DNA from: a virus
Length of the DNA stretch: 38,193 bases
Strand: one strand, 5' to 3'
Virus record (IMG/VR): IMGVR_UViG_3300047368_000007
Span: 1 to 38,193 of that record
In this document: in pieces, positions 1 through 38,193 of the stretch
Layout of the letters: every line of letters begins with the position of its first letter
Numbering within the stretch: the stretch's first letter is position 1
The notes under the pieces: model-generated
What the model saw: only the letters and a program-made list of their open reading frames with translations
Told to the model about the DNA's origin: nothing
Databases searched by the model: none
Program-made: the position numbers and the translations under genes

Positions 1-90
1 GGGTCAAGAGGGATTTTTTGTAAACTTAAAACACATTCCTAAAAAATGGTGGCCGAAAAGGGTTCTAGAAGAAATGAAAGGGATCTACCT

Positions 91-291
91 ATGATCGACA
101 ACATAGAACTAGAGATAGCCGTGAGCATGATGCGCCGTTACAAGAGAGAGATCGACAGCCTCAAGGAACGATACGGCACGGGGGTTAGACCTAGCTGGGT
201 ATCAACAGACCTTGCCCTTGCGTGGGATGCTTACCAAAGCTATGAAAGAGTTGCACTAGATAACGGATGGATCAAAGATCATGACCAATAA
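91..291 (+). CDS. Small hypothetical early protein (66 aa)
   Basis: I do not recognise this protein. It is short, charged and probably helical (many Glu, Arg and Lys; aromatic C-terminal half), with no signal peptide, membrane segment or metal motif. I chose the ATG at 91 over an upstream ATG at 46 because an AAGGGA ribosome-binding site lies about 8 nt before it and the upstream one has none. It is the first gene of the rightward arm, overlaps the next gene by 11 nt and is presumably co-transcribed with it. First genes of phage early operons often act on the host, but nothing in the sequence shows this. Confidence 0.65.
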   Translation: MIDNIELEIAVSMMRRYKREIDSLKERYGTGVRPSWVSTDLALAWDAYQSYERVALDNGWIKDHDQ

Positions 292-496
292 GTCACAAAT
301 GTATAGGCCACAACGTAGAACAATGGAGGCTGTAGAAAATGCAGGCTGGATGTACATAGAGGATGCTATGACAGCCACAGAGAAAGCCATAGACAACGCA
401 TACTGGGATGGGCTGGACCCTACCCCTAAGGAACGGGAGCTTGAGGGCCTACGCATGGCACAGAAAGTAGGAGAGCAGTATGTCACAGACTGGTGA
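281..496 (+). CDS. Small hypothetical early protein (71 aa)
   Basis: Unrecognised 71-residue soluble protein with a basic N-terminus and an acidic middle containing two Trp and several Tyr. No catalytic or metal-binding motif is visible. It overlaps both neighbours: its ATG lies inside the end of the preceding gene, and its last 17 nt contain the start of a tiny membrane peptide. That packing is typical of coupled early phage genes and is the main reason to believe it is coding. Confidence 0.6.
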   Translation: MTNKSQMYRPQRRTMEAVENAGWMYIEDAMTATEKAIDNAYWDGLDPTPKERELEGLRMAQKVGEQYVTDW

Positions 497-590
497 GGTT
501 ATCGGATTGATTGCAGTAATCTGTTTGCTGGTGCGTATGGACCTAATCTTTGCAGGTATGTATTACATAAAAAAGATGTTGACAGGTTAG
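480..590 (+). CDS. Tiny single-span membrane peptide (36 aa)
   Basis: This very short ORF begins with ATG at 480, preceded by AGGAGA about 7 nt upstream. It starts inside the end of the previous gene and stops with TAG at 588-590. Residues about 6-29 form one hydrophobic segment (IGLIAVICLLV then a second apolar stretch), and the C-terminus is Lys-rich, so an inner-membrane peptide is likely. Function is unknown; small membrane peptides in early phage operons can act in superinfection exclusion or host takeover, which is speculation here. The good ribosome-binding site and overlap support it, its size argues for caution. Confidence 0.5.
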   Translation: MSQTGEVIGLIAVICLLVRMDLIFAGMYYIKKMLTG

Positions 591-606
591 AGAATGGCTG
601 TATGCT
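579..606 (+). promoter_or_regulatory. Putative sigma70 promoter upstream of primase-helicase
   Basis: A perfect -35 hexamer TTGACA (579-584) is followed after 16 nt by TATGCT (601-606), which matches 4 of 6 bases of the -10 consensus. It would start transcription near 613, about 50 nt before the primase-helicase ATG. The -35 overlaps the end of the membrane-peptide gene. It was found by eye and untested, but it fits a phage with no RNA polymerase gene that must use host sigma factor. Confidence 0.4.
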
Positions 607-661
607 CAGCCTTGGTGCTGCCGTTGGTACACCCACTAACTAGATAGGATAACAAACTACT

Positions 662-2272
662 ATGATACAAGACCATGAGAGAACCCATCAGCCTTGTCCC
701 TTCGAGGATTGTGGTAGTAGTGATGCCTTTGCGTACAATACACAGAAGCAGATGGGTAAGTGCTTTGCTTGTGACAGGAGTTACCCAAGCAGGGGCATGA
801 GGTTAACCGAGTGGGCGTTAGAAGAGTACCCACTAGAAGAAAGAGAGATGGACAATATGAATACTGTAGTACAACAGACTGAACTTCTTACCGCCAAGGT
901 GCAGCCGTATCGTGGTGTGCGTGAGGATACCATGAACTTCTATGGTGTGCAGACATTGGTGGACAAGCAGGGTGAGGCTAAGAAGCAGGCCTACATCTAC
1001 CCGTCAGGTGGCCGCAAGATACGGACACTACCCAAAGCTTTCCATACTGAGGCAGGGTTCCGTGGTGATGAACTGTTCGGCATGGATAAGTTTAATGCTG
1101 GATCAAGTAGGGTTGTAGTACTCACCGAGGGTGAGGTGGATGCACTGTCTGCATACCAGATGCTAGAGAAAAAGTATCCTGTCGTATCCCTACCCTCTGC
1201 ATCCCCAAGCAAGAAGCTTTGGCAAGCTGACGCAAAAGATTGGCTGGATAGTTTCGAGAAGATCATTCTATCTGTAGATAACGACGATGCAGGTAATGGT
1301 GTAGCAGATAAGATTGCTGGCCTGTTTCCTAACAAGACATACCGTATACCTCACGACAAATACAAGGATGCCAATGAGTTCCTGCAAGCAGGGGCCATGC
1401 AGTCCTATCGGTCTGCCTTCTACAACGCCAAGAAGTACACACCGCAGAACGTATGGAACACACCTGAACAGTTCCTAGGTATCTTGCATGAAGAAGATGA
1501 CGCAATGTATCTACCTACAGGCATTGCTGCCTTCGATGAGGTAGCCTTGGGCTTGATGCAAGGACACCTGACTGTGTTCCAAGCACCTGAGGGTATCGGT
1601 AAGACAGAGTTCATGCGTTACTTGGAGTATCACTTCCTGTCTAACCACAAGGATGTACCTATTGCTATCTGTCACCTTGAGGAAACAAAGAAACGTGGGC
1701 TGCTAGGCTTGGTATCCTACAGGCTAGGCCGTAACCTGACACGCAAGGACCTGATAGACGAGGCACAGATGCATGACGAGGTGGATCAGGCACTTGTTGA
1801 ATTGACTGAGGGTGAGAACCTGTACCAGTTTACCATTGGTGTAGACGAGGACCCAATGGAGATACTCAACCGCATACGTTACTTTAGTCAGGCGTGTGGT
1901 GTTAAGTATGTATTCTTCGAACCTATCCAAGACTTGGCATACTCACGACAGGGTGACGAAAGCATTGAGAAGTGGCTGTCTGCCTTGTCAGTACAGCTGT
2001 CTCGTATGTCAGCTGAGTTGAACGTAGGTATTGTTACCATTGCACACGAGAATGACGACGGTCAGATCAGGGACTGTCGTACTATCGGTAAACGTGCTAG
2101 TGTTGTAGTCAAACTTGAACGGGATAAGATGTCGGAGGATGACGATGACCGTAACACCACCAAGCTACTCGTCACAAAGAACAGACCAGCAGGAACAACA
2201 GGACACGCAGGATCACTCACCTTCGACGGAGACAGCTTCACCCTCAAAGAAAAGTTCGATAGGTTTGCATGA
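662..2272 (+). CDS. T7 gp4-like DNA primase-helicase (536 aa)
   Basis: Bifunctional replication protein that unwinds DNA at the phage fork and primes the lagging strand. The N-terminus has a Cys4-type zinc-binding domain (CPFEDC near residue 12, CFAC near 34). A TOPRIM primase core follows, with TEGEVDALS near residue 155 and SVDNDDAG near 205. The C-terminal half is a RecA/DnaB-like hexameric helicase: a modified Walker A (APEGIGKTEF) near residue 310, then HLEET, and a Walker B-like hydrophobic strand ending FFEP. T7 gp4 is 566 residues, so the length is normal. It is followed by the polymerase, as in many T7-like phages. Spacing to the ATG is long (AGGAT about 12 nt upstream). Confidence 0.93.
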   Translation: MIQDHERTHQPCPFEDCGSSDAFAYNTQKQMGKCFACDRSYPSRGMRLTEWALEEYPLEEREMDNMNTVVQQTELLTAKVQPYRGVREDTMNFYGVQTLVDKQGEAKKQAYIYPSGGRKIRTLPKAFHTEAGFRGDELFGMDKFNAGSSRVVVLTEGEVDALSAYQMLEKKYPVVSLPSASPSKKLWQADAKDWLDSFEKIILSVDNDDAGNGVADKIAGLFPNKTYRIPHDKYKDANEFLQAGAMQSYRSAFYNAKKYTPQNVWNTPEQFLGILHEEDDAMYLPTGIAAFDEVALGLMQGHLTVFQAPEGIGKTEFMRYLEYHFLSNHKDVPIAICHLEETKKRGLLGLVSYRLGRNLTRKDLIDEAQMHDEVDQALVELTEGENLYQFTIGVDEDPMEILNRIRYFSQACGVKYVFFEPIQDLAYSRQGDESIEKWLSALSVQLSRMSAELNVGIVTIAHENDDGQIRDCRTIGKRASVVVKLERDKMSEDDDDRNTTKLLVTKNRPAGTTGHAGSLTFDGDSFTLKEKFDRFA

Positions 2273-2311
2273 TCCATTCGATGATTGCACACACTGGGTA
2301 GGAGAAATCAA

Positions 2312-4198
2312 ATGAAGATAACATCAATGGACATAGAGACTGACAGCTTGGATGCTACACGCATCTGGGTTGTAGTAGCTAAGGATGTAGACACAGGTGT
2401 GGTCGAAGTGTTCAAGCACCTAGACACTGACGAGGCTGAGACCTCACGGTTCAAGGCATACTGTTCTCTTTACGACAAGTTTGTGTTCCATAACGGCATT
2501 GGCTTTGATGTGCCTGTGCTCAACCGTATGCTAGGCCACTGCATAAGCCCCAGTTCTGTAGTAGATACCTTGGTTGTGTCCCGTATGGTGGACTACAATC
2601 TACAAGGTGGTCACTCACTGGATGCATGGGGCAAACGTCTTGGCCTACACAAGGGTGTCTTCAAGGACTTCGAGGGTGGCCTGACACAAGAGATGATTGA
2701 CTACTGCATTAATGATGTTGAGGTGACACACAAGTTGTTCAAGAAGTTCAAGTCAGTGATCTTCCACAAGGATTGGGCTAAGTCTTTACGTCTTGAGCAT
2801 GACATCCAGATCATCTGTGAAGAAATGAGGGACAACGGGTTCAAGTTCGACGAGGCTACAGCTGAGGAATACTTGGGTGAGATACTGGTACGCATGGAAG
2901 AGTTACAACAACAGTTCCAACATGACTTCCCACCCGTGTTGACTGAGGTTAACCGCATCAAGTATCGCCTCAAGGCTGACGGTTCACTCTATAAGAATGT
3001 TACTGATGCAATGCAGAGGTACCAACGTACACGCAAGGTAGACGATGAGCTACTGTGCTATGACTTCGTAGACTTCAAGCCCTCGTCCACTAAGCACCGC
3101 ATTGAAAGGCTGTGGGAGGCTGGCTGGGAGCCAGTGGATAAGACTAAGGGACACCTAGCTTTCATCCGTGAGGCTAAGGATGATCCTGAGAGAGCCGAGA
3201 AGTTTAAGTTCTACGGGTGGATGTGCAACGAGACTAACCTAAGCACACTACCTGAGGATGCACCGTCAGGTGGCAAGGCACTGGCTGAGTGGCTTACACT
3301 GGAGGGCCGTAGGTCTAGCCTGTCTGAGTGGCTTGGGTGTGTTAAGGCTGATGGTCGTATCCATGGTAGGTTCAATCACATTGGTGCGTGGACTGGTCGT
3401 CTATCCCATGCCGCACCTAATCAAGCTAACATCCCTGCACAGTTCCACGGTACACCCAAGTCAGCTGTCGAAGAGGTTAAGGCTAGGTACGATGGTCCCT
3501 TCCGTGGGTTGTGGACAGTAGAGAAAGGTAACTACCTAGTAGGTACAGATGCTGAGGGTATCCAGCTACGTATTCTTGCTGACCTAATGGAGAGCCAAGA
3601 GTATGTAGATGCTATCATCACAGGTAAGAAGGAGAACGAGACAGACATTCACAACCTTAACCGCAAGGCCTTAGGTCTACCACATATCACACGGGACATG
3701 GCTAAGACATTCATCTACGCCTTCCTGCTTGGTGCAGGTACAGGTAAGATCAGCCAGATACTCAAGACAGATATGCGTCAGGCATCACAGGCTGTTGATA
3801 ACTTCATGAATAGTATCTCAGGTCTCAAGAGACTCAAGAAGTCTGTAGTCCCTGCCATTGCAGAACGTGGTTACTTTCGTGGTTACGATGGGCGCAAGGT
3901 TAAGGTACCTAATGAGCACAAGACACTGGCTGGTATGCTACAGAACGGTGAGTCTACCATTATGAAACATGCCACACGTAAGTGGATCAACATGGCACGC
4001 AAGGAGAATATCCAGTTCAAGTTAGTTACTTGGCCACATGATGAGTGGCAGACAGAAGTGTTCGGCTCTAAGGATGCAGCTGAAAGACTAGGTGAGATAC
4101 AACGTAAGTCTATCGAGAGTGTAGGCCTAGAGCTAGGCATGATGTGTCCCCTTGCAGGGTCAACTGACATTGGTAAGTCATGGCTTGACACACACTAA
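2312..4198 (+). CDS. Family A DNA polymerase, T7 gp5-like (628 aa)
   Basis: Replicative DNA polymerase. The N-terminal part is a DnaQ-like 3'-5' proofreading exonuclease: DIETDSL is Exo I, HNGIGFDVPVLNRM is Exo II, and NDVEVTHKLF is Exo III. The C-terminal polymerase domain shows motif A (GTDAEGIQLRILADL), motif B (RDMAKTFIYAFLLGAG) and motif C (WPHDEWQ) with the catalytic HDE. Length is slightly below T7 gp5 (704). I chose the ATG at 2312, after TAGGAG, rather than one 27 nt upstream that lacks a ribosome-binding site. T7 gp5 uses host thioredoxin as processivity factor; whether this one does cannot be seen. Confidence 0.95.
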   Translation: MKITSMDIETDSLDATRIWVVVAKDVDTGVVEVFKHLDTDEAETSRFKAYCSLYDKFVFHNGIGFDVPVLNRMLGHCISPSSVVDTLVVSRMVDYNLQGGHSLDAWGKRLGLHKGVFKDFEGGLTQEMIDYCINDVEVTHKLFKKFKSVIFHKDWAKSLRLEHDIQIICEEMRDNGFKFDEATAEEYLGEILVRMEELQQQFQHDFPPVLTEVNRIKYRLKADGSLYKNVTDAMQRYQRTRKVDDELLCYDFVDFKPSSTKHRIERLWEAGWEPVDKTKGHLAFIREAKDDPERAEKFKFYGWMCNETNLSTLPEDAPSGGKALAEWLTLEGRRSSLSEWLGCVKADGRIHGRFNHIGAWTGRLSHAAPNQANIPAQFHGTPKSAVEEVKARYDGPFRGLWTVEKGNYLVGTDAEGIQLRILADLMESQEYVDAIITGKKENETDIHNLNRKALGLPHITRDMAKTFIYAFLLGAGTGKISQILKTDMRQASQAVDNFMNSISGLKRLKKSVVPAIAERGYFRGYDGRKVKVPNEHKTLAGMLQNGESTIMKHATRKWINMARKENIQFKLVTWPHDEWQTEVFGSKDAAERLGEIQRKSIESVGLELGMMCPLAGSTDIGKSWLDTH

Positions 4199-4213
4199 AC
4201 TAAAAGATATTTT
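4185..4213 (+). promoter_or_regulatory. Strong-looking sigma70 promoter for the SSB gene
   Basis: TTGACA (4185-4190) is a perfect -35 box, followed by a 17-nt spacer and TATTTT (4208-4213, 4 of 6 matches to the -10 consensus). The -35 overlaps the last codons of the polymerase gene and the predicted start site lies about 30 nt before the SSB ATG. With the intrinsic terminator directly after SSB, this makes SSB a self-contained transcription unit. Confidence 0.55.
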
Positions 4214-4248
4214 CTTATAACGACACGGACAGTAAAAGGAGTTCCCGT

Positions 4249-4737
4249 ATGTCTAAAACTAAATACATCGAAGCAACAGGTGAGTTGTACTACGCACGAG
4301 TGTTCCCTCAGAACATCGATGATGCAGATTTTCACCAAGATAAAGGGGGTCAGTTCAACTGTGTGTTCATCCCTGAGGATGAGGGTCAGATGTCTAAGCT
4401 GACAGATGCAGGCTTCCCTGAGTCCATCATGAACTATGCACAGATTAAAGAGTATGAGATTGCTGGTGGACGTAAGGGTATGAAACTCAAACGTAACAAC
4501 AAGCACCCTTCCATTGCTGACTTCGGTGGTGCGCCTAAGGTACTTGACTGGACAGAAGGCCGTGGCTCAAAGGCATGGGACTTCGATGTGGATGGTGCCT
4601 TAGGTAATGGTACCAAGGCTACTGTCAAAGTATCCATCTATACTGGTGGTCGTAATCCAATTACTCGCCTTGAGGGGGTTGCAGTCCTCGACCATGTAGA
4701 GTATGAAGAGGCATCCTCATCAGAGATGGTGTGGTAA
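4249..4737 (+). CDS. Single-stranded DNA-binding protein, T7 gp2.5-like (162 aa)
   Basis: Likely the phage SSB that coats single-stranded DNA at the fork and organises polymerase and helicase through an acidic tail. The body has the alternating beta-strand character and conserved aromatic residues of an OB fold. The C-terminus, EYEEASSSEMVW, is acidic and ends in an aromatic residue, the hallmark of gp2.5-type and other SSB tails. A good AAAGGAG site precedes the ATG. It lies just after the polymerase between a consensus promoter and a strong terminator, consistent with the high copy number an SSB needs. Fold assignment is by pattern and position, not by search. Confidence 0.8.
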   Translation: MSKTKYIEATGELYYARVFPQNIDDADFHQDKGGQFNCVFIPEDEGQMSKLTDAGFPESIMNYAQIKEYEIAGGRKGMKLKRNNKHPSIADFGGAPKVLDWTEGRGSKAWDFDVDGALGNGTKATVKVSIYTGGRNPITRLEGVAVLDHVEYEEASSSEMVW

Positions 4738-4755
4738 TCTCTCTCCCTCAACTAA

Positions 4756-4775
4756 GGCACCCCTTCGGGGGTGTC
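4756..4775 (+). terminator. Intrinsic terminator after the SSB gene
   Basis: An 8-bp stem (GGCACCCC against GGGGTGTC, one G-T wobble) closes on a TTCG tetraloop and is followed by TCTTTTACC. It lies 19 nt after the SSB stop and just before the ribosome-binding site of thyX. It would shorten most transcripts reading out of the SSB gene, with partial read-through to thyX. Confidence 0.8.
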
Positions 4776-4800
4776 TCTTTTACCCCGAATGGAGACTGAT

Positions 4801-5448
4801 ATGATTCAAGTAACATACGTAAACCACATGGGCGGAGATAACTCAGTAGTTAATGCTGCCCGTGTTAGCTTTGCAAAGCATGGCTCCAAGTATACTACAG
4901 AACAGAATGACAGACTGATCCGTTACCTAGCCAAGCACCAACACACGTCACCGTTTGGTCATGCCTTCGCATCCTTCCACGTCAAGGCCCCCATCTTTGT
5001 AGCACGGCAGCTGGTCAAGCATAAGTTCCTACGTTGGAATGAGATCAGTCGTCGTTACGTTGATGATGAGCCTGAGTTCTATGAGCCTGATGTCTGGCGT
5101 GGACGTAGTGCTGACAAGAAACAAGGTTCATCTGACGAAACTGTTGAGTTTTTGAGGATATCAGAGCAAACGGTAAGTGATGCCACGTTTAAGCATAAGC
5201 TACACAGCCTCACCTTGTATCACGATATGATAAACGAAGGAGTAGCCCCTGAGCAAGCACGTATGGTACTGCCACAGTCTACTATTACTGAGTGGTACTG
5301 GTCAGGCAGCCTTGACGCCTTTGCTGATATGTGTAAGCTAAGACTCAAGCATGACACACAGTACGAGAGCCGTGTAGTAGCTAACCAGATCAGTGAGGAA
5401 ATGGTACGCCTGTTCCCTGTGTCATGGGAAGCACTGCTAGATGTCTAA
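4801..5448 (+). CDS. thyX: Flavin-dependent thymidylate synthase ThyX (215 aa)
   Basis: Makes dTMP from dUMP using methylene-tetrahydrofolate and FAD/NADPH. The ThyX signature region is KHKFLRWNEISRRY (residues 73-86): the family motif R-H-R-x7-S appears as K-H-K-x7-S, with the conserved Ser83 and Arg85 kept. His residues of the N-terminal substrate/FAD region (HQHTSPFGH) are also present. Length is typical for the family (about 220). I chose the ATG at 4801, after a GGAG site, over one 30 nt upstream that would lie inside the terminator. With RNR and MazG it forms a nucleotide-supply group. The paired Arg-to-Lys changes are conservative but worth noting. Confidence 0.93.
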   Translation: MIQVTYVNHMGGDNSVVNAARVSFAKHGSKYTTEQNDRLIRYLAKHQHTSPFGHAFASFHVKAPIFVARQLVKHKFLRWNEISRRYVDDEPEFYEPDVWRGRSADKKQGSSDETVEFLRISEQTVSDATFKHKLHSLTLYHDMINEGVAPEQARMVLPQSTITEWYWSGSLDAFADMCKLRLKHDTQYESRVVANQISEEMVRLFPVSWEALLDV

Positions 5449-5611
5449 CATCTGGCGCATATGGGCTAAGTCCCTTGGTGAGAAGGTCGGTGAGACTGAC
5501 GCACAAGCTAACACAGTGGCAGCTATCAGGACGTTCTGGTGGCTAGCCCATATAGCTACCTGCTTCATGATCATCATACACAACGGCGCAAAGTTAGGAT
5601 GGTGGTTATAA
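5441..5611 (+). CDS. Conserved small membrane protein (56 aa)
   Basis: A short ORF starting with ATG at 5441, overlapping the last 8 nt of thyX, and ending TAATG into the next gene. The N-terminus MSNIWRIWAKSLGEK is basic and amphipathic, followed by an acidic linker and one Trp-rich hydrophobic segment (about residues 32-47) that probably spans the membrane. From memory, proteins beginning in this way recur next to replication genes in marine podoviruses, but no function is known to me. Start and end are well fixed by the two overlaps. Confidence 0.7.
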   Translation: MSNIWRIWAKSLGEKVGETDAQANTVAAIRTFWWLAHIATCFMIIIHNGAKLGWWL

Positions 5612-5844
5612 TGTTTACTGTAGAGTTCGAGAGCAACGCCTCTGTTATCACAACACTAGATGATAACGACAGCTACAACGATGTTGAGATGGTGGTTGCT
5701 GACGATGGGTCAGTCTACCTACGTCAGTTCGATGAGATGTTAGGTCAGTACGAAATGGTCTACATGAGCTACCAACAGTGGCTTGACCTTATGACTGCAT
5801 ACTCATCCCCTGAGGGTGCCTACCGATTGGAAGTAAACTTATGA
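5611..5844 (+). CDS. Conserved small acidic phage protein (77 aa)
   Basis: Unknown function. A soluble acidic beta-rich protein: MFTVEFESNASVITTLDD at the start, then VEMVVADDGSVYLRQFDE and an aromatic helix near the C-terminus. The ATG at 5611 shares a TAATG with the preceding gene, which is why I reject an ATG 72 nt upstream. It overlaps the next gene by ATGA. Similar small proteins are, as I recall, common in marine T7-like phages beside the exonuclease, without an assigned role. Confidence 0.7.
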   Translation: MFTVEFESNASVITTLDDNDSYNDVEMVVADDGSVYLRQFDEMLGQYEMVYMSYQQWLDLMTAYSSPEGAYRLEVNL

Positions 5845-6026
5845 CAGTAGAGTTAGAACATATTGTAGTAGCCTCTCTATGTATCTGTTTGTACTTAGCT
5901 TGGAAGGTATACGATCTATCCTTTGAGCTTGACAAACTAAAAGACTTCTCTCTAAAGTCTATTCACGGATTAGCAGAAGCAATAGATGAAATTGAGGATC
6001 ACTTAGATGACAACAAAAACAGTTGA
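5841..6026 (+). CDS. Small membrane-anchored helical protein (61 aa)
   Basis: Unrecognised. Residues about 8-23 (IVVASLCICLYLAW) form one membrane span, followed by a charged helix with heptad-like leucines and an acidic end. This is the plan of a small protein anchored by its N-terminus. It overlaps the previous gene by 4 nt and the exonuclease gene by 20 nt. The topology (anchor plus helix) is also seen in i-spanins and in many unrelated small phage proteins, so no function is assigned. Confidence 0.6.
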   Translation: MTVELEHIVVASLCICLYLAWKVYDLSFELDKLKDFSLKSIHGLAEAIDEIEDHLDDNKNS

Positions 6027-6876
6027 GACTTTAGTAGATGACATGAACGAAGTGATAGAGGGTCGGGGTGGCTGGACAGGTAACCTTGGCTCCATCATGG
6101 GCAACGGCATAGCAACTGTAGCCAACCAACGGTTCAACAAACCACAAGAACCTCGTGCCTACCTGTCCCTCTCAGGTATTGGCACACCATGTAAACGTAA
6201 GTTGTGGTATAAGATTAACAAGTCAGAGGAAGCTGAGAAGCTAAAGCCTAACACCCTACTAAAGTTCTTCTTTGGTGATATGATCGAAGAGCTAGCCTTG
6301 ACCATAGCTAAGGCAGCTGGGCATACAGTAGAGGGTATGCAGGATCGCCTTAACGTACATGGTATCAAGGGTCACAGAGATGCAGTGATCGACGGTATGA
6401 CAGTAGACGTTAAGTCAGCATCACCCTTCGCCTTCAAGAAGTTTAGAGATGGTAACCTACGTGAGGATGATCCCTTCGGTTATATCTCACAGCTATCCTC
6501 TTACGTATATGCAGGGCAGGATGACCCACTGGTTACCAACAAGACACAGGGTGCCTTCCTAGTTATCGACAAGGTTAACGGTCACGTATGCTTGGACATG
6601 TACGACTTCACTGAAGAGTTGAAGACTAAAGAACAAGAGATGCTGGCAGCTAAAGAGTTAGTAGCTGGTGACATACCTGAGGATCGTATCCCACCAGTAC
6701 CTCAGTCTAAGACTAGCCCCAACACCAAGCTAGACATGACCTGCAACTACTGTGAGTTCAATCGTATCTGTTGGCCAGAGGCACGTACCTTCCTGTATAG
6801 CACAGGTCCAGTACACCTTGTTGATGTAGTAAACGAACCACGAGCATTTGAGGTAGAACGTAATGCGGATTTCTAA
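6007..6876 (+). CDS. Cas4/RecB-type PD-(D/E)XK exonuclease with Fe-S cysteines (289 aa)
   Basis: Probable DNA exonuclease of the Cas4-like RecB nuclease group, taking the place of T7 gp6 in degrading host DNA and trimming primers or recombination ends. The nuclease core shows GHRDAVIDG (Asp125), then VDVKS (Asp134, Lys136), the D-(x)n-D/E-x-K pattern, and the downstream QLSSY motif. Four cysteines expected to hold a [4Fe-4S] cluster are visible: Cys62 (TPCKRKLWY) and Cys246, Cys249 and Cys255 (CNYCEFNRIC). It overlaps endonuclease I by 14 nt, so the two nucleases are made together. Confidence 0.85.
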   Translation: MTTKTVETLVDDMNEVIEGRGGWTGNLGSIMGNGIATVANQRFNKPQEPRAYLSLSGIGTPCKRKLWYKINKSEEAEKLKPNTLLKFFFGDMIEELALTIAKAAGHTVEGMQDRLNVHGIKGHRDAVIDGMTVDVKSASPFAFKKFRDGNLREDDPFGYISQLSSYVYAGQDDPLVTNKTQGAFLVIDKVNGHVCLDMYDFTEELKTKEQEMLAAKELVAGDIPEDRIPPVPQSKTSPNTKLDMTCNYCEFNRICWPEARTFLYSTGPVHLVDVVNEPRAFEVERNADF

Positions 6877-7255
6877 AGCAGCCCTGAAGCACGGCTACAG
6901 ATCAGGGCTAGAGGATCGTATCTCCAAACAACTCAAGGCAGCTAAGGTACCTGTCAAGTACGAAGAAATGAAGATTGAGTACAGGGTCAACGAGGTACGT
7001 AAGTACACACCTGACTTCGAGCTACCCAATGGTATCATCATCGAAAGTAAGGGACGGTTTGTTGTAGCAGATAGAAAGAAACATTTGCTAATAAAGAAAC
7101 AACACCCTGAGCTTGACATTCGGTTTGTATTCAGCAACTCTAAGGCTAAGATCAACAAAGGATCGAAGACAACTTACGGGATGTGGTGTGAGAAACACGG
7201 TTTCCTATACGCAGATAAACTAATACCTAAGGAGTGGATCAAATGGCCGCAGTAG
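6863..7255 (+). CDS. T7 endonuclease I-like Holliday junction resolvase (130 aa)
   Basis: Structure-selective nuclease that resolves branched replication and recombination intermediates before packaging and helps break down host DNA. The catalytic set of T7 gp3 (Glu20, Asp55, Glu65, Lys67) lines up with Glu17 (GLEDRI), Asp51 (TPDFELP), and Glu61 and Lys63 (IIESKGRF). Length is close to T7 gp3 (149). The C-terminus keeps the family's KGSKTTYGMWCEKHGF and KEWIKW pattern. It overlaps the exonuclease gene upstream and the next small gene downstream. Confidence 0.93.
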   Translation: MRISKAALKHGYRSGLEDRISKQLKAAKVPVKYEEMKIEYRVNEVRKYTPDFELPNGIIIESKGRFVVADRKKHLLIKKQHPELDIRFVFSNSKAKINKGSKTTYGMWCEKHGFLYADKLIPKEWIKWPQ

Positions 7256-7464
7256 AAGTACACAAGTTTATCGAAGGACCATTTGAATTAGACGATGGGT
7301 CATGGTATAATTTATGTCTTGCCCTTCTTCCAGATGGTGACTGGGCAGAGGTTGAACTTTTCTACAAAGAATTTGATGGAGCTTACGAGGACTCTTTGAG
7401 TATCAATCGTAGCCCTTACCCTATGGAGGTTGATAACGGATGTTTGACTTCGAGTCTAAACTAA
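7243..7464 (+). CDS. Small hypothetical protein (73 aa)
   Basis: Unrecognised acidic soluble protein with several Trp and Tyr residues (DDGSWYNLCLALLPDGDW). No motif of known function. The ATG at 7243 has AAGGAG 9-10 nt upstream; a GTG at 7234 directly abuts that site and is rejected. It overlaps endonuclease I by 13 nt and the next gene by 25 nt, which supports it as a real member of the operon. Confidence 0.6.
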   Translation: MAAVEVHKFIEGPFELDDGSWYNLCLALLPDGDWAEVELFYKEFDGAYEDSLSINRSPYPMEVDNGCLTSSLN

Positions 7465-7625
7465 GAGCACTAACAGAGAACTACGGTCTCATGCTCTTAC
7501 TAGAGCAGAATGAAATCACAGAAGAGTTTGTCATTAGGTTTCTTATAGACGAAGGCATGATCAACTTTGACGACTACATAAATGTTGATGCAGAGATGCA
7601 AGAATGGAAAAGGAACGAAGAGTAA
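7440..7625 (+). CDS. Small hypothetical acidic protein (61 aa)
   Basis: Unrecognised small acidic helical protein. GGAGGT lies about 10 nt before the ATG, a strong ribosome-binding site. Its stop shares TAATG with the MazG start, so translation of MazG is probably coupled to it. The sequence EQNEITEEFVIRFLIDEGMINFDDY is reminiscent of a short helix-turn-helix-like arrangement, but I see no reliable DNA-binding signature. Confidence 0.6.
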   Translation: MFDFESKLRALTENYGLMLLLEQNEITEEFVIRFLIDEGMINFDDYINVDAEMQEWKRNEE

Positions 7626-7936
7626 TGGACTTCAAGCAATACCAACGCAAGGCAGTAAGCTTTGCTGTCTACCCTGATACACACAAGGTACTCTACCCTA
7701 CCCTAGGGTTGTGTGGTGAGGCAGGTGAGGTAGCTGAGAAGGTTAAGAAGCAGGTACGTGACAATAAGTTCAGCCGCCACGAGACAGCCAAAGAACTTGG
7801 TGATGTGTTGTGGTACCTAGCTAACCTAGCCAATGACCTAGGTTACAGCCTTACTGAGATTGCTGAGAACAACATTGAGAAACTAGAGAGCCGCAAGGAA
7901 CGTGGTGTCATACAAGGATCAGGAGATAACAGATGA
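7625..7936 (+). CDS. mazG: MazG-like nucleotide pyrophosphohydrolase (103 aa)
   Basis: All-alpha NTP-PPase of the MazG family. The metal-binding pattern is present: GLCGEAGEVAEKVKK (EAGE-type helix) and KELGDVLWYLANLA (ExxD helix). Single-domain MazG proteins of this size are common in marine phages, where they hydrolyse (d)NTPs, with dGTP and dCTP reported as substrates for some cyanophage forms; older ideas link them to ppGpp. I start at 7625 because of the TAATG junction and a purine-rich site, not at an ATG 21 nt earlier. It belongs with ThyX and RNR in nucleotide handling. Confidence 0.9.
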   Translation: MDFKQYQRKAVSFAVYPDTHKVLYPTLGLCGEAGEVAEKVKKQVRDNKFSRHETAKELGDVLWYLANLANDLGYSLTEIAENNIEKLESRKERGVIQGSGDNR

Positions 7937-8112
7937 GTTGGTTTTGGCGATACGTAAACTACCTAGCCACATGGCGTACACACCGTAATGCTATCAAACA
8001 ACTGAACATGTTGACAGACAGAGAGCTACGAGATATTGGTATCAACAGAGCAGACATCGACCGAATGGTCTGGCTCAAAGAAGACAAAGAGAAACGAGGG
8101 AAACAAAAATGA
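7933..8112 (+). CDS. DUF1127 (YjiS-like) small protein (59 aa)
   Basis: Too short to stand out, but clear: ATG at 7933 overlaps the MazG stop (ATGA), and its own stop at 8110-8112 overlaps the RNR start (ATGA). The N-terminus is an aromatic and basic helix (MSWFWRYVNYLATWRTHRN). The second helix pair, LNMLTDRELRDIGINRADI, is the diagnostic DUF1127 pattern. This family is abundant in Alphaproteobacteria, where some members bind RNA and affect sRNA maturation and turnover, or influence phosphate and carbon metabolism (for example CcaF1 of Rhodobacter sphaeroides). A phage copy may act on host RNA; that is inference. It also supports an alphaproteobacterial host. Confidence 0.85.
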   Translation: MSWFWRYVNYLATWRTHRNAIKQLNMLTDRELRDIGINRADIDRMVWLKEDKEKRGKQK

Positions 8113-10010
8113 TTAACAACTACCTACCCACTGACTACCAAGCCTTCATCCACACGTCACGTTACGCACGTTGGTTAGACGATGAGGGTCGCCGTGAGAA
8201 CTGGGGTGAAACTGTCATGCGTTACATTGACAACCTAGTATCAAGCAAGGTCGATCAAGATACAGCTGTTGAGATTGAAGAGGCTATCATGGACCTGTCT
8301 GTCATGCCCTCTATGAGAGCCTTGATGACAGCTGGCCCTGCATTGGAACGAGACAACACAGCTGGCTACAACTGTAGCTACCTACCCGTAGATGACGTAA
8401 AGTCCTTCGATGAAGCTATGTTTATCCTGTTGTGTGGCACTGGTGTAGGTTTCTCTGTTGAACGTCAGTTCATCTCCAAGCTACCAGAAGTACCAGAGTT
8501 GTTTGAGAGTGACACGACTATCGTTGTCAAGGACAGCAAAGAAGGTTGGGCCAAGGCTTTCCGTCAAGTGATTGCACTCCTGTATAGTGGTGAGATTCCT
8601 CAGTGGGATGTGTCTAAGGTACGTCCAGCTGGTGCCAAGCTTAAGACATTCGGTGGTCGTGCCTCAGGCCCAGCACCACTGGTTGACCTGTTCAACTTCA
8701 CTATCCGTACCTTCAAGGAAGCACAGGGTAAGAAGCTTAGTTCACTACAAGCACACGACATCATGTGTAAGATCGGTGAAGTAGTTGTAGTAGGTGGTGT
8801 ACGTCGATCAGCTATGATCTCTTTGTCTAACCTATCTGATGATCGTATGCGTCACGCCAAGTCAGGCGCATGGTGGGAGACAGGACCTCAACGTGCCTTG
8901 GCTAACAACTCCGTAAGCTACACAGAAAAACCAGACAGCCTGTCCTTCATGCGTGAGTGGATGGCATTGGTTGAGTCAGGCTCAGGTGAACGTGGTATCT
9001 TTAATCGTGAGGCATCCAAGAAACAGGCGGCTAAGAATGGACGACGTGATGCAGACTATGACTTCGGGACTAACCCATGTTCGGAAATCATCTTGCGTCC
9101 ATACCAATTCTGTAACCTAACGGAGGTTGTTGTACGTGCTACTGACACTGTGGAATCACTTGAACGAAAAGTTAAACTGGCAACCATTCTGGGTACGATC
9201 CAGTCAAGCTACACAAAGTTCCCCTACCTGCGAAAGGTGTGGCAACGAAACACCGAAGAAGAACGACTGTTGGGTGTGTCTCTCACGGGGATAATGGACA
9301 ACCCCCTTATGACTACATCTAACAAAGGATTGGAGAAAACTCTTGGACACCTCAAACAAGTCGCCGTCGATACGAACAAAGAATGGGCTGAAAAGTTGGG
9401 GGTACCTGTATCTGCTGCCATTACTTGCGTCAAGCCTTCTGGTACTGTTAGTCAGCTGGTTGATTCTGCATCAGGAATCCACGCCAGACACAGTCCCTTT
9501 TATATCCGCACCGTCAGAGGTGACAACAAAGATCCTCTCACCCAGTTCATGATTGATCAGGGTATCCCTAACGAACCTGACGTAATGAAGCCAGATGCTA
9601 CTACAGTATTCAGCTTCCCTATGAAAGCACCTGAGGGGGCAGTGTGTACAGCAGACATGACAGCTATTGAGCAGCTGGATATGTGGTTGGCGTACCAACG
9701 TGCATGGTGTGAGCACAAACCATCTGTGACTATCAACGTCAAAGCAGACGAGTGGTTCGAGGTAGGTGCCTATGTGTACAAGCACTTCGATGAAATGTCA
9801 GGGGTATCCTTCCTGCCCTTCTCAGAGCATACCTACCAGCAAGCACCCTATCAAGATGTAGGTAAGTCAGACTACGAAATGCTCTTGTCACTCCAGCCTA
9901 AGTCTATAGACTGGTCTAAGTTGTCAGAGTATGAGGCTGAGGATAACACAGCTGGTAGTCAGACACTGGCTTGCTCAGGTGATAGCTGTGAGATTGTGGA
10001 TCTAGTCTAA
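8109..10010 (+). CDS. nrdJ: Class II (adenosylcobalamin-dependent) ribonucleotide reductase (633 aa)
   Basis: Reduces ribonucleotides to deoxyribonucleotides using coenzyme B12 as radical source, without oxygen or a second subunit. Catalytic residues fit the monomeric Lactobacillus-type enzyme. NPCSEI (Asn322, Cys324, Glu326) is the radical site. Cys89 (NCSYLP) and Cys335 (FCNLTE) are the redox pair; the 11-residue gap from Cys324 equals that of the Lactobacillus enzyme. The C-terminal Cys622/Cys627 (CSGDSC) shuttles electrons. It is about 100 residues shorter than the Lactobacillus protein. TAATG couples it to the glutaredoxin gene. This is the gene after which cobaviruses are named. Codon use shifts in the middle (see findings). 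Confidence 0.95.
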   Translation: MINNYLPTDYQAFIHTSRYARWLDDEGRRENWGETVMRYIDNLVSSKVDQDTAVEIEEAIMDLSVMPSMRALMTAGPALERDNTAGYNCSYLPVDDVKSFDEAMFILLCGTGVGFSVERQFISKLPEVPELFESDTTIVVKDSKEGWAKAFRQVIALLYSGEIPQWDVSKVRPAGAKLKTFGGRASGPAPLVDLFNFTIRTFKEAQGKKLSSLQAHDIMCKIGEVVVVGGVRRSAMISLSNLSDDRMRHAKSGAWWETGPQRALANNSVSYTEKPDSLSFMREWMALVESGSGERGIFNREASKKQAAKNGRRDADYDFGTNPCSEIILRPYQFCNLTEVVVRATDTVESLERKVKLATILGTIQSSYTKFPYLRKVWQRNTEEERLLGVSLTGIMDNPLMTTSNKGLEKTLGHLKQVAVDTNKEWAEKLGVPVSAAITCVKPSGTVSQLVDSASGIHARHSPFYIRTVRGDNKDPLTQFMIDQGIPNEPDVMKPDATTVFSFPMKAPEGAVCTADMTAIEQLDMWLAYQRAWCEHKPSVTINVKADEWFEVGAYVYKHFDEMSGVSFLPFSEHTYQQAPYQDVGKSDYEMLLSLQPKSIDWSKLSEYEAEDNTAGSQTLACSGDSCEIVDLV

Positions 10011-10255
10011 TGTACATCATGATCACACGAGACCAATGTAACTTCTGTGACTCAGCAAAGGCCCTCCTAGAGGGGGCCTCCCTGCCCTACACTACGTACA
10101 ATGTACAGTCACCTAGTAGTAAGTGGGTGTTGACATTGCTTAAACAGGCAGGGCATACTACGGTACCGCAGATATTCAAACCAGATGGCACATATGTGGG
10201 TGGCTACACAGAGTTAAGAGAAATGATGGTAGCCAACTGTCCAAAGGAGTTCTAA
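10010..10255 (+). CDS. Glutaredoxin / NrdH-like redoxin (81 aa)
   Basis: Small thioredoxin-fold reductant, probably the electron donor for the adjacent RNR. The active site is CNFC (residues 11-14) in the context TRDQCNFCDSAK. A cis-Pro motif, TVPQIF, and a GGYTEL C-terminal motif complete the glutaredoxin/NrdH pattern. Its ATG overlaps the RNR stop (TAATG), so the pair is translated together. Confidence 0.92.
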   Translation: MYIMITRDQCNFCDSAKALLEGASLPYTTYNVQSPSSKWVLTLLKQAGHTTVPQIFKPDGTYVGGYTELREMMVANCPKEF

Positions 10256-10257
10256 TC

Positions 10258-10692
10258 ATGATCAAACGACCATTCAGTAAAGCCCTCTACGAGGCCTACG
10301 ACAAACCTGCACGGAATGCCTTGGTACCCTACTTGGAAAGCAACGGCCACACTATCGTCAACAACGAAGAGAACTACAATGTTGATGTAGTATCCCAGAA
10401 GGCTGGCCTTACTTACTACAATGAGGTGGAAGTAAAGACTGCATGGAAAGGTGACTGGCCTACCCATTGGGCTGAGGTACGTCTACCTGAACGTAAGAAA
10501 CGACTGAAGGAAAAACATAAGGACGGTGTGCTAAACTTCTACATCTTCCGTCCTGACTTCAAGCAAGCATGGCGCATCAAGGACACACTACTCACTGACG
10601 ACATCCTCAGGGAAGCTAAGGGTCGTTACATTGTGAAGGGCGAGAAGTTCTTCCACATCCCTTACACAAAGGCAGAGTTAGTTAAACTATGA
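10258..10692 (+). CDS. Possible PD-(D/E)XK nuclease-fold protein (144 aa)
   Basis: Conserved-looking phage protein without a firm family. Asp43 (YNVDVVS) followed by Glu58-Val-Lys60 (NEVEVKTAW) gives the D-(x)n-E-x-K spacing of PD-(D/E)XK nucleases, set in predicted beta strands (VDVVS, LTYYNEVEVKT, LNFYIF). It could be a small DNA-processing enzyme acting with the exonuclease and resolvase, or an inactive relative. AAAGGAG precedes the start, and the stop overlaps phoH by ATGA. Confidence 0.65.
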   Translation: MIKRPFSKALYEAYDKPARNALVPYLESNGHTIVNNEENYNVDVVSQKAGLTYYNEVEVKTAWKGDWPTHWAEVRLPERKKRLKEKHKDGVLNFYIFRPDFKQAWRIKDTLLTDDILREAKGRYIVKGEKFFHIPYTKAELVKL

Positions 10693-11399
10693 TTGATACA
10701 GACTTTCCTGAGAAACCAACACGCACTCGACGGAAAACTAACTACAAGGGTGCTGCTGCCAAGAAGACTTCTGGTCTAGTACCACGGACAGACAGGCAGA
10801 AGGAATTGATCTCAGCACTGAACTCTTGTAGTCAGGTGTTTATCCTAGGTCCAGCTGGTACAGGTAAGACTTACGTGACAGCCACCTATGCAGCTGACCT
10901 GTACACTACCAAGAACATAGACAAGATAGTTATCACTCGTCCTCATGTGGCCGTAGGTAAGGAGCTAGGCTTCCTCAAGGGTGACCTGACAGAGAAGACT
11001 ATGCCATGGGCCTTGCCTGTGCTAGACGTACTGGAGAAACACCTTGGTAAAGGAACTGTTGAGACAGGGATCAAGAATGGTAACATTGAGATGGCACCTC
11101 TTGCACTTATGCGTGGGCGTAGCTTCGATAATGCCTTTATAATTGTAGACGAGACACAGAACATCACGATACATGAGTTGAAGATGTTGCTGACAAGGGT
11201 AGGTGAAGGGACTACCATCGTCCTCAACGGGGATGTACAACAGTCAGACTTGAAGGAAGCAGACGGTCTGTCTAAGGTGATACACCTAGCCAAGAAGCAT
11301 ATGTTACCTGTGCCTATCATTGAGTTTGGTGTTGACGATATTGTACGTAGTGATATATGTGCTCAATGGGTCAAGGTCTTTATGGAGGAAAAACTATAA
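10689..11399 (+). CDS. phoH: PhoH-like ATPase (236 aa)
   Basis: P-loop ATPase of the PhoH family. Walker A is GPAGTGKT, Walker B is IIVDETQN, and TRPHVAVGKELGFLKGD and LNGDVQQSD are the other family motifs. Bacterial PhoH was first noted as phosphate-starvation inducible and is related to the helicase 1 superfamily; it is very common in marine phages, where its job is still unsettled (RNA or phospholipid metabolism have been proposed). A Lys/Arg-rich N-terminal tail of about 30 residues precedes the domain. It shares TAATG with the next gene. Confidence 0.93.
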   Translation: MIDTDFPEKPTRTRRKTNYKGAAAKKTSGLVPRTDRQKELISALNSCSQVFILGPAGTGKTYVTATYAADLYTTKNIDKIVITRPHVAVGKELGFLKGDLTEKTMPWALPVLDVLEKHLGKGTVETGIKNGNIEMAPLALMRGRSFDNAFIIVDETQNITIHELKMLLTRVGEGTTIVLNGDVQQSDLKEADGLSKVIHLAKKHMLPVPIIEFGVDDIVRSDICAQWVKVFMEEKL

Positions 11400-11698
11400 T
11401 GGTAGACATCTACTGTCCTGAGTGTAGCAATCTGATTGACGACAATGGGAAATGCTTTGAGTGTATAGTATACGATCCCGTTAACAAACCTGCACACTAC
11501 AACCTTGGTGATGGTGTCGAGTGTATTGACTACATCAAACAAGTGTTAGGTAAGGAAGGGTTCATCGACTACTGTCATGGTAACATGATCAAGTATCAAC
11601 ACCGATACAAGTACAAGAGGAACGCAGTTGAGGACATGGAGAAAGCCCAGTGGTACCTCAACAGGATGGTCGAGACACTTAAGGAACTACACAAGTAG
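11399..11698 (+). CDS. Zinc-ribbon plus DUF3310 protein (99 aa)
   Basis: The last rightward gene. The N-terminus is a short zinc ribbon, CPECSNLIDDNGKCFEC (two CxxC pairs). The rest is a DUF3310 (SaV-like) domain with the typical NKPAHY motif, then VECIDYIKQ, FCHGNxIKY-like (YCHGNMIKYQHRYKYK) and AQWYLNRMVE. T7 gp1.7 belongs to this domain family and has been described as a nucleotide kinase; whether this protein has that activity is unknown. The ATG at 11399 overlaps the phoH stop; an ATG 42 nt upstream inside phoH is rejected. Confidence 0.8.
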   Translation: MVDIYCPECSNLIDDNGKCFECIVYDPVNKPAHYNLGDGVECIDYIKQVLGKEGFIDYCHGNMIKYQHRYKYKRNAVEDMEKAQWYLNRMVETLKELHK

Positions 11699-11706
11699 AC
11701 AAAAGA

Positions 11707-11736
11707 AAAGCCCCTTGGATTTCTCCTTGGGGCTTT
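11707..11736. terminator. Bidirectional terminator between the convergent arms
   Basis: AAAGCCCC (11707-11714) pairs perfectly with GGGGCTTT (11729-11736); a 2x2 internal mismatch and two more GC pairs extend the stem. It lies between the stop of the last + gene (11698) and the stop of the last - gene (11740). On the minus strand it is followed by a T-rich tract (complement of 11700-11706); on the plus strand the following tract is AACTTATTTCTTCTT. It can therefore end both arms. Confidence 0.75.
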
Positions 11737-11739
11737 AAC

Positions 11740-12093
11740 TTATTTCTTCTTCTTCTTGATAGTCGCCATCTTATTTTTCATTGTCTTAAGTTTAGGCTTT
11801 GCTTTTGTATTAGGCATGGTAGCAAACCCACGACTCTTCATGGCGCCTTTACCGTATCGGTCTACATTGTCGATGTCTGTAAGGGTTTTCTTAGAAATGG
11901 CACGCATAGTTGCTTCATGGGTGACTTTAGCTTTTTTAAGTCTCTTTATAGCTTCTTTGTTACCTGTTGTACCACTGTCTGAAAATCTACTGATAGTAGA
12001 AATAATCTGTTTATTTGATCTATTGTTTTCTTTCTTTAGTGCTCTGTTGTAGCTGTCGTATGCCTTTGATTTTGCGATCTTTGAACTTGCCAT
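11740..12093 (-). CDS. Very basic late protein with Lys tail (117 aa)
   Basis: Last gene of the leftward arm. About one third of residues are Lys or Arg and it ends in KMATIKKKKK. It has no hydrophobic segment and no recognisable domain. Its ATG shares TAATG with the upstream micro-gene. Small basic proteins at the end of late operons could be DNA-binding or virion components; this is a guess. It belongs to a run of three basic proteins (11740-12316). Confidence 0.65.
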   Translation of the reverse strand: MASSKIAKSKAYDSYNRALKKENNRSNKQIISTISRFSDSGTTGNKEAIKRLKKAKVTHEATMRAISKKTLTDIDNVDRYGKGAMKSRGFATMPNTKAKPKLKTMKNKMATIKKKKK

Positions 12094-12173
12094 TACTTCT
12101 TTCCTTTCTTTTTGATGGGCTTCTTCTTAGTGCTGTTAGGGTATGGCATCTTCTTACCGTTCTTAACTGGCAT
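12093..12173 (-). CDS. 26-residue Lys-rich micro-protein
   Basis: ATG at 12173-12171 (complement), stop shared as TAATG with the following gene at 12093, and its own start shares TAATG with the preceding 47-residue gene. The product is MPVKNGKKMPYPNSTKKKPI followed by KKKGKK: nearly half lysine, with a small polar core. A weak purine-rich site lies in the end of the previous gene. The two exact start-stop overlaps and the same basic character as both neighbours are the evidence. Function is unknown. Confidence 0.5.
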   Translation of the reverse strand: MPVKNGKKMPYPNSTKKKPIKKKGKK

Positions 12174-12316
12174 TATTTCTTCCTTGTCTTTGCTGCTTGC
12201 TTAAAGTTCTTTGCAGTAGGTGCACCCTTACTGCCAACCTTCCTCATTTTCTCACCTGATCCAGCTGCGATACGTTTCCGTTTAGCATGGATGTTAGCAT
12301 ATAGTCCTTTAGCCAT
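12173..12316 (-). CDS. 47-residue conserved basic phage protein
   Basis: ATG at 12316 with AAAGGA about 8 nt upstream; stop shared as TAATG with the next micro-gene. It begins MAKGLYANIHAKRKRIAAGS and continues GEKMRKVGSKGAPTAKNFKQ, ending in Lys residues. I recall nearly identical short proteins from many marine podoviruses and myoviruses (including cyanophages and pelagiphages), always without known function. The strong conservation of such a tiny protein suggests a real role, perhaps in the virion or on nucleic acid. Confidence 0.75.
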   Translation of the reverse strand: MAKGLYANIHAKRKRIAAGSGEKMRKVGSKGAPTAKNFKQAAKTRKK

Positions 12317-12325
12317 GTCGATCCT

Positions 12326-12775
12326 TTATTTACCTAGTGGGTTTTCATTGAGGTAATCGTAAGCTTCCCAGATGTCATCTATCTCAGTCTGTAGTGTCTT
12401 AAGTGTGTCATCTAGGTTATCAGTAACAGTAGTAGATTTGTCCACCTGACTACGTAAGTCAAGCAGAAGTTTCTGTTGCTCTAGTATCTGTTGCATGTTG
12501 GTGGACAGAGTAGCAAGCTTCTCGTTCAACCCACGTACATCATTGTCATTGATGGCTTGCTCTAGTGTCTGGACACGGGAGCCTAGTGCACCAGCCTTGG
12601 CATCAAAGGAAGCAGACTTCTCGACAACCTCTTGTATACCTGCCTCTACACCGTAGAACCTTTGCAGTGTATCGTAGGACCACCACACCCCACCTGCTAC
12701 AGAGGACAGGACAGGTAACCCTACGGCTACCATCCAGCCCTTTACGTTATACCCTGCAAACTTGAAGTCGATCAT
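12326..12775 (-). CDS. Membrane-anchored coiled-coil protein (149 aa)
   Basis: Residues about 12-33 form one hydrophobic segment (WMVAVGLPVLSSVAGGVWW). The remaining about 110 residues are a long polar helix with heptad leucines (VQTLEQAIND, LNEKLATLSTNMQQILEQ) typical of a coiled coil. This is the plan of an i-spanin-like or other envelope-anchored protein, and its late position fits a lysis or envelope role, though no family was recognised. Its ATG overlaps the stop of the upstream exported protein (ATGA). Confidence 0.65.
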   Translation of the reverse strand: MIDFKFAGYNVKGWMVAVGLPVLSSVAGGVWWSYDTLQRFYGVEAGIQEVVEKSASFDAKAGALGSRVQTLEQAINDNDVRGLNEKLATLSTNMQQILEQQKLLLDLRSQVDKSTTVTDNLDDTLKTLQTEIDDIWEAYDYLNENPLGK

Positions 12776-13650
12776 TGTGTTGGGTACCCACCGTATTCGT
12801 TGATGTACTCACCAGCACCAAAGACTTCCTCAGCATTCTTGAAGTCTGGTGTGAGGTAACCTTGGAAACCTGTGCCGAAACCTGAGTCATCCCATGCAAT
12901 GACGAACTCATCCATGGATTGTGTGTAGCTGATAGCTGTGTAGGTACCGACAAGAAAGCTACCCTGTGCAGCATAGCTGTCTACTGTAGATGTCAGGTCC
13001 TCATTGTTAGCTGCAGCCATGAAAGCACCAGCCTGTTGAGCAAACACTTCGACTGCTACTACAGCCTCGTTGTAGGTGTTGACCTCTTCGGTATCCAAGG
13101 AGAACTCATCCGTTGCCAGCATACCCTGTAGCTCTACCTGCTCAGGCTTAGTGTCGGCCTCAGCTGCAACACTAGCTACCTCTACGGCTGTCATGACTAC
13201 TGATGTAGCATCTGTAAGTGTGTCAATGGCAATCGTCAGGCTGTTCATTGCAGCTGCATGCTCTTGCATAAACATCTGTTCAGCTGTCTCAGCCACTGCA
13301 TAGTCATGGTTAAGCACTAGCTCTTTGGCATTCAGGTAGTTACCTAGTTCCTCTGAGGTGATAAGCCCCTCGTTCAAGGCGTTGTCCTCAATGACACCAC
13401 CAATAGCAGCATAGCCTACAGCACCTACAGTCATGACACCATTGGTCTGGATACGTCCCTGAATGTTGTTGATAGAGGCGATCAGCTGGTCGATCTTTTC
13501 TTGGCCAGTTAGCTCGTAGTTACTACCTGTAGTTGTGCAACCGTTGTTGTCACAGTACGTTTCTTGGTAGTAGCTATCGGCTTTTGCTACTCCTGAACTT
13601 ATCACTAATGCTGAGGCTAGGCCCAGTGTCTTTAACTTCTTGCTGATCAT
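12772..13650 (-). CDS. Exported protein with signal peptide, unknown function (292 aa)
   Basis: The N-terminus MISKKLKTLGLASALVISSG followed by VAKADS is a textbook Sec signal peptide (basic n-region, hydrophobic core, A-x-A-like cleavage near residue 25). The mature protein is acidic and Ala-rich, with a paired-Cys start (YCDNNGC) and long predicted helices; no enzyme motif is visible. It overlaps the upstream gene by 77 nt in another frame. An exported phage protein suggests a periplasmic or outer-membrane role late in infection, such as envelope disruption, exclusion, or a virion part acting in the periplasm. Confidence 0.75.
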   Translation of the reverse strand: MISKKLKTLGLASALVISSGVAKADSYYQETYCDNNGCTTTGSNYELTGQEKIDQLIASINNIQGRIQTNGVMTVGAVGYAAIGGVIEDNALNEGLITSEELGNYLNAKELVLNHDYAVAETAEQMFMQEHAAAMNSLTIAIDTLTDATSVVMTAVEVASVAAEADTKPEQVELQGMLATDEFSLDTEEVNTYNEAVVAVEVFAQQAGAFMAAANNEDLTSTVDSYAAQGSFLVGTYTAISYTQSMDEFVIAWDDSGFGTGFQGYLTPDFKNAEEVFGAGEYINEYGGYPTQ

Positions 13651-14278
13651 CTTCTATGTCCTCTCCCGTTCTAAGGATACCATCCCAGAAACCTTTGTTA
13701 TCTGTGTAGCCTACTACATAAAGATCAGGCTCTTCTCTATATTTGAGTAAGGCTTGCTTCCCCATAAGCAGCTTACCAGTTTTAATCTCATTGATGGGGC
13801 AGGGGGTATTGGCTAGGATCATAGCCTTGAATACTTGTGGGTCACCACACAACACTGATATGCCTGACACCTGTAGGCCTAGGCCACCAGCCTGATTGGG
13901 TGCACCTAGTAGCCTAGCATTCTTACGTCTGTTGCAGTTGGGGTCTTGTTGCATACCACCACCTGCTAGACCTATGTTAAGTAGGGACAGGCTCATGGAG
14001 TTAGGCATCAAGCAACTGTCATTGCCACCTGCACCCATGATAGTAGGTGCTATAGCTGACATGACTGGGGCTGCACTTGCAGCACCTGCAGCATTGTAGT
14101 TATTCGTTACGTTATCCGTATCGTTATTGCTGTCTACAGTACTGTTGCTGTTGCTGAAGTCACCAACTGTATCCTGCCCTAGTGTGACACTCACTGAGAA
14201 CATTACGAACGTCAGGGTCAACACACATAAGAGCAGTTGCTGCGTCACCATGTCCCAATTCTTTAAGGGTTCTTGCAT
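13574..14278 (-). CDS. Exported Cys-containing protein, unknown function (234 aa)
   Basis: The N-terminal part has a hydrophobic segment (QLLLCVLTLTFVMFSVSVTL) followed by GQDTVG, so a signal peptide or anchor is likely. An Asn/Asp/Ser/Thr-rich linker follows, then a Gly/Ala/Met region and a Cys-bearing C-terminal domain (SCLMPNSMSLS, QDPNCNRRKNARLL, VLCGDPQVFKAMI, TPCPINEIK, then VGYTDNKGFWD). Proteins with this DPxCNRR and TPCP pattern recur, as I recall, in marine phages without known function. The start is uncertain: I use the ATG at 14278 (AAGAGA upstream); 14251 and 14353 are alternatives. It overlaps the lipoprotein gene and the next gene out of frame. Confidence 0.7.
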   Translation of the reverse strand: MQEPLKNWDMVTQQLLLCVLTLTFVMFSVSVTLGQDTVGDFSNSNSTVDSNNDTDNVTNNYNAAGAASAAPVMSAIAPTIMGAGGNDSCLMPNSMSLSLLNIGLAGGGMQQDPNCNRRKNARLLGAPNQAGGLGLQVSGISVLCGDPQVFKAMILANTPCPINEIKTGKLLMGKQALLKYREEPDLYVVGYTDNKGFWDGILRTGEDIEDDQQEVKDTGPSLSISDKFRSSKSR

Positions 14279-14390
14279 TAAGGTTTCTCTTACAGTTCTC
14301 GTCTTGTGGTAGGCAGACGGATGGGTACTCAATTTGTGTAGTAGCACACCCACCCAACAGGAAGGCTACTGCTACAAACCTAATCAACAT
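14160..14390 (-). CDS. Small lipoprotein, candidate o-spanin (76 aa)
   Basis: The signal peptide MLIRFVAVAFLLGGC ends in a lipobox (LGGC, Cys15), so the mature protein of about 62 residues should be lipid-anchored, probably to the outer membrane. The mature part holds four more Cys (26, 33, 56, 68), which could form disulfides. It starts 11 nt inside the end of a gene for a TM/coiled-coil protein; a TM protein followed by an overlapping small lipoprotein is the usual two-component spanin layout. It is not Pro-rich like lambda Rz1, so the spanin role is an inference. Much of it overlaps the downstream exported-protein gene. Confidence 0.65.
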   Translation of the reverse strand: MLIRFVAVAFLLGGCATTQIEYPSVCLPQDENCKRNLNARTLKELGHGDAATALMCVDPDVRNVLSECHTRAGYSW

Positions 14391-14634
14391 TACGTTCTAG
14401 GTGTATACGGATGGCCTTTATGTTCTCATCCATACGGGCCAATGTGATAGCCTGTGTCTGAACTATCTTCTCTAGTCCATCCAGACGTGCCTCAGACCTT
14501 ACGATGTTACGGCTGTTAAGCTCGACTGCACTGTCAAGACTACTGACATACCACACAAGAGCTATGGTCTGACAGATGATTGCTAGTATAAAGGTCAGGG
14601 GTACTGACTTAGATAGATGCCATTGATTGTCCAT
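14380..14634 (-). CDS. Single-TM coiled-coil protein, candidate i-spanin (84 aa)
   Basis: The N-terminus MDNQWHLSKSVPL leads into one membrane span (TFILAIICQTIALVWYVSSL), then a charged helix to the end with heptad spacing (ARLDGLEKIVQTQAITLARM). This N-in, periplasmic coiled-coil plan matches i-spanins, and a lipoprotein gene overlaps its end. The ATG at 14634 shares TAATG with the upstream gene and has AAGGTG before it; a GTG 6 nt earlier is possible. No family was recognised, so the role rests on architecture and context. Confidence 0.6.
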   Translation of the reverse strand: MDNQWHLSKSVPLTFILAIICQTIALVWYVSSLDSAVELNSRNIVRSEARLDGLEKIVQTQAITLARMDENIKAIRIHLERNVD

Positions 14635-14900
14635 TACCACTTCACCTTGTTTGCCCAGTAAGCTGCACTCATCTTGCCTTTAGCAATGTTCTTAGCATGA
14701 CGAGCCTTGAAAGCTTTGTTACGTTTAGAACCATCAGGGCTACCCTTGACACCCTTCTGACCAAACCGAATGGTCTTGATCTTGTCGCCTTCCTTGGCTA
14801 CTACCACATGGGATTTTGTAGCATGACTTGGGGTAGCCTTAGGTTTGTTGAAACCTGAGACACCTGCTCGTTTTAGTCGGGGGTCTTTTTCTTTAGCCAT
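14634..14900 (-). CDS. Basic DUF6321-like phage protein (88 aa)
   Basis: A Lys/Arg-rich protein: MAKEKDPRLKRAGVSGFNKP, then KATPSHATKSHVVVAKEGDK, IRFGQKGVKGSP and FKARHAKNIAKGKMSAAYWA. The pattern of DPRLKRAGVSGFNKPKxTP followed by IRFGQxGxxG...FKARHxKNI...SAAYWANKxKW is common in marine phages and I associate it with DUF6321; its role is unknown. The true ATG is at 14900 (TAATG with the upstream gene); a longer reading from 14996 lies inside the neighbour and is rejected. Confidence 0.8.
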   Translation of the reverse strand: MAKEKDPRLKRAGVSGFNKPKATPSHATKSHVVVAKEGDKIKTIRFGQKGVKGSPDGSKRNKAFKARHAKNIAKGKMSAAYWANKVKW

Positions 14901-15346
14901 TACTTTGTGAATCCTGCTCCGAAGTATAGACCAACGATGGCCGATACGATGTGTGTGTCTAGTGGTGTGATTACGAAACCTTGGGCAGCTTGCCACTTAA
15001 CGATCTCACCACCACCACCAAATAGGTTCTTAAGGAAACCACCCTGTATCTCACTGTAGCCTACAATCACACTGACCTCAGGGTACCATACAGCTACTAC
15101 CTTAGGCAGGACGATGATAGAGAACACAGCTGATAGAGCAATTAGCCTGCGTGTCCATGCAAAGTGTTTGTCTGTCTTGCCAGCTTCCCGTGCAGTGTTG
15201 ACTTGCTCGGCATTGAAGTTAGCACGTTCCATCAGCATCTTTTGCTGGGCTTCTTTAGCCTTGATGGACTGACCCCAAACAGACATGACCCCACCAAGAA
15301 CGGTGGAGCCAAGCATTGTGATTAGTTCAAGAGGGAGACCAAACAT
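14900..15346 (-). CDS. Three-TM membrane protein, candidate holin (148 aa)
   Basis: Three hydrophobic segments are visible: near residues 7-25 (LELITMLGSTVLGGVMSVWG), 67-88 (RRLIALSAVFSIIVLPKVVAV) and 124-146 (FVITPLDTHIVSAIVGLYFG). Between the first two is a charged, probably cytoplasmic helix. The plan resembles the 3-TM holin family found in gene transfer agents and alphaproteobacterial phages (GTA holin, 3TM). Its place just after the lysozyme-like gene and before the spanin candidates supports a lysis role. The family match is from memory and architecture, so alternatives remain. Confidence 0.65.
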   Translation of the reverse strand: MFGLPLELITMLGSTVLGGVMSVWGQSIKAKEAQQKMLMERANFNAEQVNTAREAGKTDKHFAWTRRLIALSAVFSIIVLPKVVAVWYPEVSVIVGYSEIQGGFLKNLFGGGGEIVKWQAAQGFVITPLDTHIVSAIVGLYFGAGFTK

Positions 15347-16480
15347 TTACCACTCACCCTTTGCATTCTTCTCTACCGAAAGATTTGTACCATTCTCGTA
15401 GATAGAAGTGGCTCTAGTGGTCTTCTCCGTATACAGAAGTTTACCACCCTTGTCGTAGTACTCAAAGTGAGTGTTAGTTCCACTGTTGTTTGCTACAATC
15501 TTTGTAATCTCTGATCCACCTGTAGCTGAGATAGTCTCATTCCAAGCATTAGCCCTTGCTTTGGCAATACCAATACTAGCCCCACCATCTTTGACAGTAG
15601 ATCCTGCTAGTACCTTACTGTAAAGGTTTGTTGGGCTAGGGTTATCTTTAGCAAGTTCTGCATAGATTGCTTTAGCACTACTACCTGTGTACCAACCCGT
15701 CCCTTTATTCCAACCTATCTTTACAACTGCTTTTTTAGAACCGTCACTCATACTGTCCCATGAGGTTCCTGCAGCTGATTTAGCTTTATCTGTGAACTCA
15801 CCTATCACACCCTTAGCAAAGGCTTTGTCAGAGTCGTAATCAGAACGGCGTATTGTCTTATTACCTACCTTTTTATAAGCACCTGAGGTGTCCAGTTTAC
15901 TCTTGTCGAAGTTAGTGATCTCGGTCTTGTCTTGTGTATGGGCTTTCCCATCATAAACTAGACCGTCAGGTACTACACCTCCAGCTAGTGTGATATTCTT
16001 AGAATCCTGACCTACGTGTGCCTCGTCACCTTCCTGCTTTGAGTCTACGAAGTCACTGTAGATAAGGTCTGTTACGGTTGTCGTTGTAGTAGTGGTAGTT
16101 TCTTGGGTCTCTGTAGTTACCTCAGGTGCAGCTGGGGCAGTAGTCTCTTCTTCCTCAGCACCACCGAACAGGGTTGCCCGTGTCTCTTCATCAAAGATAC
16201 CAGTCTCAGGTAGACCTTTCATCTTTTGAAACTCTTGGACACCCTTCTCAGTGTTGATACCAAAGGCACCGTCCACCTTACTGATGGATGTGACACCAGC
16301 ATCGACAAGAGCCTGTTGCATTTCAGATATGTCAGTACCCTTATCCCCACGTCTGGGTGAAATATCTGTAAAAGACTGGTAGTTCTGACGGTCAGGGTCC
16401 GCAGCTACAGGAGCAGGTTGGGTACTCTCGTTAGGGTCTAAGTATAATTCACCGTATGCAGAAAAGTCTAGTAGTTCCAT
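15347..16480 (-). CDS. Peptidoglycan-binding, lysozyme-like protein (377 aa)
   Basis: Near residues 50-110 is a PG_binding_1-type domain (GDKGTDISEMQQAL, KVDGAFGINTEKGVQEFQKM, GIFDEETRATLF). An Ala/Glu/Thr-rich linker follows. The C-terminal part contains a stretch like the C-lobe of phage lysozymes (SDGSKKAVVKIGWNKGTGWY and later IAKARANAWNE). It is thus probably a cell-wall hydrolase: the endolysin, or a virion enzyme given the adjacent internal virion genes. A catalytic Glu-Asp/Thr set could not be placed with confidence. AGGAGGT lies 8 nt before the ATG at 16480, which settles the start; an upstream reading with an apparent signal peptide is spurious. Confidence 0.7.
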   Translation of the reverse strand: MELLDFSAYGELYLDPNESTQPAPVAADPDRQNYQSFTDISPRRGDKGTDISEMQQALVDAGVTSISKVDGAFGINTEKGVQEFQKMKGLPETGIFDEETRATLFGGAEEEETTAPAAPEVTTETQETTTTTTTTVTDLIYSDFVDSKQEGDEAHVGQDSKNITLAGGVVPDGLVYDGKAHTQDKTEITNFDKSKLDTSGAYKKVGNKTIRRSDYDSDKAFAKGVIGEFTDKAKSAAGTSWDSMSDGSKKAVVKIGWNKGTGWYTGSSAKAIYAELAKDNPSPTNLYSKVLAGSTVKDGGASIGIAKARANAWNETISATGGSEITKIVANNSGTNTHFEYYDKGGKLLYTEKTTRATSIYENGTNLSVEKNAKGEW

Positions 16481-16481
16481 G

Positions 16482-18596
16482 TTATCGACCTCCTTGACCT
16501 GCTTTTTTAGTGTAGACGAGGCCATCCCCGGGGTTGAGGTACAGATCACCAACAGGCACATTATCAAAAGATGTTTGATCTGTAATCCTCCAAGCAGTCT
16601 CACGGGTCTTACCATCCTGTGCTACCTCACCTGTTGTAGTTTCTGCAGGGGCAGCCTCAGGTGCAGGCTCAGGTGTTGTATCCTCAGCTGCTTTAACCTC
16701 AGCTGAAAGCTCACGGGCATCCTTAGAAGCCTTAGGTTCAATCTGTGTAGCTAGGTTGTTCAGGTAAACCGCAGAGTTACGTAAATCAAGAAGCTCCCTA
16801 TACGCATCCTCGTTAGGTAGGTACTGGTTAAAGAGAGCCTGTGCGTAAGACTGTGCTGTTTGACCAGCCCTCTTTAGAGACTCAGCCTGATACTCAGGGA
16901 AGTCAGACCAGTCAAGAGCACGGAAGTTATCATCGAAGATCTTCTCAATAGATCCACCATACTTATCATTAATGATCTGGATTACCTTGAGTTTTCGAGG
17001 GTCTGATGTGTTGGAGTTTAGGTTGTACGTACCAGTCTCTGTATTCAGGATAATATCTAAAGCTTTTTCATCTGAGGCTATACGAGTATCATACTGGAAC
17101 CGTTGTGTAACAAGAGAACGATACATCAAGGCACGGATAGCTGCACCCTTAGCAGGGTCTACAGCCTCAGCTGTCTTGATCAGGTCTGGTAGCTTGCTGC
17201 TTACTTCCGTCCGTACACCAGCAAAAGAGATAGGCTCTTCCATGATGTCAATGGTTTCAAAACTAAGTGCTAGACCTGCTACAGTGTTGTAGAAACCGTC
17301 AGTCATTTGGCCAGACAGGATAGCTTCTTTAGAGAAACCTTTAGTTGCCTGAGAGAAAGCTTTGGTAGCTGTCCAACCTTGAGCATTCGTAAGGCCTGAC
17401 CACTTAGCTTGCTCGTCAGGGTTAACCAAAGACAAAGCACCCTCACGTTGCTTAGTCTCTAGGTCCATGGCGGCACGACCACCACTGGTCTCAAACTCAA
17501 TCAGATTGTTGTAGGTCTTGATCAAGTCGTTTGTTACTACAATATCAGCTTCCTGAATCCAGTCAGGTGTTATATCAGTATCAGCACCCAACCCTGATAG
17601 ACGGGCTTGCATCAGGTCATAGTCGGCTGGCATTAGGTTGTAGTTAGGGTCCATCATCTTGAGAGATAGAGCCATATCCGCAGCATTGTCGGACTCACCA
17701 AGGACACTAAGGAATGTGGCCATCTTACCTTCTAGTGCAAGTTCACTCTGAGTACGTAATACGATCTCACCGTCTTTACGTTCCATACCCAACTGAACAA
17801 AGAAGTCGTCCATACGAGCAAGATCTTTGAGGATGTCCTCCTTCTGAGCCAAGGGTGCGTTGGCAGGAATCCTAGATTCAATCTCAGAACGTACAGTCAA
17901 GAAGTCTACATAACGACCTTGAATCATTGCAGGTGTAACAGGTATACCCTGATCACGTAAAGCAAAGTAGGCGTTCTGTGTATCTTTTTCGAACTGGTCT
18001 GTAAGGGCCTTGATTACAGGTTTGGCTTGCATCAAGGAAGCCTCACTCTCAATCTTTAGGGTAGATACAGCTGCTTTTGTTTCCTCTCGTTCTCGGAGAA
18101 TTGTAGCAATGTTATCGTTGGTGACCTCTTCACCTATGGAATTTAATTGAGCAACTGCAAAAGCAATCTCACCTTGACCTTCTGCAGTAGAATTAAACTC
18201 ATTGATAACTCTTTCGTTTTCAGTAAGGACAAGCTGGTCATCACCTAGTCCTGTAATAAGTTTACGAGCATTTGAGTAAGGAGTAGAGCCTACGTCAACA
18301 CCCATGCCGTAGTATTTGCCGTTAAGTCTATTAATGTCTGCATTGTACTTATCAGGTGCAATCTGGTCACGGGTCTGGTGAATATCGTCAAGCTCTGATG
18401 TGTAGTTCTTTAGGTTCTCAGCATCTGCTGCAGCCCTTTTATCCGCAGACGAGGGGGCACTATCTCTCTGCCCACGGGCAAAGCCGTCTAAAAGACCAGA
18501 ACCTAGTTTAGCAAAGGTCCCAAGAGTAGAAGGCTGTTCTATGGCCCTCTCGAACTGTATCTCAGTTTCTAGGGTCGGTTGGAATATACCCGCCAT
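16482..18596 (-). CDS. Internal virion protein, T7 gp15-like position (704 aa)
   Basis: A large, mostly helical protein without membrane span or enzyme motif, ending in a Pro/Ala/Glu/Thr-rich tail (PEPAPEAAPAETTTGE). By size and place between a 1437-residue protein and the lysozyme-like gene it is one of the ejected core proteins that in T7-like phages (gp14, gp15, gp16) build a conduit across the envelope. AAGGAG lies about 9 nt before the ATG. The order here (short, very long, medium) differs from T7's gp14-gp15-gp16. No direct sequence similarity to gp15 can be claimed by eye. Confidence 0.75.
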   Translation of the reverse strand: MAGIFQPTLETEIQFERAIEQPSTLGTFAKLGSGLLDGFARGQRDSAPSSADKRAAADAENLKNYTSELDDIHQTRDQIAPDKYNADINRLNGKYYGMGVDVGSTPYSNARKLITGLGDDQLVLTENERVINEFNSTAEGQGEIAFAVAQLNSIGEEVTNDNIATILREREETKAAVSTLKIESEASLMQAKPVIKALTDQFEKDTQNAYFALRDQGIPVTPAMIQGRYVDFLTVRSEIESRIPANAPLAQKEDILKDLARMDDFFVQLGMERKDGEIVLRTQSELALEGKMATFLSVLGESDNAADMALSLKMMDPNYNLMPADYDLMQARLSGLGADTDITPDWIQEADIVVTNDLIKTYNNLIEFETSGGRAAMDLETKQREGALSLVNPDEQAKWSGLTNAQGWTATKAFSQATKGFSKEAILSGQMTDGFYNTVAGLALSFETIDIMEEPISFAGVRTEVSSKLPDLIKTAEAVDPAKGAAIRALMYRSLVTQRFQYDTRIASDEKALDIILNTETGTYNLNSNTSDPRKLKVIQIINDKYGGSIEKIFDDNFRALDWSDFPEYQAESLKRAGQTAQSYAQALFNQYLPNEDAYRELLDLRNSAVYLNNLATQIEPKASKDARELSAEVKAAEDTTPEPAPEAAPAETTTGEVAQDGKTRETAWRITDQTSFDNVPVGDLYLNPGDGLVYTKKAGQGGR

Positions 18597-18599
18597 GTC

Positions 18600-21500
18600 T
18601 TAATCTCCTTGTAGGAGAGAACGTGCCCACTTAGCAGCAAGTGCCTTGTCGTTCTCGTATAGTGTGTTTATCAGGTAGGAGTAGTCGTCAACCTTAGGGC
18701 TTAACAGACGTAGCAACTCAGTCTTCTTACCAATGCTGAGAGGTGCTTTGGATACGATCATAGCAGTCTCTCTCAAGATCTTATCGGCTCGTTCTGGGTC
18801 CTTACCGTAGATACTCCAAGCAAGCTTAGACTTATCTAGTACTTCTTTACGTACTGCCTTGAAGTCCTTACCTAAGTTAAAGGAACGGCCAGACTGTGCA
18901 TAGAACTCAGTTACTTGTAGAGGTGTGAAACCTGTAGCAGATATGATAGCATCTGTGATGTCTACTTCCAAAGGAACTCGAAGACCCTTGCGGTTACGGT
19001 ACTCACCGTCTGATACAATACCTGCAGCCTTGGCTATGTTGTTGATACCTGAGAAGTTACGTAGTACCCGCATACTGTCTTCACTCATAGTGGAAGTATG
19101 TCCGTTAGCTAGGTTACCAACCAAGTTGAATAGAGCCTCACCACCAGTGTACACAATGCTACCTGACGGACCACCGATTGCAGAGAGGACATTCTCTTCT
19201 GTAAACTTCTCGTAGATGTCAAAGACTGCAGGAACAGGAGCCATACGTTCTGACAGGGCTACATCGAAGGGTGTGAAGTGATTAAGGAACCCGTCAAGGA
19301 TACCATACTTCATGGTGATAAACAAGGCCCTATCGTTAGGGTCAGATGGATCAAGACCAAATACTTCTGCAACCTTCTCTGTAGTGAACCCCATGCCAAG
19401 ACCTGTGAAGCCAAAGAAAGGCATAGTAAAGAAACCTAGTCGTGCTCGTTCCATAGCACTAAGGTCACGGCCTACAAAGACCTGCTCAGTAGTACGGAAG
19501 AAGTAGGACAACCACTGTGTAGGTACTTTGCCTACGCCACTCTGAATAGCTGAACGTGAGGCGTTGCTCATGTTCTGTGTGAGTGTCTCTGTACGGGCTG
19601 CTACAAAGTTACGACCTGACTCTGAAAGGAGTGACAGATTAGGGTTAGCCCTCTTAAACTCTAGTGCAGCTGCAAGGAAACCTGTAGACTTAGCTGTAGA
19701 TTCACCGAAGTTGAACGGGATCATACCCACGTCCATGAAGGACTGACCAACCTTAGTAGCTTGGAAGCCTGTCTTACCAAACATACGGCCTGTAGAACGC
19801 CCTGCGTTTACACCAGTACCAAGTTCGATAGCATCTCCCATGACTACGTTAGGTAACGTATCACGGAACAACTCAGCAATCTCTGCGGCATCACTCTCTG
19901 TAATGTCCATAGCTTTAGCAAAGTTAGAGAGACCAAGCTGTTCAACAGCAATGTCGTCTGTGCCGTTTAGTATTTTACGTAGGTGGATAGAACCAGCTGC
20001 AGCCTTGAAGCCTATCTTCTGGCCTGATACAGCTACAATGTTGATGATCTGTGAGGACTGTAGGAAAGCTTGCGAGATGTTAAAGGCAAAGGCTGAGAAG
20101 AACCCTGTCTTTAGTAGTGGTGCTGTAAGGTCACCTACTTCTATCTTCTTACCCCATGCGTCATAGATCTGCTCAGTAACACCATCTGCTACGTTACGCA
20201 TTTCTTCTTCGATACGTGTAGTCATACCTTGTCGGCGTTTGATGATGTTCTGTAGCTCACGCATACGGTTAGCTGCAGGGCTAGTACCCTCGACTGTAGT
20301 GTTGAGGAACAGCTTACGGTAATCAGATGGGGAAACATTGTCAGGAACACTGACTGAAATGTTGACACCCTGCTCACGTAGAGTTTTAAGCTGTTCGATC
20401 CAACCCTTCATAGAACGAAGTGTGTAGTAGGAACTAGCATAACGGTGGGCTTCAGTACCGAAGTCTTCTACAATAGACTGTAGTGGGCTTGGGTTGTAGG
20501 CTTTACCACCACCATACTCAGTAAGTACTGTATTAGAACGAGCCAGCTGGTTGTCTACGTAGTCACCTGCGGCACCGCCATTGAACACCTTATCGAAGGG
20601 GTCCTCAATGCTGTCGTCCCGTACCTTAGAGAACACATCACCTTCAGTCAGGTCAATACCGTTCTCATCCAGCCATTTATCCATTTCAACCTTAGTGTTG
20701 ACATTAGGGTTCCAGTCATTGTTCGTCTGGATTATTTTAGTGATACCCTCATCAGACAAGTCACCTGCACGGTAGGCTGTCTGAATAGCTTTCAGCTGTA
20801 ATGTAGCAGTCTGGGCAGAGGTATCTGAGAAAGCAGACAGAACAGTCTTGAGACCCTGTTCACCCTTTAGGAATACAAAGTAACGAGACAGTGGGTTAGA
20901 CCGACGACCATAGGCAGAGTAACCAAGTACATCCCGTGGATCAATGGCACGAGAAGAGTAAGGCTGGACTACATAGTCCTGACCGTTCCACTTGCTGCTT
21001 AGTTCCCACACCACTGAATCATCAGGTAGGTTGTCTACTTCACGGCCATACAGTCTAAGGCTGTTAGATGCGTCATAGACCTTATCGTCAGCTTTGAGAG
21101 CAGATAGTTTCACACGTTTAGCAGGAAGGAATACACCAGCCTCTACTTCTACAGAGTTCTTGAAACCTTTAGATACGTAGGTCTTCATAGTCTCCATAGA
21201 CTTGAAGTAGTAGGCAGCATCTGAGAGTGTCTCTGCAGCATGGAATGCATCCATGACTTCCTTAGATGCCTTCTCACCTGTCTTAGCTGTCCATGCAGCC
21301 TCAAACTCTGTATCACTCCACTTTGTACGACCTACAGAATCAGGTCCATCACGGAACTCTGTAAGCAGTGAGTCAAGCAGAGAGGTATCCTCGTAGCCAA
21401 GCTTACGGATGATCTCTTGTTGCTTACGTCCCTCAACACTTAGGAACTTGGAGGCGTTCTGGGAACGTAGGGCAAGCTCGTTTAGTTCTGCAACGTCACG

Positions 21501-22913
21501 GGCAGGGGCTGAACCAAGGACAGGGTTATCTAGTAAACGGCCAAAAGTCTTGGCCCACAAGCCTTGTGCAAGCTTGATGTTAAAGCCACCAGTAACACCC
21601 TTACTAAGGTCTACAGCATCTGTAACTTCTACTACAAAACCTAGTGACAAGTCGTCAGGATCAATAGGCTTGACCTCACCATCTAAACGGTCAGCAAGCT
21701 TCTGAGCACCTGAGGGTGCAGAACCATCCTCTAGTGGTTTGAAAGGTAGTCCGTCTGTGTTCTTACCAAGTTGGAAGGTAACCTGCTGTGTCTGGGCATT
21801 AGTAGAACGAACCAATACATCATAGACGTTAGCCTTAAAGTTACGGGAGAAAGCATCTGCAGCTTCCTTGATGATTATACTTGTGTCTACGTTCTTAGAA
21901 GCTGTAGGAATGGCGCCCTGTGCTGTACGTTCGTCTACACGTTTGACGATCTCGTTAGTCTTCTCTAGTCGTTGAGAGAAGGTAACACTAGGTTTAACCA
22001 GAGGGTCAGCTAGGTTAACAGCTGAGGGTTGCATATCAGATGTGTTGACTGGGTTAACATCACGGAGGTGAAGGGACTCACCAACCTTGTTAGCTTCCTC
22101 TACACCACCTAGAGCACCAGCACGAGAGGCTGCAGTAGATGACCTGAGAGACTTTAGTTTAGTTATCTTAGCTAGTTTAGTTACACCACCTACAAAGGCT
22201 GTTAGGTCCAACACACCAAAGGTTGCATCCCATGCAGCATCAGGGTTGTAACCCTTACCGTAGACTTCACCAAGCATCTGTGAGTAAGCAAAGGCATTGT
22301 CCCCTTTAAGGATACCTTCCTGACGTATCTCGTCTACGTACTCTTTAGAGAACTTACGCATATCACTTGGGTCTCGTGTAGTAGCAAGAGCACTAAATAC
22401 ACGGGAACCCTCACGAGCAGTACGGTTAGTCAAACCTTCGTACCACCCAAACAAAGTAGCTCGGATAACCTCACGGTCAACCAAGTCAATACCATAACCT
22501 ATGATACCTTTACCTTCTTGCTCTACTGCAGCAACTTCCATTTCTTCTGACAAGATCTGAAGGTTACGGAAGTACCGTTGCTCTGCGGCTTCGTACTCCT
22601 TAGTACGGGAGATAACATCATCTTCGATGTAGATGTCGTCCTTAGAGTAGATACCTAGTAGTTTCTCTTCACCGTTTGTAATGTCGTTAGCTACACTAGA
22701 AGGGTCTTTCTTTTGATCTACAGAAGCCTTTACTGTAGTCTTAAATGTTTCAGAAGCCTGACTGTTAATACGAGCAGAGACTTCATCAGGGGTTTCACCT
22801 TCTTTAGCTACAGCCTCTACGTCTGTATTCTTGGGACGATCTAACTCAGGTTCATAGACATCCTCTGCGTCTACAAAACCCTTCTTTCCTACAAGGAGAT
22901 CTACGAATGGCAT
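18600..22913 (-). CDS. Large internal virion (DNA-ejection) protein (1437 aa)
   Basis: The longest gene of the window. Its size is close to T7 gp16 (1318) and it lies next to other internal virion genes, so it is likely the large ejection protein that enters the host with the DNA. It is largely helical and polar. The C-terminal third has apolar stretches (TGFFSAFAFNISQAFLQSSQ near 950; FFTMPFFGFTGLGMGFTTEK near 1150) that could interact with the inner membrane. I see no lytic transglycosylase motif like the one at the N-terminus of T7 gp16; cell-wall cutting may have moved to the nearby PG-binding/lysozyme-like protein. Three nt separate it from the preceding stop. Confidence 0.8.
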   Translation of the reverse strand: MPFVDLLVGKKGFVDAEDVYEPELDRPKNTDVEAVAKEGETPDEVSARINSQASETFKTTVKASVDQKKDPSSVANDITNGEEKLLGIYSKDDIYIEDDVISRTKEYEAAEQRYFRNLQILSEEMEVAAVEQEGKGIIGYGIDLVDREVIRATLFGWYEGLTNRTAREGSRVFSALATTRDPSDMRKFSKEYVDEIRQEGILKGDNAFAYSQMLGEVYGKGYNPDAAWDATFGVLDLTAFVGGVTKLAKITKLKSLRSSTAASRAGALGGVEEANKVGESLHLRDVNPVNTSDMQPSAVNLADPLVKPSVTFSQRLEKTNEIVKRVDERTAQGAIPTASKNVDTSIIIKEAADAFSRNFKANVYDVLVRSTNAQTQQVTFQLGKNTDGLPFKPLEDGSAPSGAQKLADRLDGEVKPIDPDDLSLGFVVEVTDAVDLSKGVTGGFNIKLAQGLWAKTFGRLLDNPVLGSAPARDVAELNELALRSQNASKFLSVEGRKQQEIIRKLGYEDTSLLDSLLTEFRDGPDSVGRTKWSDTEFEAAWTAKTGEKASKEVMDAFHAAETLSDAAYYFKSMETMKTYVSKGFKNSVEVEAGVFLPAKRVKLSALKADDKVYDASNSLRLYGREVDNLPDDSVVWELSSKWNGQDYVVQPYSSRAIDPRDVLGYSAYGRRSNPLSRYFVFLKGEQGLKTVLSAFSDTSAQTATLQLKAIQTAYRAGDLSDEGITKIIQTNNDWNPNVNTKVEMDKWLDENGIDLTEGDVFSKVRDDSIEDPFDKVFNGGAAGDYVDNQLARSNTVLTEYGGGKAYNPSPLQSIVEDFGTEAHRYASSYYTLRSMKGWIEQLKTLREQGVNISVSVPDNVSPSDYRKLFLNTTVEGTSPAANRMRELQNIIKRRQGMTTRIEEEMRNVADGVTEQIYDAWGKKIEVGDLTAPLLKTGFFSAFAFNISQAFLQSSQIINIVAVSGQKIGFKAAAGSIHLRKILNGTDDIAVEQLGLSNFAKAMDITESDAAEIAELFRDTLPNVVMGDAIELGTGVNAGRSTGRMFGKTGFQATKVGQSFMDVGMIPFNFGESTAKSTGFLAAALEFKRANPNLSLLSESGRNFVAARTETLTQNMSNASRSAIQSGVGKVPTQWLSYFFRTTEQVFVGRDLSAMERARLGFFTMPFFGFTGLGMGFTTEKVAEVFGLDPSDPNDRALFITMKYGILDGFLNHFTPFDVALSERMAPVPAVFDIYEKFTEENVLSAIGGPSGSIVYTGGEALFNLVGNLANGHTSTMSEDSMRVLRNFSGINNIAKAAGIVSDGEYRNRKGLRVPLEVDITDAIISATGFTPLQVTEFYAQSGRSFNLGKDFKAVRKEVLDKSKLAWSIYGKDPERADKILRETAMIVSKAPLSIGKKTELLRLLSPKVDDYSYLINTLYENDKALAAKWARSLLQGD

Positions 22914-22916
22914 GGG

Positions 22917-23390
22917 TTATGCACCAGCTCTGTTGAAGAAGTTAGAAGGAAGGCCACCGCCTTGAGTCTTATTATCGGAGCCACCGCCCTGAAGCCCACC
23001 TGCAGAAATACCTGCGTTGAACAAGGTCATACCAAGACCTGCAATATCCCCAAACATGGCAGCCTTTTGATTAGCCATTGTAACACGTCCAGACAAACCT
23101 GACATCTGTCCAGCAAAACCAGCCTTTGCCCCAAACTGAGAGGATAGACTGGATAGACCACCCGCAAGAGAGGACCCTCCAGCTGCACCCAAGGCCTGTG
23201 CCTGTGCCTGAGCCTGTGATCTTTTGATCTGTGCTTCACGCATAGCAGCCCTTGAACTTCGTTTTGCCTCAAGTTGCTGCTGACGTAGTTGTGCAGCTGC
23301 AGCCGCCTTCCTCTGCTTGTTACCTTGGATAGTAGCTGCGGTAGTCATCGTAGCACCAATGATGATAGCTGTTGCTGCTGAAATAGGCAT
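22917..23390 (-). CDS. Small internal virion protein, T7 gp14-like (157 aa)
   Basis: The N-terminus has an apolar Ala/Ile/Thr segment (AATAIIIGATMTTAATIQG), then an Ala/Gln/Arg-rich helix (QLRQQQLEAKRSSRAAMREA), and a Gly/Ser/Ala-rich C-terminal half. This composition and length (T7 gp14 is 196) are typical of the first internal virion protein, which forms the outer-membrane part of the ejection channel. AAGGAAG precedes the ATG. It lies between the tail genes and the large ejection proteins, as gp14 does. Confidence 0.75.
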   Translation of the reverse strand: MPISAATAIIIGATMTTAATIQGNKQRKAAAAAQLRQQQLEAKRSSRAAMREAQIKRSQAQAQAQALGAAGGSSLAGGLSSLSSQFGAKAGFAGQMSGLSGRVTMANQKAAMFGDIAGLGMTLFNAGISAGGLQGGGSDNKTQGGGLPSNFFNRAGA

Positions 23391-23855
23391 TTATACTTCC
23401 TTTAAGTAAGTCGTTTCACAGGTTTTGTAGCCTAGCTTGTTGTAAAGCTTAGAGAGGTTTTGGATACCCTCAATATCGGCCATACCTAGGTAGTTAGCTC
23501 CGTTAGCTTTACCCCAAGCTTCGAAGGTTTTGAGTAACTTTATAGCTACTCTATGGCCCCGAAACTCTTTAGTTACAAACCAAGCTAGGTCTGAAGCTAT
23601 AACAAGTTTAGACATCCAGAACTCGGTTACAACCGCAATCATAAAGCCTACGATCTGACCGTCTACCTCAGCTACAAAAATCTCCATGTTGGGACTTTCA
23701 ATAGCTGTATTAAGAAACGAGTTTGTCTTCTCTAAGTGAAACTTGTGTGTCTTGGGAGCCTCTATTGAGAACTCTTTGGCTAGGACTAGAACACCTAATA
23801 GATCCTCTTGCCCACCTTTACGTACCTTGTAGTTAGTATCTTGTGTTGATCGCAT
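23391..23855 (-). CDS. GNAT-family N-acetyltransferase (154 aa)
   Basis: Acetyl-CoA-dependent acyltransferase fold: IFVAEVDGQIVGFMIAVV is the beta2-beta3-beta4 core, DLAWFVTKEFRGHRVAIKLL contains the acetyl-CoA binding loop (here FRGHRVA in place of the usual Q/RxxGxG/A), and LYNKLGYKTCETTYLKE is the C-terminal GNAT ending. It overlaps the end of the tail tubular B gene by 23 nt, with GGAG before the ATG. GNAT proteins occur in tail or internal-protein regions of several T7-like phages; the substrate, possibly a virion or host protein, is unknown. Confidence 0.85.
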   Translation of the reverse strand: MRSTQDTNYKVRKGGQEDLLGVLVLAKEFSIEAPKTHKFHLEKTNSFLNTAIESPNMEIFVAEVDGQIVGFMIAVVTEFWMSKLVIASDLAWFVTKEFRGHRVAIKLLKTFEAWGKANGANYLGMADIEGIQNLSKLYNKLGYKTCETTYLKEV

Positions 23856-25983
23856 TAATAACTCCGAAGCCTAGAAGAACAAAGTCTTTACCTTGCTCAC
23901 TTTGAAAACGTAACCGCATGTTACGCCCTCGGCCTCTCATTTTCAACCTTGTTGTCACAACATTTTCAGGATAATCCCACACTGCAAGGTTGGTAGGGTC
24001 TGGGATTGGCATGTACTTCAGGCGGTAGGCCTGTTGTGGGTTAGAAGAAGTTTGTGTACGGAAGTCCCAGTAGCTAGATACAAGCAGACCAGACTCACGA
24101 ATAGGATCGAAACCAGCTGTAGAGCTACCGTCAAAACCTGTCTCTGTGGGACGTAGGTACACTTGTATATACGGAGCATTCTTCTTGAGTAGAAGGTCAC
24201 CCATGTAATCGTAACCAGCCTCAGCATAAGAACTGTAGTCAGACTCACCCCAGTCTAAGAAGTCAGTACCTGCGAACAGACCCATTGTCATTTTACCTGA
24301 GGCACCATCGTAGATCATAAGAACGACAGAACTCTCTGCCTCGGCTACTTGTGTTAGTTTGTTTACGATAACATCGTCACCGTCTGTAGTTACTACATCA
24401 TCACCCGTAGAAGTAATAACGTCGATGTCTCGGAAGTCAGACCCAAGGCCTGAGTAGTAAGAAGACCCAATGATAAACTTGTCGTTGTTTGCTTTGTCTG
24501 TTACTTCCCAAGGGTAGAAAGACTGAATAGCTATGTCTAGGGTAAGTACTCGACTCTTTTTATTGTCTAGAGATTCCCCGTTGTTAGGGTAGAACCAGTG
24601 TACACGTTTGTTTGTTTTATCGTATACAGACTCACACTGGTTTTTGGCGTTGTTGTCTATAAGGTCAAAGAAAGACTGAATAGTACTGATAGATAGGTTC
24701 TGCTCTTGGCCTTTGCTAGAAATACTGTCCATACTAAGGGTGTGGATACCCTGTTTAGACCACCAGATAGGTACACCTTCTACAGAAACAAAAGTTTTAG
24801 CATTACTAATACCTACTTCACTAACACGAGACACAGAGTACTGTGTAGAACGAAACACACCGTCAACACCTGAAATTTGCCACACACCGTTCTCAGCAAA
24901 AGCTAGGAGGGTTGAACCAAAGACATGAAGCTTCTGGATGTTGGTTGCATCAGGGATTACAATGACACCACCATCAGTATCTAGCAGGTCACTGAAGTCT
25001 TCTGAGGTAGGGTCATTCTGTTGGTAGCAACGATCAGCCTCAGTGATGTTATCCAGCTGCTTAGTATACAGAATTTTACCAGCATTCTTAGCAGAAGTCA
25101 AGCCAGAGTAGAACACACGTCCTGAGAAAGCTGCTACAGCCTTGAACCTACCTTCCTCTACCTCAGTACCTTGAGTAAGGCCTGAGAGACCTGATACAGA
25201 CTGTCGGTTCTTACTGAAGAATTCTAGTACGTAGTGACCGTTACCTGTGAGGGTATTACCAGTATAGATCTTTGCCCATTCAGCTGCATCGTAGTTGCCG
25301 TCAGCATCCCTACCTGCATACCATGGGTGTGTCAGGCGTTTGGTTAGATCTGACGGTGCTCCGTTACCTGTGTTCCAACCTGTGTTCTGTGCATCGTACT
25401 TACGGTCTTGACTAGGAGACCCATTGTCTGTGTAGTATGTTGATGTGTCACCCTGCCACTCAAAGTCACGGACCTTAGGTGTAATCTGTGTGGTAGCAAC
25501 CGTGTCAGCAACACTATCATAGGTAACGTAGAAGGGGTCAACACCCTCAGATACCACAACAAGGTCACCGTTGATTGTAGTAAGTTCTACCTTTGCATTC
25601 TCCGAACCAATAGACCCTGCATGTTCAAAGGTAGACAGGTCTACAGAGAAACCTTTCTGTTGGGCAGAGTAAGGTTCAATAACTGTGTTGTAGAAGTAGA
25701 GGTCACTACCTGCTTGTACTACAAGAAAGTTTAGACCAGCTTTACCACCTACGTTAGTCCACTCACCTGTCGTAAAAACTTCAGCATTGTTAACAGTAAA
25801 AGTAGAATCTGCGTTAACATCCTCTACCTTAACACCTAACCTACGACGACGAGAACCGTCACGGCTAAGTAAACAGTTTAGTTCGTCTACGGATGCATCC
25901 TCAGGAAAGGTAAGTTCACCTGCCTCAGTTATCAGACCCTTTACGAATGTGTTTACGACCTTTTGTGATATTCTCTGAGCCAT
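23833..25983 (-). CDS. Tail tubular protein B, T7 gp12-like (716 aa)
   Basis: Nozzle protein of the short tail. The N-terminus (ISQKVVNTFVKGLITEAGEL then ASVDELNCLLSRDGSRRRR) is the typical start of this family in T7-like phages. The body is beta-rich with many Asp/Tyr/Thr strands, consistent with the beta-propeller nozzle. It follows the tail tubular A gene after one small gene. I place the start at 25983 (GGAAG upstream) instead of 26058, because the longer reading begins deep in the neighbouring gene with a very basic, non-family sequence. Confidence 0.85.
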   Translation of the reverse strand: MAQRISQKVVNTFVKGLITEAGELTFPEDASVDELNCLLSRDGSRRRRLGVKVEDVNADSTFTVNNAEVFTTGEWTNVGGKAGLNFLVVQAGSDLYFYNTVIEPYSAQQKGFSVDLSTFEHAGSIGSENAKVELTTINGDLVVVSEGVDPFYVTYDSVADTVATTQITPKVRDFEWQGDTSTYYTDNGSPSQDRKYDAQNTGWNTGNGAPSDLTKRLTHPWYAGRDADGNYDAAEWAKIYTGNTLTGNGHYVLEFFSKNRQSVSGLSGLTQGTEVEEGRFKAVAAFSGRVFYSGLTSAKNAGKILYTKQLDNITEADRCYQQNDPTSEDFSDLLDTDGGVIVIPDATNIQKLHVFGSTLLAFAENGVWQISGVDGVFRSTQYSVSRVSEVGISNAKTFVSVEGVPIWWSKQGIHTLSMDSISSKGQEQNLSISTIQSFFDLIDNNAKNQCESVYDKTNKRVHWFYPNNGESLDNKKSRVLTLDIAIQSFYPWEVTDKANNDKFIIGSSYYSGLGSDFRDIDVITSTGDDVVTTDGDDVIVNKLTQVAEAESSVVLMIYDGASGKMTMGLFAGTDFLDWGESDYSSYAEAGYDYMGDLLLKKNAPYIQVYLRPTETGFDGSSTAGFDPIRESGLLVSSYWDFRTQTSSNPQQAYRLKYMPIPDPTNLAVWDYPENVVTTRLKMRGRGRNMRLRFQSEQGKDFVLLGFGVINAINTRY

Positions 25984-26257
25984 CTCGTTTCTTCCGTTCT
26001 TCTCGTGCTGCGTTGAAGTTCTCTCGACGTGCCGCCTTAGTCTCTTTCTTATTGGCAAGATACTTGGTTACAGCTTTCTTTGCATTAGGTATGTCACTAT
26101 ACCGACCTGCGAGTTCTGCAGGTACACTGCCTCTCTCAAACTTGATCTCAAAGAAAATGAACCCATCCTGTGACTTCTGGATGATAATGTCTGTTGTCAT
26201 TTTATCAGACTTGCAGACAGACTTCTGGTTAGGTCTGTCGTCAATAAATTCGATCAT
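25925..26257 (-). CDS. Small protein between tail tubular A and B (110 aa)
   Basis: Unrecognised. The N-terminal half looks like a small alpha/beta fold (TTDIIIQKSQDGFIFFEIKF), and the C-terminal half is a strongly basic helix (KKETKAARRENFNAAREERK). TAATG links it to tail tubular A upstream (GGGAG site), and its last 59 nt overlap tail tubular B in another frame. Its position in the tail module suggests a virion or assembly factor. Confidence 0.7.
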   Translation of the reverse strand: MIEFIDDRPNQKSVCKSDKMTTDIIIQKSQDGFIFFEIKFERGSVPAELAGRYSDIPNAKKAVTKYLANKKETKAARRENFNAAREERKKRDGSENITKGRKHIRKGSDN

Positions 26258-26988
26258 TAAGATCTCCCGTAGTTAGGGCGTTTGTTCTCTCGTTTAGTAC
26301 GGTACATGTCATTCTGTACGTAAGACTTCAGGCGACGAGCAGACTGCTCTACCTTCTGGTCTACTCCAGACTTAAACAAAGAGAAGCAGACAGACTTAGA
26401 CTCAGCAAGAAGGTAAGGTAACATAGTGTCATCTAGGTCAGGCTCGAAGGTGTCTATCTGCGTGAATGTAGGGTAGACTGTACCATAGGCCCGTGTCTTA
26501 GCTGATGATAGGATACCCTCTACAGACGAGTCGTAGGCATCCATTACAATGTGTTCATCATCAAAGGTTGTGTAGTAGCTAGGCATACGGTCATTACGAA
26601 TGTACAAAGAGGTCCCACCTGCTACATCTGGGACAGTGGTAGAGGCTGAAGATGTGCTGTCCATACGATTGAGAAACTCAAGAGGTTCTGCAAAACGTAT
26701 CTCTTTCCAGCTGTCACCTGAGGTGCCTTCGTTGTAGAAAAGCTTCTCAATCTCTTTAGTGTTACTAGGGTACTCGAAGTGGGTAGGACGAGCCATAGAT
26801 GAGAGAGAAGTAATAGACAGTAGTTGTTTGTGCTCAGGGATGTCCCGTGCAGCAATAATGTTATAGTAAGTATCTTCGACTACAGAAGCAATCTGTGAGG
26901 CCTCGACAGTATCACTGATAGAGTTCACTGCTTCAGAATCCATATCATTTAGGATTGACTGGACGATCTCAAGAAGTGTACGTTTCAT
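26257..26988 (-). CDS. Tail tubular protein A, T7 gp11-like adaptor (243 aa)
   Basis: Adaptor ring joining portal to tail nozzle. The N-terminal helices (LLEIVQSILNDMDSEAVNSI, VVEDTYYNIIAARDIPE) and the motif in which a short loop is followed by LPYLLAESKSVCFSLFKSG are typical of gp11-like proteins; the C-terminus is basic. T7 gp11 is 196 residues. Order capsid - beta-rich protein - adaptor - nozzle matches T7-like tails apart from the inserted genes. Its ATG shares TAATG with the upstream gene. Confidence 0.85.
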   Translation of the reverse strand: MKRTLLEIVQSILNDMDSEAVNSISDTVEASQIASVVEDTYYNIIAARDIPEHKQLLSITSLSSMARPTHFEYPSNTKEIEKLFYNEGTSGDSWKEIRFAEPLEFLNRMDSTSSASTTVPDVAGGTSLYIRNDRMPSYYTTFDDEHIVMDAYDSSVEGILSSAKTRAYGTVYPTFTQIDTFEPDLDDTMLPYLLAESKSVCFSLFKSGVDQKVEQSARRLKSYVQNDMYRTKRENKRPNYGRS

Positions 26989-27551
26989 TAGATATTAGCT
27001 CCTGTGATACGTAGGTATGCAGATGCAAACTGAACAGATGAAGTTGAGTCAACTTTAGTGTGAACTTCAATAACATCGTTGGTAGCCAGAGTAGTATTAA
27101 AGGCAGTAGTAAACTGTGCCCACTCACCATTCTTAGATGTTGTGACTACACGACTACCTGCTAACTGAGAGTTGTTAAGGTATAAGACCAACTCTACGTC
27201 ACGGTCATGGCCTGAGGTCTGCTGAACAGAAGCAGTAAAGGTAATACCTGCGTGAATAGATTCTAGACCGTCATAACGGATACCTGCATTAGGTGTAGAC
27301 ACACCAGTGAAACCGTTGTTGTCTACAATAGTGAAGGTAGGGTCTAGGGGTGTATCTGAGGTAGTTGCGGAGTGAATGTAGGGTGATGTTGCACTGAAAG
27401 CAAGGTAACCCCCAACATGTCTCTGCAACTGTGTCCATGCACCAGTACCTGCTCCATCAGCAATGTAAACCTCACCACTAGCTGCAGAGGCTACACCTTT
27501 AGGTTCATGTAAATACGGGTCTGTTAGTGTTGAGTGGTTTACGTTAGCCAT
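26988..27551 (-). CDS. Beta-rich virion protein, possible capsid decoration (187 aa)
   Basis: After an N-terminal segment often seen in phage surface proteins (DPYLHEPKGVASAASGEVYI, with an ADGAGTGAW strand), the remaining about 125 residues show regular beta strands like a jelly roll of the C1q/TNF type (ELVLYLNNSQLAGSRVV, NDVIEVHTKVDSTSSVQF, SAYLRITGANI). It lies between the capsid terminator and the tail adaptor, so a head-fibre or decoration role is plausible. The alternative is a tail-associated fibre. No enzyme motif is seen. Confidence 0.65.
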   Translation of the reverse strand: MANVNHSTLTDPYLHEPKGVASAASGEVYIADGAGTGAWTQLQRHVGGYLAFSATSPYIHSATTSDTPLDPTFTIVDNNGFTGVSTPNAGIRYDGLESIHAGITFTASVQQTSGHDRDVELVLYLNNSQLAGSRVVTTSKNGEWAQFTTAFNTTLATNDVIEVHTKVDSTSSVQFASAYLRITGANI

Positions 27552-27581
27552 CAGAATTTCCTTACAATAGTGGAGTAGGAA

Positions 27582-27599
27582 GGGGAGCCGAAGCCCCCC
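27582..27599 (-). terminator. Intrinsic terminator after the major capsid gene
   Basis: On the minus strand GGGGGGC pairs with GCTCCCC (one G-T wobble) around a TTCG tetraloop, followed by TTCCTACTCC. It lies 12 nt after the capsid stop and about 30 nt before the next gene. Like T7's T-phi behind gene 10, it would make capsid and scaffold transcripts more abundant than tail transcripts, with partial read-through. Confidence 0.75.
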
Positions 27600-27611
27600 A
27601 ACCTTTAAGTC

Positions 27612-28574
27612 TTATACGTCAGGGTTTGTCGCAATAGAGACAATACCTTCTGGACGGTACAACTTAACACCGTAACGAGATGAAGTTACATACTCGTGAC
27701 GTTGGAAGTCTTTGTTGTACTCATAGTCAACTTCTGGAGCTTGACGCCATGCACCCACGAATGGGTTAGCAGTAGCATTAGCTGAGAAGAACAGGTTGAC
27801 TTTACCGTTGTTGGTAGAGAAGTCAGCTGCTGTTGTACCATCACGTTCCAACAATGCAGCATCTGTGTTGTCTGCAAGGTAGTTGGATGTGTACACGTCG
27901 AAGCCGTAGATGTTGGCTACAAAACGCATACCAGTTGCGATACCGTTTGATACAATGCCTTCGAACTTAGGGTTGTTAGACACGTTAGTCAAGTTGGTCA
28001 GAGTGTTGATCTGGAACTCGACGGATGGGTCAACGATAGCAACCATTGCTTGATCTGGAACATTGGATTTCTTCAATGCATAACGTGCATAGGCGAAGTC
28101 TTCCAGTTCGATACGACCTGAGTTACCACCTGCGATACGGTGTGCAATACCGTTTTGAGCTTCTGCTGAGTTAGCAGTAATACCAGCTTCGGGAGCAGCA
28201 AATGTTGTTGCTTCGAAGTGCTCAAGGGTTGCACGTTCCTGCTCAGGTACAAAACGAGACATAAGTTCGTTTGCATAGAACATGTCCTGTTCAGCTTTCT
28301 TAGTGATGTAAGTTGCTGAAGTCAGGTACTTGTCAACAGTGAATGTGAAGTCTGCTGTTGCAAGTGGATCGTATACGACCTGTGTATCTTCGGTGTAGTT
28401 GTTAGTTGAGATTGCACCGATTTGTGGGATGTGGAATGTATCTCCGTCAGGGAAACCATCAAGCATACGGACGTACCGTTGTGCTTGCATTTCATCACGA
28501 AGAAGTTCTTTAAGTTCTTGACCCCATACGTCTGCACGGGTTAAGTAACTTGCGGTTGATAGCATACCTGCCAT
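27612..28574 (-). CDS. Major capsid protein (320 aa)
   Basis: HK97-fold coat protein. Supporting features: length about 320; an N-terminal helix (ELKELLRDEMQAQRYVRMLD); a long strand pair (FTFTVDKYLTSATYITKKAE), the beta-rich P-domain; and an A-domain ending with YGVKLYRPEGIVSI, the usual C-terminus of T7-like and related coat proteins. It follows the scaffold gene directly and is followed by a strong terminator. A GGAG site precedes the ATG. Confidence 0.92.
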   Translation of the reverse strand: MAGMLSTASYLTRADVWGQELKELLRDEMQAQRYVRMLDGFPDGDTFHIPQIGAISTNNYTEDTQVVYDPLATADFTFTVDKYLTSATYITKKAEQDMFYANELMSRFVPEQERATLEHFEATTFAAPEAGITANSAEAQNGIAHRIAGGNSGRIELEDFAYARYALKKSNVPDQAMVAIVDPSVEFQINTLTNLTNVSNNPKFEGIVSNGIATGMRFVANIYGFDVYTSNYLADNTDAALLERDGTTAADFSTNNGKVNLFFSANATANPFVGAWRQAPEVDYEYNKDFQRHEYVTSSRYGVKLYRPEGIVSIATNPDV

Positions 28575-28599
28575 TTGATTTACTCCAATTTAAGTGTGT

Positions 28600-29379
28600 C
28601 TACAAACCAAACTTTTCGCCCATACGTACTTTATCTTCCATAAGTTGACGTTGGACCTTTGGTGTGTAGTAAAGGTTTTTATTTTCTCGACGGAGCTTTT
28701 GGTAGTATGACCAATCACGATCTGTCGAGGCTTGCATATTGACGCCTTCTGTTCGAACCGACCCCTGTACCATTGGGCTAAAGGATTTCTTTGGTTCTCC
28801 GATTAGGCTAAAGAAAGCTGTGGGACTCTCGGCGGCAATCTCTTGCATGCGTTGAAGACTAATGCCTAGCTCTTCGGCTTTCTTCTGGACAGTAGCTTTG
28901 GCTTCTGTGCCGTAGCTCTTCTCCAGTTCCTGATCCACTAAAGAAAGATTTTGCTTTACAACACTCTCTTGCTCTCGTGCAGTCAGGGTCTTTTCAACAA
29001 GGCTCTTCAGGTCTTCCTCACTCAGATTAGGGTTGGTGTTCCCGTCTGACGTGCCACCAGTATTATTGTTGTTAGGCATTGCAGTATTCGCAGTGGTGGG
29101 GTCTGCGGCCTTATTCTGCAACTGGTCAAGGAGTTTCTGGGCGTAGTCTTGTTTCCCTAAGTCTTCTCGCATCTGGTTCAGTTGACCTTCTAACTCACTA
29201 ATGTAAGTGTCAGCCTCAAGTTTACCTTTTGCGAGGACTTCGGGATTACTCCAGTTTTCTCCCTTCGCCTCTACGAGCTTTGCTACAAAAGATTCCTGTG
29301 GTGAGGTGGTCTCTGTAGTTGTCTGCTCTGTTACCTCATTGGCCTGTGCGGTTGCAGTACCTTCGGTAAATACACTCAT
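28600..29379 (-). CDS. Capsid scaffolding protein (259 aa)
   Basis: An acidic, Gln/Glu-rich, mostly helical protein with coiled-coil heptads (ISELEGQLNQMREDLGKQDY), an Asn/Gly/Thr-rich hinge (NNNNTGGTSDGN) and a basic C-terminal helix (YYTPKVQRQLMEDKVRMGEK) of the type that binds coat protein. It lies directly before the major capsid gene and after the portal group, the standard position of T7 gp9. AAAGGAT precedes the ATG. Confidence 0.88.
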   Translation of the reverse strand: MSVFTEGTATAQANEVTEQTTTETTSPQESFVAKLVEAKGENWSNPEVLAKGKLEADTYISELEGQLNQMREDLGKQDYAQKLLDQLQNKAADPTTANTAMPNNNNTGGTSDGNTNPNLSEEDLKSLVEKTLTAREQESVVKQNLSLVDQELEKSYGTEAKATVQKKAEELGISLQRMQEIAAESPTAFFSLIGEPKKSFSPMVQGSVRTEGVNMQASTDRDWSYYQKLRRENKNLYYTPKVQRQLMEDKVRMGEKFGL

Positions 29380-29382
29380 GTG

Positions 29383-29622
29383 TTATCCTTTGTCTATTGT
29401 GATTAACTTCAGCAAGTCACTGAGCACTTGGTTGTACTCATTGATTGCCACCTGTCGATACTCCCAATTAGGTGTATCATAATCACGAACAGAAGATTTC
29501 TTTTTGTATTCCTGTTCGAGAATCTGTTTGAGTTCATCGAAGGCTACACGGTAACCTAGAACTTCTTGTTGTCGTTGCTTACGTGCCTCACCCTTGAGAC
29601 CCTTTAACCATACAGCTTTCAT
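29383..29622 (-). CDS. Small hypothetical protein between portal and scaffold (79 aa)
   Basis: Unrecognised helical protein, basic at the N-terminus (MKAVWLKGLKGEARKQRQQE) with a Tyr/Leu-rich remainder. It overlaps the preceding 51-residue gene by ATGA and ends 3 nt before the scaffold start. Similar small genes sit between portal and scaffold in other marine T7-like phages, with no known role. Confidence 0.65.
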   Translation of the reverse strand: MKAVWLKGLKGEARKQRQQEVLGYRVAFDELKQILEQEYKKKSSVRDYDTPNWEYRQVAINEYNQVLSDLLKLITIDKG

Positions 29623-29774
29623 TTGCGACCGTACTTACCGCCAAAGTTCATCTGCTCTGCAAGGCTCTTCTGGCCTTTCTTGGTAGTCTTCATTAGCTGT
29701 TTACGTCGAGCAGTAGATGTAGGTTTATTACCTAATATTCTCTGCCAGAGGGTAGGTTTCTTCTTTTTGGGCAT
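29619..29774 (-). CDS. Short basic protein after the portal gene (51 aa)
   Basis: ATG at 29774-29772 (complement), one base after the portal stop; stop TGA overlaps the next ATG (ATGA). It starts MPKKKKPTLWQRILGNKPTS and ends FGGKYGRK: about one third Lys/Arg, no membrane segment. Its perfect fit between two neighbours with a start-stop overlap argues that it is translated. Function unknown. Confidence 0.6.
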   Translation of the reverse strand: MPKKKKPTLWQRILGNKPTSTARRKQLMKTTKKGQKSLAEQMNFGGKYGRK

Positions 29775-29775
29775 C

Positions 29776-31524
29776 TTACATTCCCATCTGTTGTTGCATG
29801 GTGAGGTTTTCTACGTTCATAGCCTCAGCTTCTTGGATTTGTGTTTGTGTTTCCAACTGCTCACTTACAGCAATGTTCTCACTGAACAGTGTTGGTTCTC
29901 CAAGTTCATCTGCTAGGATACGGGCAAACTCTTTACCTGACATGTGTGCTGCTACACTAGGGTCAGACAGTTTGATCTGGTAGAGTTGTGTGAGGTTCTG
30001 GACACGTCGAGCACGTTCAGCAAAGTGACGGGCACCTACAGGAACGATCTTACCTTTGGCAGTGATGTCCTCTTTAGAGATGTCCTTGAACAGTAGAGCA
30101 CCTGTAGCATCGTCTAGGACACGGATAGTGTCTGACATGTTCATGTTACGTCGAGATACCTCAAGCATGGCGTTCAGGATAGGCTCAAGGAACACACGTT
30201 CAAAGTGGGCAGTCTTGTGCTCAAAGATACGTGAGGCTGCATTCTGTAGTGACTGTACCTCGAAGGCTGTCTTCTCACCTGCAGTACGGATACCCATGGC
30301 CTGACGTGGTGCACCAGCCATTTCTTCCATCTTGTTCTCTAGGTTCTGAATCTGGAAGTCAGCATTAAGTGCTGTGCTGTCAGGGGCAAGGTAACCTACG
30401 TCACCCTCTTCACCCATGTAGATACGGGCTGCAGGTTCAAACTCAAAGTCTTCTACGTCACCCTTGACCTTTAGGATTGGGTAAGCAATCTGGTCAAACA
30501 CATCAGCCTTAAGGTTCTCTAGGTGGTCAATGCGGTACTGCATACCAACCAAGTTATCCAAGGGACCCATGGCATAGAGGTTGTCAGGGCGTGGACGCCA
30601 GCCAGCATGGAACACAGGGGCTGTACCTAACCAACTAGGGTTCTCTTCGTTAGCCAGTACGTAGGCACGATCAACTACAGTAATCACTCGATCTGTATGT
30701 AGTTTGTCTTCTGCAGAGTCGTAGAAGTCACCGTAGAAGGTGAGGATTTCTACATAGTCTGATTCGTAGTACTGCTGGATAGATGTGAAGCCATCAGCAA
30801 TGAAGCCTTCTGCCTTAGAGAATGTACTTTGGTCTGAACCACGGACACCTGCACGGGAAGAAAGCATCTTGTCAAACACACCCTCCATATAAGCTTTGGA
30901 AGGATCATCCTTTATCATCTTACGTATTTCGCCAAGGGTCTTGACTGAACGGATAACCTTAGGAGCCTTGCTGAAGTCAGAGGCTGTAGGGTTAAAGCAA
31001 ATGTCGTAGGGTGACACACGTACAATACGTGGGCCTACGTAGTTCACAATATAGTCACCAGCTTCTTTGATGTGGTAGCTGTCTTCCCAAGTAACTGTAG
31101 CAAAGCAGTTGCCGTACTGGATGTAGTCGTAGAGCAAGTCAGAAGCTACGTTAACAAACTGAGACTGTCGGATCTTATTGTCCATGTAGGCTTGGATTAC
31201 ATTCCGTTTAGCCTTGTTGTTTCCTTGCTTGTCGTCAGCCTCAAACCGCATCCACTTCTGCTGTGGGAACAGGGTAGCAAAGTAGTTAGCATGGAGGTTG
31301 TCCATGATCTGTGTAAGCTTGGGTGTGGTAGTACTATTAGACCAAGGCAGCATAGCATTCTTGGTGGTACTAGTATCTGTAGCATAGAGGTAGTTACGAA
31401 GTTCTTTCCACTCTTCTACCTTCTGTTGACGGAGGTTAGACCACTCACGCCAACGGTTAGCAATCTCAACGGCCATATGGTCAGGCTCAAGAAGGTGTTC
31501 GATTTCTATTGTTTCACCTGCCAT
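29776..31524 (-). CDS. Portal (head-tail connector) protein, T7 gp8-like (582 aa)
   Basis: Dodecameric ring through which DNA is packaged and ejected. Family features: an N-terminal helix region with WSNLRQQKVEEWKELRNYLY, then PWSNSTTTPKLTQIMDNLHA and the LFPQQKWMRFE strand; a central region with GNCFATVTWED and GPRIVRVSPYDICFNP; the stem region LDNLVGMQYRIDHLENLKAD; and a Gln/Met-rich C-terminal tail. T7 gp8 is 536 residues. AGGAG precedes the ATG, which lies next to the large terminase stop. Confidence 0.93.
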   Translation of the reverse strand: MAGETIEIEHLLEPDHMAVEIANRWREWSNLRQQKVEEWKELRNYLYATDTSTTKNAMLPWSNSTTTPKLTQIMDNLHANYFATLFPQQKWMRFEADDKQGNNKAKRNVIQAYMDNKIRQSQFVNVASDLLYDYIQYGNCFATVTWEDSYHIKEAGDYIVNYVGPRIVRVSPYDICFNPTASDFSKAPKVIRSVKTLGEIRKMIKDDPSKAYMEGVFDKMLSSRAGVRGSDQSTFSKAEGFIADGFTSIQQYYESDYVEILTFYGDFYDSAEDKLHTDRVITVVDRAYVLANEENPSWLGTAPVFHAGWRPRPDNLYAMGPLDNLVGMQYRIDHLENLKADVFDQIAYPILKVKGDVEDFEFEPAARIYMGEEGDVGYLAPDSTALNADFQIQNLENKMEEMAGAPRQAMGIRTAGEKTAFEVQSLQNAASRIFEHKTAHFERVFLEPILNAMLEVSRRNMNMSDTIRVLDDATGALLFKDISKEDITAKGKIVPVGARHFAERARRVQNLTQLYQIKLSDPSVAAHMSGKEFARILADELGEPTLFSENIAVSEQLETQTQIQEAEAMNVENLTMQQQMGM

Positions 31525-33060
31525 TTAAGAGGCTCCTCTGAATCTACTGTTTGCCCATACAATGTTGTTTTTCTTACTACGGTTGATACTGCGTGAAGGT
31601 TTCACTGCAATGTCTACAGCCGAAGCTAGGGCATCTTTGATGTCGTCGTGTGGTGGGTTACGTGACATTAGCTCTTCTTCTAACGTCTGGATGTTACCGC
31701 CTCGGTAGTGCCAGATCTGAAGATTGTCATAACGTGGCTCTAGGGTAGAGGCGATACGTTCCTCTTTGTTACCCTGATGTTTGTTTGGTCGGTACTCATC
31801 AATGCTGAGAGACAAACCGTGTTGCTTAACCAGTTCCTTGAGTTGCTTAACGATAGCCTGTTGAGCTACTGTAACCTCTGCTCTCATCTTACGGAACGAC
31901 CACTTACCAACTAGCTGGAAGATGTGTTCGAAGTATTCTGAGATACGGTCAGTACGGAACCTGTCGATGTCTAGAACAAAGATATTATTATCTGCATCTA
32001 CACCTACTACAACAATAGCTGTGTAGTCAGCTTTCTTTGAGAGACTGAAAGCAAAGTCAATGGATGCATAGACGTTAAGCTTCCTATCTTTGTAGAACCA
32101 GTAGCCGTTCTCTTCGACTAGGTGTTTACGTTCATAGTACTGAAACTTCTCAGAACCAACTGGTATGTTGTCTGGATCACTAGGATCATTGTAGTACTGT
32201 GCTCGGAACTGACCTTTGTCTAGGTACTGCCCACGTTTCTTAGCTAAGATCTGTCGAGTAAACCCGAAGTACTTACCATCTTTACGTTGCTGCTGGGGCC
32301 ACAAGAACTCTCCTGTGCCATCCCCTCGGTCCTCTACGGCTCTCTCAAAGACCTCGTAGATGTTATCCTCAGCAACCTTGTCACCCTCGTCGTTGTACTG
32401 ATCCTCTACCATCTGCATTAGATCGTTGTACAAGTCGGATGGGTGGTAACGAGTACCTACTACCCACTCTTTAGCATTAGCCCCTTCGATAGAAGAAAGG
32501 AGGGAGTACTGAGACTTGACCTTGTTACGGCCTTCACCTGTGTAAGCATTCTCGTAGACAACAACATCGTCTAGAACAGCAATGTCACAGTGCATACCAG
32601 TGAGAGAGGTTGTAAGTCCACCAGTGAAAACAGAAGGGTCACGGACATTCTCTTTCTTACGTGAGGGGTGATCCAACATGATCTCTGAGTTGGTCCACCG
32701 TGTTCGTTTACCTTCGTCAACATTGACGTGCTCAGGCCAGTAACGGCGATAAGTTTCTGATGTAAGGATACCTTTTACGAAACCTAACTGCTTCTCTGCA
32801 AGGTTAGCTGTAGCTGATATGTATAGTATACGAAGAGTTGGGTTCTTTGTCAACTCCCAAACTACACGATAGGCTACTAATCTTGACTTACCATGGTCAC
32901 GAGGGAAGAGTAGCAACTGGTGAGACTTAGAATTAGGTCTAGTCCACCAGTCACATACATCTTCATGACATTGCCCTAGAACCTGCTCAGGTGCTACAAG
33001 CTTGATGAAGGTGGCCAAGTCATTCTCAGCCGCCTGTCTGATTTGATCTAATGTTGTCAT
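31525..33060 (-). CDS. Terminase large subunit, T7 gp19-like (511 aa)
   Basis: DNA-packaging ATPase and nuclease. Walker A-like LFPRDHGKSRLVAY is the T7-group form; Walker B is CDIAVLDDVV; GTRYHPSDLYNDL is the coupling region. The RNase H-like nuclease domain shows ASIDFAFSLSKKADYTAIVV, VLDIDRFRTDR and PPHDDIKDALASAVD with the expected acidic residues. No ribosome-binding site is visible. The ATG lies 5 nt after the stop of the adhesin gene, so translation is probably coupled. It is separated from the small subunit by four tail-fibre genes. Confidence 0.95.
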   Translation of the reverse strand: MTTLDQIRQAAENDLATFIKLVAPEQVLGQCHEDVCDWWTRPNSKSHQLLLFPRDHGKSRLVAYRVVWELTKNPTLRILYISATANLAEKQLGFVKGILTSETYRRYWPEHVNVDEGKRTRWTNSEIMLDHPSRKKENVRDPSVFTGGLTTSLTGMHCDIAVLDDVVVYENAYTGEGRNKVKSQYSLLSSIEGANAKEWVVGTRYHPSDLYNDLMQMVEDQYNDEGDKVAEDNIYEVFERAVEDRGDGTGEFLWPQQQRKDGKYFGFTRQILAKKRGQYLDKGQFRAQYYNDPSDPDNIPVGSEKFQYYERKHLVEENGYWFYKDRKLNVYASIDFAFSLSKKADYTAIVVVGVDADNNIFVLDIDRFRTDRISEYFEHIFQLVGKWSFRKMRAEVTVAQQAIVKQLKELVKQHGLSLSIDEYRPNKHQGNKEERIASTLEPRYDNLQIWHYRGGNIQTLEEELMSRNPPHDDIKDALASAVDIAVKPSRSINRSKKNNIVWANSRFRGAS

Positions 33061-33065
33061 TAAGG

Positions 33066-34649
33066 TTATGACTTAACGCAAAGCTCTGTTGCAGATAAAG
33101 CTGCACCCGCATAAGTAGGTAGAGAGTCACTAGCAGTTAGACTTAAACTCCCGTCTAGTCTGACGTAATATTCAGATCCCGGAGTAAGACCTGTTTGATC
33201 AGCTGAAATACCGCCAGTTACTAGAACGGATGCAGTATCCCCGTCGGCATACGCCCCTTCTGAAATTCCGATATAAACACCACTGAACATGTTTGTGTTT
33301 GTGGGTGTGTAGTTGAAGGCAATGTAATCGTGGTCGGTGTTCGACGAATCTCTCACCATTACTGAAATTGCAAGGCCTCCCGTAGCTGGATTAGAAGTAA
33401 TTTGAGGCCAAGCTCCATTAGCCAAACTATGTCCTGTCAAGATGGGGATAGTTTCTTTCTGAACTTCTTGAAATCCGTCATTATTATCATTAACTTTTAT
33501 CTGCAAAATGACTGTTCTCAGTCCAGCCACATATGACGCAGAGGCTGCATCGTAATGTAAATGAACATTTTCAGTTGCAAAAGGCCCTCCGTAGACACCT
33601 ATTGCATTATCACTAAACACTTGTGTTAGTGTCGTACCTGAGAGGGTGAAGAGAATACCCTTGACGTACCCATTTGTCTCTGACTCTAGAAAAAAGGTTT
33701 GATTTTTAACAGGATCGTGGGCGATGTCAATAGCAGTATAACCACCGCCACCATAACCTGTACCAAACTGTTGGGTAGCACTTAAGGAGATAGATGTACC
33801 AGATACCGTACCTACCATCATGAAATTTTCATAGTATGTCATAACACTTATGATAAGCTTGTTGGCTGTAGTATCATAACCCATACCCCAGCTATAGGCA
33901 CCATTACTGATGATTGACGAGTTATAAGAAGCTTTTGAACCATATGAAACACTATTACCAGAGACTGTAAGTGCCCGTAAACCTGTTCCAGATTGGACTA
34001 TGTGTTGGGCAGAGTCTGGGTCATAAAGGGTTCGTATGGCTCTGTTATAACCCGCCGCAGTTTCAATATTCTGTAAGCTACCTTTAGTAATTGTACCATC
34101 ACTGGCAACAGTTACTACAACAGACTTAAGGGTGTAGTGAGACCCCGATCCTGGATAGTCCGTCCAAAGGCAGAGAAACTTATCTGCGTTGGGGTCATAC
34201 GTAATAGTAATTCCACCTGATGAGCCGTTGTAAAGTTGTACAGTGGAAAGTTCTGTAAGAGTTCCATCTGAGTTAAGTCTTATAGAAACTATTTCAATAG
34301 TGTTACTACCACCTGAACCTACTTTCCTTGCTGAATAAGCAGCAAGCATTATGTCGGTACCATTAGTATCATTAGCTGTGTACTGTGCTTGTGGATAGTA
34401 CATACCTTCGTCAATGTCTATCTGACCTGAGACAGACACCTCTGAACCTGTAACTTGACTTAATGTTCCGTTAGGATTAACCATAACTGTCGAACCAGCT
34501 GCAATAGCACCACTAGCTGTTGCAGAGTGTGAACCGCCTCCGACACCAGCCGCACCAAGTGCAGCCACTGATACAGAGTCTACAGATGCAATGTTCGTTA
34601 GTTGTCTACTATCATCAATAATAGTAGTTCCATTTACTTTAATAGCCAT
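33066..34649 (-). CDS. Propeller-like tail-fibre / adhesin protein (527 aa)
   Basis: The N-terminus MAIKVNGTTIIDDSRQLTNI is the kind of start seen in phage tail-fibre and receptor-binding proteins. From about residue 100 to 430 there are six related blocks built around YDPNADKFLCLW, YDPDSAQHIVQS, YDTTANKLIISV, HDPVKNQTFFLE, YDAASASYVAGL and SNPATGGLAISV, each followed by beta strands, as in a six-bladed propeller. A C-terminal beta domain begins near YIGISEGAYADGD. It probably binds the host surface. AAAGGAA precedes the ATG. It lies in the fibre cassette between the two terminase genes. Confidence 0.75.
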   Translation of the reverse strand: MAIKVNGTTIIDDSRQLTNIASVDSVSVAALGAAGVGGGSHSATASGAIAAGSTVMVNPNGTLSQVTGSEVSVSGQIDIDEGMYYPQAQYTANDTNGTDIMLAAYSARKVGSGGSNTIEIVSIRLNSDGTLTELSTVQLYNGSSGGITITYDPNADKFLCLWTDYPGSGSHYTLKSVVVTVASDGTITKGSLQNIETAAGYNRAIRTLYDPDSAQHIVQSGTGLRALTVSGNSVSYGSKASYNSSIISNGAYSWGMGYDTTANKLIISVMTYYENFMMVGTVSGTSISLSATQQFGTGYGGGGYTAIDIAHDPVKNQTFFLESETNGYVKGILFTLSGTTLTQVFSDNAIGVYGGPFATENVHLHYDAASASYVAGLRTVILQIKVNDNNDGFQEVQKETIPILTGHSLANGAWPQITSNPATGGLAISVMVRDSSNTDHDYIAFNYTPTNTNMFSGVYIGISEGAYADGDTASVLVTGGISADQTGLTPGSEYYVRLDGSLSLTASDSLPTYAGAALSATELCVKS

Positions 34650-35012
34650 CTTCGTATTCCTTTACTAATAGCCTTAGATTACCAAGGAAGACCTATAAGG
34701 GCCTTCTCACCGTAAGATTCAATAAACTGCAAGTTTGCTTCTCTTTCGAGGTCTGCTTTAGGGGTTACTTCCCAAACCCAGTCTAGTACTTGAGTCTCAG
34801 TTAAGTCGGTATAAGCTACGAAAGAAGGGTCTGTTGAGTCGAATACGAGGTCTGTTTCACCTGTCTTAATTACACGATCACCATTAGTATCCCTTACTTC
34901 ACAAGTCCAAACTACTTTCTGGACTCCGCCTGTGTCTTCACCTCGTAAAAGATCAAGTATCTTCCAAGTATATGTTAGTGCCATCTTCGTGTTCCTCCAC
35001 TAATAGCTTAAG
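34645..35012. repeat. 33-bp imperfect direct repeat around two fibre-gene starts
   Basis: The two copies are 34645-34677 and 34980-35012. Each contains the start codon, ribosome-binding site and upstream spacer of a fibre-cassette gene (complement of GCCATCTTCGT, then TTCCT, then ACTAATAGC). By eye 28 of 33 bases agree. The copies flank the 101-residue gene at 34679-34984 like the edges of a movable cassette. Confidence 0.7.
34679..34984 (-). CDS. Fibre-associated protein, DUF7936-like (101 aa)
   Basis: The start MALTYTWKILDLLRGEDTGG, the middle strand pattern (VVWTCEVRDTNGDRVIKTGE) and the end FVAYTDLTETQVLDWVWEVT match a small family found beside tail-fibre genes in many marine phages (I recall it as DUF7936). 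The role is unknown; a fibre chaperone or baseplate-like component is possible. GGAGG precedes the ATG. It is bracketed by the 33-bp repeat. Confidence 0.75.
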   Translation of the reverse strand: MALTYTWKILDLLRGEDTGGVQKVVWTCEVRDTNGDRVIKTGETDLVFDSTDPSFVAYTDLTETQVLDWVWEVTPKADLEREANLQFIESYGEKALIGLPW

Positions 35013-35313
35013 TAATCGTAGCACTGGTGTTCATGTCACCAGCTACGTCTAGGTTTCCGTTGGAGTCTAACTTCATCTTGTTAACACCTCCAACTGCGAA
35101 GTAAAGATTACCACCCGTTTCAGTGATTGACCAAGTAGTAATGTTTACGGCAGCTGCTGAGTTCTCATTGAGCATCTCAATACCACCTGCGGTAACTCCA
35201 TCATGGAGTACCAGTGTGTTCTTATCTGTGTCTACAGTTACTTCACGTTCACCACCTGTAAAGGTAGCATGTTCAGCTGTGGTACCGCCACGGAGTTTAA
35301 GTTGAGTTGCCAT
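35008..35313 (-). CDS. Short tail-fibre protein with tropism-determinant-like N-terminus (101 aa)
   Basis: The N-terminal part TQLKLRGGTTAEHATFTGGE and VTVDTDKNTLVLHDGVTAGG is the repeat motif found at the start of phage tropism determinants and tail fibres. The C-terminal part (LYFAVGGVNKMKLDSNGNLD) resembles the segment that in longer fibres leads to an S74 chaperone, but here the protein stops soon afterwards. It may be a complete small fibre component or the remnant of a fibre whose distal part was lost. AGGAG lies about 9 nt upstream, one base after the previous stop. Confidence 0.7.
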   Translation of the reverse strand: MATQLKLRGGTTAEHATFTGGEREVTVDTDKNTLVLHDGVTAGGIEMLNENSAAAVNITTWSITETGGNLYFAVGGVNKMKLDSNGNLDVAGDMNTSATIT

Positions 35314-35314
35314 C

Positions 35315-37027
35315 TTACTGTGCTCCTAGCTTTGCTTTTAGCTCGTCTATCTGAGCCTGTTGGTCCTTGACAGCTTCGATAAGCAAACCAACCATGTTGC
35401 TATACTTGACAGACTTGAGACCATCGTCTGATGTTCTAACTAAGTCTGGTAGTACCTCTTCTACTTCCTGAGCAATGACACCCAAGTCAGAGGCACCGTT
35501 ACCTATCCAGTCGAAGGTAACACCACGTAGCTGTTGTACAGTCTCTACTGGAGCCTTAATAGTCTCTACGTTCTCTTTGAGGGTCTTGTCTGAGGTAGTG
35601 TTGACGTTGGTTGCTGTTACGTCACCAGAGAAGACTGCTGAGGTACCGTTAAGGGTGCCAGTGAGTGTACCACCTGCCAAGTCTAACTTAGTGGACAGAT
35701 CCACAGTTGACCATGAGTAGTCACTACCGTTCCAACCTAGGTACTGGCCTGAGGTTGCTGTGCTAGTGTTAAGGTGAGTGTCTACCTCAGCATCTGCATA
35801 GTTTGTAGCTGAGGCTGCAACAGCCCCTAGCTTGGTCTTCTCAGCATCAGTAAAGGCGTTAGTATCTGCTTCAGCTTCGTATGCTGTCTTAATCTCAGCA
35901 CCTGTCTGATCAGCTGTAGCTGCAACCTCAATACCATCTAGCTTAGTACCGTCGGTAGCTACGTCACGTCCGTCAATGGTTGACGTAGTCAGAAGAGCAC
36001 CTGTAAGAGTACCGCCAGTAAGAGCTAGGAAACCTGAACCAGCTGTTACACCTGCTGTCCAGCCTGTACCATCGTAGACCTTCAGGACACCTGAGGTGCT
36101 GTTGAAGAACAGGTCACCTGTGTCAAGACTTGTAGTCGGGTCTGCTGTACCGATACGGTACGTCTCACCAAAGCTATTAACATTGACAAGGTTAGCTGCT
36201 ACAGTGTTTACGTTGGCGATGTCGGTAGCCACCAGACCAATGTCTGCTTCATCTGCTACTACAGCTGCAATGTCTGCTGTGATACCAGCTACCGTATTTA
36301 CATCTGCAATGCTTGCTGCGACTAACCCAATATCTGTAGCATCAGCTGCTACTGCTGTAATGTCAGCTGAGATACCTACGGCAGAGGTAACATCTGCACT
36401 GATAGAAGCTACAGTAGTCACATCAGATGCAATAGCACCTACTGCTCCAATGTTAACTTCGTTACCTGCTACAGCAACAACCTCAGTCCCAATACCTGCA
36501 ACAGATGTAACGTCTGTATCAATATCTGCTACAGCCTCAATGTTGTCTAGGTTACTGAATACGGAAACGATAAAGCCATCAGGAGAACCTGATGTACCAC
36601 TTACTGTTTCTGTGATGTCACCGAAGTCGTAAACAGTTCCTGCTACAAAAGTACCAGCCGTTAGATCATCACCAATAACCTGAATCTCATTCAAGTAAGG
36701 TTGAAGGTTGTTAAAGGAGTTGGCAGTGATAGTAGCTTGTGCTGCTGCGTTTGTAGCCTGTAGTCCTGCCTCAACTGCTGCTGCTGATGCTGTATCACGG
36801 TAACCTCTAGTTACAGCAACAATGTCCTGCCCATCAACAAGAAGAGAACTTACGTTAGCAATACCATTACCGTTAAGGTCTAGGTCAGCTTGCATAGCAT
36901 TAGGGGTAGACCCGTCTAAGCTAAGTGTATTATTAAAAGCTGCTCGAATTTGTTGGAAGTTATTATTCAGGGCTTCCCGCCCAAAGTAGCCCGAAGCTAC
37001 CGTGGTAATATCTGGTCTCTTAGCCAT
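35315..37027 (-). CDS. Tail fibre with C-terminal S74 intramolecular chaperone (570 aa)
   Basis: The N-terminal region (FNNTLSLDGSTPNAMQADLD then LNGNGIANV) is a virion-attachment type seen in marine podovirus fibres. From about 160 to 290 there is a run of near-heptad repeats (TDVTSVAGI, SADVTSAVGI, ADATDIGLVA, ANVNTVAAN) typical of a trimeric helical or triple-stranded shaft. The C-terminal about 100 residues form a peptidase S74 chaperone: SDKTLKENVETI at the self-cleavage site, then FDWIGNGASDLGVIAQEVEE and a final coiled coil. The chaperone trimerises the fibre and cuts itself off. GAGGGA precedes the ATG. Confidence 0.88.
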   Translation of the reverse strand: MAKRPDITTVASGYFGREALNNNFQQIRAAFNNTLSLDGSTPNAMQADLDLNGNGIANVSSLLVDGQDIVAVTRGYRDTASAAAVEAGLQATNAAAQATITANSFNNLQPYLNEIQVIGDDLTAGTFVAGTVYDFGDITETVSGTSGSPDGFIVSVFSNLDNIEAVADIDTDVTSVAGIGTEVVAVAGNEVNIGAVGAIASDVTTVASISADVTSAVGISADITAVAADATDIGLVAASIADVNTVAGITADIAAVVADEADIGLVATDIANVNTVAANLVNVNSFGETYRIGTADPTTSLDTGDLFFNSTSGVLKVYDGTGWTAGVTAGSGFLALTGGTLTGALLTTSTIDGRDVATDGTKLDGIEVAATADQTGAEIKTAYEAEADTNAFTDAEKTKLGAVAASATNYADAEVDTHLNTSTATSGQYLGWNGSDYSWSTVDLSTKLDLAGGTLTGTLNGTSAVFSGDVTATNVNTTSDKTLKENVETIKAPVETVQQLRGVTFDWIGNGASDLGVIAQEVEEVLPDLVRTSDDGLKSVKYSNMVGLLIEAVKDQQAQIDELKAKLGAQ

Positions 37028-37061
37028 CTGTTTCCCTCTTTACCTGTGGTGAGGTTAATGT

Positions 37062-37598
37062 TTAGTTTAGTTTGTTGGAACTGATTCCGATCCGTTCAGC
37101 TTCCTCAGTCAATAGCTTGAGGGCCTCACGGTCCATGTCCTGCTCTTCTTTTTCTTGTAGTTTCTGTTTAGCTTTAGAAGCTGGTTCCTTTTCGATCCAC
37201 CCACGTTCCAGCAGTAACTTAGCTGCAGTAAAACTACTGCGCCCACCCGACTTAGCTTCCTCAGAGATAGCCTTGATAGCCTCAGACTTCACACGTATCT
37301 CAGCCTCACGTTTCCACCGTTTGTAGTACGGGAGGATCTGGGGGGATTCCCGTAGGACTTCCCAAACGTGCCAGCTTCCGAATACTGTAGTAGCAAAGGT
37401 AAACTCAGTAGGGTCCTGCGGAACCATGCTACAGAATAGCTTACCTAGGGACAGGTAGGTATTCCCGTGGCGTTCAATGTCGTCTTCCTTGGTGGTGAAG
37501 ATAGCATGCTGAGGTTCAGAGTAAGATAACTCATAGAACAAAGATTTGGTACGTACTACACCCTTAACTGTCTTGGTGTACTCTGGTCCGAAAAGCAT
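37062..37598 (-). CDS. Terminase small subunit (178 aa)
   Basis: First gene of the leftward arm. An N-terminal domain (FYELSYSEPQHAIFTTKEDD, then a loop and LGKLFCSMVPQDPTEFTFAT) leads to helices with WHVWEVLRESPQILPYYKRW and SSFTAAKLLLERGWIEKE, a helix-turn-helix-like section common in small terminases of marine phages. A Lys/Glu-rich C-terminal helix follows. It would recognise the packaging site on concatemeric DNA. The assignment rests on pattern, position and the presence of a large subunit elsewhere; it is much longer than T7 gp18 (89). Confidence 0.75.
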   Translation of the reverse strand: MLFGPEYTKTVKGVVRTKSLFYELSYSEPQHAIFTTKEDDIERHGNTYLSLGKLFCSMVPQDPTEFTFATTVFGSWHVWEVLRESPQILPYYKRWKREAEIRVKSEAIKAISEEAKSGGRSSFTAAKLLLERGWIEKEPASKAKQKLQEKEEQDMDREALKLLTEEAERIGISSNKLN

Positions 37599-37636
37599 GA
37601 TAAGGGGTTACCTTTTGTTAGATGACTACAAAGATA

Positions 37637-37666
37637 AGTATAACATAGGTTTGACTACTACGTCAA
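37637..37666 (-). promoter_or_regulatory. Leftward sigma70 promoter with overlapping inverted repeat
   Basis: On the minus strand TTGACG (37666-37661, 5 of 6 matches) is followed after 18 nt by TATACT (37642-37637, 5 of 6). The predicted start is near 37630, about 30 nt before the small terminase ATG. The -35 box is one arm of the inverted repeat TTGAC-N6-GTCAA (37651-37666), a possible operator that could control the whole late arm. Confidence 0.55.
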
Positions 37667-37858
37667 CACTATTGCCCTAAAAAGATTTAGGGACGTACTT
37701 GACAGTCTACTACAAACCATGTACCCTCTAATACTATAGTATATACTTAAGTACTACTTGTTAGTTTTAGCTAGTTAGTATGTATACCAATAGTATAAAC
37801 TATAGTACTACTAGGGCCTTCCGCCCAGTACCCTCCCCCTTGCTTACACCTGCAATAC

Positions 37859-37889
37859 CCCTGAGAGCCACAGAGAGCCTCTCTCAGGG
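37859..37889. repeat. 9-bp perfect inverted repeat in the control region
   Basis: CCCTGAGAG (37859-37867) and CTCTCAGGG (37881-37889) are perfect inverted arms around a 13-nt centre that itself contains AGAGAG. No T tract follows on either strand, so it is not a typical terminator. It may be a protein-binding site or part of a packaging or terminal signal. Confidence 0.6.
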
Positions 37890-38066
37890 CCATTAGGCAT
37901 GTCTGGGCTACCCTAGGTGCCAAACCCCTGCAGATACCCCTGTGAGCACCTCTTTGCATGCTAGGAAAAACTCTGAGAAAATCTTTTGGTGCATTGTACA
38001 TATAGAAGGCACCCGTGCGCCCCCCTGCCTGCCCCTGCACACACCCGCAATCCTTTAGCCCCCACC

Positions 38067-38122
38067 CCATTTGTGATCACGTTCACCCTTTGTTCTGCCA
38101 TTGTGTCTCCATTTGTGATCAC
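38067..38122. repeat. 14-bp direct repeat, 42 bp apart, with palindromic core
   Basis: CCATTTGTGATCAC occurs at 38067-38080 and again at 38109-38122. The start-to-start distance of 42 bp is four helical turns. Each copy holds the palindrome GTGATCAC; the second extends to TGTGATCACA. Just downstream are CATGTG-TC-CACATG (38122-38135) and TGTTA-N5-TAACA (about 38144-38158). This is a cluster of probable operator sites at the end facing the rightward arm. Confidence 0.7.
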
Positions 38123-38193
38123 ATGTGTCCACATGGTCACCTATGTTACACTATAACATCTCGTGGCAATACACACAAGCACACATACCCCTG

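Follow-up and report, generated by a model that had tools for sequence, protein, structure and literature searches.

At the distal end of the late operon of a phage related to the cobaviruses, several consecutive genes encode products that appear to be directed to the host envelope. Two questions are raised by this locus: which of the genes form a conserved unit, and what that unit does. The window, meaning the whole stretch of DNA analysed (38,193 nucleotides), is a 38.2-kb phage record akin to the cobaviruses (Roseobacter phages SIO1, CRP-5, and ICBM2). Replication genes occupy its plus strand and the late operon its minus strand. The distal order in the operon is an endolysin candidate, a phrog_38283 membrane protein, a small basic protein, an 86-aa gene, and four genes called here cassette genes 1 to 4. 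The features are as follows.

15347..16615, minus strand: neighbour, endolysin candidate with peptidoglycan-binding domain PF01471 (PG_binding_1); true start probably ATG 16480
14900..15346, minus strand: neighbour, phrog_38283-family membrane protein, holin candidate by position
14634..14900, minus strand: neighbour, small basic protein, phrog_7595 (function unknown)
14380..14640, minus strand: neighbour outside the cassette, 86-aa protein of a widespread phage family, one N-terminal TM segment and coiled coil; ATG 14634 is preceded by AAGGTG
14160..14390, minus strand: cassette gene 1, 76-aa lipoprotein by its sequence features, with lipobox LLGGC, Ala at +2 and a small four-Cys domain
13574..14278, minus strand: cassette gene 2, exported protein of 234 aa (counted from ATG 14278), with signal peptide, Asn/Ser/Thr-rich stretch, four-Cys domain and conserved C-terminal tail
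12772..13650, minus strand: cassette gene 3, exported 292-aa protein with AKA-type signal peptide, mainly long helices and a small C-terminal sheet
12326..12775, minus strand: cassette gene 4, 149-aa protein with N-terminal TM segment, coiled coil and C-terminal NPL motif
14160..14278, minus strand: out-of-frame overlap of genes 1 and 2, 119 nt
13574..13650, minus strand: out-of-frame overlap of genes 2 and 3, 77 nt, containing the gene 3 signal peptide

Borders of the conserved unit

An earlier note had placed the cluster at 12772-14640. Four consecutive minus-strand ORFs do lie there, and the features described for them were all recovered: one N-terminal TM segment and a coiled coil in the 86-aa protein by sequence, LLGGC in the 76-aa lipoprotein, a signal peptide and four conserved cysteines in the Cys-rich exported protein, and an AKA-type signal peptide in the 292-aa protein. 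These borders, however, wrongly take in 14380-14640 and omit 12326-12775. Relatives were sought by tblastn against 50,697 phage records. Close relatives of the 86-aa protein were found in the cobaviruses SIO1, ICBM1-3, P12053L, CRP-4, and CRP-5, and remoter ones in CRP-7 and CRP-118-like Autographiviridae. Relatives of cassette genes 1 to 4 occur jointly in other phage groups, namely in CRP-207 (HMO-2011 type), CRP-810, and the spring-water phage MW202675. In CRP-207 they are gp73-gp75 and a lipoprotein gene that lacks annotation. The order from gene 1 to gene 4 is complete in 99 of 137 distinct loci from IMG/VR and phage records, and the rest are mostly cut by contig ends. The 86-aa gene has hundreds of relatives, mostly with no lipoprotein alongside. 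From these tblastn groups, the joint occurrence of genes 1 to 4, and the mostly separate 86-aa loci, it follows that the conserved unit is 12326-14390 and that 14380-14640 is an independent neighbour.

The same counts bear on a pair proposed earlier, in which 14380-14640 would be an i-spanin, 14160-14390 its o-spanin, and the two larger proteins separate. The two genes are adjacent in the window, overlap by 11 nt, and have the right topology. However, the 86-aa gene is present at six of 87 distinct lipoprotein loci, another, non-membrane gene being there in 64. A scan of distinct 86-aa loci gave no lipobox gene alongside, apart from a few u-spanins and stray frames, and in the cultured cobaviruses SIO1, ICBM1, ICBM2, and P12053L the 86-aa gene adjoins a one-protein u-spanin. 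The proposed pair is thus not supported, and we give it only a slight chance of being the working one. Gene 4 and the lipoprotein are conserved together with two genes between them, unlike the pair of 86-aa protein and lipoprotein.

Overlapping frames

The overlaps had been given as 11, about 119, and 77 nt, and these lengths are correct; the 119-nt figure presupposes ATG 14278, with GTG 14353 and ATG 14251 as alternative starts. Those of 119 and 77 nt are the sole confirmed overlaps longer than 25 nt among 26 adjacent late-operon pairs. A third large one of 134 nt probably reflects a mis-called endolysin start. With overlap start codons picked by alignment, and with the gene 3 signal peptide itself falling within the overlap, the overlap of lipoprotein and Cys genes was kept in 80/80 related loci (median 107 nt) and that of the Cys gene and the exported-protein gene in 89/89 (median 116 nt, range 68-176). 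The length of the latter modulo 3 equals 2 in every one of the 89 loci, so one frame relation is held throughout. Between near relatives, 46-65% of substitutions fall at the third codon position in all four cassette families, an excess that translation of all four frames under selection would produce. Because the overlaps are kept at every one of these loci, with a single frame relation for that of genes 2 and 3 and with the third-position excess, they are not due to chance. In the window, a Shine-Dalgarno-like GGGAGAGG lies upstream of the gene 3 ATG, within gene 2.

Features of the four proteins

No ORF of the window other than the lipoprotein gene has a plausible lipobox. In the relatives with a recognised lipobox (63 of 87), position +2 is never Asp. 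Genes 1 and 2 have the motif D..C.R..NA..L...G...A...LC.D in common. Profile-profile comparison aligned their four-Cys domains over 39 columns (probability 95, E 3e-8), and the gene 2 profile also finds the lipoprotein of CRP-207 and CRP-810 (E 0.002-0.003). The four domain cysteines are present in 171 of 172 gene 2 relatives; two disulfides in the oxidising periplasm would fit them.

Structure prediction, which had been suggested as a check, was informative for one of the two exported proteins. The gene 2 model was too poor for use (pLDDT 52). Gene 3 was modelled by AlphaFold (pLDDT 75, pTM 0.60) as long helices and a small sheet; a Foldseek search with this model found no PDB match at E <= 0.001 and three matches in BFVD, all uncharacterised viral proteins. 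Sequence searches of the PDB with genes 2 and 3 gave nothing useful. A signal-peptide-like start was seen in 108 of 109 gene 3 relatives. Gene 4 carries no periplasmic cysteine. Its TM segment is the weaker one, since a hydropathy cut-off flagged the 86-aa protein and not gene 4. An NP[LM] C-terminus is shared by 106/108 roseophage and 36/37 SAR11-phage proteins of the gene 4 type.

Scans against Pfam, PHROG, NCBIfam, and PADLOC returned nothing specific for the four proteins. Existing annotations call gene 4 a lysozyme (CRP-207, CRP-810) and gene 2 an OmpA protein (CRP-810). Both were rejected, since the window proteins gave no match to a Pfam family of either kind.

Relatives in SAR11 phages and horizontal transfer

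Gene 2 is recognisable in the SAR11 phages HTVC033P (HMO-2011 type), HTVC023P, HTVC115P, HTVC202P, and Baldr, in the SAR11 myovirus Mosig, and in the environmental Autographivirus S28C10. In the SAR11-type loci examined, a larger acidic exported protein comes next after the Cys gene, and a short N-terminal-TM coiled-coil protein a little further on; the latter has an NPL end in most cases. SAR11 phages of several families appear to carry a diverged version of the cassette, in which the Cys domain is retained and the coiled-coil protein ends in NPL. Overall identity between the coiled-coil proteins of roseophages and SAR11 phages is low. Therefore, the case for their common ancestry rests on architecture, position, and the NP[LM] end. 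No evident lipoprotein was found in the SAR11-phage version, so the outer-membrane anchor is not universal. The Cys domain of the SAR11-phage relatives is also found in the PHROG family phrog_20531 (function unknown), whereas the Cys protein of the window itself matches no PHROG family.

Relatives of gene 2 were found in only 11 of the 50,697 phage records, namely SAR11 or Roseobacter isolates and environmental genomes. Among genomes of 84,980 species no clear cellular homologue was obtained. The 12 matches there were all in metagenome-assembled genomes or bins and are most likely phage contigs in bins. The two larger exported proteins had been called unusual for a small podovirus. This holds for those cobaviruses that have names; among marine phages that infect Alphaproteobacteria, however, the cassette is a common feature.

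In a quick tree of gene 3, with group labels taken from the gene upstream of the cassette, the window fell within the HMO-2011-type group and apart from the other cobavirus-type copies (SH-aLRT 98 for 34 HMO-2011-type rows plus the window). The presence of the cassette in unrelated roseophages, and the nesting of the window copy among HMO-2011-type copies, point to exchange between phage groups. The set moves as one block among unrelated marine phages that infect Roseobacter and SAR11 bacteria. The slot after the marker gene in HMO-2011-type phages holds the cassette at 33 loci, another TM/coiled-coil gene at 16, and something else at 27, in a set whose anchors were picked for similarity to CRP-207, so that these are not population frequencies.

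Lysis-gene setting and comparison with known spanins

The cassette of the window stands in the distal late operon after the endolysin and holin candidates. In cobavirus-type loci, relatives of phrog_38283 come a short way ahead of the cassette; in Votkovvirus S28C10 such a relative immediately precedes the Cys gene. A holin-like gene or a peptidoglycan hydrolase was found within 4.5 kb at 41 of 77 SAR11-phage Cys loci, and in Mosig a GTA_holin_3TM protein is encoded one gene upstream. In CRP-13 (HMO-2011 type) the slot of the CRP-207 cassette is taken by a membrane protein of the holin-like family phrog_2524 and an M15 endolysin. In HMO-2011-type loci, by contrast, none of the hydrolase types scored was present within 4.5 kb of the cassette.

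Two-component spanins occur in embedded, overlapped, and separated architectures, as in lambda Rz/Rz1 (PMC6139136). The cassette resembles them in having an inner-membrane protein with a periplasmic coiled coil and an outer-membrane lipoprotein, in its late position near endolysin and holin candidates, and in its overlapping genes. The i-spanin layout (one N-terminal TM segment, largely helical periplasmic domain) is seen by sequence in gene 4 and also in the 86-aa neighbour, and the o-spanin layout (outer-membrane lipoprotein with a short periplasmic part) in gene 1. On the other hand, the cassette has four components, two of them large exported proteins that would lie in the periplasm between the membrane parts, its lipoprotein has a four-Cys domain, and its TM protein has no Cys. 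Matches to Rz-like PHROG families were weak (E 0.02-0.07), as is typical of coiled coils, and no clear spanin-family match was obtained. On paper the cassette would work like a spanin, but it is not classed as one here.

Cultured cobaviruses carry a u-spanin in this region, namely ICBM1 gp34 and its SIO1 relative (PMC6775973). It occupies the same genome region as the cassette in related phages, beside the same 86-aa gene, but it is one protein with a lipobox and a C-terminal TM segment. The search for the cobavirus u-spanin in the window and the cassette-bearing contigs was negative, and no ORF of the window combines an N-terminal lipobox with a C-terminal TM segment. Nine cassette-bearing contigs of the cobavirus type, the window included, have no u-spanin, and seven u-spanin phages have no cassette, both sets having been picked by those very genes. 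This supports, and does not prove, that the cassette may substitute for the u-spanin in this cobavirus-like branch. A strict one-for-one replacement is weakened by about 46 other 86-aa loci that match neither cassette nor u-spanin.

Proposed function and alternatives

The cluster had been described as a set of envelope-directed proteins that may act together, two of them exported and without known function. This much is supported, and the linked genes lie beside lysis genes. The topology includes a lipobox without Asp at +2, signal peptides, and an N-terminal TM segment with a coiled coil. These predicted product locations, together with the late position by the lysis genes, suggest a role at the envelope during lysis. 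Therefore, we tentatively propose, at somewhat less than an even chance, that a trans-envelope set of four proteins acts in spanin-like disruption of the outer membrane. Gene 4 would be a coiled-coil rod anchored in the inner membrane, genes 2 and 3 Sec-exported periplasmic proteins, and gene 1 an outer-membrane lipoprotein. The four would be made late with the holin and the endolysin and would bind one another across the periplasm, the overlaps keeping the components in step through translational coupling. After the peptidoglycan is cut, they would disrupt or fuse the outer membrane, working like a spanin and replacing the u-spanin in this branch. Against this reading, none of the cassette proteins matched a known lysis protein family, fold, or motif, the SAR11-phage version shows no evident lipoprotein, the scored hydrolases are not close to the cassette in HMO-2011-type loci, gene 4 lacks a periplasmic cysteine, and at about 2 kb the cassette is large for a spanin. 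A spanin-like role, which is a known function, is the best-supported one, and the composition of the cassette matched no described system in the libraries and papers searched.

Phage lipoproteins such as T5 Llp and phi80 Cor have a role in exclusion. By this precedent the lipoprotein and the exported proteins might coat or alter the surface and block adsorption or injection by other phages, and a mobile, optional set in a variable slot would look like a competition trait. Superinfection exclusion or receptor masking is nevertheless unlikely, as the cassette is distal in the late operon by lysis genes and not early, four proteins with an inner-membrane rod are rarely needed for it, and the PADLOC defence models matched nothing but coiled-coil noise for gene 4.

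SAR11 phages also carry curli (type VIII secretion) genes (PMC9599517, PMC9004378). Like the cassette, these are a set of several genes for exported envelope proteins that has passed between unrelated SAR11 phages, with TM/coiled-coil genes alongside, as at 76 of 80 CsgG loci. An analogous channel or surface fibre built from the TM/coiled-coil and exported proteins might accordingly be considered; the exported protein is Asn/Ser/Thr-rich, and the two systems do not co-occur. CsgG (PF03783) was absent from 20 Cys-family records or contigs, with HTVC008M found as the positive control, and the Cys protein was absent from 22 CsgG contigs, although most are contig fragments and the absence is weak evidence. 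However, the window proteins match no Csg family, there being no CsgG, CsgF, or CsgA homology, and curli genes have another genomic setting, none of the 80 phage CsgG loci matching the lysis-gene queries used for the SAR11-phage Cys loci. Comparison of the CsgG loci did not support one slot for curli and cassette. The cassette is neither a u-spanin nor curli, and a fibre or export system is quite improbable.

A late accessory role in the particle, or in its assembly or release, for instance in tail or fibre maturation, would suit the late-operon position near structural genes and the CRP-810 cassette, which has a tail-fibre gene a short distance before it. With Sec signal peptides and a lipobox, however, the proteins would leave the cytoplasm, where particles are assembled, and the cassette is not conserved with structural genes across lineages. 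Nothing usable on virion proteomics for these phages was found in the literature. We regard such a role as very unlikely.

Besides the spanin-like reading that we favour, an undescribed class of envelope machine is possible, if doubtful. It would be a mobile trans-envelope complex, built on an exported four-Cys protein and an inner-membrane rod ending in NPL, spread across Roseobacter and SAR11 phage families, and would break the outer membrane, or perform another envelope task, in a way unlike Rz/Rz1 and u-spanins. Few marine bacteria are as abundant as SAR11 and Roseobacter. Several of their phages have no recognisable spanin with which to open the outer membrane, and the cassette is a concrete, clonable candidate of the right topology. 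Genes scattered in databases as hypothetical, 'lysozyme', or 'OmpA family' also gain names and borders from it.

Annotation and range of the cassette family

Relatives of the cassette proteins in CRP-207 (locus L001) and CRP-810 (locus L003) carry the following public names:

L001:3292-3873, CRP-207 gp73, TM/coiled-coil protein, named 'lysozyme'
L003:7189-7611, CRP-810 gp51, TM/coiled-coil protein, named 'lysozyme'
L003:5803-6558, CRP-810 gp53, four-Cys protein, named 'OmpA family protein'

No match to the lysozyme or OmpA Pfam families was found among the window's relatives of gp73, gp51, and gp53. Therefore, both names look like errors. The mature part of the window's gene 3 product (12772-13650), a helical exported protein, contains two cysteines (YCDNNGC, residues about 33-38), against zero in 108 of the 109 relatives counted. 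The cassette or its Cys protein is present in the spring-water phage genomes MW202675 (L002) and MW202481, and thus the family is not strictly marine.

Neighbouring genes and signals

After the cassette, several HMO-2011-type phages encode a short protein (L001:3870-4226 and about 20 IMG/VR loci). It has an EF-hand-like start, with a match under the Pfam cut-off, and hydrophobic segments. It is possibly a calcium-sensing holin-like protein. The 86-aa WHLSKSVP family (window 14380-14640; loci L288-L365) is very common in marine phages. At least 593 matches were obtained in IMG/VR, and weak ones in Wolbachia phage WO; the gene often lies near a terminase or next to an amidase.

Where the early and late genes converge, a GC-rich hairpin flanked on both sides by A and T runs (11706-11736) was found by eye in the stretch that separates them. 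It is similar to the bidirectional terminator annotated in ICBM1, and was absent from the output of the terminator scan.

In 76 of the 80 phage curli loci (L459-L538), csgF and csgG are accompanied by a pair of small TM/coiled-coil genes, each coding for about 93 aa, which may be the 'histidine kinase' of PMC9599517.
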